Positions 1 to 64,000 of a stretch of 64,000 nucleotides of DNA are shown in pieces. Within the stretch, counting starts at the first letter, position 1; each line of letters opens with the position of its first letter. The stretch is taken from NCBI GenBank assembly GCA_964036195.1, contig OZ038459.1, positions 2,539,206 to 2,603,205 of the forward strand, given 5' to 3'. Under the pieces are notes generated by a model that did not search any database, was not told where the DNA came from, and worked only from the letters and a program-made list of their open reading frames with translations. The position numbers and the translations under genes were made by a program. The DNA comes from Sphaerolaimus hirsutus (Eukaryota; Nematoda; Chromadorea; Monhysterida; Sphaerolaimidae).

Positions 1-1
1 T

Positions 2-2857
2 TTCAAGAACCTCTTGGCACAGCAAGAAGGGCTATTCAGTATGAACGAGTATGACATTGGCGAAACACACGTCACAGAGCACAAAATCGAGTTAGTGCCA
101 GGCGCAGAACCAATAAAATGCGCAGCCAGATTTGAAACCCCTCCAAAAAGAGCATTTGTGTGGCGGACTGTGGAAGAAATGCTCAAGAAGAAGCTAATAA
201 TCCCGTCATCATCGCCATGGGCATTTCCGCTAGTCATAGTCCCGAAAGGCAAAACGGACTACCGCTTATGCTTAGACTTTCGCAAATTGAATGACATCAC
301 AGTTCGGGATGCGTACCCACTCCCCAGAATCACCGACATGTTCCAGCAGATGAGCGGACGATTGGTGTTTTCAACAATGGACGCCAGTTTTGGCTACTAC
401 AATGTCACCATCTCAGACCCAGCCACACGAGACATGGTGTCATTCGTGTGCAGCAGGGGCCAATACAGCTATACGTGAATGCCCCTGGGATTAAAAAATG
501 CCGGGGCGAGTTTCCAGAGGCTCATGGACTGCGTGCTGACAGGACTGAACCAGGAGCCCGAACGCCCAGCATTTTTCGCCTACATCGATGATTGCTTGGT
601 GGCTAGCAATAGCCCAGAAGAGCATTTGCAGCACTTGGTGCAACTTTTCAACAGGCTCAAGTGGGCGGGAATACAACTGAAACCAGAAAAATGCCATTTC
701 TTTTGTGCACAAGTCAAGTTCCTCGGATTCGAGTTGAGCAGGAATGGCATCGCCCCAAAAAGGAGCAACATCGCAGCAATTCTCGAAATGCCCACCCCCA
801 CCACAAAACAGGACATAAAAACTTTCCTGGGAAAAGCAGGTTATTTCAGCCAGCACATCCCCGGTTTCCACCGATTAGCGGCACCGCTAAACGAAATGGC
901 CAAAGGAAAGTACAGGGTGAATGGCAACGACCCAATCCCCCCACATGCGGAATGGACGGCAGACGCGAGAAACGCGTATGAAGTGCTCAAACTAAAGCTG
1001 AGCTCGGCACCAGTTCTGGCGCACCCAGACCGCACAAAAGAATATTACTTGTACACAGATGCATGCGACCTGGGATTGGGCGCGGTGTTGATGCAGAAAA
1101 GCGCAACCGACCCAAATCGCTTACGACCCGTCTCGTTCGTGTCCAAAAAACTCCCCACATCCCACAAAAACTGGTCCACCATCGAGAAAGAGGCTCTAGC
1201 CTGCACATGGGCGCTGGACCGACTGGGCGACTACATCAATGGACAAAAAGTCATCCTGCGAACCGATCATAAAGCGCTCGTGAATGCACTCATCAAACCA
1301 GCGCATGGAAAAATCGAGCGGTGGACACACCGATGGGCAATGCGACTATCATTGAAAGACCTGACAATCGAATACTGCCCCGGCGAACAAAATGTCATCG
1401 CAGACGCACTGAGCCGAAATCCCATCGAGGACCCAGATACAATGGCATTCCAACGAGCCAGCGAAATCATCAGACTCCCGTTAGACAAATTATGCCCCCA
1501 CATGGCTCGTTGCACACAGGCCCAAATCAGCTGGCAACAGGAACAAATCAAAGACCCAGAGGGCAGCAAAATCAAACAGAAGCTCCCTGAAGGCACAATG
1601 GGACAAGCCCAATACAGAGTGATAGACAATGTGATCCAGTACAGAGGACCACAAGGTTTCCAACCATGGGCACCCACGCACATGCGAGAAGGACTATTAC
1701 AAAGAGCTCATGCGGGAAATTTGGGCGCCCACGGAGGTGCGGAACGAACCACACAACAAATAGGCAGGGTAGCGGCGTGGCCACGAATGCGGCAAGATGC
1801 AGCAGAATTTGTCAAAAAGTGCCATATTTGCAAAGTGTCCAAAGACGGCCAGCGGAAAGGTTTCAGCCCATTATTCCCCGTCAACCCAGGCACCCGACCA
1901 TGGCAAAAAATTGCCGCAGACACGACCCCCATGCCAGAGTTCAAGGGCCACAAGTACTTGCTAGTCGCAGTAGACTATCTGACACGAGCAGTAGCCCTAG
2001 CACCACTACGACAATTGACTGGAACCGCAGTGACAGCGGCGCTGGAGAAATACGTCATCCACCGATTTGGTCCACCGACGGAATTGATCACCGACAATGG
2101 CACAGAATTCATCAACAAAGACGTGGCACAATTAGCACACAAATGGGGAATAAAGTTGAGGACAACGACCCCATATCATTCCCAATCCAACGGATTAGCA
2201 GAACGAGCTATCCGCAGCGTAGAACAATTGACCCGTCAATGGGCGCAGAATAACGCAAATTCACGCAATTGGCCAGAGGTGCTGCCAGAAATCGCATTGC
2301 GCATGAATGTAGCGTACAATCGCGACGTTGCCCACGCCCCATTCGAGTTGTTATTCGGGTACATGCCACCGTTGCTAGCAGGAACAAGCGGCGACCAGCA
2401 CGTAACAACCGACAGCGGAGACGAAACCCCCCCCAGCGCCAATACTAGACTACAAAAGACGTTAAGATCCCTGGCGACGAAAGTACCCAAGGGGGCAGAG
2501 CAGCCAGGGCACCTACAAACATTATGGCAACAAGCGAAAATGCAATTGAAAAGTGCGCAAGAACGATATAAACGAGCGCACGACAAAAAAGCGGGGAATG
2601 AAATACGAGTAGGAGACACTGTGTACATGGAAACGCGATGGGGCATGGCTGTCGAGCAGAAAATACGCCCCCTTCGCACCGGCCCGTATGAAGTTGTGGG
2701 GATGGATAAGTCAATTGCCCTCGTGGATACAGGGGAATATATCCAAAGAGCCCCTGTGAATACACTCACACTTGCAAATGAAATTGGAATAAAAAAGAAA
2801 AATCGCGAAAGAACACAAAGCCCCACCCCCCACACCCAATCCATCAACTGCAGCAAA
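2..2857 (+). pseudogene. Ty3/gypsy pol (RT, RNase H, integrase), 5' truncated by window, one internal stop
   Basis: One reading frame runs from position 2 and is broken only by TGA at 476-478, between the end of RT motif 4 and the conserved MPLGLKNA segment. Family members usually have arginine or another residue here, so CGA to TGA by CpG decay is likely (inference). The RT catalytic YIDD is at 581-592. RNase H follows, with the YTDACDLGLGA and TDHKAL segments at about 1050-1275 and IADALSR near 1400. The integrase has a His/Cys zinc module at about 1708-1845, then catalytic Asp (1919-1921), Asp (2093-2095) and Glu (2201-2203). The last two are 35 residues apart, as expected for DD35E. A GPY motif is at 2681-2689. 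The frame stays open to 4258, but everything after about 2790 is outside the known pol domains. Confidence 0.92.
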
Positions 2858-4409
2858 ATGGCGTCCCGCAGCGACAGCACGGAGCAGTACGGCGACAACC
2901 GCCGCCGCGGCCGCGGCCGCGGGCGTCAATCCGCCGGGGCACAGAACCGCAGCCGAGTACGACCACGCCCGGCATACCCGTTGGCACCGGCACCGAGCCC
3001 GAAACGAGCGCACACGAATTGGGTCAGTTCCATAAGACATTCGAGCGGAACTGCACCAGCCCCAAACCCTACCACAACCCCAACCCCAACCCCGTTGACG
3101 CAGGCACCACCGGCCGAGCCGCACGCGACGCAGCAGGCGGCGCTCGTGCACACAGTGGCAAAGGCAAACGGGTCGACCCGCCCCGCTGGCGGCCACACGC
3201 CGATCCCGTTGAACGCGATCCGAGTGCAGCCGGCCCCACAGCTAGAAGGTGAGGCCACCTGTCCACCAGTTTGTTTGGGTTCCGAAACCCAGCGTGTTTT
3301 GTTTGGTTTGGCAGACTGCCAAAAGTTACGATGGGATCCTGGCGCAGAATCCCGCGCAACTAGCAATATGGCGACGGCGGCGGGCATTGGTACGAAGGCC
3401 GACCGCATGGCGGCGGCCGCGGAAACCGGCATTGATACACGTGACCCAATTACTTCACGTATTTTCTGGAACAGCGGCATGACGCATTTTTTTTGCGCCG
3501 CAGACACTACGCCGCGGGCAACGGCGACGCGCAAACCCCACCCGGCCCCCACCTCGGCCCCGGCAACCAGTGATGGTAAGCGGGAAGGGGTTCCGAGGGA
3601 GCATTTCCTAATTGCACACCACATAGACGCCCCAAAATATCCCCGGCGCAGGTCGTTTCGAGCTCGCCGAACTGCGCAGCGCCAACCAACTGCTCAAGTC
3701 GGCCATCGACCGCCTCACCGTCTACCCCCAGGAGGCAGCCGACATGCTGCGCTGGAGCCTCGACGCCGAGGGGCGTGTCCGAGGCGAGCGCGACGCGGCA
3801 CGGCACGAATTGGCGAAGAACGAAGAGGCGCTGCGGGCGACAGTGGCGCGTTTGGAGGCAGCGCAGAAAGACGCGGCGGCCATGCGCAAGAGCAGCACGA
3901 AGATGGCCAAGCAGCTGAAGAAGGTGCGCGCACCGGCGCGCAAGGTCACCAACCGCGCGGCGCAGACAGCGGCGCCTCGCCCGACTGCAAACCGCGCGGC
4001 GCAGACGGCGCCGATGCCCTCACCGCCGGACCACGAACACAGCCCCATCCTGAGCGACTGCGACGACGATCTGCTGCCGCAGACCCCCCCGCAGGTGAGA
4101 CGCACTGGTCTGGCGCCATATTTCCTGTTTATGCGGTTTCCCCCCCAACTGTCCCCCCTGGCACCGCAGCCATGCATCAGCCACGCGAAGACCCCACGCC
4201 CCCCCCACCCCGCTCGGAGCCAGTTCCGGCGAAACCCCCCCGCGCCGCCGTGTCGTGACCACCGACCTGCGGTCGTGGCTGCAGGGCAGCAACAAGAAGG
4301 CACGCTAGAGGAACAGACCAGGTTTTTTTCAAAGTTGGGCGGGCGGACGGAAGTAATTTTTTTAGAAAAACGAGTTGGGATTTTTTTTCGAAAGTGGTTT
4401 TATTTATAA
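2858..4409 (+). CDS. Retrotransposon 3' accessory ORF, probably spliced; RGG-rich and coiled-coil protein, function unknown
   Basis: It occupies the position of env in some gypsy elements but has no visible signal peptide or membrane segment. A good-context ATG at 2858 follows a possible acceptor ending at 2852. Residues 1-130 are basic and proline-rich, with an Arg/Gly tract. A donor at 3249 (G|GTGAGG, phase 1) and an acceptor at 3651 (GCAG|GT) join two frames exactly in phase. The second exon, 3652-4094, encodes an Ala/Glu/Lys/Arg heptad-like segment that looks like a coiled coil (about 3660-3940). A second donor at 4095 (CAG|GTGAGA) and an acceptor ending at 4169 define a 75-nt segment that is a multiple of three, so it can be kept or removed without a frame change. 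The frame ends at 4407-4409. Alternative: an unspliced C-terminal extension of pol ending at 4258. I do not recognise the family. Confidence 0.5.
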
Positions 4410-4654
4410 AATGAGTTTTCGAAAAACGGGTAATATGTGTTCTCAATTTGTAAAAAGCATTTGTATTTGTATTTACATCTTTTTCATTCACAGTTCGTGA
4501 TCGGGTAGGCGTTTTTAACAGCATTTACTTAAAACGGGTCAATTTCGTTTTTTCGTTTTCTCAGGTATTTACTGATGTCTTTACGGGTTAGACACTTGTT
4601 TTACGGGGTTTTTTTTTCTCGGTTTTTCATGTTGCTCTGTTGGCACCCCTGCCC

Positions 4655-4671
4655 CGAGCATGGGGGGGGGG
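4655..4671 (+). other. Polypurine tract of the LTR retrotransposon
   Basis: A GAGCAT stretch followed by ten G residues ends directly before the TGTTG that opens the LTR. This is where plus-strand DNA synthesis is primed in LTR elements. The reading depends on the LTR boundary call. Confidence 0.75.
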
Positions 4672-5101
4672 TGTTGCCGCCGTAATGCGTCCAAGTATCG
4701 CGCGTGCGCCGCCGCGGCAGCGCAGCGCGCAGCCGAGTTAAGGCGGCTGTTCGCTGCGCTGTCATGGCGGCGCATGGATTAGATTAGGGGCACTGCGCGG
4801 GCCGGCGTATAAAAGGCAGCGCGGTTGCCACGTTGAGGCCAGTTGAACGTTTTCTTTCCTTTTTCCTTCCCTTCCCATTTCCTTGCCCCGAGTACGCATA
4901 TGAAATGGATGTTTGAATGTTGGGACACTTGTCGCGTGGCGACAGTTGTATGAAAACTAATTTGCACATCTCACACGAACGTTCCGCTCTCCTCGGTCGC
5001 CAGCCCCCTTCCGAGAATCTGGCACCCTTTGCTCAGCCAGAGTTCTCAAGGCTGGTCTTCTCGCTCGGAAACTCGATTCTGTACGCCCCGTGCGTACAAC
5101 A
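4672..5101 (+). repeat. 3' LTR of the Ty3/gypsy element (430 bp)
   Basis: It starts TGTTG right after the polypurine tract and ends CAACA, a perfect 5-bp inverted terminal repeat with the canonical TG...CA. A TATA box sits 136 bp inside. The 5' copy is outside the window, so the boundary cannot be confirmed by comparing LTRs. Confidence 0.8.
4808..4814 (+). promoter_or_regulatory. TATA box in LTR U3
   Basis: TATAAAA in a GC-rich context, inside the LTR and pointing outward. A start site would be expected about 30 bp downstream, near 4840. It is the clearest core promoter motif in the window. Confidence 0.6.
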
Positions 5102-5119
5102 CCTTGTTTATGGAACGAT

Positions 5120-5299
5120 CTATGATAATATGACCAAAATATATCCTATTTGGTCAATTAATTACGTTTTGGGTACAAAAAACTATACTTTAGTACGACC
5201 CTTCATAAAAATTCCTCCGAATAAGCCCACCTCGAAACTCCCCTCAAAATTTGCACCCTGAAAAATAAACCCCCTGGGTGTATTTCGAGAAAATACGGT
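5120..5299. repeat. Partial TACCGTA/poly-C element (right half)
   Basis: The segment ends with CCCCTGGGTGTATTTCGAG and AAATACGGTA, the right end of the abundant poly-C element family. No matching left end is seen, so it is truncated. Confidence 0.55.
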
Positions 5300-5639
5300 A
5301 GCTACTTCATGCCGGTACTTCATACCACAGCAACAATACAACTTCATTTGCAATATAATGCAACACTATCCATTTGAACGCTGTTCGTCGGCTCGTCATC
5401 AAGCCTTGAATAGGGATGAAAACCAGTTGACATATAGGTAAAATAATGTCGTTGAAAACTAGTGCGTGTAGGCCCATTTTTTGGTGAAAGTTTGAATGCA
5501 ATTGCATGGACATGGTTTACAAAATAAGCAAGTAGAGGGTTTGTTCTTCCTGTAACACACTTACAGTAACACATTTAGTTATGTAACTCATGCAGGCAAG
5601 GTCTGTTTACATAAGAAAAATGATTATTTTTTGTACTAC

Positions 5640-6225
5640 TTGGCGCTTTTTTGGCGCTTTATAAAAGGCTAGCGCCAAGCGCCAATGGCGCCACAACATC
5701 ATAGCGCCAAGCGCCAAAAGCGCCATGGCGCTTTTCCGTAGCACAGCGCCGAGCGCCAATGGCGCCACAGCAAAAAGGCGCCAAGCGCCAAAAGCGCCAT
5801 GGCGCTTTTTGCTTTGGCGCTAGCGCCAAGCGCCAGCGCCATGGCGCTTTTACATCACTACTTTAGACACTTTGCATCTCATTTAACTAGTGACGGAAAA
5901 GCGCCACGGTGCTGGCGCCTGGCGCTAGCGCCAATGGAAAAGCGCCACGGCGCTCTTGGCGCTTGGCGCTATTTTGCTGTGGCGCCATTGGCGCTTGGCG
6001 CTATTTTGCTGTGGCGCCATTGGCGCTTGGCGCTATTTTGCTGTGGCGCCATTGGCGCTTGGCGCCGCACCCATGAAAAGCGCCATGGCGCTTTTGGCTC
6101 TTAGCGCTATTTCTGGGTGGCGCCAATAATAAAATGACTGACGCTGGGCTGGCGCTTCGCGTTAGCGCCAAAGCAAAGAGCGCCATGGCGCTTCTGGCGC
6201 TTGGCGCCATTTTTCTCCGGCGCCA
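5640..6225. repeat. GCGCCATGGCGC palindromic repeat block
   Basis: Dozens of variants of TTGGCGCTTGGCGCCATTGGCGC appear in both orientations, including a 42-bp unit (GCGCTATTTTGCTGTGGC type) repeated in tandem at about 5960-6065. Part of the block ends with TTTTACATCACTA, the end motif of this family. Long apparent ORFs here (for example 5799-6104) are translations of the repeat, not genes. Confidence 0.85.
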
Positions 6226-6277
6226 TTTTTGCAATTGCAATTTGCATTTTTGCGATTTTTGCAACTTCTTTATTGTG

Positions 6278-6383
6278 TAGGGTTAAAACGGGATCGACGT
6301 TTCGGGATAGGTTTGTTCGGGATCGGGACGGTAAAACCCCGATAATAATCGGGATTCGGGATCGTGATCCCGTTTGAACCCTA
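6278..6383. mobile_element. Short GGGATCCCGA-type element
   Basis: The ends TAGGGTTAAAACGGGATC and GATCCCGTTTGAACCCTA are inverted, and the interior is CGGGAT repeats. The flanks TTATTGTG and CTATTGGG match at 6 of 8 bases, consistent with a decayed 8-bp target duplication. Confidence 0.65.
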
Positions 6384-7029
6384 CTATTGGGTAACTTATG
6401 GTATAATATTTTGTCTTGTGCAAATATGACTGAGTATCATGTGAAAATGAACTCCATCTAAATTTAGGACTCCACTTAGTGCAGCTGAAAACTGAAAGTG
6501 GAAGCCAGGATATAAATGCCAGCAAAAGTAATGTATTGTGGATGTGCTCGCTAGTTTCCCAGCTCAAAATAGATCGGATAGATATTCAACGAAAATAGCT
6601 TTCAAAATGTTTCACATATATTGTCAAAATTAGAAAAGTTGGCAGAGTTTAGGGATTTATTTGCAATTTTTCGAGATTTTTGGTTTTTGTTAAAATACAC
6701 AATTCGATATGTTACACCGATATGTGTATACTCCACGGACCGCAAAGTACTTTAATTAAAATTACTTATGTCTCAGTAGGTAGGTATGGAGTCGCGAGGT
6801 GAATACTTATGTACCTATACAGCTTCACCAAAAAAAATTTGAAAAAGAAAAAGGCGGAGTCGAATACAACCAACATATTTATGTTTCGTGCCTGAAATGA
6901 TATTTTTTATTTTATTAACGATGACGTCATGATGGAGTGCTTTCTTCAGAAAATTGCATTGCATGCGGTCAAAAGAACTGGTTTCAAAAGCGCCAAGGTA
7001 ACATTTTGCCATGGTGCAATACAGCAAAA

Positions 7030-7310
7030 AATAGGTTCGTGAAGTGTGTGGAAGTGCGCTCTGTGAAGACACTTCCACTCACTTCCACACACTTCACGAA
7101 GTTTTCGGTGAAGTGTCTTCCACTCACTTCACCTAGCTTCACGAAAACAGAAATTCGTGAAGTGCACTTCACGAACCTTTGCAGCATACTTTGCATGGTT
7201 CGTGAAGTGCCGTGAAGCGTCTGGAATGCAGTGAAGTGCCTTCACGCCGACATTGCGCGTCTGCGTGAAGTCACTTCAGGACACTTCACCGCGCATCACA
7301 CACCCATTTT
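7030..7310. repeat. GTGAAGTG/CACTTCAC palindromic repeat cluster
   Basis: Interleaved copies of TTCGTGAAGTG and CACTTCAC occur on both strands and form a self-complementary block. Apparent ORFs on both strands are by-products of the repeat. It follows the same plan as the other motif-filled elements here, but no clear ends were found. Confidence 0.7.
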
Positions 7311-7343
7311 TTGCTGCCGGTCCTGGTGCAGTATTTACTGATG

Positions 7344-7428
7344 GAAAAAGCGCCAAGAGCCAATGGCGCCATAGCGAAATGGCGCCAAGCGCCAAAAGCG
7401 CCATTTCGCTTATCCATCACTAGCGAGG
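7344..7428. mobile_element. Minimal GCGCC-type element
   Basis: It runs from TACTGATGGAAAAAGCGCC to CGCTTATCCATCACTA, so the ends are near-inverted and the whole 85 bp is almost a hairpin. It is the shortest near-complete member of the GCGCC family in the window. Confidence 0.6.
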
Positions 7429-7993
7429 TGTTGTCACAGATTTTTGAACGCACGTCACTTGATAACGTTGGACAAAGTGGGCGATAAACACTTCACCGAA
7501 AATCTTGTGCTTGGAATCTTGAAAACATCTGGAAGGCGCATTCAGCCTATGTTAGCGCACTTCACAAATTAAACAATGTTTTTGTTATGTTTGCTAAGTT
7601 TGCTATGTTTGTTTTTGCTAAGTGCTGGTAGTCTTTACACCCCTGTACTATATTTCGTCTTTTTTATTATGAAATAATTATTTACAACTGAACTGACTCA
7701 ATTCTTTATATAGTTGAATATATCTGAAAGTTTTTCCGTGTCTCAAGGCGTGATTTCATCGATGTAAATACAAACTCAATTTTAATGTTTCGGAAGCCGG
7801 CTTTGCAAAAAATTGGCGAAGTTCCAACTCGCGGCTATCATACATTGGGCTATCCTTGCTAAAAAACAAAGTAAGCTATGCTCGCGAAGATAACAAAATC
7901 GTTTAATTGGAACTATCATTTCAAAAATGGGCGATTTTCAGGGAATGATACGGTGAATATGAAAATCTCTCAAAAAGCTTCTTGGGAAGAGCT

Positions 7994-8210
7994 TAGGGTT
8001 CAAACGGGATCCCGAATACCGATAATTTTCGGGATGTTTTCGGTCCCAATTACGATCCGGATCCCGATACTGATCCCAAAAACAGGTAAAGCAAATCCTG
8101 ATCCCAAAAAATTCAAATCCTAATCCCAATAAAATTTGCCTAATCCCAATCCCGAAAAATCGTGCCAAATTTGCCAAATGATTTTTTCATTCACTTTTTT
8201 TTATTACTGA
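7994..8210. repeat. Left part of a GGGATCCCGA-type element
   Basis: It begins TAGGGTTCAAACGGGATCCC and continues as CCGATCC/GGATCC-rich sequence. The right part may resume after 10306 (CGACCCCGATCCTG), because the 8325-10298 element appears inserted between. The right end is degraded. Confidence 0.55.
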
Positions 8211-8324
8211 GAAATGTTAATGGTTCCCCGGAATCCAGAGTGTTTTAGAGAGAAAAATGGTGAAAAATCAGAGAAGAACCCTTAATACCAGAACTTCATC
8301 CAAAATCAAAATACCTAACCTGAT

Positions 8325-10298
8325 TAGGGTGTCAAATTTCCGTTTCCGTTTTCCGTTTCCGCCTTTCCGCAGGAAAATTTTTTACCTTTCCGTTTTCCGT
8401 TTTCCGGCAGCCGAAAAATTTTTACCTTTCCGTTTTCCGTTTTCCGGCAGCCAAAAAATTTTTACCTTTCCGTTTTCCGTTTTCCGGCAGCCGAAAATTT
8501 TTTACCTTTCCGTTTCCGTTTTTCCGGCCCATTTTTCCATTTTCCGGCTGAAAAATTTTTACCTTTCCGTTTCCGTTTTACCAGGCCATTTTTCCATTTT
8601 CTGGCTCGATTTTCAGTTTTCTGGCATTTTTCCATTGTTTTTCCAATCTGTATTTATCTTCAATTGGCTCAGCCCATTGTGTTGTTTTTGTCTCTTGGAG
8701 CAGCATTGACAACTGGGATTTCAGGGTCAGTGAAACAGGTGCTGTGAACCCAATTGGGTCATATGCTGACACCAATAATTTATTCAAGTTTCGTCTGGTT
8801 GGTGTTGTGATGCTGTCAATTAGCAATTTTGGTGTTGATATTGCCAGCATGTCCATTTGGTGATTTTACTTCATGCCCATTACTGCGACAATTTTATTCA
8901 CCTTTGGACTCCTGTCGTTTTCTGCTATTTCATTCATGACTGATCTGGAGTTTGACAGCCATTCCCTCATGTTCATAGAACATTGGTTAAATAAAGCTTT
9001 GACTTTGTAATATTGTTCTAAAGCTTCAACTTCATTTGTGACACTCATGATGAAGTTATCGACGTAAATGTTGTTTATTATCATCGCCAACTGGTTTTGT
9101 TCCCCTTCATTTTCTTCATATTCATTCATGTTGTTTATTGGCACATTTAAATGGTATTTTATGACTGCTCCCAAAATTGCTGGGCTGCAGACAAGTCCAA
9201 ACAGTATGCGTTTAAAACAAAGTACTATTAAGTTATTTTCAGTTACTGGTTTTGAGGCATCTTTCAGCCAGAAAAATCATGTGTAGTCTCTAGCTTGGTC
9301 ATGCAATCCTATTTGCAAAAATGCTTTTTCAATATCGGCAATTAATGCTAGATTGCCTGCCCTGAACTTCAGGAGTAGGCCCAGTGCTAATGGTGTTGTA
9401 ATTGGTCCCTCTAAAAAGGCACTTGTTGAAACTGGGCTTACCTGCCGACCCATTGTACACGATTCTGCATGATGTCGATTTGGATGGCGTGATTACTGGC
9501 TGGTGTGGTAGGTAATGAATCCCCTTGTTGTCTGTTTTGTCGTCACAGATCTCAATTATTCCCTTTTCTAGTTGGTCATCCAAAACTTTCCAGTATTGTT
9601 CAAATAAGTTTGGATCTTTGTTGAATCTTCTTATCAGTGATTTAAACTGCACCAAGGCTTCTGCTTTTCCCGTGGGCAGGTCACTGATACTCTCTTTATA
9701 CGGCCAGTCAATATAGTATTGTTTGTTGTTGTCTTTGAATTTTATGCTATTTATTATCATCTCCTCTGCAATGTTGTCATCAATTGCATAGGGGTCATCA
9801 GTGATTCCCACTGCATCTAGACTGTGAAATTGTTGTAGTGTTTCCTTTCCTATGGCCACTATGGCTACTTTTTGATGATTTTTTGTTGGTTCAGTTAAGC
9901 TTGAACTACAAGTGAAGTTACAGGCATGATCCATAGTTGCAGAATGTACAGCTACCACAATCAAAGCCAAACAGGCAAACCTGCATGCAGGTTTTCCTTC
10001 TGCAAATTTGTCTCTTACCATGCTAATTTCACTTTATTTTTTTCCGTTTCCTTGAAAATTTTGCTTTCCGTTTTCTGTTTTCCGGCATTTCATTTTTCCG
10101 TTTTCCGTTTTCCGGCCGACAATTTTTTTTTACCTTTCCGTTTTCCGTTTTCCGCGGAGTGAAATTTTTTTACCTTTCCGTTTTCTGTTTTCCGGCAGAA
10201 ATTTTTTTTTTACCTTTCCGTTTTCCGTTTTCCGTAAAGTGAAAAAATTTTACCTTTCCGTTTTCCGTTTTCCGAAAAAGAAATTTTTTGACACCCTA
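8325..10298. mobile_element. hAT-like element with TTTTCCGG arrays, carrying a BEL/Pao fragment
   Basis: The ends TAGGGTGTCAAA and TTTGACACCCTA are perfect inverted repeats. The flanks AACCTGAT (8317-8324) and AACCTGAT (10299-10306) are a perfect 8-bp target duplication. Both inner flanks are arrays of TTTCCGTTTTCCGGC (about 8338-8640 and 10030-10280). The middle 1.4 kb is a retroelement polymerase remnant on the minus strand, with no transposase visible. Confidence 0.85.
8640..10021 (-). pseudogene. BEL/Pao retrotransposon reverse transcriptase fragment, broken
   Basis: Read on the minus strand, the N-terminal part contains segments typical of BEL pol such as KGIIEICDD and PVITPSKSTSCRIVYNGSAG. 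Next come IADIEKAFLQIGL (RT motif with catalytic Asp), RILFGLVCSPAILGAVI, the YVDN box (catalytic Asp pair replaced by the BEL-type YVDN), then MREWLSNS and LVSAYDPIGF. Two lesions are visible: a frameshift near 9410-9420 after FNKCLF, and a stop (TGA) near 9277-9279 in a place where related proteins have Arg, consistent with CpG decay. Gag, protease, RNase H, integrase and LTRs are absent. Both ends merge into TTTTCCGG arrays. Confidence 0.85.
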
Positions 10299-10378
10299 AA
10301 CCTGATCTCAAAATGTTAATACCGACCCCGATCCTGAAAACTCAGGAATACAACCTTAATCATATACAAAATGTTTAT

Positions 10379-10828
10379 TACCGTATTTCCTCGAAATACC
10401 CCCCCCCTCGAAATACCCCCCCCCTCGAAATACCCCCCCTCAAAATGGACACTATGAACTTATAAACCCCCCCCTCGAAATACCCCCCCCCCAAATTTAG
10501 TGTATAGAGAACTTAAATGACAATGGCTGCGGTTTGTCATCTGGGTTATGCAAAAAACACGTTAAAAACGATGACTCTGTTATGTGAGAACAGTGATTAT
10601 ACGTCTACACACTTATACAAGTCTTTAGAGTCTTATAAATGGCGATTTTTGTTGCATTTTCGACGTCTGCGTACGTTTCAGACGACAATTTAGTACTTGG
10701 TTTTCAAAAAATTTCTGGCGAAATAATAAACCCCCCCCTCGAAATACCCCCCCCCTCGTTTAACCCCCCCTCAAAATTCTCACTCTGAAACAATAAACCC
10801 CCCGGGGGTATTTCGAGGAAATACGGTA
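10379..10828. mobile_element. TACCGTA/poly-C element, near complete
   Basis: It starts TACCGTATTTCCTCGAAATA and ends TATTTCGAGGAAATACGGTA. Between them are long C runs separated by CTCGAAATA and a central low-C segment (about 10500-10720). The C-rich strand is the same at both ends, so the element is strongly strand-biased in the interior while the tips are inverted. Confidence 0.85.
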
Positions 10829-11069
10829 GTTTATTATTCATTCATAGGTAATATATGTAAATATGCAGATTACTTCATTTATGTCAATTCAGCCACATTC
10901 TATGTGTACCTTTTGTAATTGTAGCTACTCTTTTCAGCGATAGTTCCGTGTCTTCTATTCCATTGTGTGACATGCCGCATGGGAGCTTATATTTTGTATT
11001 TACTTTTAAGTGTAAAGCTGTGTACTGAGAAAATACTCATGTCTATACTTTTTAATATATCCATAAGCA

Positions 11070-11375
11070 GGGTTGGTTTTAGTAAAATTCGTTTTACTAA
11101 AATTGTAGTAAAATTTTTTTAAATTGTATTTTTTATTCATGTTTCATTTCATTTTATTTTATTCTTCAATCTTCCATTTTATTTTTATTTTATTACTTGT
11201 TTTATTTTTATTCGCGACCAGGGTTGGTGTAAGTAAATTTCGTTTTACTAAAATTAGAGTATAATTGCATAAAATTTTTATTACACCTATATTTATTTTA
11301 GCCATGTTTCATTTTATTTTATTCTTCAATTTTCCATTTTATTTGTATTCCTTTACTGAGATTTTGCCAACCCTG
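11070..11375. repeat. TTTTACTAAAA-type element, two nested or tandem units
   Basis: AGGGTTGGTTTTAGTAAAAT (11080) and AGGGTTGGTGTAAGTAAAT (11221) start two units, and CCAACCCT closes at 11375. The inner motif CGTTTTACTAAAATT is self-complementary. It looks like another TAGGGTTGG-ended family. Target duplications were not resolved. Confidence 0.55.
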
Positions 11376-11559
11376 TCCATTAGTATACTTAACCTACTCT
11401 TTCATGAGTACTGGGTACTTCAGAGTAATTCAGAAAATTCAAGGGATGCACAGAAAAAAAAGAAAAACAATGACTGTCCATGCCTGCATTCATACACATG
11501 TATTTCTGTCTTAGAATAAGGAATAAAAAAAATGTATTCATGCACTCAAATTGCAGTGT

Positions 11560-12000
11560 TGTTAAAATACTGGTTGATTTGGAAAAGTAAAAGTAAACAT
11601 AAATACCTTTTCCAAATCTAAAGTACTAAAACATGAAGTATTTTTAAAATACTAAGAAAAGCGTAAAAAGGATAAACATAAAATTTTTGTGAAGTGCTTT
11701 GATAAAATAAGTCATATTTACCAAGGGTGAGGTAGCATGTTGTCACATATGTTTACATTTTTTATGTACACTTATGCTTTACGTTTTATCTGGTACAGGG
11801 GTAATTGTGCCAGGAAAACGTAACAAAGCATAATGGTATTTTTGGAAAACATAAATGTAAATATAGGTACCTATGTATAAATACCTGAATACCCAGGTAT
11901 TTTGGGTAAACATAAATACGTTTTGGCAACAATGTCAAATTGTGACAACTGTGACACTGTGCATTGTTTACAAAATTATTTCTTTGGTTGAACTTTAAAT
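11560..12000. other. No gene seen; decayed TAAACATAAATACCTTTT repeat
   Basis: AT-rich sequence with recurrent AAACATAAATAC and GGTATTT segments, probably an old member of the GTTGTTAAAACGTATTTAC family. No coding frame of note. Confidence 0.4.
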
Positions 12001-12009
12001 ATTCTACCC

Positions 12010-13020
12010 TACCGTATTACCTCGAATTATCCCCCCCCTTGAATTAACCCCCCCCCCCCCTCGAATTAACCCCCCTCAAAATGAGCTGGGGAAATAATAA
12101 ACCCCCCCCCCCCCTCGAAATACCCCCCCTTCGGAATGATGTACGTCATGTACATAATAAATACGTCATGTATGCAATGTACATGATGTACAGGGGTGGG
12201 CATCTTCAGTTACCGCTGGGAAAATGCGATAGATTGAGCTACGGTTGAGCTATCAGAATGAAATTTTAACACAATGGAGTAGACTCCATAGGACACCTAT
12301 TCTGAAGTTTGCAACCCAAACGGCCACATTTTGGGTGAGTTGTGGAACACACGGTTTTTAGTGTAATTTTGTGACTTGGCGTCACCCATAGGATAAATCG
12401 AGGGTGGCATTTGAGGGGGGGGGCATCGGTCGTTGGTGTCGTCCCATTCTGTCGTACATCGGCCGATTTTGATGCCCTTTGAGTATGTTGTGGTCGCGCC
12501 TACTACCAAATTCTTTTTTTACTCGAATAGTCCCCCAGTCCCGAGATAAGGGGGGTGAAGTCACAAATTTACACTAAAAACTGTGTGTTCCACAACTCCT
12601 CCAAACTGTGGCCGTTTGGGTTGCAAACTTCAGCATAGGTGTCCTATGGAGTCTACTCTATTGTGTTAAAATTTCATTGTGATAGCTCAACTGTAGCTCA
12701 AGCTATCGCGTTTTTCCAGCGGTAACTGAAGATGCCCACCCCTGTATATTACTGTTAATTTGCATTCCAGCTACACGTAGACTTAGTTTGTGTAGCTATC
12801 TACGTCTTTATGTCCAAATATATCCTGTTTGGACACATTTATTACCTGTTTTGGGTATGTAAATGCCTACTATTTACTACGATTCTTACGAAAATTTCTG
12901 ACGAAATAATAAACCCCCCCCCCCTCGAATAAACCCCCCCTCGAATTAACCCCCCCCCCCCCTCAAATTTTGCTGGCGAAATTATAAACCCCCATGGGGG
13001 TATTTCGAGGTAATACGGTA
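12010..13020. mobile_element. TACCGTA/poly-C element with internal insertion
   Basis: Ends TACCGTATTACCTCGAATTA and TATTTCGAGGTAATACGGTA. A separate inverted-repeat element (12191-12744) interrupts it. The variant TTACCTCGAATTA rather than TTTCCTCGAAATA marks a subfamily also seen at 13706 and 44596. Confidence 0.8.
12191..12744. mobile_element. Inverted-repeat element CAGGGGTGGGCATCTTC, TA target
   Basis: The ends CAGGGGTGGGCATCTTCAG and CTGAAGATGCCCACCCCTG are perfect inverted repeats that continue imperfectly for about 170 bp. TA dinucleotides flank both sides. It is inserted inside the poly-C element at 12010-13020. Apparent minus-strand ORFs here are shadows of the palindrome. Confidence 0.75.
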
Positions 13021-13243
13021 TTTTATACCAAGATCTCATAAAATAATGATAAAATACCTGATTGCTTGCACGAAGATAAACACTAAAAAGCAAATTTTAC
13101 GCAGGTACTGTGTAAAAAATATTTAAAATACGGTATTTTGTGAGCATGGGTAAAAAATGGTATTTACCTGCCTACTTTTGGAAAAGTTCATGTTTATGAC
13201 AGCTCTACACAGAGGTGACATTTTAGATTACGGTACCTAGGGC

Positions 13244-14395
13244 CAACGATGGGTAAGTTCTCCAAAAAAAACACTTTCTGTGTTTTGAGTTTTTCAAAAA
13301 TGAATACCTGTGTTTTGAGTTTTTTTCTCGAAAAAAACTTGAGTAACTCTGTTTTTATTTCTGTGTTTTTTTGTAAAAACTCGAGTTTTTGAGTTTTTTT
13401 CTAAAAAACTTGAGTTTTTTCCAAAAAAATTGAGTTTTCCCAAAAAATTTTTTGATTTACAGCATTTCGATCTGGAAACAGTGGTTTTCTTATAAAATAT
13501 TGGTTTTGCACATGTTTTAACCCCACATCACATATGTGCATTCATTCAAGTGTCAAAAAAGTCCATAAAAATGTCCACAATGAGGACATCAACATCACAA
13601 CACCAGCAACAAAATGCACAGAAACGACAATTTATGCAGTACTCCACTATTCTTCAATGGATGTGCACTGTATGGAAGACTATGGAATTGATTTGAACTA
13701 CAACTACCATATTACCTCGAAATACCCCCATGGGGGTTTATTATTTTGTCAGAAAGTTTTGTAAGGATCATAGAAGGCATTTACGTACCCAAAACAGGTT
13801 ATAAATGAGTACAAACATGATATATTTGAAATAAACATATAGATAGCTACACAACCTAGTACAGTCTATGTGTAGCTGCGATGCAAATTAGCAGTAATAA
13901 ATACATCATGTACATTGGATACATGGTGTACATCATCCCGGGGGGGGGGGTATTTCGAGGGGGGGGGCTTATTATTTCACCAGTCCATTTTGAGGGGGTT
14001 AATTCAAAGGGGGGTTAATTCGAGGTAATAAGGTATACTTAAATGTCGAAACTGTAATTGTCAAATCCACCATGAGATGTGCATGCCATCTTGAATTTCT
14101 TTTTTGTACCATTATAAAATATGAATACATTATGTACAGCTTTACATTACATATACATGCTTATCTTATCTTGTTTAGTTTAACTGAATTAATGTGCATT
14201 AAACAGCTTCGCTGAAAAAAACACAAAAACTCAAAAAAACTTTTCTGTGTTTCTGTGTTTCTGTGTTCTCCAAAAAAAAACTCATTTGAGTTTTGAGTTT
14301 TTCAAAATTTATGAGTTTCCGTGTTTCTGTGTAAAACAAAAACACAGAAACTCAATGAGTTTCTGTGTTCAATTTCTGTGTTTTTTCCATCGTTG
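13244..14395. mobile_element. hAT-like element filled with AAACACAGAAACTC motif
   Basis: The ends CAACGATGG and CCATCGTTG are inverted. The flanks CCTAGGGC (13236-13243) and CCTAGGGC (14396-14403) are a perfect 8-bp duplication. Both inner flanks are TTTTGAGTTTTT/TTCTGTGTTTTT tracts. A poly-C element sits inside at 13706-14034. Confidence 0.82.
13706..14034. mobile_element. TACCGTA/poly-C element nested in the AAACACAG element
   Basis: Starts ACCATATTACCTCGAAATAC and ends AATTCGAGGTAATAAGGTA. The ends are slightly decayed and there is a central G run at about 13938. Confidence 0.75.
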
Positions 14396-14868
14396 CCTAG
14401 GGCCCCCATTTCATTTTGCTGAACACGTTCGGATAAAAATGTGTTAACGTGATGCATCTATTTTTCATGATGTGGTGACATTCACGTGTTAACTTTCGCG
14501 GGGTTTCGTCATCATTTTTATTTATGGTCCCATTCTGTTGTGTTAGGTAGGTTTATTTGGCCAGGTTTATTTTTTAGGCCGTTCAAGAATTTATTCCAAG
14601 CTCTTTCAAATCATGTTTATTTTTTACCATTAATCCTCGAATAAGACCCCATGGGAGTTATTTTTCGTCTAGAGCTTTGTGGGGAAGTTTTTCATGGGGG
14701 GTATTTTTTTCTTCAGAAGTTTCAGGAAAACATGGCTTTTATTCATGCAATCCAGGTATTTTTAACAGTACCACAACGACAAAACAAATATCCATTCTAA
14801 AATTTGTGTTCATCCGCATCCGGCATGTATTTTAAGTATGTGTACACTGAGTACACATTGGCGCTGCA

Positions 14869-15075
14869 CTAGTGATGTAAAAAGCGCCAGAGTTTTGGCG
14901 CCAAGCGCCAAAAGCGCCATGGCGATGTTCCGATTGCGGCGCCAAGCACCAATGGCGCCAGACGATTTTAGCGCCAAGCGCCAAAAGCGCCATGGCGCTT
15001 TTCCAGACCGTAGCGCCAAGCGCCAATGGCGCCAGAGGACTATAGCGCCAAGCGCCAATAGCGCCAGCGCCAAAA
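14869..15075. repeat. GCGCC-type element
   Basis: It begins TAGTGATGTAAAAAGCGCC and contains repeated AAGCGCCAATGGCGCC. ORFs on both strands (for example 14810-15073) are repeat translations. Confidence 0.8.
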
Positions 15076-15239
15076 ATTTAATGGTCGATTTCTAATTAGC
15101 CATGTACATAACAATTTAAAGTTACATGGTACGTTGTACATGGATCAAACTGGATGCCAAATACACAAAGCTGTTCCTCTACTTATGAATGAAGCTGCCT
15201 GAAAATTTGTGCAAAACATTTACTCGCAGTGAATGCAAG

Positions 15240-15600
15240 TATTTACAGTATAGTATATCCTCCAATAAGACCCTGCGGGAGTAATTATTTCGTCAGAAGT
15301 TTTTGAGGGAGGTAATCAAAAGGGTGCTATTCTAGGATGAGTTTTTTCCCTCGGAACTTGCACGTTTTTCATTGAATGAATGCATTCCCTAAACTCATGT
15401 AATCCGGGTATTTGATAGTTCAACGACAACAAAAACAAGGTATCCATGCAAAAATTTGTCTTCATCGGAATTTAAATCATTGATGGATATATGTACATAT
15501 CAAACACCCAGATAGCGGAGTCATTCAAGGGGGGTATTTTTATCACTTTGTCAACAAGGGGAGTTATTCAGTGGGCGTTATTCAACGGATTGTCTGAAAA
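15240..15600. repeat. Decayed poly-C element remnants
   Basis: TATATCCTCCAATAAGACCCTG, GGGGGTATTTTTATC and GGGGAGTTATTCAG segments resemble the poly-C family but the ends are lost. Nothing coding seen. Confidence 0.4.
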
Positions 15601-15856
15601 ATAAATGTGAGATGATAGTTAGGTAGATTGTAAAGTGTACATTCAGCATGCCATATAGGTGGGTTTTTTTTCTGAATGCAGAAAGTTTCAGTAGCTTAGT
15701 GAAGCAAGTGAAGTTGTGCAATTTTCTTTATATAAATGAAATTCGGGTGTGTGAACAACAATTGTAAGGTGACGGAAGCATTGGATGGAACAAAAAAAAC
15801 AATCATCTCATATTTTGATGGCATTTTTGATGCCATCTATCGAAAACGTACACAGA

Positions 15857-15999
15857 TGGTATGGCGCTTTTTTGGCGCTTTTTAAAGTGTGAGCGCCAAG
15901 CGCCAATGGCGCCACGGCAAAAAGGCGCCAAGCGCCAAAAGCGCCATGGCGCTTTTAGGTTTGGCGCTAGCGCCAGGCGCAAGCGCCATGGCGCTTTTA
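15857..15999. repeat. GCGCC-type element
   Basis: A GCGCC/GGCGC array closing with GCGCTTTTACATCACTA, followed at once by the CACACTAGTTTAC element. Confidence 0.75.
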
Positions 16000-16008
16000 C
16001 ATCACTAC

Positions 16009-16218
16009 GCTGCACACATTAGTTTACTAACGGTAAACTAAGAATCTGGTAAACTCATTTTTCAGATTCTGAGCTTATCTGAGTTTACCGGAATGTTTTT
16101 TTATCTCCGTCAACTGTAGTTGACGAACAGCTCATTCCGGTAAACTCAGATGCGCTCATAACCTGACAAATCAGTTTACCAAATTCTAAGTTTACCGTTA
16201 GTAAACTGGTGTGTGCGG
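16009..16218. mobile_element. CACACTAGTTTAC inverted-repeat element
   Basis: It runs from TGCACACATTAGTTTACTAA to TTAGTAAACTGGTGTGTGCG. The interior palindrome has GTCAACTGTAGTTGAC at its centre. A near-identical copy lies at 25928-26144. Confidence 0.75.
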
Positions 16219-16629
16219 CTCCATTATGTACCTGCTGTCAGCTAACATTCTTTTGTATTTTTTGTGTCACACACTGCGCTGCGTTTGCATTCGGTGAATC
16301 AGCCCAAGCGTAGCTTAATTTGCCTGACTGTCTTCATGATCATTTTTTTGAAATTTTGCTGCATCGTTTCCCGTGGGGGAGTTATTTAAGGAAGGGGTTA
16401 TTTTTCCCCAGTTGGCGAACAGGGGGAGCGATTCATTCAAGGGGGAGATAACTATTCAAGGGGGAGTTATTCAAGGGGCTTTATAAAAATATCAGGATTA
16501 CATGTTTAGTTGTTATTTAATGTTTAGATGTAATTTAAATGTTGTTAAAAGGGATTTTTAAAAAATATATAACGGGGCTTTTTAAAAATATTTTAAATGT
16601 TTAAAATAATTAAAATAAGATGTTCAAAG

Positions 16630-16815
16630 GCGACATTTTACATGACATTTTGCATGACACTTCGCATGACACTTTACATGATATTTTGCATGATATTTTA
16701 CATGCAAAATCTTCTGTAAAATGCAAACTGCGCACTCATATTTCCTAATTTTTTTACTAGCACTTTGACATAGCACATGCATTTTGACATTTTACATGAC
16801 ATTTTACTTTTTTAC
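16630..16815. repeat. Diverged introner-like sequence (CATTTTACATGAC repeats)
   Basis: Repeated GACATTTTACATGACATTTTGCATGACACTTTACATG matches the interior vocabulary of the GTGCCAGTCCC elements. A TTACAGGGTTCAGGACTGGCC-like right end is present near 16826-16847, and no left end was found. Confidence 0.45.
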
Positions 16816-17276
16816 AATGAATTCTTACAGGGTTCAGGACTGGCCTCTGTTAAACTTTAAATCACCCTATAGCCCAACTCTAAATGACAACACCATTCAT
16901 TCTATGGAATGTACGGGAGCGGGAATAATGTCTGTCTATTATTTGTTATGAAACAAATGTGCGTGTGTGCATGAATGGGTAGCAAAATTGAAAGTAAATT
17001 TGTTCTACTCACTTTTTAGGTAGGTAAATATTTATGTGTGGTTGGATACAGATAACTGTATTTTATTTGTGGGAAAATGCTGGAAAAATTGCTCAAGTTT
17101 GTAGAAAGAACCTTGATACAACTTAGTATGAACCGGTATGAAATTACCAATGTACCGTAATTCTTCTAATAGAAAAGCGCTGTTCTAATGCTTTTGTAAA
17201 CTTTTTACCTACCGTTCTATTGGAGGCTGTCATTATGTTTTTCACCAATCTTTTTCGCAGATGTTTCATTTGAACA

Positions 17277-17684
17277 TACCGTATTTCCTCGAAATACTCC
17301 CCGGGGGTGATTGTTTCATAGTGCTCCCGAGAGGGGGGGGGGGTTAAACGAGGGAGGGGTATTATTTCGCCAGAAATTTTTTCAAATCCTAGTACAAATC
17401 CTAGTCCTGGGGTAGAAAAATGCATCAATAACTGACATGTATAGACTCCTGTAGACTAATAGTAGTACGTAGATGGTATAAACACTGTTCTAACGTGATT
17501 ACGACATTGTTTTCACGTGTGTTCTGCACTACGCAGAACACAAACTGCAGTATTTGTCATGTACGTTGTCTTTACACTCTATCGGGGGGGGGGGTATTTC
17601 GAGGGGGGGGGGTGATTGTTTCATAGTGGTCTCGAGAGAGGGGGGGGGGGTCAAACGAGGGGGGTATTTCGAGGAAATACGGTA
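17277..17684. mobile_element. TACCGTA/poly-C element, intact copy
   Basis: Complete 408-bp copy. Its interior (for example ATGCATCAATAACTGACATG at about 17420) is uninterrupted where the copy at 54718-56899 carries an insertion, so it serves as an empty-site paralogue. Confidence 0.88.
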
Positions 17685-18355
17685 GTAGTTTTAATACAAC
17701 ATAAACAACACTATAATATCAGAGCATCAAAACAAGCAAAACCATAAATATTTGAAAACAATCCCTGAATCATAGTTCTGATACCTTGGGTTTTCTCACC
17801 ACCCATCTTTCAAATATTTTTGTTGTCTGTGTGACATCCTCCCGTCTGCTATAAGCAACTCAATTCTTACGTAATTTCTACCTGCCGTTCTATTGGAGAC
17901 TGCCGTTCTATTTTTTCGAGGATGTTAAAATTGCCAAAACCTGCCGTTCTATTGGAGGTGCCCTTTTGTACGTTTTTACGTTTTCTGTTAGAAAAATACC
18001 CATTTTTAAACTCTAGTCAGATGCATAATTTGTCTAGACACATAAGAATTAGGTGCATGATGAGCCTAGATGCATAATCGGTTTAGATGCATAATGAGTC
18101 CTACTCGTTAAGACTACCGTCCGTACATTTAACTTGATTAATTCTCGTAAGTCCCGCTTTATGTGGGTGGCACGGGGGACTTAATCTAACAGATTACCTA
18201 GTCTACCATAGTATTTATGCTGATTATTAGTATCTGATTATGCAAATCGCAACAATAACTCTAATTAACGTAAACTTTTATAAAAGTGACGTAAATAATG
18301 ACGTAAGATACGTGCATAAAATATATTTAAAATACTTACAAGGGAATGGATAAAG
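17685..18355. other. No gene seen
   Basis: AT-rich DNA with the repeated phrase TGCCGTTCTATTGGAGG (17890, 17943; also near 17210, 22075 and 22130), a dispersed repeat of unknown type. No convincing coding frame. Confidence 0.4.
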
Positions 18356-18362
18356 ATACGAC

Positions 18363-19469
18363 TAACGATGGCCAAAAAAGATTCGAAAATTCGAAAACAT
18401 TTTCGAATTTTCGAATTTTTTATGAATTTTCGAATTTTTATTTCACCCCTAGAAAAAACACTTAAAAATCGATTTATTTTTCAAAAAATTCGAAAATTCG
18501 AAAATTCAAAAATTCGAAAATAGTTTTCGAATTTTTCAGGCAATTCAAGGCAACAAAACGCATTCTTAAGTTCAACGTGCTAAATAAAGCGACAATTGAT
18601 ATGCGGCGCGTATGAAAAAGCGAAACGTAACAAAAAAACATTGAAATGACATCCGCGGCGGAAGAGGCGGACTTCGACACATCCGTTTTATACTGTATTT
18701 CCTTGAAATATCCTCCCCCCTCAAAATACCCCCATCAATATTTGCCCTATGAATTTATAACCCCCCCCCCCCCCTCCCCTCGAAATACCGCCCCCAAATT
18801 TGGTGTATAGAGAAGGTTTGTGCGGTTTGTTATCTGGGAAACACGTTAAAAACAATGACTGTGTTGCGTTAGAACAGGGTTTGTACCGCCTACGTACTCA
18901 TATAAGTCTATAGAGTCTTATAAATGGCAGTTTTTGTTGTATTTTTTACATCTGTGTTACTTACAAAAAAACAATTTAGCACTGGGATTTCAAAAAATTT
19001 CTGGCAAAGTAATAGACCCCCGGGGGGGGGGGGGGGGGTTAATTCAAGGAAATACAGTATTTGATGCCAATATTTTATTTCATGCCAATATTCTATTTGA
19101 TGCCAAGATTTTATTTGACACCAATTTTCAATTGTTGTTTTTATTGCCTTTGCTGCGTTGGTGAATTAAATGTGCCAATGTGTGAATTAAATGAAGAAGT
19201 TGGACACTGGTCCGTATAACTCCTTCCACCATTTTTAATGCTAAATTATGGTAAAAATAAGGTTATAAAAACTGAGGAGAATGTGAAAACAGTCCAAATG
19301 ATGTGAAAACAGTCCAAATGATCCAAAAAGATTCGAAAATTCGAAAATTCGAAAATTAAATTCGAAATTCGATAATTAATTTGGGGAAAAATTCGAAAAT
19401 TCGAAAATTAATTTTAGAAAAAACACTTAAAAATTTAAATACTTTTTTCTCGGGGGTTTGCCATCGTTA
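18363..19469. mobile_element. hAT-like element filled with TTCGAA motif
   Basis: The ends TAACGATGGCC and GCCATCGTTA are inverted. The flanks GATACGAC (18355-18362) and GATACGAC (19470-19477) are a perfect 8-bp duplication. Inner flanks are AAATTCGAAAATTCGAAAAT arrays. A poly-C element is nested at 18691-19060. Confidence 0.83.
18691..19060. mobile_element. TACCGTA/poly-C element nested in TTCGAA element
   Basis: Ends TACTGTATTTCCTTGAAATA and TTAATTCAAGGAAATACAGTA, with C runs on the left and a G run on the right. Confidence 0.75.
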
Positions 19470-19505
19470 GATACGACATTGTGATTCAGTCGAACAAAGC
19501 GCATA

Positions 19506-19842
19506 TACCGTATTTGCTTGAATAATCCCCCTGGGGGATTATTATTTCGTCAGACTTTTTTGAGGGGGGGACTATTCGAGGGGGGGAATTATTCGAGGGG
19601 GGAATTATTATTTCGTCAAAGTTTTCAAGCATGTTTCTATCAACACATTTAATGAAATATGCTTTATTAACACAAGAACATGCCATTTTTGTTAATATTG
19701 GACACAAACAATTGTTTAAATCTTTTAAGGGGGGAATTATTCGAGGGGGGGGGAATTATTTTTTCCTCACTCGTCTTACAGGGGGGGATTTTTCGAGGGG
19801 GGGAATTATTCAAGGGGGGGTACTATTCAAGCAAATACGGTA
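19506..19842. mobile_element. TACCGTA/poly-C element, AATTATT subfamily
   Basis: Begins TACCGTATTTGCTTGAATAAT and ends TATTCAAGCAAATACGGTA. G-rich runs alternate with AATTATT. Confidence 0.78.
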
Positions 19843-19853
19843 AAAATAGGAAC

Positions 19854-20290
19854 TACCGTATTACCACGAATTAACCCTCCTTGAATAAAATGTGGTGTCC
19901 GCCTAGTGTATTTTAAAAATTGCGCTGAAATACCCGCAGGGGGGAGTTTTAATTCTGGGAGTTCAAAAAATTTCTGGCGAAATAATAAACCAACCCTTGA
20001 ATTACCCCCCCCCCCCTCGAAATACCCCCTCAAAATTCTCACTCTAAAAAACAAACCCCCTGGGCTGGGGATATTTCGAGGAAATACGGTAGCTATACAA
20101 ACTACTGTATGTACAGCTGACTTGAGATTTGAGCCCAATAAATACATCATGTATTTACATTGTATACATGATATACATCATTCAAGACGGGGGTATTTCG
20201 AGGGTTTTTTGTCTTCAGCTCTAAAACACCTGGGGGTATTTCGAGGTGGGTCAATTCAACGGGGGGGGGGTATTTCGAGGAAATACAGTA
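19854..20290. mobile_element. TACCGTA/poly-C elements, composite
   Basis: One unit runs from 19854 to 20091 (TACCGTATTACCACGAATTA to GGAAATACGGT), followed by a second right end closing AAATACAGTA at 20290. They are probably two overlapping or nested copies. Confidence 0.65.
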
Positions 20291-20464
20291 TATAACTTCT
20301 TGAACAATTACTACATAAGAAGCTCATGAGCTTTGGACACAATACACATTTGCAAATGCGCTTTGTTTGGCTGAAATTACAACGCCTTATTTTTTCACCT
20401 GTCATTTTATGTCATATTTATTTTATGTCATAATTTTACGATAAAAACTGAGCTGTAATCACAC

Positions 20465-20985
20465 CTTAACAGGCATAGTTGTTAAAACGTATTTACTTTT
20501 ACTCACAAAATATGTATACTCGAGTACTGAGTAAATACGTTTATGTGTCCTCTGAAAAAAGTTCTAGTACTCGCTTTTACGTATACATTTTGAAAGTACT
20601 CGAGTACAGAAAACGTATTTTAGATATTTTATATAGACTTTTTAAAGGCATAGAACGGAAAAATGGGAATAAATAGGGTAAAAATAGGGAAAATTGATCT
20701 AAAATGTGTATTTAAACACCATTGTAGCCAAAACGTGCTGAATATAGCAAAACGTTATGAAAATTAGTGATTACGAGTGAAATCTGTGCCGCAATTGTTC
20801 AAAAATACTATCTTTTATGTTTTCTGGACGGAAAAGTACATTTACTCACGTTTACTCATGAGTAAAAGTAAAAAAAATCACTTCACGTTTTCTGTACTCA
20901 GAGGGCGAGTAAAAAATAAATATATAAGTTTTACGTATACTTTGAAAAAAGTTCGGTACTTTTCACAACTCTGTCAACAGGCACC
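20465..20985. mobile_element. ACTCGAGT-type element
   Basis: It starts near ATAGTTGTTAAAACGTATTT and ends near CTTTTCACAACTCTG. The flanks carry TATACTCGAGTACTGAGTAAA and similar ACTCGAGT-centred motifs. The same vocabulary occurs at 25130-25550, 38270-38340 and around 58300/59780-60180. Confidence 0.6.
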
Positions 20986-21163
20986 GCAAAGAGTAAAGCC
21001 ACTGCAGAATCTGCAACAAAGTAAGTAGATTACTTATAAAATGTTTTCACTATAATTTCATATTCTCAGCTTGGCTCAACTTTATAGAGACTGTATGCAT
21101 CATAAATTACAGCATAGCGATTTCCTCGACGATGATGTAACCCTCACAAGAATAACCAACAGT

Positions 21164-21328
21164 TAGGGTTCAAACGATATATCCTATCGAATATCGAATA
21201 TCGGATATCGACCATTTTTTAATATCGAATATCGATATCGAGGTTCCATATCGTATCGATATCGAATATCAAGTTTCAGAAAAAAATATCGAATATCGAT
21301 ATCGAAAAGTCATATCGTTCGAACCCTA
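21164..21328. mobile_element. Short hAT-like TATCGA element
   Basis: Ends TAGGGTTCAAACGATATAT and ATATCGTTCGAACCCTA. The flanks CCAACAGT and CCCACAGT match at 7 of 8 bases. The interior is nothing but GATATCGAATATCG repeats, so this 165-bp copy has no unique core. Confidence 0.8.
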
Positions 21329-21393
21329 CCCACAGTGGCCCCAGAGTCTGTAAAATGTCAAAAGTAATGCAGGTAAGTATAATTTTTTAAAGA

Positions 21394-21415
21394 TTTTATA
21401 TATATAAAAAATATA

Positions 21416-21456
<41 letters not shown>

Positions 21457-21462
21457 TTAATA
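21394..21462. repeat. (TA)n microsatellite
   Basis: Long TATATATA run with few interruptions. Simple sequence. Confidence 0.85.
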
Positions 21463-21899
21463 GTGCATCCTGTTTCCAAAATTTTCAGTTTCTAGAAATA
21501 ATTAGTTTACAGAATGAGTTTGAGTTTTCTCTGGCGCCATGGTTTTCTCTGGCAAAACACTCGATTTACACACTTAAAAAGCACTTCTTTATGATTACTA
21601 ATCCGCATAAACGAAAGGGGAATGGGTTAAAATGTGACAGATCTTTACACTTTACATCCACCTGTCACTTCTTATCCAGTAGATGGCTGGTGGACGTTTA
21701 TCTTTTTTTTAGGTATTTAGCGCACAATTTTTCCGCGCACGAAAAGCCGAGCAACCGCTGGAAAACATTCCTATTTTCCTCAAATAGCTGATTTCCGGGT
21801 ACCTGCTGTATTTCTTCCAATATAAATGCGTCGCTTGATGCCGTTTTATTAGGGGCTGCCGTTTTAATTTTTTTCAACAGTTTTTCACACATTTTTCAT

Positions 21900-22800
21900 T
21901 TGAGCAACTCGATCAACACTTTTATATCATATTTTTTACTAACAAAACAAAGAATGAAATCAAACAGACCCTTTGAATACTTTGAACGTTCTCACCATCC
22001 ATTTTATGGCATGATTTTGTGCTTTGGCTGCCAAAGTTTGGTACTTTTCCAATAGACTTTCTACTTGACATACTATTGGAGGCTGCCATTCTATTTTTCG
22101 TGGGTGAAAATAGGAGCCGAGAACATGCCGTTCTATTGGAGGTGCCCTTCTACTACGAAAAATACGGTAACAAAGTTGCTCTCGAAATGAAAGTTAACTT
22201 TTGACATATGGGGCGCTGATGCGGTCAATCACTATTCCCAATGATATCACATGTCATTTTACATGATAAAAATAGAATGTCATGATCTAGAAATGGACAA
22301 ACACAAAAACACTACAATTACCTGAAATGGGGCAGCGAGATGGAAAAAGCAAATTCGAAAACAAGCTTTTTTGTGGGGGATAATTCTAGGGGATTATCAA
22401 ATATTTACCGACAACTAAAAATAAATTTCAAATGCCTCTAACTCTTGAAGGACAGGCACAAATTATCTGCAAATTGGCATGTGTGTAAACTTGATTATTA
22501 AGTATACTTATTAGCTTTTTCTTGCAGATATGTAGCTTTATTCTGAAATTACGGAACTTTTTCAGACAAGGCCGTCTAAACGCTGCTTAAAAAAATAAAC
22601 ACGTTAAGGTAGACGCGAGTCTGTAAGTAAAGAAAATTCAATTTTCAAGTAAATCTTCCATCTAGAAAATTTTCCATCGTTATAAGTCCTTTACTAAACA
22701 AACCCTATATTTAACAGTTTACTTATTTCTAAAAACACAATATTTCTCTCTCCAAGCAGAAGCGTAGAGTGCCGGCTGAAAAATAAAACTACCTAACCAA
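21900..22800. other. Upstream region of the receptor gene; no coding frame seen
   Basis: Contains dispersed TGCCATTCTATT phrases and AT-rich sequence. No TATA box or clear first non-coding exon could be identified. Any promoter for the receptor would be expected here or further upstream. Confidence 0.35.
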
Positions 22801-22819
22801 ATATAGTACAGCCGAAATT

Positions 22820-25800
22820 ATGGCAACTAAAGCCAAAGCTGATTTATCCAGCGAAAATAATTCATTAAATGTGAACTCTACGCCAGAAAATTTCACTTGC
22901 ACAGTTTACAAAGTGCCCGACGATTTGACTCAGAATCCAGGGGCTCAAACGCTTTTTTTGGTTTATTATTCGGCCCTGATCACGTTTGCGGTCATTGGTG
23001 AGTTTCATTGGCTGGATGGGTGAAATTTTTAACTGTGAGATTGCGTTTTGTGGTGTTGAAAAGTGAAAACTGGAGATTTGCATATTTACCCCAAATACCC
23101 CCCATCAAATTACCCACCCCCCACTGTGAAAAAGGTCCCAACTCTGACGGCAATAGCACTCCTGTAAAATTCCTAAAATGTCATGTAAAATGTAATGTAA
23201 AGTTAATATGTCATGCAAAGTGTCATGTAAAATGTCATGTCCAGATTAATTTTTTTTTACTAGGACTAAACATTACCCCCCCCCCAAGGTAACGGCTCAG
23301 TGCTGCGCGTGATGTGCCGCTACGAGTCCCTCCGCACCGCACGCAACCTCTTCATAGCCAGGTGCCACTCCCGCACACTGTAAAATACCTTGGAAAATGT
23401 AAAATGCCATGCAAAGTGTCAAGGTCATGTAAAATGCCCTGTAAAAAGGCAAACGTTTGCCATTTACCAGACATTTTCCATGACTATAGACACTTTGCAC
23501 TTCATTTGACATTTTCCAGGGCATTTTACAGGGTCTGAGAGTGGCACCAGTCTGTCCTGCTCCGACATCCTAGTGGTGCTGTTCAGCGGCGTGGTGTCGC
23601 CCGTCTCAATTGTGCACAAACGATGGCTATTTGGGTCCGTTTTGTGCATGGGCATCACTTTTGTGCAGGTGCGGTTTTTTATTTCGATTTTGGGGGTATT
23701 TGGCAAATTTTGTGAGGGGATAAGGATGTAAAAAGTTCCTGGACTACGGTCCCAAAGAACGATTGACTTTTCAATGGCGCTCCACACGCTGGAATGTCAA
23801 CTGGGGTTCAGTGTCAACTCGATTTTAGCTCAATTTTGGTTGCATGACAATTTCAAGTGCACATGCGGCAATGTCGAAACGGAATCAATAGTGCCATGTG
23901 CATTTGAACATGGTTTCGCAACCCATAAACTGAAATCTTGATGAAAACCGGTTGGTGCAGTTGACATCAGTTGACATCCCAATGTCAACTGGTCGAATGT
24001 TTGTCATCAAGATTTTCGTTTATGGGTCGCGAAACCATGTTCAAATGCACATGGTAATATTGATTCCTTTTCGACATTGCCACATATGCACTTGAAAATA
24101 ATCCTGCTACCTATTGGTCTGTCGGGAAAGTTCGTTCCGTTTCAGGATCGTCTCCCATTGGATCGTCCTGGACAATCAGTGGGCATTCAGCCGGCGTATA
24201 TAAGCTGGAATTTATCCAAGCATATATTTTACCTCAAAGTTGATTTTTTAAAGTCGATGCAACGCTAAGTTATCTCTTAATAATGTCCAAAACTCAACGT
24301 GCACGATCCAGCGTTTCCGGGGTTTTCGATTTTTCAATAAATTTAAATGTAAAATCAGTTGGAAACATAAAGTTGGAGATATCCACTTTTATGTAATCAA
24401 TTTCGCGGTAAACTTTTATTTTTGAATTTTACGTTAAGCGATAATTCCAGCTTATGTATTTACACCGACTCAAAACTCACAATCCCTGACCATCCAAGGG
24501 GAGACGGAACGAACTTTCCCGACAGCCCAATAAATTCAGCTAAAATGAGTTGACTCCAAACCAGTTGACATTCCAGCGTTTCCAGCGTGTGGAGCGCCAA
24601 TGACGCACAAGTTCCCATGGCGCCAGAGCAAAACAGCGCAAAAAGCGCCATGGTTTTATCTAGATATTCAAAAAAAAAAACATAGGAAAATGTTTCTTGA
24701 ATTTCATAATTTTTGAATTATTCACAAAAAAAGTGATTTTTCTTTTTCACAAGCTCGCTCAGACCTGGGTGTATTTCGAGGGTGTGGGTAGTACAAGAAA
24801 TACCGTGGTCCCAATCCCTACATCATCAACGAAAACCCGACGAACCCTACGAGCCCTACACGCCCTAACACTCACACTTACCTAATTCCACCTCCCGTAG
24901 GGCGCGTGCATCTACGTGTCCGTGTACTCGCTGACAGCGATTGCGGTCGACCGCTACTGGCTAGTAGCCCACCCCGCTCGCATCACCATACGGCGTAAGG
25001 GCGCCACTGGCGTCATTCTGGCTATCTGGTGCCACTCCCGCACCCTGTAAAGTGCCCTGGAAAAAGTCAAGTGTCATGTTAAGTGTCATGGAAAATGCCC
25101 TGCAAAATGGTGGACGTTCGTTGGACATTTGCAGAGTTGTCAAATGAACAGAACTTTTTTGAAAGTACGTAAATCTAAACGTTAAGTATTTATTTTTTTA
25201 CTCGCCTTTGAGTGCAGAAAACGTAGAGTCATTTTTTTTACTTTTACGCATCATGACATGAGAAAACGTGAGTAAATTACATGAGTAAATCCCCGGTAAA
25301 CATACAATTTCGCCAGAAACCTCACTCAAAATCAGTAACTTTTTGACGCTTAAATTCAATAGTTGATGCGTTTTGCCTATTTTTAAGCTTTTTCTCCCTT
25401 TTCCCCTGAAATACGTGTTCTGTACTCTTGTTACTCGCGCAAAAGTAAACGTATTTACAACGTAATCGTACGGAAACGTAAACGTAGTTACGCAGTACTC
25501 GAGTATACGTATTTATCGAGTAAACATAATCAAATTTTATCAACTATGATCATTTCCCAGGTCATTTTCCCTGCCTTTCTACACTTTCCCCAACACTTGA
25601 CACTTCCCAGGGCACTTTCCAGGGTGCGTGAGTGCCCCCCGGTGCGGCGCCATAGCACTAAGCCTGCCCGCCGCGGGCATGGTGCGCACCAGGCACCTGG
25701 ACCCCTTCTGCGGGGAGTTTTGCATCGAGTTGTGGCCGTCCCCAGCCGTGAAGAAGGCTTATGGGGTTGTGACCATGTTGTGTATGATGCTCGTGCCCTT

Positions 25801-28800
25801 GGCTACTATTGGCACCGCGTATGGATGCTTGTTTCGGCATTTGTCTAAGGTGGGTGGGGTTTTTGCTTTTTGAGGGATTTTGTGGCGCCGTGGCGCTGGC
25901 GCTGGCGCTGGCGTAGTGATGTATTGTCGCTGCACACACTAGTTTACTAACGGTAAACTAAGAATTTGGTCAACTCATTTTTCGGCTTCTGAGCGCATCT
26001 GAGTTTACCGAAATGAACTGTTCGTCAACTACAGTTGACGGAGATTGAAAAAACACATTCCAGGTAAACTCAGATGCACTAGGAAACTAAAAAATGAGTT
26101 TACCATATTCTTAGTTTACCGTTAGTAAACTAGTGTGTGCAGCGGCAATAAGCACCAAAGTTTTGGCGTCAAGCGCCAAAGCGTTGTGGCGCTATTCCCA
26201 TATGTAGCGCCAAGAGCTCATTACCACATGATTTTAGCACTTCCGACTACTTTTTTGGAATACTTTTCGATTAAAAAATTGTTCCGCCAATATATAGCAT
26301 TTTCGAATTTTTCTGCTGAATCTTAATGCATCTTTTTTTGTTCTGCCACTCTGATTAGAACCCTGTGAAATTGATATATTGATTCGTGTATATCTGCATT
26401 TTATACGCATTTTCATCCAAAAATACTCACTATTAAAACGTTGTAAACGTTTTGAACGTTTTTGAATTTTTCCAGGAAAAAAACAACAAATTTTTAAAGT
26501 GTTTTTCAAATTTTTTTATTTATTTCCCATCCACATTTCCCCCAAAAATCCCCCCCCCCTACAGCGAGAAGAAACGAAAAAGCGGCACTCGATGGTGTTG
26601 TGCAGCGACGACAGCAGACTGGTGCGCGAGCGCCGCCGACGGTACAGAACCAACGTCATGCTTATTGGAATGGTCGTGGGCTTTGGCTGTTCGTGGCTGC
26701 CGCAGATCACCTTTTTCTTGTTGAATGTGTGTTGGGGGGGGGGCTGGGGCCAGTTCCAATTTGGGGATACTCGGTGGATTGCGTGCTATGCGTTTTCTGG
26801 AGGATCAGATCAGGGGGCAGTCCCAAGCCCTGTACCTAAAGTGTAAAGTAAAGTGTCAAATGTAAAGTCAAATGCAAAGTAAAGTGTCAATCAAAACAAA
26901 AAAGAAAATATTTTATTACTGAACTTTGCATGACAATTGACAGTTTACTTTGCATTTGACTTTACATTTGACACTTTACTTGACACTTTACAGGGCTTGG
27001 GACTGCCACCTGAAGGATAAGATCAAAATAGTTCTAAAAAAGGAAAAAGATTCAGGAAAAAACATTTGTCGCCTGTACGCGACTCCGCATTTTTCATTTT
27101 TAAATATTTTTTTATCCTGCTTGCGCGAAATTTTTTTAACGTCGCCCTGGATTTTGCCATAGTAATTTATTAACAATATATTTTAAAACCGTTCCCCCCC
27201 CATACCATAACCCAAAAATCACTGGCTCACAATCGCAGGATTACGGTGTTCACTTCACGCACAGCTATCTGATAGCTATGATATGCCACATGATAGCCAT
27301 GACGTCCACTTGCTGGAACCCAATTCTATACGCGTGGCTGAACGAAAACTTCCGCATGGCATTCGTTTCGCTATTGCCGGAATGTGTCGCCACCGGGTTG
27401 TTTGGCATCGGTGAGTGCATATAACTATATACCTATACCGTATATCCTCGAATAAGTCCCCAGGGGAGTGATTTTTGTCTGAGTTTTTGAGGGGAAGTTA
27501 TTCAAGAGTGGGGGTTATTCGAGAGGAGGAGTTTTTTGTTAGAATATTAACTGAAATGCATTTAAAATATACTGTATGAATGCGGGTATGAATATGGTAG
27601 AAACCTAAAACTTGGATTGGAATTTGGGGCCTAGGGATCGGGATTGGAATTGGGCACTTTAGTGTTCAGCAGACGATACCTGGTTGTTACTGTTAAAAAT
27701 GCAAATGGGTGCCAAACTTGTTTGGGCCACTTTTAACGTTAAAATTTTTTATATGCGCAGTGACCCACGCTGTAATTGATTCCGAATCCAAAATCGCCAA
27801 AACACCCAGACAAGGCGTCAGCCGAAGCGATCGTAACTGGCAAGCGACAATGGCACTCGCAGCGCTACGACACTCTAGCCAGGTGCCAATCCCAGACCCT
27901 GTAAAAAGCCCTGTAAAATGTCAACTGTCACGCAAAGTGTCAAAAGTCACGTAAAATGCCCTGCAAAATGGCAACCGAGTTGCCATTTTGCAGGGCATTT
28001 TCCATGACTTTTGACACTTTACACGACACTTGACACTTTACAGGGCTCTTCACAGCCTCTGAGACTACCCCCAGATCACAAATGGCCGCCGACAACACGC
28101 CACCCACGCGGCCGTCCACGCAGCAGCTGCACGTGCAGTCGTGCTGCAACGGGGCGTCGCCGCGCGACAAGTTGGCCGTGGGGAAGTTGGACGTGCTGCG
28201 AACACGCAGCCAGTCGTCCGGCGGCGCGGTCAAGCTGCGCGTAGTGAATGGCGAGAAGGCGGTTGTGGTTGGTGCCGAACTTGGGTTGAGACGGGTCTGC
28301 CGGTACCGGTCGCTCCTGTACCGGGTGAAATTCCGGACCCGGTACCGGAACACACATACCGAAGACAAAAGATAAGGATATACCTATCCTGAAATTTTGC
28401 ATAGAATTTTGGAAATGTAATATTTAAGTTATATACCGTATTTCCTCGAATTCCCCCGGGGGGTTTATTTTTTCAGAGTGACAATTTTGAGAGAAAAACG
28501 TGAAAAATGCAACAATAACCACCATTTATAAGTTTTTACAGCCTTACATAAGGATGTAGTTGGTATAAATGATGTTCTAACAACAGTTACACAGTAAGTG
28601 TTTGAACGTCTGTTATGCATTTCCCGGACCACAAATTCATAGTGCCCATTTTGAGGGGTGGGGGGTATTTCGAGGGGGGTATTTCGATGAAATACGGTAT
28701 GTAATATTTTATTTAATGTAATATTTTCATAGGTAACCAGCCCACACCCTTCCCATTAAATCTCGCAGTTGCAGAAATCTGCCGGCCAGTCGCCTTCAAC

Positions 28801-28942
28801 GCACTGCGCCAAACTAACGTTCAGCGATCCGCAGACAAAAAAGTACATAAGTACCGAATTTGAAACTGATAGGGGGCCGCTCGATGATAAATTGTGCACT
28901 TTTTATTTCGACGAAAACGTCAACAATGATGAGCACTTGTGA
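22820..28942 (+). CDS. NPFR: Neuropeptide F/Y-type G-protein-coupled receptor, ten predicted exons
   Basis: Exons: 22820-22997, 23289-23361, 23551-23668, 24901-25028, 25633-25849 (or from 25642), 26565-26726, 27239-27410, 27761-27882, 28064-28261, 28769-28942. Intron phases are mutually consistent and total 514 codons including TGA at 28940-28942. The 3' limit of exon 9 is uncertain. Seen: N-terminal Asn-X-Ser/Thr sequons; TM1 ending VIGNGS; TM2 NLFIASLSCSDIL; TM3 CIYVSVYSLTAIAVDRYW (DRY box); TM4; ECL2 Cys; TM6 FGCSWLP; TM7 STCWNPILYAWLNENFR. The TM7 end and the VQ|GACIYVS region are characteristic of NPF/NPY receptors (family knowledge). It would be a plasma-membrane peptide receptor signalling through G proteins. 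The Cys-containing tail has no recognised motif. Introns 2, 4 and 8 are introner-like element copies. Confidence 0.85.
22998..23288 (+). other. Receptor intron 1, with introner-like remnant
   Basis: The donor G|GTGAGT and acceptor CAAG|GT join ATT-G to GT-AAC, giving the conserved TM1 Gly-Asn. Inside, CCTGTAAAATTCCTAAAATG and repeated ATGTCATGTAAAATG resemble the introner vocabulary but the termini are decayed. Confidence 0.6.
23362..23550. mobile_element. Introner-like element forming receptor intron 2 exactly
   Basis: The element starts GTGCCACTCCCGCACACTGT at the donor and ends GGGTCTGAGAGTGGCACCAG at the acceptor, so the intron and the element coincide. Removing it joins GCC-AG to T-CTG and restores NLFIASLSCSDIL of TM2. 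Its interior is TGTCATGCAAAGTGTCAAG and its inverse. Confidence 0.85.
23776..24598. mobile_element. Long palindromic element in receptor intron 3
   Basis: Ends GGCGCTCCACACGCTGGAA and TTCCAGCGTGTGGAGCGCC are perfect inverted repeats. Inside are further inverted blocks (AAGATTTTCGTTTATGGGTC against its complement, and CGGGAAAGTTCGTTCCGTTT near 24125 against 24500). No coding frame. Confidence 0.75.
25029..25641. mobile_element. Introner-like element forming receptor intron 4, enlarged by a nested insertion
   Basis: Starts GTGCCACTCCCGCACCCTGT at the donor and ends AGGGTGCGTGAGTGCCCCCC then G. An ACTCGAGT-type element occupies about 25130-25550. The usual terminal CAG reads CCG here, so the nearest AG is 9 nt upstream (25631-25632). 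Using it keeps frame but replaces the TM4 Trp codon with four residues. Confidence 0.75.
25130..25550. mobile_element. ACTCGAGT-type element nested in the introner of intron 4
   Basis: Begins CAGAGTTGTCAAATGAACAG and ends TTTTATCAACTATG. The interior has CGCAGTACTCGAGTATACGT and CGTTTACTTTTGCGC-like tracts. The left/right relation GAGTTGT...CAACT is inverted. Confidence 0.6.
25928..26144. mobile_element. CACACTAGTTTAC inverted-repeat element in receptor intron 5
   Basis: Ends CGCTGCACACACTAGTTTAC and GTAAACTAGTGTGTGCAGCG are perfect inverted repeats. The centre holds GTCAACTACAGTTGAC. It is flanked by GCGCC-type sequence on both sides (25885-25915 and 26155-26215). Confidence 0.8.
26813..27013. 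mobile_element. Introner-like element inside receptor intron 6
   Basis: GGGGGCAGTCCCAAGCCCTGT at the left and CAGGGCTTGGGACTGCCACC at the right, with TGTCAAATGTAAAGTCAAATG inside and its inverse. It does not coincide with the intron ends (26727 and 27238), so here it is an insertion into an existing intron. Confidence 0.78.
27435..27545. repeat. TACCGTA/poly-C element fragment in receptor intron 7
   Basis: TACCGTATATCCTCGAATAAG followed by G-rich GGGGTTATTCGAG. The right end is missing. Confidence 0.55.
27883..28074. mobile_element. Introner-like element forming receptor intron 8
   Basis: Starts GTGCCAATCCCAGACCCTGT directly after CTAGCCAG and ends CTCTGAGACTACCCCCAG. The terminal AG would shift the frame. 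The AG at 28062-28063 (CTCTGAG) joins exon 9 in frame. Interior TGTCACGCAAAGTGTCAAAAG and its inverse form a hairpin. Confidence 0.8.
28434..28699. mobile_element. TACCGTA/poly-C element in receptor intron 9
   Basis: TACCGTATTTCCTCGAATTC to GTATTTCGATGAAATACGGTA, with G-rich right half. Complete but short. Confidence 0.75.
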
Positions 28943-29047
28943 TCTGGCAGTTGTGATTTTTATTTGCCTAAATTATTCGGGTTGAATTATTTGGTGTACT
29001 CGACGGACATCACACCAGTATGGAAACCTACCATTACCCATCTGAAG

Positions 29048-29053
29048 AATAAA
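29048..29053 (+). terminator. Candidate polyadenylation signal of the receptor gene
   Basis: AATAAA about 105 nt downstream of the receptor stop codon in AT-rich sequence. Position and spacing are plausible for a short 3' UTR. Confidence 0.5.
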
Positions 29054-29059
29054 CCAAAA

Positions 29060-29530
29060 ATTATACAGTTTTCATCATAATATTTTGTTTTTATTATAGA
29101 ATAATTAACTAAGAAATTTATCACAAGATTTTATTCATAAAATTACGGTAGGACTCTGCGCATACTCCGCGGTCCGCCGAGTACAATTCTATTTAGAATT
29201 ATATTTGAGGCGTCTAATTATAAAAGTTGACAAGTTCACAAAATCTGCATTATAAACAATTTATGAACTTATCACCTTCTAGAAATCGGTGCCCATATTG
29301 GAATTTAAACACATTTCTTGCTTTCTTCCAAAACAAAAAAGACTGCACAAAGTGAACCCGACTTCTTACCCGAAAAATTTGCATTTTTTTTCATTAGTGT
29401 CAAATTTGACACTATGAGAAAGGCGAGGTCTAAAACTTTATGGAAAATTATCTAAAATGGGCGTTTCCCGATCAAACTTGAAATTTTCAAAATTTGGCTT
29501 GTCGGCTTTTATAATAGGACGCCTCATTTC
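29060..29530. other. No gene seen
   Basis: AT-rich intergenic sequence after the receptor gene. No coding frame, no inverted repeat of note. Confidence 0.4.
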
Positions 29531-29541
29531 TCAGCTGTCAT

Positions 29542-29803
29542 TCGCGTTCCAAAAATCTCTGGGAGATTTATATTAAAAGAATATAATTAATAATAGAAAA
29601 ATCTCTTATTTAATTATATTTTCTCCAGATTTTTCCAGAGAGATTTCATTATATTTTATTTATGCGAAAAAATATAATTAAATCTCTCATTTATATTTTC
29701 TCAGCGTTTTTTCAGACAGATTTAATTCTATTTTATTTTTAAGAGATTTTCTGAGATTATATTTAATTAAATTTTTTGAAAACCACCCATTTTTTGGAAC
29801 GCT
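29542..29803. mobile_element. AT-rich inverted-repeat element, 9-bp target duplication
   Basis: Near-inverted ends CGCGTTCCAAAAATCTC and TTTTTTGGAACGC bound AT-rich sequence built of TTTAATTATATTTTCTCCAG-like blocks. AGCTGTCAT occurs at both flanks (29533-29541 and 29804-29812). Confidence 0.7.
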
Positions 29804-29865
29804 AGCTGTCATAACACTAGTCAGAGTTGTGAAAATCTAACTGCAATGCAGTATTGTGCCTAGGT

Positions 29866-30065
29866 ACACACACTGGTTTTTAAACAGAAACGACGAAAAC
29901 TCATAAATCAGCATGGAATGCTTTTTCAGTTGACCAGAATGAGCTATGTAGAATCGCTATGATGTGAAGTTGACGGACATATCATTCCGGTAAACTCAGA
30001 TGCGTTCAAAGCTGATTTATGTGTTTCCAAAGTTTCGGTTGAAAACTAGTGTGTGCAGAGCCATA
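29866..30065. mobile_element. CACACTAGTTTAC-related element, decayed
   Basis: TACACACACTGGTTTTTAAAC at the left, GAAAACTAGTGTGTGCAG at the right, with CATTCCGGTAAACTCAGATG inside as in the better copies. A weaker relative follows at about 30470-30690. Confidence 0.6.
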
Positions 30066-30154
30066 CATATTTACATTCGGAAAAAAAACATTAGAATAGT
30101 AGACGTCAATTCGATTCTATTTGCATACCTATTTTCTTTGCATACAACGGTAGG

Positions 30155-30317
30155 TACCGTATTTCCTCAAATTCCCCACGAAATACACCCAGGTCTGAGC
30201 GAGCTTATGAAAAATAACTCTCTTAAAATACCCCCCTCTCGAATTACCCCCCACCCGCTCAAAAATTTGCTATTTGAAATAATGGGGGTACCGGGGGTAT
30301 TTCAAGAAAATACGGTA
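30155..30317. mobile_element. TACCGTA/poly-C element, short copy
   Basis: TACCGTATTTCCTCAAATTCC to GTATTTCAAGAAAATACGGTA. Confidence 0.7.
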
Positions 30318-30774
30318 CCTTTTTGATAAATTTTTTTCTGTCATTCACTATCCGGGTATTGGTGTGGTTGGAACTGCACCTTGTTTCCATATTTTTCGTT
30401 GTTTTTTACAGTCATGAGTAAAGCAAAAAAGCTGTTGTACTGAAAAACATACGTTGGTATAGTCTACTGACCGCACCGCACAATTGACAGTTTACTGCCA
30501 GTAAAATGAAACTTTCGTCAACTCATAAATCAACTTTGAATGGCATTTGAGTTTCCTGGATTTAAGTGTTCGTCAACTACAGTTGCTGGTTACTAAAAAT
30601 AGCTCATGTTCAGTTAACTGAAATGCATCAAAAGTTGATTTATGATTTAATTTATGATTCAAATTTCTTTAGTGAACTGGTATGTGCGCCGACAATATGT
30701 ACCATATCCATTCTGAATAAAGGATCTACATATTTTATTTCCGCCATCATTTTACATTTGGTGTACACTGCAAA

Positions 30775-31037
30775 TCCTCGATGAGTATCCCTCCCTTGAG
30801 TAGTTCCCCCGCAAGCCGAGTGACGAAAAATTATGCACTTGAATTATAATAGTTTTACCTGATTGAAAAATGGAAACGTAATGGGATGTTGCATACATAC
30901 AGCGACAACACATAAATATAAACATGTCGTAATCGTAAAATATGTAAATAGGTATGTATACTCCGCGGACCACATGTTATGCATACTTCTGAAGGATCTA
31001 CCTAAATCTAAAGGGAACTAATCGAGGGTATACGGTA
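30775..31037. repeat. Decayed poly-C-type element
   Basis: AAATCCTCGATGAGTATCCCTCCC at the left and AACTAATCGAGGGTATACGG at the right are compatible with old inverted ends. The interior is AT-rich. Confidence 0.45.
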
Positions 31038-31187
31038 TTCATGTGACGTGTGACGTCAGATGTGACCTCATGAGTTAAGACGCAATCATGTGACCTCATC
31101 ATAAATTATTAATGAATCAAGCGGTCTTATTAGTTGATAAACTACACTTATAAAAAGTTATAAAAAATCAGTGGATAATATGAGGGC

Positions 31188-31640
31188 CAAGGACGTACGC
31201 AGGGGGGGGGGGGCGGGGGGGGCCGGCCGCCCCCCCCCCGTTCCCGGGCCGGACAGAAAAATTTGCTAGAAATGGCACTTTTCTGAGGCGAACTTGTAGG
31301 CACTTTAAAAAATTTTTTGCGCGCAAGCGGACATATCCCCACCCCATTCTTTAATATGTCTTTTCAGGCGTCAAATTGCACTAGAAAAGTGTCCAACAGT
31401 GTCAAAAGCGGACCTAGTACCAAATATAGGTATAAATAGATACCTATATGGTAGACGTTGGCGCCAACGCCAACGCCAATACTGCCATGGCGCTGGCGCC
31501 TACAAATGGCGCCAGCGCCATGGCTCTATTCCTTTACTATAGGGCAAAATTTTAGGGGGGGGGGGGCGCCGCCCCCCCCGTTCGCCGGGCTCCGTATACA
31601 ATCCGCCCCCCCCCGCTCAAAAATCCTGCGTACGTCCCTG
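31188..31640. mobile_element. hAT-like CAGGGACGTA element
   Basis: Ends CAAGGACGTACGCAGG and CCTGCGTACGTCCCTG are inverted. The flanks ATGAGGGC (31180-31187) and ATGAGGGC (31641-31648) are a perfect 8-bp duplication. The inner G/C runs are self-complementary, and the core has a partial GCGCGCAAGCG motif and a GGCGCCAACGCCAACGCC block. Confidence 0.85.
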
Positions 31641-32323
31641 ATGAGGGCTATCTTTAAGCTTAAATTTCTTAGCTTAAATGGGCTTCAATAGTTGATGCCA
31701 TAGTTGTTTGAACGTATTTGTTCAAACGAACGTATATATACTTTGAAAAATACAGTCATTTTAACAACTCAAGCTGAGACTAACAGCTACTTGATATTAT
31801 TGCACAAGTTCCGGGGAATTACCGTTTTACCGAATGCAAAATGGGGGGGGGCGGTTTTCAGTTTGAGACAGAATTTGATAATTTTCACAATACTCACCCA
31901 TGCGATTGTTACCGTATTCATTCTAATAGAAGGTAGCCCTTGTATTTTTCACCAACTTTCACCATCAATTACACACTGTGTGACCGCGCAAGCCAGTTTT
32001 CATGGTTCCAATTTGAAAGCTCGTTCAAAAACTGAATGGCGACGCGAACGCTGATTGAGATTCCACCATCCCGGAACTGAGCACTGAGACTCAGCGCACT
32101 AGAATTAGGATGCAATTATTTTTTTAAATACAGAAATGATCAGTCCCTGAACTACTGTTTAAGGAGATGGACAAGATTTCGGTCGAGTTTTCAAATTGGA
32201 ACCATGAAAACTAGCTGTGGCACCAATGATACCTAAACTATGCTAAACTACCTGGTTCATTGTTCCCGTGGAATACGGTAGATTTAAACGCAAAATATGC
32301 AACCCCCGGTTATTTATGTGGGT

Positions 32324-34382
32324 GTACACACTAGTTTACCAACGCGGCACGTCGATCAAAAATGTAAACTGAAACGCGACGCGTCGCGCGTCGGTTTACA
32401 TTTTTGATTGACATGTGTACTTTAGTTTACTGTGGTGTTTCACTTTCTGGGGTTAGTGGTTTCGGCAAGTCACAGAAATGCGACGCGTCGCCAGATTATT
32501 TTTTATGTGAAACGTAATGGGCAAACTGAATGCAATTTTCAGCGACGCGTCGCTAGCGACGCGTGCGACGCAGAAAGTGTTGCACATAAGATGTAAACTA
32601 CTGTTTTATGAATTTCATCTGAATCATGTAATTTGTGCTTGTTATAGCATGTATGTCTTATTTTGATGCTTATAATGATTGTTAATTATCATTCTGCTCA
32701 TAAAGTTGTTACTTTTTGCACTTTAACAGTATGATAGTCGCATGAAACGCACCGGCAAACTGAACGACTTTTGCGACGCTTGCGACGCTACCATAACCCT
32801 GCTCAATTAAAAAAAGGCGACGCGTCGCCAGTTTACTTTTACTGTTTAACTCTAAATTAAACCGTCGTAAATCGTCGCGAGAGTCGCCAAAAACGTCGCA
32901 AAATCGTCGCTTTTTCTTGAGTTTGACCGCGACCCCCACCGATTTCAAAGTAACTTCATTTGTCACTCGTAGGTCGGATTTGAGCCATTTTTTAACTGAC
33001 ATGTGCAGAAAAAAATCGTGGTTTTAATGGTGTTTTTTACAAGTCCTAACTGTTTTCCAAAAAAAATTTATGAATTTTTTAATATTTTGCCATAAATTGT
33101 GGCGACGCAGAAAAATGTATAAATTCAAACATATAGTGAACTAAAAAAGGGAATACATGTAAAAGTTCATACATATAGTAAACTTTAAAAAGGAATACAT
33201 ATAAGATGTTTGTAACCAACAGCTAATAATGTGAGAAATTAAATAAAAGAATATCAGGCATAGTAGAACAATTTACTAGTGCTACAAGCAGTATTTTTGT
33301 TTATATCTGCATCTTCTGACTCAAATTGACTCAGCCTGATGTTGTCCCTCCAGTGTAAATACAAATGTACATTGACAAGAGAGAAGCCAGATAACATGGA
33401 TCCAATCCCGAATGTGCCAATCCGACGGGACGTTGACAAAAGAGAAGCGCGCCCCTCAGGGATGCAATCAAGCAGTGGATGATGACGCCCGCCAGTCGTG
33501 TTGCGTGGGTGAATCCCGCTGACTGCTGAATTTACAACTATGTTGAATATAAAAATCAAACTGAATAATTTCCGTTGCAGTGGCAGTTAGCATTAAAGTG
33601 GCACTGGAATGGTAAACTGATGTAACAAATACAAAAAATTCATTTTCATGCTATCTGCTACAGCTACACTACATTTTTCGCTTGCAACCGGTCATGATGG
33701 TCGTTCTGTAGTACACTGTCGTTGAATGGACAATTTTCATTCACTATTCAATTTTTGGCTGATTAATTCTTTTTTAATTGTGATTAAATCATAATTCGGC
33801 AAGTCTTTCGTTTCACGCTGCGAAAAATTGTGTGATGTGTGCATCTCATGTTCCTCTTTCATGTGTGATTTTCTTTTTGCATTCGGGCTTTCCGTTCACA
33901 TGCTAGTGATTTATTTGCGTTTAATTGAAATAAAATCATAAAAAATTGAAAGTTTATATTTCATGTCCGCCGTGTACACCAATCAATAGCGCAATGAAAA
34001 CTGATAATTTAGAACATTTCAATAAACAAAAAAACATAACAGGTGATTTTATAAAAATTTATATACACAAAAAACTGATAAATTCAATAAAAAATCCAAT
34101 GTTGCACTTAAAAATATTTTAAAAATTTTGACAACATCTACACAATGTACTGTACACGATGACGCAAAAAAATTGCATGAGCAATGCTCCATTCTTCCAC
34201 AATTAAAGAAATTAGAAATTAACGTTTACAGCATAAATTCACATCACAGGCAAACTTGAAAAAAATAAAGATGGCGGCCTAAACTCCGCCCACTTTTACT
34301 ATGCGTGAATTTAGCCGGTAAACTAAAAAATTGAGTTTACCGCCAGTAAACTGAAAACGCCAGTAAACTAGTGTGTGTGGGG
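32324..34382. mobile_element. Long CACTAGTTTAC-ended element with GCGACGCGTCGC tracts
   Basis: Left GTACACACTAGTTTACC and right GTAAACTAGTGTGTGTGG are inverted. Flanks carry GCGACGCGTCGC, a self-complementary motif (32380-32580, 32760-32910). The remaining 1.4 kb is AT-rich. Two minus-strand ORFs (32709-33002, 33254-33559) have no recognisable domain. It could be an eroded autonomous relative of the short CACACTAGTTTAC elements. Confidence 0.55.
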
Positions 34383-34734
34383 CCTATAGGTGTAGGTGTA
34401 TTGAATTAGAACAATTATGCTCCAGCGGTGAAAATTTGACCAAAGATTCAATTGATATAATCATTTGTGTCATAAAAATAATAAAGCTCTTTATTTCAAT
34501 TAAAAAATTTAATGAAGCTATGTGCATAAAATTTTAGGTGTGACTCTAATTTAGGTGTGACTCTAAAACCGCAGTCCTTATGCCATGCCATAAAAGTGAA
34601 GAAAATGCCTGCCGATGGAATGGCGCCATGTCGCAAAGCGCATGGCGTTTCTTCTGCGCGACGTACCTAGGGTTCAACAAACGGGATCAGTTTTTCGGAC
34701 CGGGACCAGAATTTTCATTCTCGGACCGAATAAT

Positions 34735-34974
34735 GTGTCCAAACAGGATATATTTGGACATAAAAAACGTGGATAGCTATACAAACTAGTCTATGTGTAG
34801 CTGCAATGTCAATTAGCGGTTACCAAATACATCATGTACATTGCATACATGATGTACATCATTCCGGAGGGGGGTATTTCGAGGGAGGGTTTATTATTTC
34901 CCCAGCCCATTTTGAGGGGGGTTAATTCGAGGGGGGGCTGATTCAAGAGGGGGATAATTCGATGTAATACGGTA
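34735..34974. mobile_element. TACCGTA/poly-C element, right part
   Basis: Contains the family interior ATACATCATGTACATTGCATACATG and closes GATAATTCGATGTAATACGGTA. The left end is replaced by a short GGGATC-type remnant at 34668-34730. Confidence 0.65.
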
Positions 34975-35061
34975 TTCATGCAAATACAGTGCTTCAATCG
35001 ACGAACAACAGAGAACCCTGGCGTCGTCATTTCAAACCAATCACCAAAATCACCAACGGTG

Positions 35062-35365
35062 ATCCACACACTAGTTGAGAAATGTGTGTCAACTGGTCTG
35101 TGTCAACTCGGATTCTGGCTTCACGTGTCGCAGAGCAATTTTCCAGAGCACTTCCCGTAATACCGTATTTCCTCGAAATACCCCCCCCTTGTTTAACCCA
35201 GCCCCCACATCTCAGGACCACTATGAAACAATCACCCCCCGGGGGGTATTTCGAGAAAATACGGTATTTATTTTTCAACATTGCCGCATGTCCACCCGGA
35301 GATCGCTCTGCGAAACCTGCAGCCCAAATTTGAGTTGACACACGTGTGTCAGTCAACTAGACTAC
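35062..35365. mobile_element. CACACTAGTTGA element with nested poly-C element
   Basis: CACACACTAGTTGAGAAATG and GACACACGTGTGTCAGTCAAC bound it, with CGTGTCGCAGAG and CGCTCTGCGAAACC inverted inside. A poly-C element (35160-35264) interrupts the middle. A sister copy is at 60603-60823. Confidence 0.72.
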
Positions 35366-35426
35366 GGGCCGCCAAAGAAACCACTACCACTGGCGCCATG
35401 TCCACTCCTAGCCCAGCCGGCAACAG

Positions 35427-38400
35427 AAACTGCGGCCCCGACATTTGGATGCATGTCCGTTGATCGATGGGAAGGGTAGCCGGAGGCATGGCGCGTCGCC
35501 GGGCAACACACTATACCACATAATAACGCACACTCCGCAGGGCTGGGCCGCTTTTTTCACTGACCCCATCCATTACTGGCTGCTGAATGGAGGCAGGGGT
35601 TGTGAGGCGGTGTTAAGTGTGTTTTTCCAGAGTATATGTATGTAAACACCTTCCCGGTCACGTCCGGCACCCTATTTTTGATCTTACTTGTGACACCCTA
35701 TCTCCAGTTCTGGGGCGCGCCAGAAGCTGAAACTTGGAGGAGGTATTGGTGCGACCCCCCTCTACTTCGCATGAATTTGGGGGGTCGCGGCGACCCCTCT
35801 CAGGGCGGGTCGCCCCAAGTGCATATTTTTTTGGCTTTTATGGTGTCCCACAGCAGGTTCGGCACCTGCTGATTTCTGAGCTGTGGGAGGGGTATAAATC
35901 TAAAATTTTGGGGATGTGTTACCAACACCACTCCCCTACGATACACTATTCAATAATGTGGGATAAATGTGAAAAATTTCTAAAAAATTATTTTATTCTC
36001 TAAAAAACACCACCCTTTTGTTCCTGCAATGATGCCATTGTGATGTCATAAAATTCACCCTAAGTAAATTGTGCAATGCAGGCATTTTAGAGGTATGGTT
36101 CTTTACATAACTTGAAACATCAAACCCTTCCCTTTAAAGTATTGTAAACCATCTTTCAAGTGTCTAATAAAAAAGTTCCAAAAAGTGAATTTTTTGTCAT
36201 CCATCTATTGGGGAGTGGTGTTTTTTTAGAGAATTTTTAGTGAATTTAGTGAATTTTTGAGAAATTTTTCACATTTTTCTCAGATTATTGAATAGTGTAT
36301 AGTAGGGGAGTAGTGTTGGTAACACAACCCCAAAATTTGAGATTTATACCCCTCCCACAGCTCAGAAATCAGCGGGTGCCGGACCTGCTGTGGGACACCA
36401 AAAAAGCCAAAAAAAATTTTGCACTTAGGGAGACCCACCCTGAGAGGGGTCGCCGCGACTCCCCAAATTCATGCGAAGTAGAGGGGGGTTGCGCCAATAT
36501 CTCCCCCAAGTTTCAGCTTCATGGGCGCCGTAGAACTGGGGATAGGATGTAAGAAGTAAAACCAAAAAATGGGTGCCAGACGTGACCGGGAAGGTGTTTA
36601 CTAGGGTGTCAAAAAATTTTTTTTACAAAAACGGAAACAAAAAAAAATTTCAGCGGCCGGAAAACGGAACGGAAAACGGAAAAAAATTTTCACTTGGCGG
36701 AAAACGGAAACGGAAAAAAATTTTCAGCGGCCGGAAAACGGAAAAAGGGCCCAGAAATATGCAAACGGAAAAATGTAATTTGCATGGAAATGAAAAAATT
36801 TGCTGAATTTTTACTGGAAAATGGAAAAAATTTGCTGAAATTTTGCCGCAAGTGGAAAAAATTTGCATAAATTTTGCTGGAAACAGAAAAAATTCACATA
36901 ATTTACAATCTGCATGAATGTTTACCAGTTTGGCTGTAACAGAACACAGAAAGTTGAGCCAGAAAAAGGTAAAATGAGGCAGAAAAACGTAAAATTGAGA
37001 TGGAAAATGGGAAAAAAGGTGGAAAAACTGGAAATTGAGCCGGAAACGGAAAAAAAGACGGAAAAACTACAAATCTGGCTGGAAAATGGAAGATCAGCCG
37101 GAAAAACGGAAACGGAAAATTTAGTGGCTGGAAAACGGAAAAAAAATTTCAGCAGTGGGAAAACGGAACGGAAAACAGAAAAAAATTGCCTGCAGAAAAT
37201 GGAAACGGATAACGGCAAATGGAAATTTGACAGCCTAGTATGTACCTTTGTACTCAAATAAGTCCCGCCACCTGAATAATTCCCCCACCTGAATAATCTC
37301 CAACTTGAATAATTCCCCAACTTGAATAATTCCCCAACTGGAATAATTCCCCCCCCCCCTCCGTTAGACGAGTGAGGAAAAATAATTTACCCACTTGAAT
37401 AATCCCCCTCCACGATGGAGGAAACATAATGCACATATCTTTTAAAGAACAATAAATGACATCAGACCAAGCAAAAGAGTTGTGTCTGGTTTTATAAGTT
37501 TCTAGTTTTTAAAACTGAAAAGTAAAGTAAACTGAAAAGTTGATAAACCCATAAATGAACTTGGCTTTTATACCATCCCGTTGGGGTGGAATGGTGCTAA
37601 TCCCAGACCATGTAAAGTAAAGTAACAAATGTCATGTAAAATGTCATGCAAAGTGTCAACTGTCATGACAAATGTAAAGACAAGTGTAAATTGTCGCGCA
37701 AATTTCAGTATTACATTCTTTCTTCATATTGATTGACATTTCACATGACATTTGACACTTTACTTTACACTTTACAGGATCTGGGACTGCCTCCTGCCCT
37801 GGGGTAACGTGATGGAATTTTCCGTTTTCCATTTTCCGGCTAAATTTTTGGTTTGTCAACCTTTTTTTCGTTTTCCGGTTCAATTGTCTGTTTTTCCAAC
37901 CTTTTTCACTTTCCAGCTCAATTTTTTGTTTTCTGTTTCAGCCAAACTGGTAACCATGCACGCAGGCTCTAAAATTATGAGATTTTTTTCCCATTTTTAG
38001 CAAAATTTCTGCAAATTTTTTTATTTCTGGATAAATTTCTGCAAATTTTTTTCCATTTCCGGCAAAATTTCAGCAATTTTTTTTCCGTTTCCGGCATATA
38101 TTCGGTAAATTTTTCCGTTTCCGTTTCCGTTTTCCGGCCTTTCATTTTACCGTTTTCCATTTTCCGGTAAGTGCAAAAATTTTTCCGTTTCCGTTTTCCG
38201 GCAAGTGCTAAAATTTTTCCGTTTCCGTTTTCCGCCAAAAACTTTTTGTTGACACCCTAGGTGAAATCAATTCGAAATATTTTCTCGGTACTCGAGTACT
38301 TTTCGAGCAGACGTAAATACGTTTTAACAACAATGACCAGTTGATACGCAGAAGACAATAGTCAAGCTACAATCAGACTGACAACTTTCCTGTTTCTACG

Positions 38401-39728
38401 TCAAATCGGCCGGCAAATAATGCGATAATCGCCGAAAAAGTAAATAAATAAATATAAAAAACAAATATTTATTTTATGCGTTTAACTACGAAAAAAGTGA
38501 CTTCTTGCAAATGCGCGTGTAGGCAGAATGTACAGACGGGGTTATGAAGAAATTCCGTGAAATTATTGGCGGCGTTTGGCAGTGGCGATGTTTGGCTGCC
38601 AGCTGGATAATTTTGTGGCGTTGCGCCAGTTTTTGCGACGCTATATTGTGTGATACAGGTAACTGCTCGAATACTGCCCCCTTGAATAATTCCCTATTGT
38701 AAGACGAGTAAAAAATAAAATAATACCTCCCCTTGAATTTTTCTTTTCTGGGGGGTACCTTTCCTCAGCTACGTGTGGGTTTTCAAGGAGGGGGGGGGTC
38801 GTTTTCCCAGCTTACATAGACTCGGTGGGTTTTGAAGGTGGGGGGGGGGTAACTTTTCCCAGCTGACACATACGCGGGTTTTTTTAAAGGGGGGTACTTT
38901 TCCCCGACTCACGCAGACATGGCGTCTTTCAACTGGGGGTACTTTTCCCAGCTCACACAGATGTGTAGTTTGTTTTTGTTTTATTTGCAAAAACAAATCC
39001 ATTAAATGCATTGCAGGCCCCCAGTGCAACCCGCTGCGAGATTGGTGCGGAACAATACCAAAAAAGTTTAAACTAGACTGGGCATCTAGCAACATTGTTG
39101 TCTAGTGAGTTTTATCCGAGTCTGAGAGTGGCGACAATCGATATCAGTTTCGATATTTGATAATATTCAACAAGTCTGAAGTTCGGAAAAGTAGTGAAAA
39201 CATAACGGTTTCTTCTTAAGTTTCGATATCAAACACAGTTGTTTTTTTGAAAAGATTTAGAATAAAATATAAATTAGCTCAAAAATTCTCTCAAAAATAA
39301 AATATTTTTGAATGTCTCTGGAAAATCCCCGAGAGAAAAACACAAAAAAAATATTTTTCTTCACATTTTCCGAAAATCTCCAAAACAACAACTCTCCCAA
39401 ATTCCCAAATCTCCCAAATTCCACTCCATCCAGCTCAAAGGCCTACGAGGCGGGCTCGTGCTACATGCGCAACTACGAGCAGGCGTCCTCCAAATCGAAC
39501 AGGAACGTCTACCGGGACTTCGTGGCCTCGATCTGCGCAGGGTGGAATTACACAAATCCGCCACATGTGGACAACCATTTGGCTTTCGCGCCCAACCAGT
39601 GGATGAACGATGTGATTGTGGATACGTTGAATGTTCCGGTGAGATTTTGTGATTTTGTAGGGGAATTTGCAATTTGGGGGGGGGTGTTACCCCCCCCCAC
39701 CCCACCCTCCAGGACTTCAGCTACCTAA
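35427..39728 (+). CDS. Unrecognised spliced gene, four candidate exons, Cys-containing (secreted or luminal?)
   Basis: Candidate exons: 35427-35616, 39017-39104, 39434-39638, and 39713 to about 39728 or further. The three joins have matching phases (1, 2, 0), and each has an AG acceptor and GT donor (for example GTTGTCTA|GTGAGT and GTTCCG|GTGAGA). The translation has no stop across about 165 codons and contains several Cys and aromatic residues, for example GWAAFFTDPIHYWLLNGG, NPLRDWCGTIPKKF, and VDNHLAFAPNQWMNDVIVD. One Asn-X-Thr sequon (NYT) fits a secreted or luminal protein. I do not recognise the family. The 5' end is unknown and the 3' end is confused by a poly-C element starting at 39750. 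It may belong to the same gene as the lectin-like exons downstream, which is not shown. Confidence 0.5.
35642..36601. mobile_element. GTAAACACCTTCCCGG inverted-repeat element in intron
   Basis: Ends GTAAACACCTTCCCGGTCAC and GTGACCGGGAAGGTGTTTAC are perfect inverted repeats, and the arms extend imperfectly about 400 bp to a centre near 36100, so the whole is a long hairpin. Related, more diverged sequence is at 46370-46800 and 49215-50130. Confidence 0.82.
37255..37430. repeat. Poly-C-type element, AATAATTCCCC subfamily
   Basis: TACTCAAATAAGTCCCGCC followed by repeated ACTTGAATAATTCCCC. Ends incomplete. Confidence 0.55.
37588..37797. mobile_element. Introner-like element in a long intron
   Basis: GGTGCTAATCCCAGACCATGT at the left and CAGGATCTGGGACTGCCTCC at the right. 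The interior TGTCATGCAAAGTGTCAACTG repeats. It lies between candidate exons ending 35616 and starting 39017, not at the splice sites. Confidence 0.7.
38655..39005. repeat. Poly-C-type element with tandem 60-70 bp GGGGGTACTTTTCCCAG units
   Basis: About five imperfect units of GGGGTACTTTTCCCAGCTCAC with CACAGA spacing follow a GCTCGAATACTGCCCCC start. They end just before the acceptor of the exon at 39017. Confidence 0.6.
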
Positions 39729-39749
39729 GTATCCCGGACTCCCTTTATC

Positions 39750-40125
39750 TACTGTATTCGCTCGAAATACCCCCAAGAGGTATATTATTTTGAAAAGGGG
39801 TTTATTCGAGGGGTGTTATTATTACATCAGAAATTTTCTTGAAGGATCGTAGTTAAGAATAAGCTTTCCGGTACCCGAAAGTGGTAATAAATGTAATACA
39901 GGATATATTTGGATAATTTACATACATATCCATACAAATTAGTCCATGTGTAGCTACAATGTAATTGGCGGCAATTAGGTAATAAATACATCATGTACAG
40001 CACCTTGCATACATGATGTATTTATATCATACCATACGGTGGTATTTCGAGGGTTTTTTTTCCGCTGCTCGCTCAGACCAGGGGTATTTCGAGGGTTAAT
40101 TCAAGGGGGTAATTCGAGGAAATAT
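39750..40125. mobile_element. TACCGTA/poly-C element
   Basis: TACTGTATTCGCTCGAAATAC to AATTCGAGGAAATATCACG. Its start directly follows the coding-like segment at 39713-39749. Confidence 0.7.
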
Positions 40126-40229
40126 CACGAGACGAGAATTTAGGCTAGTATCCAGTCAGCTATCGACTTTGTTTGTGCGATTGTGCCCCAAATCTCTAAC
40201 GTTAGCGCCCAAAACGTTCTAAAAAAGAA

Positions 40230-40871
40230 CTTTAACTTTTGACACTTTGCATGTCATTTGAAAAATTTGTATGTCATGTAACACGACTCTTGTTCATAGG
40301 GTATTTTGGGGGTAGCATTTTAGAGAGGGAGTCCGCCTCCGAGCACGTGTTTATAACTCAGGAACGGCTTGGTGGAAAATGTTCAAATTTAGATAAAATA
40401 TGGTTTCAGGTCGAGGCTAATTACAAGTCCGAGGAAATGTCGATACGGCCCCCTTGTCCGGAGGTAGGGTGGGTCTATAAAAAGGTACTTTTTGCGAAAT
40501 TTTTTGGGTGTCGCCCAGAACATGCAAACTTTGCACATCAATAACTCGGTCATTTTGTGCAAAGTTTGCATGTTCTAAGCGACACCCAAAAATTCCGCAA
40601 ATGACCACCTTTTTATAGACCCACCCTATCTCCAGTCAGGGGGGTCATAGCAAAATTTCCTCGGACTTGTAATTAGCCCCGACCTGAAACCATATTATAT
40701 CCAAATTAGAACATTTTCCACCAAGCCGTTCCCGAGTTATAAATACGTGCTCGGGGGCGGATCCCCCCCCCCCCTAAAATGCTACCCCCAAAATACCCTA
40801 TGCTCATGTTGCATGACATTTGACACTTGACATGACATCTTAAAACAGGGTGTCAGACTGCCCGACGGGGA
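40230..40871. mobile_element. Introner-related long palindrome
   Basis: Tips use introner vocabulary (TTTTGACACTTTGCATGTC, and ACAGGGTGTCAGACTGCCC). Inside is a 500-bp inverted repeat centred near 40550 (AACATGCAAACTTTGCAC against GTGCAAAGTTTGCATGTT). Confidence 0.65.
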
Positions 40872-40915
40872 GCAATTGAATTTTTTCCTGAACCCCTTTA
40901 AAACTCAATGTCCAG
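40862..40915 (+). CDS. Candidate coding exon before an introner-like intron
   Basis: The frame reads LPDGEQLNFFLNPFKTQCP and ends in CCAG directly at an element start (GTGGCAGTCCCGAGCCCTG). The donor phase is 1, while the next exon at 41181 reads best in phase 0, so either the join is different or the poly-C tract before 41181 has an indel. Low confidence. Confidence 0.3.
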
Positions 40916-41110
40916 GTGGCAGTCCCGAGCCCTGTAAAGTGTAAAGTAAAGTGTCAAATGTAAAGTCAAATGCAAAGTAAACTGTCAATGGTCATGCAAA
41001 GTTCAGTAATAAAATCTTCTCTATTTTGTTTTGATTGACACTTTACTTTGCATTTGACTGTACACTTGACACTTTACTTTACACTTTACAGGGCTTGGGA
41101 CTGCCCCCAG
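40916..41110. mobile_element. Introner-like element
   Basis: Begins GTGGCAGTCCCGAGCCCTGT after CCAG and ends GGGCTTGGGACTGCCCCCAG. The structure matches the copies that form receptor introns. It is followed by 70 nt that are either coding or the C-rich tail of a longer intron ending at 41180. Confidence 0.72.
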
Positions 41111-41180
41111 TTGACCCCCAGCATCTCGTCAAGATCACTTGTCAACTTCTCTCCAACTTTACCACCCCCCCCCCCCGCAG

Positions 41181-41623
41181 CTATTCAAGTGTTCCTGGAT
41201 AGGGTTGCGACTACGACCGACAAACATGGGCCAGGGCAACTCAGCTGGTAGCGAATGGTACCACGAGGCGCTGCCAGGTGCCAGTCCCAGACCCTGTAAA
41301 ATGTCCTGTAAAATGTCCAATGTCATGCAAAGTGTCTAAAGTCATGTAAAATGTCCGGTAAAATGGCAAATGTACATTTTACGTGACTTTAGGCACTTTG
41401 CATTACATTTGGCATTTGGCAGGACATTTTACAGGGTCTGGGACTGCCCCCAGGTGTGGCAGATGCGTACTTTTCACCGAAATGGGACATTCCCGTGGCC
41501 AGTCCCCACGACCAGTTGTCCTGGGCTACGTACTGGCCTATGGATCCAGAGCCTGATGAGGGGGATGATGCGGCTTGTCTTTATAGCGAGTTTTTTTTTT
41601 TTTGGGGGGGGTCTTTTGGGTAA
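41181..41623 (+). CDS. C-type-lectin-like domain, partial, two exons split by an introner
   Basis: Exon 41181-41277 reads from FKCSWIGLRLRP, with the WIGL motif that is the signature of C-type lectin domains, to SEWYHEALPG. Exon 41454 onward reads ADAYFSPKWDIPVASP, LSWATYWPMDPEP and DEGDDAACLYSE, with a Trp/EP/Cys pattern compatible with the second half of the domain. The introner at 41278-41453 is removed in phase 1 to give the Pro-Gly join. The exon then runs into T and G homopolymers with stop TAA at 41621-41623, so the final Cys-containing part of the domain is missing or lies in an exon not found. A possible carbohydrate-binding or scaffold role is inferred only from the motif. A competing frame in the first exon stops at 41249-41251. 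Confidence 0.5.
41278..41453. mobile_element. Introner-like element forming an intron of the lectin-like gene exactly
   Basis: Starts GTGCCAGTCCCAGACCCTGT after CTGCCAG and ends GGGTCTGGGACTGCCCCCAG before GTGTGGC. The two 22-bp tips are near-perfect inverted repeats, making this the cleanest copy in the window. CCAGGTG occurs at both junctions. Confidence 0.87.
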
Positions 41624-41724
41624 CTTTTTCGTTAAAATTGGTGTGTGTACTTAGGTACAATACTGCATTGCAGCTAGATTTTCACAACTCTGACTATCAG
41701 TTATCACAATTGAGAAATGTGGAC

Positions 41725-42350
41725 TAGGGTTGGCCGATGTTTTTTTTAACGTTTTATTTTTTTAAAACGTTGTTTTAAAAAAAACACGAGGCTGAAACGT
41801 TTTTTTTTTAAACATCGGCCAAAATTGTTAGTACTAAGCACTAGGTATTTTACAATTTTTGTGCGCAAGCACGCAATTTCACACACAATTTGACATTGGT
41901 GGTTGTTTTCATAGGTTTTGTGGCATTTTTAGTATCAAAGCAACCATTTCTATGTGCTACCATGGGTTAATAAGCCATCATATGTTGCTGTAGTATATAA
42001 TATTGAGGTAATGTGCTTCCATGTACCTTCACAGTGTTTAACATGACTCCCAAAGTAACAACCTCCTTTTATAACCTTGTTTGATCACTATTCCGTGCTA
42101 AACTTCACTTGAAGTAACGAACACTCGACTATAAGACGATATACGAACATGTCGACAAAAATGGATATTTTTGACACAAATCACCACTTATAATGCTATC
42201 CCATGGCTCCACAGCATGGGTCATATATAACATCACAGAGTATTGTCACTTGTCTGATATACCTATATTTATATGTTGACCCAGAGCCATATCTGGGAGC
42301 TTTTGTAAAAAACGTTATTTTCTAATAAAAAACGTTTTTAATTAAAAAAA
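41725..42350. mobile_element. AAAACGTTTT element, right end decayed
   Basis: TAGGGTTGGCCGATG start, then TTTTTTAAAACGTTG tracts, then the family core TTAGTACTAAGCACTAGGTA and a GCGCAAGCACGC relic. The right ACGTTTTTAATT tract ends near 42350 without a clear terminus. Confidence 0.65.
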
Positions 42351-42562
42351 AACAATAAAAATAAAAATTTGGGCAAGAAGTCTACGACAGGCACCAATTT
42401 CTGAAAGTTGACAAGCCATAAATTGGGCATTGGCAGATTTGGGGGGCTGGGAACAAAAATGTTGTCTTGTGCAAGACAAGAAGTCAACAAGTCCTCCCAT
42501 AACATTTCTGCATATGTCCAAATTGAATTTTATGGACACCCTATTTTTCACATAGGTATATC

Positions 42563-44053
42563 TAGGGTTGGAAAAAAACGTTTTTTTTTACTCGATGTTT
42601 TTAAAACAAACAAACAGCGTTTTAAAAAAAATTAAAAAACGTGTTTTTTTTAAAGCTCCCAGATATGACCTAGTGTCAACATATATAGGTATATCAGACA
42701 GTGGCAATACTCTGTGATGTTATATATGACCATATAATGGCTGTGGAGCCATGGGATAGCATTATAAGTGGTTATAAACCCCTGATCACCATAGTTGGCA
42801 GCTTTGCATTTTTTTCATTCAAAAATCGCTACCCCCCGAATGTTGGCACTTAGCCAGAAATTGAAGTATACAAAATATACTTCAAAGTGTCCCTTAGCTT
42901 ACTCATATGTCACCATTGGCAAAGTTCCAATGTGGGCAGTATAAACAGCCCACACATTAGTTAATATAATTTTTACCTGATCACCATGGTTGGCAAATCG
43001 ATATTTATCGATGCATAACTCTGCCAATCAAGGCGGGATTGTGCCTGAAATGCCAGAATTGGTCAGAATTGGCACCCATCCAGCTCTGAGTGCAGTGGCA
43101 ATGTTTGAATAACTTTTGTAGGGCTACAGTCGTTCTTTTTCTGGTGAATGACCAAATCAGGCAAAAAATTGTCAATTTAACCATTCTGAGACTTTTCAGC
43201 AGCAGAAAAGGCTCAGAATGGTTAAACCAACCATTTTTTTGCCTAATTTGGTCATTCACCAGAAAAAGAACAACTGTAGCCCTACAAAAGTTATTGAAAC
43301 TTTGCCACTGCACTCAGAGCTAGATGGTGCCAATTCTGACAAATTCTGGCCTTTGAGGCACGATCCCGCCTAGATTGGCAGAGTTATACATCGATAAAGA
43401 CCGATTTGCCAACCATGGTGATCAGGCAAAAATTATATCAACAAATGTGTGGGCCGTTTATACGACCCACGTTGGAACTTTGCCAACAGTGACATATGAA
43501 TAAGCTGAGGGACACTTTGAAGTATATTTTGTATACTTCAATTCTGGCTAAGTGCCAACATTCGGGGGGTAGCGATTTTTGAATGAAAAAATGCAAAGCT
43601 GCCAACTATGGTGATCAGGGGTTTATGTGTCAAAATATCCATTTTTGGTTGACACTTTCGTATATCGCCTTATAGTCGAACGTTCGTGACTTCAGGTAAA
43701 AGTTTGGCACGGAATAGTGATGAAACAAGGTTATAAAAGGAGCTTGTTACTTTGGGAGTGCAGTTACACACTGTGGAGGTACATGGAAGCACATCACTTC
43801 AAAATTATATACTACAGCAACATATGACGGCTTATTAACCCATGGTAGCACATAGAAATGGATACTTTGATACTAAAAATGCCACAAAACCAATGAAAAC
43901 AACCACCAATATCAATTTTAGTGTGAAATTGCGCGCTTGCGCGCAAAAATTTTGCCAAAATACCTAGTGCTTATTACTAAAAATTTCGGCCAACATTTCG
44001 GACGTCATGTTTTTTTTTAAAAAACGTTTTAAAAAAAACATCGGCCAACCCTA
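42563..44053. mobile_element. hAT-like AAAACGTTTT element with long internal hairpin
   Basis: TAGGGTTGGAAAAAAACG to CATCGGCCAACCCTA. The flanks GGTATATC (42555-42562) and GGTATATC (44054-44061) are a perfect 8-bp duplication. A hairpin with about 400-bp arms fills 42774-43627. The core copy (GTACTAAGCACTAGG inverse and GCGCGCTTGCGCGC) is near 43925-43985. Confidence 0.83.
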
Positions 44054-44595
44054 GGTATATCTTGAGAGTAGGGGCTGAAAATTTCACACTTTGTCAACAT
44101 TTGGACGGTAGGCATAAGTTTGCAATGTTGGTCACATAGTATAGGTTGTGAATTGGAAATGAATCTTTAAATGCGGTTTGCCCAAAATCACAATTTGTGA
44201 CTTGTCAACTTTTAGACTTTTAGATACCTCAATTTTACATTATTCATCGATTTTACATGTGTTTACATTTTACAATGAATATGTATTACGAATTAATTAT
44301 AACTAAATGGCGTGTAAAAACACAAACTACTTACTCAAGACATATTTTCACTTTTTCACAAAAGAACTCAAACCTCAATTTTCTCAGTAAAAATGGCACA
44401 CCAAAACAAAACATCACACAAAACAAATAACACATGAAAACATGTGGACAACAAACACTTTTTAACAGTCTACCCAAACCACAGATTTGGTCGGTCGGAC
44501 AATAATAGGCAGGGACAAGGGCGAGCAGCGAGAATGGATATGCCAGTATGAATACAGTCTGTTTTTATATCAATTCAAATTTATATCGATAAATT

Positions 44596-44943
44596 TACCG
44601 TATTACCTCGAATTAACCCCCTTGAATTAAACCCCCTCGAAATAACCCCCCCCCCCTAAAATTTGGCTGAGGAAATAATAACCCCCCCTCGAAATACCCC
44701 TCTAAATTTTAGTGTAAAGAGAACGTACATGACAAATACCGCAGTTTGTGATCTGTACAATGCAGAACACACGTTAAAACCGATGATTGAGTCACGTTAC
44801 GGAAGGGTTTATGTGTATATACAGATATATATGCCTATACATCTACGTAACTGTTTGATTTTTCTACGTCTGAGTATGGGGAATTTCCAAAAATTTCTGG
44901 CGAAATAATAGGCCCCCTGGGGGTATTTCGAGGTAATACGGTA
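44596..44943. mobile_element. TACCGTA/poly-C element, complete
   Basis: TACCGTATTACCTCGAATTAA to TATTTCGAGGTAATACGGTA, the TTACC subfamily, with the conserved interior TTACGGAAGGGTTTATGTG. Confidence 0.8.
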
Positions 44944-45043
44944 GTTGATTTATTTTTCACACCGACATTTTAATGCACTTTTACGTGACAGATTGGGGTT
45001 TTTATATTACAGTGTTTGCTCGAATATTTCACTCACTTGAATT

Positions 45044-45478
45044 CAGGGACGTATCCATGATTTTTGAGCGGGGGGGGCTGCTTGTTTACGGAGGCCGACG
45101 AGGGGGGGGGGCTCAGCCCCCCCCCCTAAAATTTTAGGTACATAGTGGCGGAATAACGCAATGGCGCTGGCGCCATTAGTAGGCGCCACTCCATGGCGCC
45201 ATTGGCGTTGGCGTCAGCGCCATGGAACGCTGTATATGTATGTAAATATGCATACAAAACAGCAAAAAGCACAACATTCAGTGTATTTATAATGATTTGC
45301 GGTCACATGGAGCAAATCTGATGGTAATACATTATGTCTGGTGAAGAATGCGCTCTCGCGCGCAAAAATTTTTACGCTGAAGTTGAAAAAGTCGCATTTT
45401 CCGGTCACTTTCTGGTCCCGCCCCGGGAGGGGGGGGGGGCTGCAGCCCCCCCCCGCCCCCCCCCTGGATACGGCCCTG
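45044..45478. mobile_element. hAT-like CAGGGACGTATCC element
   Basis: CAGGGACGTATCCATG to CTGGATACGGCCCTG. The flanks CTTGAATT (45036-45043) and CTTGAATT (45479-45486) are a perfect 8-bp duplication. Core: GCGCC block at 45160-45230 and CTCGCGCGCAAAAATT at about 45355. Confidence 0.86.
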
Positions 45479-45525
45479 CTTGAATTGAAAAAACTGCAGA
45501 AACACAGTCAACTATTGATTCTGCC

Positions 45526-46158
45526 TAGGGATGGCCAAGGTTTTTTTCAAAGGATTTTTTTTAAATAAACCGTTGTTTTTTAAAAAACCTTGACCAAAAT
45601 TTTTAGTACTAAGCACTAGGTATTTTGCAATTTTTTGCGCGCAAGCGCGCAATTTCACATGCACATTACTATTTGTGGTTGTTTTCATTGGTTTTGCACC
45701 ATTTTTAGTGTAAAAGCTTCCATTTGTTTGTGCTTTTGTGTCATAATAAGGCACGATATGCTAGTGTAGTATATAATATACACCCAATGTGCCCCCACTA
45801 CTGCCAATGTGTTAGCCTGCTCTTATAACCTTATTTAAGCACTTTTCCATGACCAACTTCACTTGGAATCATGAATGTTTGACAAAAGGCAATATACATA
45901 ATATATCAACGTAAAATGGATATTTTTGACAGAAATCACCATTTATAATGCTATCCCATGACTCCACAGCTATTCTATGGCTATTTTAACTAACAAAGTA
46001 CTGTTACATGTCTTATTTACCTGTATATGTTGACTCATGGCCATATCTGGGAGCTTTTGAAAAAAAACGGTTTCATTTTTAAATAAAACCCTTTTTTGGA
46101 AACTAACGTTTTTTTATAAAACCTTGTCGTTGAAAAAAAACCTTTTTTGCCATCCTTA
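45526..46158. mobile_element. hAT-like AAGGTTTTTT variant of the AAAACGTTTT family
   Basis: TAGGGATGGCCAAGG to TTTGCCATCCTTA. The flanks ATTCTGCC (45518-45525) and ATTCTGCC (46159-46166) are a perfect 8-bp duplication. The same core (TTAGTACTAAGCACTAGGTA then GCGCGCAAGCGCGC) as the AAAACGTTTT copies, but the flanking homopolymer motif has changed. Confidence 0.84.
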
Positions 46159-46369
46159 ATTCTGCCACTCTACTTTTACTTCTAATTTATGTATAATATC
46201 TGAAGCAACACGACAAATATCATGCCAAAAAATGAAAACATCAACAATGCAGCATTTAGCAAAATGACAACTGCAATAGGATAAAATGGTAGAAAAATCT
46301 ACAATAGTTTTGAAAAATGCTGGAAAAATACTGGAAAAACAGATCGTTGAGTCGGAAAATGGAAATGCA

Positions 46370-46960
46370 AATAAACACCTTCCCGGACAAGTTCACCACC
46401 CATTTTTTATTTCACTTCAAATGCAAAATCTCCGTCCATGGGGGTGTTATAAAGCTGAAACTTTGTATATATAAAGTTGTAAGACCCCTCTACTCCCCAA
46501 CAATGGGGGAGGTGCGGCGACTCACTACAGGGTGGGTTGCCCTTTATGCAACAATTTTTTTGGCGTTTTTGGTGTCCCAAACAAGTTCACCACCCACTTG
46601 ATTGGCTACACCACGAGAGCCATATCTCCAGCTGTGATGGCGGTATAAAGCTGAAATTTGAGGGATGTCTTGCCAACAACCCCCTTAACGATCCACCAGA
46701 GGGGCGGCTGCCAACGACCCACTATAGCATGGGTCACTGCATATAAAGTTGACCATTTTCTAAAAACAGCCCAAGTGTCCCAAAACAAGTTCATCACCCA
46801 ACTGCATTAAGAAAATGTTGCAACAACATACCTAATATAAAAATGAATCGGGTTGGAACACTATTTCAGCCAAAAAAATTTTTTTCAGTAGGGCACCCAC
46901 CCTGTCCCATAAACAGCCGAATGAAAATTTCACTTTAAAGCAATGTTTTGTATCACACTC
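46370..46960. repeat. Diverged GTAAACACCTTCCCGG-family sequence
   Basis: ATAAACACCTTCCCGGACAAG, then repeated ACAAGTTCACCACCCA and GGTGTCCCAAA segments. No coding potential recognised. Long ORFs here follow the repeat. Confidence 0.5.
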
Positions 46961-47174
46961 AAAAAGTTGGTTTACAAAGTTCACTAGGGGAGGGTCCAAG
47001 GTTCAAAGTTATGTAAACAACATAACCTCTAAAATGTGTCCATAAGGAAATTTACTTGGGGTGAATTCTATCATGTCAAAATGATGTCATTTCAGGAAGA
47101 AAATTTGACAAAATTTTCACTTTTTCATTCACACCAAATAAATTTCCTTATGGAAGCATTTTAGAGGTTATGTT

Positions 47175-47374
47175 NNNNNNNNNNNNNNNNNNNNNNNNNN
47201 NNNNNNNNNNNNNNNNNNNNNNNNNNNNNNNNNNNNNNNNNNNNNNNNNNNNNNNNNNNNNNNNNNNNNNNNNNNNNNNNNNNNNNNNNNNNNNNNNNNN
47301 NNNNNNNNNNNNNNNNNNNNNNNNNNNNNNNNNNNNNNNNNNNNNNNNNNNNNNNNNNNNNNNNNNNNNNNNNN
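47175..47374. other. Assembly gap (200 N)
   Basis: Exactly 200 N. Apparent ORFs through it are meaningless. The flanking ATTTTAGAGGTTATGT suggests the gap falls in a repeat. Confidence 0.99.
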
Positions 47375-47504
47375 TCAGAATCAGAACCGCCATACGTGAT
47401 GAGAAGGGTTTCATTTGGCATGAGGCCAATTTTGGCAGCCAGGATCAACAGCACCTCAGTTGCTAGAGGTATTGGCGCCAGGTGAGCAATCGTTATTCAA
47501 TGAT

Positions 47505-47750
47505 TATTGGGTAGGGTAATAATTATTTTATTAGACATATCAGGCATGTTTCTATCAACTCATTTCATGAAATATGCTTTATTGAAAAAATTACATGTCA
47601 TTTTTTTTTAAATTGGACACAAAAAATTGATCATAAGCCTAAAGTGGAAGAATAATTCAAGGGGGAATTATTTTCCCTCACTTTTCTAACAGGGGGAATA
47701 ATTTGAGTGGGGAATATATTAAAGGGGGGATTATTCAAGCAATTACGGTA
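47505..47750. repeat. Poly-C-family relative, GAATTATT subfamily
   Basis: Shares ATGTTTCTATCAACTCATTTCATGAAATATGC with the copy at 19506-19842 and ends TATTCAAGCAATTACGGTA. The left end is lost. Confidence 0.65.
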
Positions 47751-47759
47751 ATTCAATGT

Positions 47760-48900
47760 GAAACCTCGCAGACACGCGTGCCTTCTGCGGTGCGGCCCTG
47801 ATCGACTTTGCAAGGGATTTGCTTCAAATTCCTTGTTTGGAACCTGTATTTTGGCCTATGACGTTCTCAGTACAAACGCCCTGGAAAGTGCTACAGGCTT
47901 TATTACCTATGAAAAGTTACATTACTGAAGAGTAATGATATTATACCCTATATCGCATGTATTTACATTTGTAAAAGTTTGAAATAGAGGTTTGAATTAC
48001 CTAAAAAATACACGTTTATGGGAGGCGAGAACACAGGTTAAAAATGTTCATTTAAAAATGAATGTGCCAAACAAATCTTTACAGTAAAATTTGTAAATAT
48101 GAACAATTTTACAATCTGATGATAATCATCAAATTTCTGTAAACTGCTTCTGATCCAAGTTCAGTCAGACCACATTCTATTCTTATATATGAATTATTGA
48201 AAAATGGATTTTCAAATGAATTATGGAAAAATTCATTTGGACCAAATGAAATCTCAACAAATTTTGACCAGAGGCGGTGTATTGTTTCATGTTATTGTGT
48301 GACACAGTGCTTCATCTTTTTAGATAAGATATACCGTATAACCTCGAATTTTTAACGTCGAATATGCCCTTTAACCAGATTTTTACAACAGACTGACTAT
48401 CAATTTAGTGCATACACTTTAAGTCTTATTCAGTTTTTTAGACTTTTTAGTCTTATCTTTATTTGGGTTCAAAATGGTAAGCTTATATAGAGCACAAGTT
48501 CAGCATGTAATTAAATTGATTTATGCGTTCAAATCGCAATCCTTTCAAGTAAATGGCAGTAATCAAGCTGAATATGTTATCCTAACCTGTCAATTGAACT
48601 TATCAATTGTGTGCATTTGCATAACTGAGTATAAGTGTGAGAACATCATAAGCTGCGATTACAGCTCGATGTAAAATTCAAGCGTAAAATTTCACTGTAA
48701 ACTTGATTACATAAAAGTGGATGATGATAAATACAGGTCTTCGACCAAGTAATTGTCTCCAAATGAACAGTTGCCGTTTTCTGGAGATTTTTCAATGATT
48801 TTACATTGTTAATACAACCAGGTGAAATGGAATTTTAAAGTAAAATCTCCCGAAACTTTAGACCGTGCATGTCGAGTTTTGGAAACGATTTAGAGATGGA
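47760..48900. other. No gene seen
   Basis: AT-rich sequence. A TACCGTATAACCTCGAATTT left end of a poly-C-type element is at 48332. The ORF at 48474-48674 has no recognisable feature. Confidence 0.35.
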
Positions 48901-48913
48901 CTAATTCTTTGTC

Positions 48914-49079
48914 CAGGTGCCGGTTCCGCAAATTGAGAAGTAAAACGGCAAAGTGAAATTACTTTTTATTTTTATTTTTTTTACTTCGCTTTTGCCAATT
49001 TACTTGCCATTTCACTTCGCTTTTGCCAATTGACGTCACTTTTGCCATTTCACTTCTCAAGTTGCGGAACTGGCCCCAC
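48914..49079. mobile_element. GTGCCGGTTCCGCAA inverted-repeat element (introner-like ends, different interior)
   Basis: CCAGGTGCCGGTTCCGCAA at the left and TTGCGGAACTGGCCCC at the right. The interior is AAGTGAAATTACTTTT / TTTGCCATTTCACTTC. The GTGCC opening matches introners but the body does not. A weaker relative lies in the RSRC1-like intron at 57037-57310. Confidence 0.6.
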
Positions 49080-49214
49080 GACAAGTTGGCGACCTGTAAT
49101 CCGTATCATCCACTTTTATAGAAATAAGTTTACAGTGAATTTACATTTTACGCTTCAATTTTTACACCGAGCTGTAATCGCAGCTGCACAGGCTGATTAC
49201 GAAATTCATGATAC

Positions 49215-50130
49215 ATATAAAAACCTGCCCACCCAAGTCCGGCCCCCTATTTTTTTCACTTCAGATGTCGTATCTCTGGCTGTTGGCAGGGTGGAAAGCT
49301 AATACTTGGGTGGTATATAGGTGTAACTCCCCCCTCTACTATACATGAATGGATGGGGCCATGGAAACTCGCTACAGCTGGGTCACCGTATATGTCAAAA
49401 AAAATTTAGGCATTTTTTCTGACCCACCCAGGTCTGGCCCCCACTTTATTTGTTATACTATGCTTTGGAAAAGGGGCACCAGGTGCTGATTGCACCACAG
49501 GAAAATGGCACCATGGCATGGCGGCCTTTGGCACCCTCAAGTGGCGCCAGCACCATCCCATCGCTAATCTTGAAGCCTCCCACTAAGCAGCAGACAAAAA
49601 AAGATAATTTTGTAAATTTTCAAATTAACTTTTTACTTTTATTTCTTTACACACTTGACACGCTGGTTAAGGATGTTTTATAGAGGAGGGTTTAAGGTTT
49701 AAAGTTGTGTAAAAACATTACCTCTCAAATGCCTCCATTAGAAAATTTACTTGGAGTAAATTTTGACATCACAATGATGTCATCACAGGAACATAAATTG
49801 TCAAAATTTACAATGCTAAATGTAAATGCCTTGGTGCCTTTTTCCTGTGGTGCAATATGCATCTATCACCCCTTTTCCAAAGCACAGTATAACAAATCAT
49901 GTGGGGGCCGGACCTGCGTGGGACAGCTAAAACACCACAAGTTTTTTGACATACATGGTGACCCACCCTGTAGCGAGTCGCCATGCCCCCTTCCAGTCAT
50001 TGATAGTAGAGGGGCTAATACTACATACCACCCGAGTATTAGCTTTCCACCCTGCCCACAGTGGAGATAGGGCAACTGAAGTGACGTCAACAACAGGGGG
50101 CCGGATTTGGGTGGACAGGTGTTTACAATT
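49215..50130. repeat. Inverted-repeat block related to GTAAACACC family
   Basis: CCTGCCCACCCAAGTCCGGCC at the left and GGCCGGATTTGGGTGGACAGG at the right, about 900 bp apart, with further inverted matches around GATCACTATGCTTTGG and CCAAAGCACAGTATAAC. A GGCACCATGGCATGG segment lies at 49505-49560. Confidence 0.65.
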
Positions 50131-50194
50131 TCGTTTGCACGTGCAAAATTGATTTGCACACTGAGCTATCACAGCATTTCAGAGGTTTGTAGAT

Positions 50195-50650
50195 TTAGAT
50201 CCCCGCGGGGGTTCATATAGATAGGAAATCGCTTGTCTGGAGGGATACAGCTGGAAAAAAAATTTTTGGGGGGGGGGGTTCGCAGGCATCAATCTATTGG
50301 CTTTTCCAAGGTATAGAATGAAGAAAAGGGAAAAAATCTCTAAAAGTGGGTGAAAAGTAAGTGAAGTACACACAATAGCTGAAAATAGGCAATAAAACAC
50401 ATAAACTGGTTATTTTGAAGGTGAAAAACCATAAAATGCATGTAAATTAGCGACTTTGAGTGAAAATTGGGGCAACATTTCTCAAAAATCGCTTCTGATA
50501 GCTAGATAGCTGTACGATTGAGGGGGGGGGGGGGGTTCAGGGGATAGTAGACAAAAAATTTGCCCCTGGGGTAGATAGATATTTAGCTGAGCGGCCTCTG
50601 GGATAGATAGATAGCTGGCAGATTTGGGGGGATGGTCCCCCCTACTAATC
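50195..50650. repeat. ATAGATAGCTG family repeat
   Basis: TAGATTTAGATCCCCGCGG, ATAGATAGGAAATCGC, a G run, then GATAGATAGCTGGCAG. Similar blocks occur at 57515-57955 and 61760-62230. The termini are G/C runs and I could not define ends. Confidence 0.6.
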
Positions 50651-51014
50651 CCCTGCAGCATTCATAGCACGTTATATGACAAAGTTATTATTCACACACT
50701 GTTTTAGAATTTTGAAAATTTGATACTGGTAAAATTTAGTTATTGATGATAGCCTCCTCAAATTTCTAGGAAATTGTTTTTTTTTAACGATTTTGTAAAA
50801 TTTCCCTGACTGTGATTACTCTTAATCACATGCACTTAAGCTTATGCAAAATCTACATAAAAGTGTATGATGTGTACATAATGTAAGCAAATCAATAAAT
50901 ATTTATGGACACTGTAGAATTGGTGAAAATCACAAAATTTAACTAAATAAATAAATAAAACTAACATGACAAATGCAAAAATATTCAATGATAACAATCA
51001 TAACGCTTGATAAC

Positions 51015-51936
51015 TAGGGCTGGTTAAAATCGATTTCCTCTGCTTTGTGCTGCCCGAGTCATCACCTGATCCGATTTAAAATAGGATCTGAAAAAAACTG
51101 TTTAAAAAATCGCGTGCCAACTAGGGTTCAAACGATATATCGTATCGAATATCGAATATCGGATATCGACCATATTTTAATATCGAATATCGAATATCGA
51201 TATCGAAAATTTTGAAAAAATATCGAATATCGAATATCGATATCGAAAATTTTGAAAAAATATCGAATATCGATATCGAATATCAACCATTTTTTCGATA
51301 TATCGAACCTGTATTGTGTCCCCAAATTTACCTTTCATTTTCACTTTGAGATGTTTATGGTTGATCTGATGTGCTTATAGTATTGTATTTGATGAGTAAA
51401 AGTACAGTATTTATAATGTCATTGTTGTTGGAGTGCTAAATTTGAAGCCAGAAAACGCTGATATACTTTTTTTTGCAACATGCCCTTAAGCAATTAGGTT
51501 AGGATGAACTGTAATATCTACCAATTGTTATTTGTCTGATACACTTTGATTCATCACGTTCTTCTTCTATTTTCTACCATTGAGTGATTTAAAGCTTGTT
51601 AAAATCACTTGCACGATTCAAATTTCAGTAAAGAGATGATTAAACATGTGTGCAACCACATGAAAATACAATATGCCACTTGAAATATGCCTTGCTATAC
51701 CAAAAGCATATCGCAATATCGAATATCGAAAATATCGAAATATCGAATATCGAATATCGACCATTTTTCAATATCGAATATCGAATATCGATATCGAGGT
51801 TCCATATCGTATCGATATCGAATATCGAGTTTCAGAAAAAAATATCGAATATCGAATATCGATATCGAAAATTTTGAAAAAATATCGAATATCGATATCG
51901 AAAAGTCATATCGTTTGAACCCTAGTGCCAACCCTA
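51015..51936. mobile_element. hAT-like TAGGGCTGGTT element, split by a TATCGA element
   Basis: TAGGGCTGGTTAAAATCGAT and GTGCCAACCCTA are the ends. The flanks TTGATAAC (51007-51014) and TTGATAAG (51937-51944) match at 7 of 8. Only about 120 bp of its own sequence remains outside the nested element. Confidence 0.75.
51122..51924. mobile_element. hAT-like TATCGA element with unique core
   Basis: TAGGGTTCAAACGATATATCG to ATATCGTTTGAACCCTA. The flanks GTGCCAAC (51114-51121) and GTGCCAAC (51925-51932) are a perfect 8-bp duplication. TATCGAATATCG arrays flank a roughly 390-bp core (51310-51700) that recurs inverted at 56170-56620. Confidence 0.88.
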
Positions 51937-52290
51937 TTGATAAGTAATACAAAAAATGCAATGAATGGAAACAGTTATGCTATAGCGCCACAGAAAAAGG
52001 GCGTCAAGTCAAGTGTAAATGGCACTATGGCACCTTGAAATTGAACTGTTTCTATTTATTTAGAAAATAGTTTGAAAACTATGTAATTAGGAATCGGGTC
52101 GCTGTACTTATTATGACTTGGCTCAAGTCCAAATTTCTAGCTAAGTATTGTACGAGCAAAAGTGAACTACGCAGGGTGCTAATGGCCGCGGAATGCAAGT
52201 AAGGGGCAAGAACTGGTCGTAAATGGCTTTTGACTCGTCGTGTATTTATATTTATACCTGCAGCTTGCCATGACTTGGTATGGTTGCCTA

Positions 52291-52698
52291 CAGTGCGCGC
52301 AGATATTTCGCTTTGCATCGCCGCTCTGAGTAGGCTCCGCCCACTTTTGCGTTTTCACCCGCGCGGGACGCCCCTCGAAAATTGCAGATTTTACGTCAGG
52401 CTCGCCTTTTTTGTGTGTGGGCTCAATAATGACAGTCAAATTTCTACATTTTCTTACATTTGACAGAGAACGCATGTAATTTTAGCCCCCTGTGCGTACG
52501 CTCGACCCACAATTCCCATTTTCAAGCGCGTGATGGGCCTCAAAAAGTTTGTAAAAATCACGAGTTTGTATAGAGAAAACGACGCGCCAGCCGAGCAAAA
52601 TTCACGTGCACTTTTAAGATGTAGGCTGGCGCGAGTGCGCGGAGTAACAGTGGCACATGGGTCAGTGCCAATACGCACAGGAATTTCTGCGCGCACTG
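52291..52698. mobile_element. CAGTGCGCGCAG element with TA target (copy 1)
   Basis: CAGTGCGCGCAGA and TCTGCGCGCACTG are inverted ends flanked by TA. This fits Tc1/mariner-type insertion (family knowledge). The interior has several frames open by chance only. Confidence 0.8.
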
Positions 52699-53087
52699 TA
52701 GTATAAATGTGTTGAAAAACTTTTAAAAATACTCAAGTTTTCAGTAAAAGCACAGAAATACAATAGAACCTGAGTTACTCTGCAGTTTCGAAACACGCGA
52801 TGAAACACTTGTTCCTTCTGTACATAAGTACGGTGGGCGGACATTATGTTATGTTGGCATTATTCCAAAGCAATTGTTGGATACCCCCAGTTGTATATCA
52901 ACGTTGATGATGGCGAACCGCTGCGGCATGCTAGTGTGTTGGCGGCCATGACCGACAATTTCCAGCTGCGAAATTGAATTCTGTGAACATAATCAGCGAC
53001 GCACACTGAAATTCTGCATCTTTTACTTGTTTTTACAATATGTAAACATATCCAAATACGAAATAAGAAGTATGCCAACTTCACATA

Positions 53088-53498
53088 CAGTGCGCGCAGT
53101 TATTTTGCTTTGCATGCGGCGGTCAGCGTAAGCTCCGCCCACTTTCATGTAAATGCCCACTAGCGCTAACCCCAAAAATCACGAACGTTCCGTCAGGCTC
53201 GCCTTTTTTTGTGTGTGAGCTCAATAACGACAGTTATATTTCTACGATTTTTTACATTTGACAGAGAACGCACATAATTTTAGCCCTCTGTGCGTACGCT
53301 CGACCCACAATTCCCATTTTCAAGCGCGTGGTTGGCCTCGAAAGGTTCGTAAAAATCACAAGTTTGTATAGGGAAAACGGGGCGCGCGGCCGGGCCAAAA
53401 TTCGCGTGCAGTTTTAAGATGTAGGCTGGTGCGAGTGCGCGGAGTAACAGTGGCACTTGGGTCGATGCCAATACGCACAGGAATTTCTGCGCACACTG
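53088..53498. mobile_element. CAGTGCGCGCAG element with TA target (copy 2)
   Basis: Similar in length and about 80-85 percent alike by eye to the copy at 52291-52698, same orientation, TA on both sides. The two copies share GTGCGTACGCTCGACCCAC and GAATTTCTGCGC. Confidence 0.8.
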
Positions 53499-53787
53499 TA
53501 ATGTCTGCGATCCCAACAGTTCATGACTGAAGTTTCATGTATTAATAAATATGTTTTAAACACATTTCTGTTTACCAGAATAAATAATTTCCAATATCCA
53601 TCGACAGTAGTTGACAAGCTTCTCATTCTTGGCAACTCAAATCCAGTCAAAGCTAATTTACTAATTCCACAATATATCATTTATTTATATGATGTCATAT
53701 TATTGACTTCACATCTCGCGGTTACGGTATTCCAATTTCGAAATCCAACCCCCCGAAAGTCGTGAATAATTCTGGCCACTTGGCAAA

Positions 53788-56700
53788 ATGCCAGACGATC
53801 GGAGGAACCGCGGTCGCCGCAGTCGTGATCGAGATCACAGGCACGTTTTTCAGGGTTTTTTTGTGTTAGTGGTTGAATTTTCAGCCTAGAATTAAAGTTG
53901 GAATGGTGCCAAAAAGTTGCTGATAGGTTTTTTTGTTGTTGACCGCGCTTATGTCGAATTTGTGCGAACATTTTGATGCGGTTAACGATGGTCAGAGCTT
54001 TTTCGACCGTTTTTTTAGAAAGCGCAGGCATTGGGACCATTTTAAAAAACGCAAGCCTAACTTGCAGTATTTTTTCGCAAATTCAAACACGAACACACAT
54101 TCCGGGCAAGGACGTATCCAGGGGGGGGGGGGGGGCCCGCCCCCCCTTTCCCGGGGTTAGACATGAAAACCCCTTGAAAATGCAACTTTTAGTACAAATT
54201 TTCGACAGTGTATGCAAAAATTTTGCGCGCAAGCGCGCATTTGCCCCCTAAACACGGTATTTTCAGCATATCGGTTCCCGTGGACACATATACCAGAAAA
54301 TGCACACAATAATGTACATTTGGCTGTGAATGTACGTATATTTACATACATTTACAGCGCTTTCTAGCGCTGGCGCCAACGCCAATGGCGCCATGGTGTG
54401 GCGCCTACGAATGGTGCCAGCGCCATGGCGCCATTCCGTCACTATACAGGCAAAATTTTAGGGGGGGGGGGGGGCTGAGCCCCCCCCCCGTTCGCCGGGC
54501 TCCGTAAACAAGCAGCCCCCCCGCTCAAAAATCCTGGATACGTCCCTGATTCCGGGCGCTATTCTCATTGTTTTTTTTGGCAATGTTGATAATGTGACCG
54601 TTTTATCATGTAATAATCACCCAGAATTTTTATTCGAGGGCATTAAAAAACGATTTCCCATCTCTACTAGATGCGCTTAGTCGGGTGTCCTAGATCTCAT
54701 TCGTACACTGTCTTGAATACCGTATTTCCTCGAAATACCCCCGGGGGTGATTGTTTCATAGTGCTCCCGAGGGGGGGGGGTTTAAACGAGGGTGGGGGTA
54801 TTTCGAGGGGGGTGTATTATTTCGCCAGAAATTTTTTGAAATGGTAGTACGGAATCGTTGTTTGTGATGTGCGCTGGGGTAGAAAAATGCATCAATAACT
54901 CAGGGACGTATCCAGGATTTTTGAGCGGGGGGGGCTGCTTGTTTACAGAGGCCGGCGAGGGGGGGGGGCTCAGCCCCCCCTAAAATTGTAGCTACATAGT
55001 GGCGGAATGACGCCATGGTGCTGGCGCCATTAGTAGGCGCCACGCCATGGCGCCATTGGCGTTGGCGTCAGCGCCATGGAATGCTCTATATCAGTGGCGT
55101 AGCCAGGGGGGGGGCGGGGGGGGGGGCGGCCGCCCCCCCCCTTCCCGGGCCGGACAGAAAAGATGCCAGGAATGGCACATTTCCAAAGCGATTTTGTGCG
55201 TGATTTGAAAAAATTTTGCGCGCAAGCGCGCATTTCCGCACGTCACTACCTCTATTATGCTGATGTACGTTTCCGGAGTGTAAAAACCGATACAAATTCA
55301 AAAATGTTGTGCCACATATCATAATTTTAGGTATATATAAGTCATACATGGTAAACTTAGGCGCCATTCCCAACGCCAATCACGTCATGGCGCGGCGCCT
55401 ACGAATGGCGCCAGCGCCATACCTCCTTTCCGCAGCTATAGGGCTCAAATTTTAGGGGGGGGGGGGGGCGCCGCCCCCCCCGTTCGCCGGGCTCCGTATA
55501 CAATCCGCCCCCCCCCCGCTCAAAAATCCTGGCTACGCCACTGCTCTATATGTATGTAAATATACATACAAAACAGGAAAAAAACACAACATTGAGTGTA
55601 TTTATAATGATTTGTGGTCACATGGAGCAAATCTGATGATAATACCTTATGTCTGGTGAAGAATGCGCGCTTGCGCGCAAAATTTTTAACGCCGACGTTG
55701 AAAAAGTCGCATTTTCCGGTCACTTTTTGGTCTCGCCCCGGGAGGGGGGGGGGGGGGGCTGCAGCCCCCCCCGCCCCCCCCCCCTGGATACGGCCCTGCA
55801 ATAACTGACATGTATAGACTCCTGTATACTAATATTAGTTCGTAGATGGTATAAACACTGCTCTTACGTGATTCCGACATTGTTTTAACGTGTGTTCTGC
55901 ACTACGCAGAACACAAACTGCGGTATTTGTCATGTACGTTCTCTTTACACTCAATCTGGGGGGTAGGGTTCAAACGATATCACTTTTCAATATCGATATT
56001 CGATATTCGATATTTTTTCAAAATTTTCGATATCGATATTCGATATTTTTTCAAAATTTTCGATATCGATATTCGATACGATATGGACCCTCGATATCGA
56101 TATTCGATACTAAAAATGGTCGATATTCGATATCGATATTTCGATATTTTCGATATTCGATATTTAGCTTTTGGTATACCTATCAAGGCATATTTCAAGC
56201 AGCATATTGTAATTTCATATGGTTGCAAACATGGTTGATTATCTCTTTACTGAAAAGTACAATTGATTTTAACAAGGTTTACAATGGTCAGAATGAGAAA
56301 ATCGAAGAAAAAACATGACGAATCAAATTGTATCAGACAAACAAAAATAGGTAGATATTACAATTCATACTTATAACCCAATTGATTAAGGGCATGTTGC
56401 AAAAAAGCAGCATATCAGCATTTTCTGGCTTTAAATTTGAGGTAGGTAGTTCAGTAGGTATGTGGCCAAGCCAAATACAAGAAATGTGGAGTAAGCACTC
56501 CAATAAAGATGACATTAAATACTTTACTTTTACTCATCAACTTAGATACTATAAGCAAATCAAATTAATCACAAATATCTCAAAACAAAAATAATAACTT
56601 AATTAAGGACATTATACAGGTTCGATATATCGAAAATATGGTCGATATTCAATATCGATATTCGATATTTTTTCAAAATTTTCGATATCGATATTCGATA

Positions 56701-59700
56701 ATCGATATTTTTTCAAAATTTTCGATATCGATATTCGATATTCGATATTAAAAAATGGTCGATATCCGATATTCAATATTCGATACGATATATCGTTTGA
56801 ACCCTACTGGGGGGGGTATTTCGAGGGGGGGTGATTGTTTCATAGTGGTCTCGAGGGGGGGGTGTCAAACGAGGGGGATTATTTCGAGGAAATGCGGTAT
56901 CTTAATAATTTTATTAATCACTTTTTGTCTCCAGGCGGCGCCGCCGCAGCCGCAGCCATTCAGCCTCACCGAAGCCAGCTTCACAATCCAATAGATCACC
57001 GAAAAGGTTTTTTTCTTATCACTGTTTTTTTAAACTGGTGCCAATTAAAAGTTGAGAAGTAGGTAAATAACAAGATTAAAAGAAAAATGAATTCAGAAGG
57101 GAGAAGTAGAATGAAACGTAAAAAGTTACAATAATTTACTTATGTTTGAAGATTTTACTTCGCATTTTACGTATCACTTCTAAATTTTTATACCTACTGA
57201 GTTTTTACTTCTTATTTTACTTATCTTTTAGAATGTTGACCTTCCTTTAGATTTTTGACACTCTTCTAAATTGTTTCGTTTTTTTTACTTCTCAACTTGT
57301 GGAATTTACTTTTTGCATCTTTTTGACCTTTGAATGACTGCAGGGAGACTAAATCGAAGTATGAACAAATCAAATCGGTCAAGGAACACATGCGAGCCGC
57401 CTTGGACAGCGCTGTGGCTTCTGAACGAGCGAAAGAGATTGGTACGCGTTTTATGGGGGCGTGGGGTACCCCTGTAGATGGTAAAATACTTTACTGAAAG
57501 CTTCCTTCCACATTTTCCATCAGGGGTTTAGTATCAGGAGGGGTGTGGAGGTTTACCCCCCCCCCCCAAATTCGTCAGCTATCTATCTATCCCGCAGGCA
57601 AATTTTATAACTACTATACCGTAAAACCCCCTAATCGTCCAGCTATCTACGTATCTGGAGCGATTTTTGAGAAATTTTGCTTCAAAATCGCTTCTGCATA
57701 CCTTTTTATACTTCTTCACATCCAAAATCGCTATTTCATGTGTTTCATTGTCTATTTTCAGCTATTTTGTGTACTATATTTTATACCTATTTTTCACCTA
57801 CATTCAGCGAGCCCTTTTCTTCCTTGTATACCGTGGAATAAATTTTGAACCCCCGCGAACCCCCCAACCACTCCAAACCTCCAGCTATCTATCCTTCTGG
57901 AGGAGCGATTTACATTCTATATGAACCCCCGCGGGGGTCCAAATCTACAAAACCCCCTGTTTCCCAGTGCAAAAAAGTTTAATTTTTCGCAAATTGTAGA
58001 AAAATTATTCCAGGATCGGGATTAGGGAAATTTTTACCACACCAAACAACGAAAACCCCTTTTTCAAACCCAACATCATCGCAGACGTTCAACCCAGCGG
58101 CTCATCGACCTCCGTCCGCACCGATATCGACATGAAAAAGCGCATCGACGCTATCGACAACGACGCGGGCGGCGCCTTCGTGCCGGCCACGTTTCGATCG
58201 AGTCGCGGCGACAGGGCGCAGCCTGTGGAAGCTACTGTGGAGGATAGGCAGGTGTGAGATGGATTGGTTTTGGTGCTGCTGCGCACCACGGTTGTTAATG
58301 CGTATTTATTTTTACTCAAAAAGTACGCATACTCGAGTAGGGTTGGGACTAGGGTTGGCCGATGTTTTTTTTTAAACGTTTTTTTTAAAAAAAAAACGTT
58401 TAAAAAAAAAAAAAAACATGACGTCCGAAATGTTTTTTTTTAAAAAAAAACATCGGCCGAAATTTTTAGTACTAAGCACTAGGTATTTTGCAAAATTTTT
58501 GCGCGCAAGCGCGCAATTTCACACACAAATTGACATTGGTGGTTGTTTTCATTGGTTTTGTTGCATTTTTAGTATCAAAACATCCATTTCTATGTGCTAC
58601 CATGGGTGAATAAGCCGACATATGTTGCTGTAATATATAATATTGAGGTAATGTGCTTCCATGTACCTCCACAGTGTGTAACTTCACTCCCAAAGTAACA
58701 ACCTCCTTTTATAACCTTGTTTGATCACCATTCCGTGCCAAACTTTACCTGAAGTCTCGAACATTCGACTATAAGGCGATATACGAACAATATGTTGACG
58801 AAAAATGGATATTTTTTACACAAATCACCACTTATAATGCTATCCCATGGCTCCACAGCCATTATATGGTCATATTTAACATCACAGAGTATTGCCAGTG
58901 TCTGATATACCTATATATGTTGACACTAGGTCATATCTGGGAGCTTTTAAAAAAAAACGTTTTTTTTATAAAAAAAACGTTTTTTTTTAAAAAAAAACGT
59001 TTTTTTTAAAAAAAAAACATCGAGTTAAAAAAAAACGTTTTTTTTCCAACCCTAGTTGGGACGATATATCGTATCGAATATCGAATATCGGATATCGACT
59101 ATTTTTTGATATCGAATATCGATATCAAAAATTTTGAAAAAATATCGAATATCGAATATCGACCATTTTTTCTCTCGATATTTTCGATATTCTATACTCC
59201 CTGGGCCTGACTTCAAAAAAGCCAGGAATAGCACTATTAGAAGGCGATTTCATAAGCAATTTTAACAAATTTTGCGCGCAAGCGCGCACTTTGTTCTCAC
59301 ATGACAGGTATTTTTGTTTCAGCACTTGCGGCAGCATCAAATCATGTGCAAATGCACTCTCAGATGTTCACATAAGAGTATATGTATGTTTAATAGCTAC
59401 TTACACCATGGAAACATCAATGGCACCATGGCATGGCACCTATAAATGGGGCTGGCACCTTTTGCTTACCACATCTGTCACATTTTTAAATCATTTTCTC
59501 ATTTCGATCATTGTGTGCCCTTTAAATTTGTATCATCTACTTTTCAGTAGAGATGATCAGTTGGGTTTGTGATCAAATGGAAATGCAATATGCCAAATGA
59601 GATACGCCCTGCTATACCAAAAGCAAAATATCGGAAATATCGATATCGAATATCGAGCATTTTTTAATATCGAATATCGATATCGAGGGTCCATATCGTA

Positions 59701-61603
59701 TCGATATCGAATATCGAGTTTCAGAAAAAAATATCGAATATCGATATCGAAACGTCGTGTCGTCCCAACCCTATACTCGAGTACGGAGTTAATACGTATG
59801 CGCATACTCTGAAAAAGTATCCGTACTAGCGTTTACGCTTACTTTTTAGAGTACTCACGTTCAATAGAGTAATTTTTCAGAGTACAGAAAGAGTATTTTC
59901 CATTATATTTTACACATTTTTCGGAACGTAACCATGAATAACTTCTTTTCATAACGAATACTTCTTAATAGCAAGAAAACACCTTTTTGTTATCGAAAGT
60001 ACATATTCATAATGCTCCCTCCCTTATAAATTTTTCAGAAGCAAAAGGTAATTCTACTCTCTTTTACTCTTTCCTGAGAAAAAATACTATTATTTACGCT
60101 TTCTGGTGGAAAAGTACTTTGCTCTCATTTACCTACTCGCGAGTAAAAGTAAATATTTTTGACTTTACGCTTTCTGTACTGGGGTGGCTGGGTAAAACAA
60201 AAATACGCTACACAAAACATACAAAAAATAAATTTCGGGGATCGCGGGAATCTGGATTGTTTTTTTTTGTGTGTTTTCGGGATCGGGATATTGGCCAAAG
60301 TTCTGGTGTTGAGGGGTTTCTCTAAATTTTTTCAACAAAAACAAATCTAAAAAGGGGCCCTTTTGAACCATATTTCCGTGCCAAGTCTTGTCATGTCCCG
60401 AATAAAAATTCAAATTTAATTTAAAATCAATTCATAGACATCATCAATATCGCGTCACGAAGCAGCCATTTTCGGCACGGCCCACGGCGAGTCTAAAAAT
60501 GTCCAGGAAAAAAGTGAACCGAAAACAGAGTACATTTTGCCCCGGCCGAAACCAGAGACTGATGGGGAGTTACTTGGACCTATTGTGAGTTTTTTGGCGG
60601 CCCGCAAACTAGTTGACGCACGTGTGTCAACTGGTCTGTCAACTCAGATTTCGGCTTCACGTGTCGCGCAGCGGTCTTCCAATGCACTTGATGTCGTAAT
60701 ATTTATTTTTCAGCATTGGCGCATGTGCATTTGGAGATCACTCTGCGACACGAGAAGCCAAAATCTGAGTTGACACAGATCAGTTGACACACGTGTGTCA
60801 ACTAGTGTGTAGGCCGCCTTTTGGTATTAGGATAAGTTAAAATGTGTTAAGTTAGAATTTAGTTAGGCTCGGCAACCTTATTGATCCTGCTCAATTTTGA
60901 CCGCCTTCCATTATTTTTTGGAACACTGGTGTCGAATTTTGTCTGAAAGTTGTTACGAGATTTTTTGTTTAACGCAAATGTAGTGATGTATCTGGCAATT
61001 CCGTGTTGCTTTGTGAAAGTTGACAAGTCTTAAACTTGCATATAAGGTAAATTTTTCCGAATGTAATGAAACTAAAAATGCGATTTGCTCGTTATTTTGG
61101 GTTATAAGAAAAGGCAATTAAAGTTTCCGTCCATTTCGTTTCTTATAACAGTCGATAAATCGTTTATTGTCTTTTTTTAAGTAGACGCCTCAATTTAGGT
61201 TTTTGTCCATTCGGCTAGGGTTCAAACGGGGTCCCGATAACTTCCGGGATGCAGCGGTCCCGATCCAGAGATCCTAATCCCTATTTCGAAAATTCAAAAT
61301 ATAATCCCGATCCCGTGACCCCAATCCTGACCCGGATCCCAAAAATTCAAAATACTTATCCCGATCCCGAAAAGTAAACCCCGTTCGCGCTCTACATCCA
61401 GCTGTCGGCCTAGAAGCAACTCCACAAAAAAAAAGAATTTTTTCAGTGTGCGAGACCGCATTTTCAACCTCACTCAGGCGATAAATTGGTCAATTTTTTC
61501 GCAGTTTCTCGGCTCGCCGATCGAGCGCCAAGAAAAGTGGCAAAAAACGTGGCTGTCCAAACGGGAAGAAATACGCCAACGTGCGGCCGCCGCCGTGCAG
61601 TAG
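53788..61603 (+). CDS. Rsrc1: RSRC1/SRrp53-like arginine-serine-rich splicing protein, six predicted exons
   Basis: Exons: 53788-53840, 56935-57006, 57344-57441, 58085-58251, 60438-60584, 61505-61603. All phases match and the sum is 636 nt, 211 codons plus TAG. It begins MPDDRRNRGRRSRDRD and continues RRRRSRSHSASP, a short RS region. A charged helical part follows (SKYEQIKSVKEHMRAALDS), then FVPATFRSSRGD, matching the FVQQTFRSS block of RSRC1 (family knowledge), and a final EKWQKTWLSKREEIRQR, matching the family's C-terminal EKW segment. RSRC1 is a nuclear protein acting in 3' splice-site selection and constitutive or alternative splicing. The protein is shorter than vertebrate forms (about 330 residues), mainly in the RS region. 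Intron 1 needs a GC donor (CAG|GCACG). Introns contain most of the nested elements of this region. Confidence 0.7.
54107..54548. mobile_element. hAT-like CAGGGACGTATCC element in RSRC1-like intron 1
   Basis: CAAGGACGTATCCAGG to CCTGGATACGTCCCTG. The flanks ATTCCGGG (54099-54106) and ATTCCGGG (54549-54556) are a perfect 8-bp duplication. Core: TTTTGCGCGCAAGCGCGC at about 54221 and a GGCGCCATGG block at 54370-54440. Confidence 0.88.
54901..55798. mobile_element. hAT-like CAGGGACGTATCC element with a nested CAGTGGCGTAGCC element
   Basis: CAGGGACGTATCCAGG to CTGGATACGGCCCTG. The flanks CAATAACT (54893-54900) and CAATAACT (55799-55806). The copy at 17277 has a single CAATAACT at the matching site. 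Confidence 0.9.
55092..55543. mobile_element. hAT-like CAGTGGCGTAGCC element, innermost of the nest
   Basis: CAGTGGCGTAGCCAGG to CTGGCTACGCCACTG. The flanks CTCTATAT (55084-55091) and CTCTATAT (55544-55551) are a perfect 8-bp duplication. The core contains AATTTTGCGCGCAAGCGCGC and a GGCGCCATTCCCAACGCC block. Confidence 0.9.
55964..56806. mobile_element. hAT-like TATCGA element, inverted relative of 51122-51924
   Basis: TAGGGTTCAAACGATATC to ATATATCGTTTGAACCCTA. The flanks CTGGGGGG (55956-55963) and CTGGGGGG (56807-56814). The core matches 51310-51700 in reverse complement (for example GGGCATGTTGCAAAAAAGCA against its complement near 51470). Confidence 0.88.
57515..57955. repeat. ATAGATAGCTG family repeat in RSRC1-like intron 3
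   Basis: CAGCTATCTATCTATCCCGC, then GTCCAGCTATCTACG, then CCAGCTATCTATCCTTCTGG and GAACCCCCGCGGGGGTCC. Same vocabulary as 50195-50650, in the opposite orientation. Confidence 0.65.
58338..59773. mobile_element. hAT-like TAGGGTTGGGACGATAT element (TATCGA arrays)
   Basis: TAGGGTTGGGACGATATATC (interrupted after the first 12 bp by the nested element) to GTCGTCCCAACCCTA. The flanks TACTCGAG (58330-58337) and TACTCGAG (59774-59781). Its core (59205-59500) resembles the core of the CAGTGGCGTAGCC elements. Confidence 0.85.
58350..59054. mobile_element. hAT-like AAAACGTTTT element nested in the TATCGA element
   Basis: TAGGGTTGGCCGATG to TTTTTCCAACCCTA. The flanks GTTGGGAC (58342-58349) and GTTGGGAC (59055-59062) are a perfect 8-bp duplication. 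Core with GTACTAAGCACTAGG and GCGCGCAAGCGCGC. Confidence 0.88.
60603..60823. mobile_element. CACACTAGTTGA element in RSRC1-like intron 5
   Basis: GGCCCGCAAACTAGTTGACGC to GTGTCAACTAGTGTGTAGGCC. ACACGTGTGTCAACTG and CAGTTGACACACGTGTGTC are inverted inside. Sister of 35062-35365. Confidence 0.75.
61217..61385. repeat. GGGATCCCGA-type element in RSRC1-like intron 5
   Basis: TAGGGTTCAAACGGGGTCCCG followed by CCCGATCC repeats. The right tip is AAGTAAACCCCG rather than a full inverted end. Confidence 0.6.
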
Positions 61604-61759
61604 GCTTTCAAAGTGAAAAAATTTGGATGTGATACTCATGCCCGCTCGGTTACCGTATATCCTCGATTAACCCCCTCCCCCCGTTTGATGGGTGGCAAAG
61701 ACGTCCATGTAAAAAAATTTTTTTTTGCAGTTGGTGTTCACCTTATCAGAGCAGGGGTA

Positions 61760-62230
61760 TCTTGAATTTTGACCCTCCAAGTGGTTGGATAGATAGCAAA
61801 TCGCTCCTCCGGAGGGATAGATAGCTGAAAAATGTTTTGGGGGGGGGGGTTGTGGTGGGGTTGTGGTGGTTCGATATATAGGCTTTTTCGGGGCATAGAA
61901 GGAAGAAAAGGCATGAACTCGCTAAATGTAGGTGTAAAATAGCTCAAAATGGGTATACAAGAGCATATAGTACTTAAAATAGCTGAAAATAGGCAGTGAG
62001 ACGCATGAACTAGTGATTTTGGAGGTGAAAATCTATATGTATAGGTATGAAAAATAGCGATTTTGAGCGTAAATTGGGGTATCGTTTCTGAAAAATCGCT
62101 CCAGATAGCTGGGCGATTGGGGGGGGGGGGGGTTTAGGGGGTAGTAGCCCAAAATTTTGCCTCCGGGATAGATAATCGCTGGGCGGTTTGGGAGGGGGGG
62201 GGGTAACCCCCCCCCATTCGAGACCCCTGT
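61760..62230. repeat. ATAGATAGCTG family repeat between the convergent genes
   Basis: TTGGATAGATAGCAAATCGC, GGATAGATAGCTGAAAAATG, then GGGATAGATAATCGCTGG. Long G runs. It lies in the 1.3-kb space between the RSRC1-like stop and the TBCE stop, preceded at about 61652 by a truncated poly-C-type left end. Confidence 0.65.
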
Positions 62231-62289
62231 CACTAGGGTTGATTTCATTGCATGAATTACGGAGTTGGCTCGCATGTTTATGGAGCTAA

Positions 62290-62811
62290 ATTAACCCCAT
62301 TCATTCATACCCCCAAGAAGGGGGGGGGGCTAAAAAATAAGATGCCAACCAAAGGCAGCCGTGGAATCTTCTACATGGTTCTTTGTTGTTATGCGAATTA
62401 CTAATTGAATATATGCTTGTAAAAAAAGTTCTTTCCTATTCTAGAACTTTCTTTGAGTTGGGAGTTAGGAAGAACTTTCATTCCAAACTAATAAATATTT
62501 CATAAAATTTAATTATTGAATCTTCTAGATGGGTCTTTATTGTATGTAAATGACTAAACATTCAATAAAATTCAATGTTTATTAAAGATCAAATCTTCTA
62601 GATGGTTTTTTGAAGTATCGAACAACTTGATATTTAATCATAATTAAACGTGGCAAATTACTGCGAAGGTAAAGCTAATGAAATCGGATACGATATCTGA
62701 CTATTTTGAGCGAATTTTAACTTCTAGATACGGTATGCACATTTCTAGAAAAAAATATTTTTTTACATAGAAGAGTTAATGACGACACAAAATCATGGCA
62801 TTTTATTTATA
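62290..62811. other. No gene seen; 3' region downstream of TBCE
   Basis: AT-rich, with ATTCTTCTAGATGGTTCTTTAT-like phrases repeated three times (62365, 62520, 62590). Probably an old repeat. Confidence 0.4.
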
Positions 62812-62817
62812 AATAAA
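62812..62817 (-). terminator. Candidate polyadenylation signal of TBCE
   Basis: TTTATT on the plus strand reads AATAAA on the minus strand, about 65 nt after the TBCE stop codon. Confidence 0.45.
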
Positions 62818-62881
62818 TCATCATAATTATGAATTATTTTCCCGCATTAAACATGACAAACTATCTAGAAAATAGATACAA

Positions 62882-63672
62882 TTAAGCGGCACTTATTTTG
62901 ATGACATCACCATTTTGAACTGAATAGAAGCGGACTTGCCGGAGATCATTTTCCAATTCAATTTCGTTGACATCACTTTCTCCACAGGACAATCTGAAAG
63001 ATGAAACAATGGATTTGATTATATTGCGGCACTGTGGAATTTTTATGCTTTGAAATGCATAGGATAAAAAATAGAGAAATTTAACCCAACTGGGGTCAGT
63101 CCCAAGCCCTGTAAAGTGTAGAGTCAAGTGTCAAATGTAAAGTCAAATGCAAAGTAAAGAACAAAAAAGAAAAGATTTTATTACTGAACTTTGCATGACA
63201 ATTAACGCTTTACTTTGCATTAGACTTTACATTTGACACTTTACTTAACACTTTACAGGGCTTGGGATTGGCACCTGGTGGCAGTCCAGCACCCTGTAAA
63301 GTGTCATGTGAAATGGTCAAACGTGCTAATCAAAATAAAAAGATAAATTCATTACTGGATTACGCATGACACTTGACAAATGTGTATAATATTTTGCATG
63401 CCAGTTGAAACATTACACTTTAAAGGGTGCGGGACCGCCACCCGATCTACCATCTGAGTGCAAAGTGGGGCGATTGGGGGGTCAGGTGGCAAAAGTCAAT
63501 ATCTGCTTGCGATAACCAGAAACCTGGCAGTCTGCCAACCCATCGGCTATCCCACCAAGACACGCACCTCATGGAAACCTGGCTGGGATGCCTCGCCTTG
63601 ACATGCCTAGCCGCCAAGGCGCGCAGCCGCCCCACCGACATCCCGTCGGGTATGCGCACCACTTTGTGCGGC
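62882..63672 (-). CDS. Tbce: Tubulin-folding cofactor E, last two exons (C-terminal ubiquitin-like domain)
   Basis: On the minus strand the last exon, 62882-62993, reads LSCGESDVNEIELENDLR then QVRFYSVQNGDVIKISAA and stop. The EIELENDL...FYSVxNGD block is the signature end of TBCE (family knowledge). The previous exon spans 63568 to about 63672 and reads PHKVVRIPDGMSVGRLRAL, which fits the start of the same ubiquitin-like fold. Donor ATGAG|GTGCGT (phase 2) and acceptor TTTCAG|A join as VSMR-LSCG. TBCE acts in the cytosol in alpha/beta-tubulin heterodimer assembly. The upstream boundary at 63672 (acceptor CGCCAG) is the least certain. The CAP-Gly and leucine-rich-repeat exons must lie beyond the window. 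The last two residues differ from the usual Arg-Trp end. Convergent with the RSRC1-like gene. Confidence 0.85.
63094..63275. mobile_element. Introner-like element in TBCE last intron (copy 1)
   Basis: GGTCAGTCCCAAGCCCTGTAA to CAGGGCTTGGGATTGGCACC. Interior TGTCAAATGTAAAGTCAAATG and its inverse. It lies inside the 574-nt intron 62994-63567, not at its ends. Confidence 0.75.
63278..63443. mobile_element. Introner-like element in TBCE last intron (copy 2)
   Basis: GTGGCAGTCCAGCACCCTGT to AAGGGTGCGGGACCGCCACC, directly next to copy 1. Two element copies in tandem account for most of this intron. Confidence 0.75.
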
Positions 63673-63743
63673 CTGGCGCCAATTCCACCGGTGGACAAGT
63701 GGCCAGAAAAGTGGCAAGTGACAAGTGGGTCTAAAAAGTGATC

Positions 63744-64000
63744 GGATTGGACGCTATGCGATAAGTGTTTGTTGCCGTATTTTGATAAATTAAGTCTGGT
63801 GGAAAATTGCGCACCATTTCATAATGGTATAATAAAGTATAATTTTTTGTGGATTTTTTAGTGAAACGGGATATGGTAGATATCGTTGTAAAGTGTGCCG
63901 TTGATGGATTTTAAGTGGGAACACAGATTTTTTTGCTGACAATACGCGAAAAGTCAACTTCCGCAAGTATTTCCGGCAACAGACAGATTCACCAGTCGTC
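63744..64000. other. No exon identified
   Basis: The next upstream TBCE exon should lie in or beyond this AT-rich stretch on the minus strand. None of the three minus frames showed a segment I could assign. Confidence 0.3.

Follow-up and report, generated by a model that had tools for sequence, protein, structure and literature searches.

A palindromic, CWG-targeting transposable element as a probable source of introns, with and without a terminal AG, in conserved genes of an animal genome

Can a transposable element enter an exon and become an intron without killing the gene? This is a long-standing question concerning intron origin, and such a route was not expected in animals. It is raised here by a rhodopsin-type peptide receptor gene (7tm_1, E 8e-48; PrRP/NPY-receptor-like) in a window of 64,000 nucleotides, the whole stretch of DNA that was analysed. 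The first-pass annotation had assigned nine introns to the gene, three of them copies of one palindromic element. The spliced model, whose translation is the protein used in the analysis, places eight in the coding part, and the kinship of introns 2, 4 and 8 is borne out: introns 2 and 8 are 80% alike over 189 bp (E 7e-43), and intron 2 matches both ends of intron 4 (E 8e-17 and 2e-11), as diverged copies of one element. The element, about 188 bp long, has the features of a MITE: it is short, carries inverted repeats and has many copies, its coding capacity being judged from length only. More copies lie in the window near 16.7, 26.8, 37.6, 40.9, 41.3, 63.1 and 63.3 kb (Table 1). One 22-nt tip is present in 1,621 exact copies in the genome, which also holds 163 Harbinger-type DDE matches.

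Table 1. Element copies and receptor gene in the window, and other loci where a protein domain was found at an element
Feature	Position or locus	Strand	Remarks
Rhodopsin-type peptide receptor gene	22820..28300	+	end uncertain
Receptor exons, first four	22820-22997, 23289-23361, 23551-23668, 24901-25028	+	spliced model
Receptor exons, remainder	25642-25849, 26565-26726, 27239-27410, 27761-27882, then 28075 on	+	spliced model
Intron 2, 5' duplicate CAG	23359..23361	+	kept in exon
Element copy, intron 2 minus last 3 bases	23362..23547	+	starts GTGCCACTCCC, ends GAGTGGCAC
Intron 2, 3' duplicate CAG	23548..23550	+	final 3 intron bases
Intron 4, 5' duplicate CTG	25026..25028	+	
Element copy, intron 4	25029..25638	+	interrupted by another insertion (about 25120-25550)
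Intron 4, 3' duplicate	25639..25641	+	now CCG, no terminal AG
Element copy, second subfamily	26814..27009	+	within ordinary intron 6; CAG/CTG ends
Intron 8, 5' duplicate CAG	27880-27882	+	
Element copy, putative intron 8	27883..28071	+	tail region; sequence similarity
Intron 8, 3' duplicate CAG	28072..28074	+	
Element copy, ATG/CTG	37594..37793	+	
Element copy, CAG/CAG	40916..41107	+	no exon evidence
Second gene, 5' duplicate CAG	41275-41277	+	
Element copy, apparent intron (41278-41453) of second gene	41278..41450	+	GT..CAG ends; ...EWYHEALP/GVADAYFSPKW...
Second gene, 3' duplicate CAG	41451..41453	+	
Element copy, CTG/CTG	63093..63274	+	
Element copy, CTG/CCG	63278..63441	+	adjoins preceding copy
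HSP70	L037		PDB match 1.5e-29, ungapped; intron end CGG
IFT172	L013		1.1e-16; intron end CCG
NHL repeats	L047		PDB match, none in Pfam (best single repeat 0.007); intron end CTG
Sulfate transporter	L041		domain rejoined on removal
Ion_trans channel	L043		domain rejoined on removal
MIF4G	L031		domain rejoined on removal
Vinculin-like	L046		27.5 bits, below 38.1 cut-off
Innexin	L036		domain rejoined on removal
DOP1	L024		domain rejoined on removal
Peptidase_M24	L023		Pfam
Cytochrome b5 reductase	CTG/CTG set		5e-42, ungapped
ABCD1	CTG/CTG set		3.5e-20, ungapped
Flippase	CTG/CTG set		domain rejoined on removal
UNC80	CTG/CTG set		domain rejoined on removal
CUT_N	CTG/CTG set		domain rejoined on removal
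Wnt	CTG/CTG set		junction at domain edge

Where do the ends of these introns come from? Both GT and AG had been ascribed to the element's own tips. The GT does come from the tip (tips start GTG or GGGG), but the last three intron bases are a duplicate of the CWG target. Thus intron 2 is not the element to the base, as had been thought, since it adds the CAG duplicate, although removal of 23362-23550 does restore TM2 (FIA/SLSCSD, the slash marking the junction). Removal of 25029-25641 likewise restores TM4 (ILAI/WCGAIALSLP); this intron 4, whose element carries an insertion of roughly 430 bp, was said to end in AG and ends in GCCCCCCG. Neither junction opens a gap in the alignment with eight relatives. 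Intron 8 appears by similarity to be an element copy, and its status as an intron in the tail is putative.

The duplication is seen genome-wide. A search for the tips, suggested by the first-pass annotation, found 409 exact-tip copies with CWG ends. The ends are equal in 318 (CAG/CAG 178, CTG/CTG 140; odds ratio 18, p 6e-34) and unequal in 91, and the reversed-pattern control is 0 for each end class. These counts supersede an earlier, weak test of 48 mixed copies, in which 21 were equal against a mean of 14.8 and a maximum of 23 in shuffles. Terminal inverted repeats and a target-site duplication, the mobile-element signature of introners, are both present. Unequal ends favour a 3' CAG (CTG/CAG 72 vs CAG/CTG 19, p 2e-8). 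Two subfamilies of the element can be told apart by eye. Subfamily counts, also by eye and with letters seen for 47 of the 72 CTG/CAG copies, are 22 vs 3 and, for the second subfamily, 25 vs 15 among the copies listed, a lean to 3' CAG that is not significant; one of the 19 CAG/CTG copies belongs to neither subfamily.

How might such an insertion be tolerated? The left tip GTGCC, following the C(A/T)G of the target, would give the 5' splice site; the right tip would give a C-rich tract, and the duplicated CWG the last three intron bases. Splicing out the element with one CWG would restore the old reading frame exactly. A CAG target would produce a GT..AG intron, and a CTG target, from which the intron gets no AG, a GT..TG intron that is seemingly tolerated and often mutated later to CAG; a terminal AG would be helpful, not required. 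Very probably, a non-autonomous DNA transposon with a CWG duplication enters exons and leaves the transcript as an intron. The earlier proposal of introners made by transposon insertion is the best reading, with the element and one CWG as the gene interruption and without its tip-supplied AG.

Are other genes interrupted in the same way? In 39 other stretches, picked solely by similarity to intron 2, a conserved protein domain becomes continuous in ten once the element and one CWG are removed; in the other 29 no domain spans the element. Gene names such as Spt16, UPF2, Kv and SLC26 are our own additions to the Pfam families found. Receptor introns 2 and 4 bring the ten to 12 sites that were checked by homology and selected without regard to the tip; six have a CTG target and six a CAG target. 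A second set comprised 20 CTG/CTG copies, hand-picked from those of the 140 that were listed, of the first subfamily by eye, with near-duplicates and several others skipped, the genes not being known beforehand. No domain above cut-off was found at 14 of these 20 loci. The five cases that the set adds were picked by tip and speak for the existence of such introns, not their frequency. Putative introns that are alike up to their splice boundaries are thus found in 17 domains of unrelated genes, as is typical of introners.

Orientation and reading frame bear on splicing. The GT lies on the sense strand of the gene in 17/17 cases (p 1.5e-5 if strands are sampled evenly), a test not fully blind because the Pfam queries of the first sample were GT-strand translations picked by eye from both strands. 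Antisense open reading frames, taken as a control, gave 0/20 matches above the Pfam cut-off; two fell below it: PF10712 at the HSP70 site scored 22.5 bits against a cut-off of 22.8, and an ODR4-like match at the channel site 19.3 against 24.5. PF10712 is presumably an antisense artefact of HSP70. Open reading frames across the junction are longer on GT..AG-competent strands than on others (40 vs 110 strands, p 1e-4), and keeping the element adds a stop in 21/21 cases tested. The element, its duplication, its orientation, its abundance and the exact rejoining of conserved domains are seen in the sequence itself; from the orientation and these stops we infer splicing.

The terminal AG is less constant than the GT. 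It is lacking in nine of the 17 homology-checked cases, and in four of the 12 selected irrespective of the tip: HSP70, IFT172, NHL and receptor intron 4. What could make such ends usable? As RNA, intron 2 folds into a hairpin of -98.8 kcal/mol (z -12), and 44/44 folded copies range from -85 to -166 kcal/mol, computed without shuffles. Most likely, the element-introns are NuwaI-like introners that target CWG and leave the transcript as RNA hairpins, an AG not being strictly needed. A hairpin joining both splice sites, a relaxed nematode-like spliceosome, or both might account for the non-AG ends. That the transposon hairpin turns itself into an intron needing GT and not AG, with AG gained later by selection, is a tentative proposal to which we give somewhat less than an even chance. 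The RNA fold would then bring the splice sites together, so any exonic CWG would be safe on the sense strand, and an animal system would exist in which RNA structure replaces 3' splice-site recognition genome-wide.

Could the hairpin have no role, the spliceosome of this probably nematode lineage being generally relaxed? This may well be so, though we stop short of favouring it. The best named relatives of the receptor are nematode, and C. elegans is able to use mutated acceptors that lack AG (Aroian, 1993, as cited in the portions consulted of PMC10946897 and PMC4290612). Against it, AG closes every one of the eight ordinary introns placed, five of them in the receptor and three in the HSP70 gene, a sample too small to decide.

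Might only the AG-ending copies be real introns, the others being recent unspliced insertions, i.e. null alleles, heterozygous copies or pseudogenes? CTG/CTG copies do yield GT..TG, and human TG 3' splice sites, in the part of the survey considered, are alternative only, in 36 genes, each with an AG nearby and none of them constitutive (PMC2374985). A dead insertion would be unoriented, however, yet 9/9 non-AG cases are in the GT orientation, retention would give each of them a stop in the protein, and CTG is the target at half of the 12 sites not chosen by tip. Non-AG copies also sit in HSP70, IFT172, cytochrome b5 reductase and ABCD; the HSP70 gene is open across five exons, these having been recognised by eye. 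The arms of the b5 reductase copy are only 78% alike, against up to 96% in other copies, so this copy is old if arms begin nearly alike. Recent insertion is thus unlikely.

Use of a different AG, either upstream or in the next exon, is less probable still. In 7/8 non-AG cases checked there is indeed an AG 19 nt before the end (e.g. TTACAG; it is absent in CUT_N), but its use would leave a 19-nt remainder that shifts the frame. Some in-frame AG occurs within 45 nt in 7/9 non-AG cases: in receptor intron 4 and IFT172 it is 9 nt upstream, in b5 reductase and UNC80 it is 30 nt upstream, and in HSP70 (18 nt), NHL (15, 36) and flippase (12, 39) it is downstream only. No in-frame AG falls within that distance in ABCD or CUT_N, the HSP70 alternative would drop six residues of an ungapped match, and that of intron 4 would lose a TM4 tryptophan kept in 7/8 relatives. 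Insertion into pre-existing introns, as has occurred in ordinary intron 6, is very improbable for the cases at issue, where only the element and one CWG part the domain halves and the exon has the CWG target. DNA excision in expressing tissue, as in ciliate IESs, which are elements cut out of DNA, predicts exact loss of the element and one short duplicate equally well, but is scarcely credible as orientation should then be irrelevant, yet it is one way throughout, and the copies are present in the sequenced DNA.

How do these introns compare with known systems? Introners, as far as the consulted part of PMC9860276 describes them, are many similar introns in unrelated genes. Many of their families have terminal inverted repeats and target-site duplications; the element gives one splice site and the duplication the other, and the frame is usually restored. 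All this resembles the present case. They differ in that here a CWG duplication flanks a palindromic element and that a third of the homology-checked exonic copies not chosen by tip lack AG. NuwaI, of the PHIS (Harbinger-like) superfamily and known from animals, also duplicates 5'-CWG-3', its TIRs usually starting GGG (PMC4482050); the likeness rests on the duplication, the tips here starting GTG or GGGG, and introns go unmentioned in the portion of its description considered, whereas here the element is the putative intron. Euglenid and diplonemid nonconventional introns share the pairing of ends in a stable structure, seen here from folding, as well as non-canonical borders and a proposed MITE origin (PMC4770533 and PMC12621601, in part). 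Here, in contrast, the host is an animal and a spliceosomal route is likely; with GT kept in all 17 and AG present in 16 of 24 element cases, the introns are not classed with those of Euglenozoa. The human TG acceptors have an AG within 28 nt, comparable with the 19 nt found here, but the TG here is apparently the productive site, in a multicopy transposon (PMC2374985, in part). In tunicates 95% of introns escape the GT-AG rule, with introners as one possible source, a large-scale departure in an animal like the present one, except that here only transposon-made introns were seen to depart, as judged against eight ordinary introns (PMC13326754, in part).

Introners have been found in only two animal groups, copepods being named, according to the same part of PMC9860276, and the present case would add another, probably nematodes. 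No published report of nematode introners was found in the sources as consulted, including PMC9169325. One genome here offers matched natural experiments, with CAG (GT..AG) and CTG (GT..TG) targets for one and the same element, in hundreds of exact-tip copies, some in conserved genes. The need for AG, the role of the RNA hairpin and how fast selection mends a poor splice site become directly testable. Conserved genes of this genome would be missed or cut short by gene prediction that insists on GT-AG.

Some minor observations may be added. Two loci receptor-like by eye were left out of the 17, L025 having no Pfam match and L038 a 7tm_1 match that begins after the junction. A codon-usage classifier for exonic copies was set aside as too weak, with two training frames wrong; its unused counts were 11/94 coding-like, ten with GT and one with GG. 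The second gene of the window has no Pfam match and its coding status is based on the open frame; its element-intron had not appeared in the first-pass annotation.

Alignments bear out the first-pass annotation's claim that three introns of the receptor gene (2, 4 and 8) are copies of a single palindromic element, a MITE of about 188 bp with a GTGCC left tip and a C-rich right tip. Intron 2 matches intron 8 at 80% across 189 bp (E 7e-43) and aligns with its own reverse complement, and each end of intron 4, which holds an additional insertion, aligns to intron 2. Further copies lie elsewhere in the window, one of them set between two open stretches of another gene, which is judged coding by its open frame only (a Pfam search of it gave no match). 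The receptor belongs to the rhodopsin family (7tm_1, E 8e-48), and its nearest solved structures are prolactin-releasing-peptide and NPY receptors; four of its six best protein-collection matches are named, all from nematodes (Aphelenchoides, Gnathostoma, Soboliphyme, Mesorhabditis), followed by ticks. Judging by this receptor and a single cuticlin-type domain, the host is probably a nematode. Removal of intron 2 restores TM2, as had been proposed (FIA/SLSCSD), and excision of intron 4 gives ILAI/WCGAIALSLP in TM4; both junctions (slashes) are gap-free against eight relatives, the aligned protein being the translation of the exon model. The expectation that intron 4 ends in AG failed, as its terminal sequence is GCCCCCCG. 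Intron 8 is a candidate intron, situated in the receptor tail where the reading frame stays uncertain.

How did the element arrive? Most copies have C(A/T)G at both ends. A whole-genome exact-tip search (GTGCCAATCCC ... GGGACTGCCCC, 155-180 bases in between) gave, as triplets 5'/3' of the copy, CAG/CAG 178, CTG/CTG 140, CTG/CAG 72 and CAG/CTG 19, with no match to reversed control patterns in any of the four classes. The triplets are concordant in 318 of 409 copies (odds ratio 18, p 6e-34), and the target-site duplication is CWG. As excerpted from PMC4482050, a duplication of this kind is the mark of NuwaI elements within the PHIS (Harbinger-related) superfamily. There are 1,621 copies of one exact 22-nt right tip in the genome, which also has 163 Harbinger-type DDE matches, many near-equal in score; a recently amplified Harbinger-type family is a possible mobiliser. 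Most of the strong matches listed carry three to five in-frame stops inside the match, mainly TGA, as though they had an intron or shift in common. Genome-wide, two element subfamilies have tips in common: CCCAGACCCTGTAAAATG is found in exons, and CCCAAGCCCTGTAAAGTG is without an exon case in this sample.

Thirty-nine stretches were picked solely by similarity to intron 2, the element and one CWG were removed, the flanks were joined, and domains were sought. A domain spans the junction in 10, with calls based on short stretches and Pfam covering part of the ORFs only: HSP70 (Pfam 2.6e-28; aligned without gaps to heat shock 70 kDa protein 1A, 1.5e-29), IFT172 (1.1e-16, residues 10-69 aligned to 1-60 of chain 8bd7_S), NHL repeats (recognised from solved structures, with the best single repeat at 0.007 and no hit in Pfam), Sulfate_transp, Ion_trans, MIF4G, innexin, DOP1, a Peptidase_M24 protein that is probably Spt16, and a vinculin-like domain, counted at 27.5 bits under a cut-off of 38.1. 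Same-strand domains end at or start past the junction in an iGluR-type, a receptor (L038) and a short-chain dehydrogenase (sub-threshold) stretch. For the other stretches, the ORFs searched yielded no domain reaching across the element; several look coding by eye and are uncounted. In a second set, 20 copies from the intron-2 subfamily with CTG/CTG ends, searched on the GT strand, five have an above-cut-off Pfam domain that spans the junction: cytochrome b5 reductase and ABCD (both ungapped against solved structures, 5e-42 and 3.5e-20), phospholipid flippase (a weaker structural match, 2e-7), UNC80 and a cuticlin-type protein (CUT_N). A Wnt domain starts one residue ahead of its junction. Ten antisense ORFs of CTG/CTG sites gave no matches, and ten from the initial set yielded just two, both below cut-off.

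With receptor introns 2 and 4 these make 17 domain-spanning sites, and the GTGCC end lies upstream on the sense strand in every one (two-sided p 1.5e-5, assuming strands sampled evenly). Retention of the element would place a stop in the protein in all 21 fixed-frame cases. From these comparisons we think that element copies are spliced as introns.

Is a terminal AG needed? Among the 12 sites not chosen by tip (the 10 and receptor introns 2 and 4), eight end in AG and four do not, a rate drawn from just these 12: HSP70 (CGG), IFT172 and receptor intron 4 (both CCG) and NHL (CTG). Of the 12 targets, six are CTG and six CAG. CTG copies read antisense would have a CAG 3' end and a GG 5' end. As all 17 sites lie the other way, GT counts and AG does not seem to be required. 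An AG end is nevertheless favoured, because CTG/CAG exceeds CAG/CTG, 72 to 19 (p 2e-8); counted by eye from the listings, the ratio is 22:3 in the intron-2 subfamily and 25:15 in the other. The arms of the b5 reductase copy are just 78% alike (others up to 96%), and its end is still TG. Only eight ordinary introns were placed; those of the receptor (1, 3, 5, 6 and 7) all run from GT to AG, and the three in the HSP70 gene, with five open exons recognised by eye, all end in AG.

An in-frame AG lies within 45 nt of the end in seven of nine non-AG cases and is lacking there in ABCD and CUT_N. It is upstream in receptor intron 4 and IFT172 (9 nt) and in b5 reductase and UNC80 (30 nt), and downstream only in HSP70, NHL and flippase; use of any of these would insert or remove residues. 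An out-of-frame AG occurs 19 nt upstream of the end in seven of eight non-AG cases checked, CUT_N being the exception. Since human TG acceptors, in the excerpted PMC2374985, never stand by themselves and always have an AG no more than 28 nt away, the first splicing step might be assisted by the AG at 19 nt. Splicing without a strict AG need is described in C. elegans (Aroian 1993, as cited in excerpts of PMC10946897 and PMC4290612). The intron 2 transcript folds at -98.8 kcal/mol against -49.0 for shuffles (z -12), and both splice sites sit at the base of a single long stem; 24 named and 20 CTG/CTG copies, folded without shuffles and leaving out the interrupted intron 4, range from -85 to -166 kcal/mol. 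The decisive factor might be a relaxed spliceosome or the hairpin.

On sequence grounds the element introns would fit introners. According to excerpts of PMC9860276, either splice site of an introner may come from the element or the duplication, and its survey detected introners in just two animal groups; the present CWG duplication, palindrome, copies without AG and host differ from those described there. Excerpts on euglenids and diplonemids (PMC4770533, PMC12621601) report paired intron ends and non-canonical borders, with a MITE origin proposed. A nematode intron survey, in its excerpted text (PMC9169325), touches on introners in general terms only, and our literature search, whose reach did not extend to a 2025 survey, found no report of nematode introners.

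Features of the window and minor observations
Feature	Position	Observation
Receptor gene	22820-28300 (+), end uncertain	
Intron 2	23362-23550	element copy
Intron 4	25029-25641	interrupted element copy
Second repeat	25120-25550	within intron 4's element
Intron 4 pieces	20474-20550, 20840-20973	found again here
Intron 8	27883-28074	element copy, candidate intron
Copy in second gene	41278-41453	element copy
Intron 3 region	23771-24603	other foldback, 97-nt arms (91%) within outer 24-32-nt arms
Intron 5 region	25922-26150	other foldback, 88-nt arms (90%)
Retrotransposon frame	479-4258	reverse transcriptase, RNase H and integrase domains; probably Gypsy-like, reverse transcriptase match spanning only the profile's end
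200-N run	47175-47374	probably a scaffold gap
Some ordinary 3' splice sites	23281-23288, 26544-26564, 41160-41180	C- not T-tracts before AG, resembling the element's right tip (TGCCCC)
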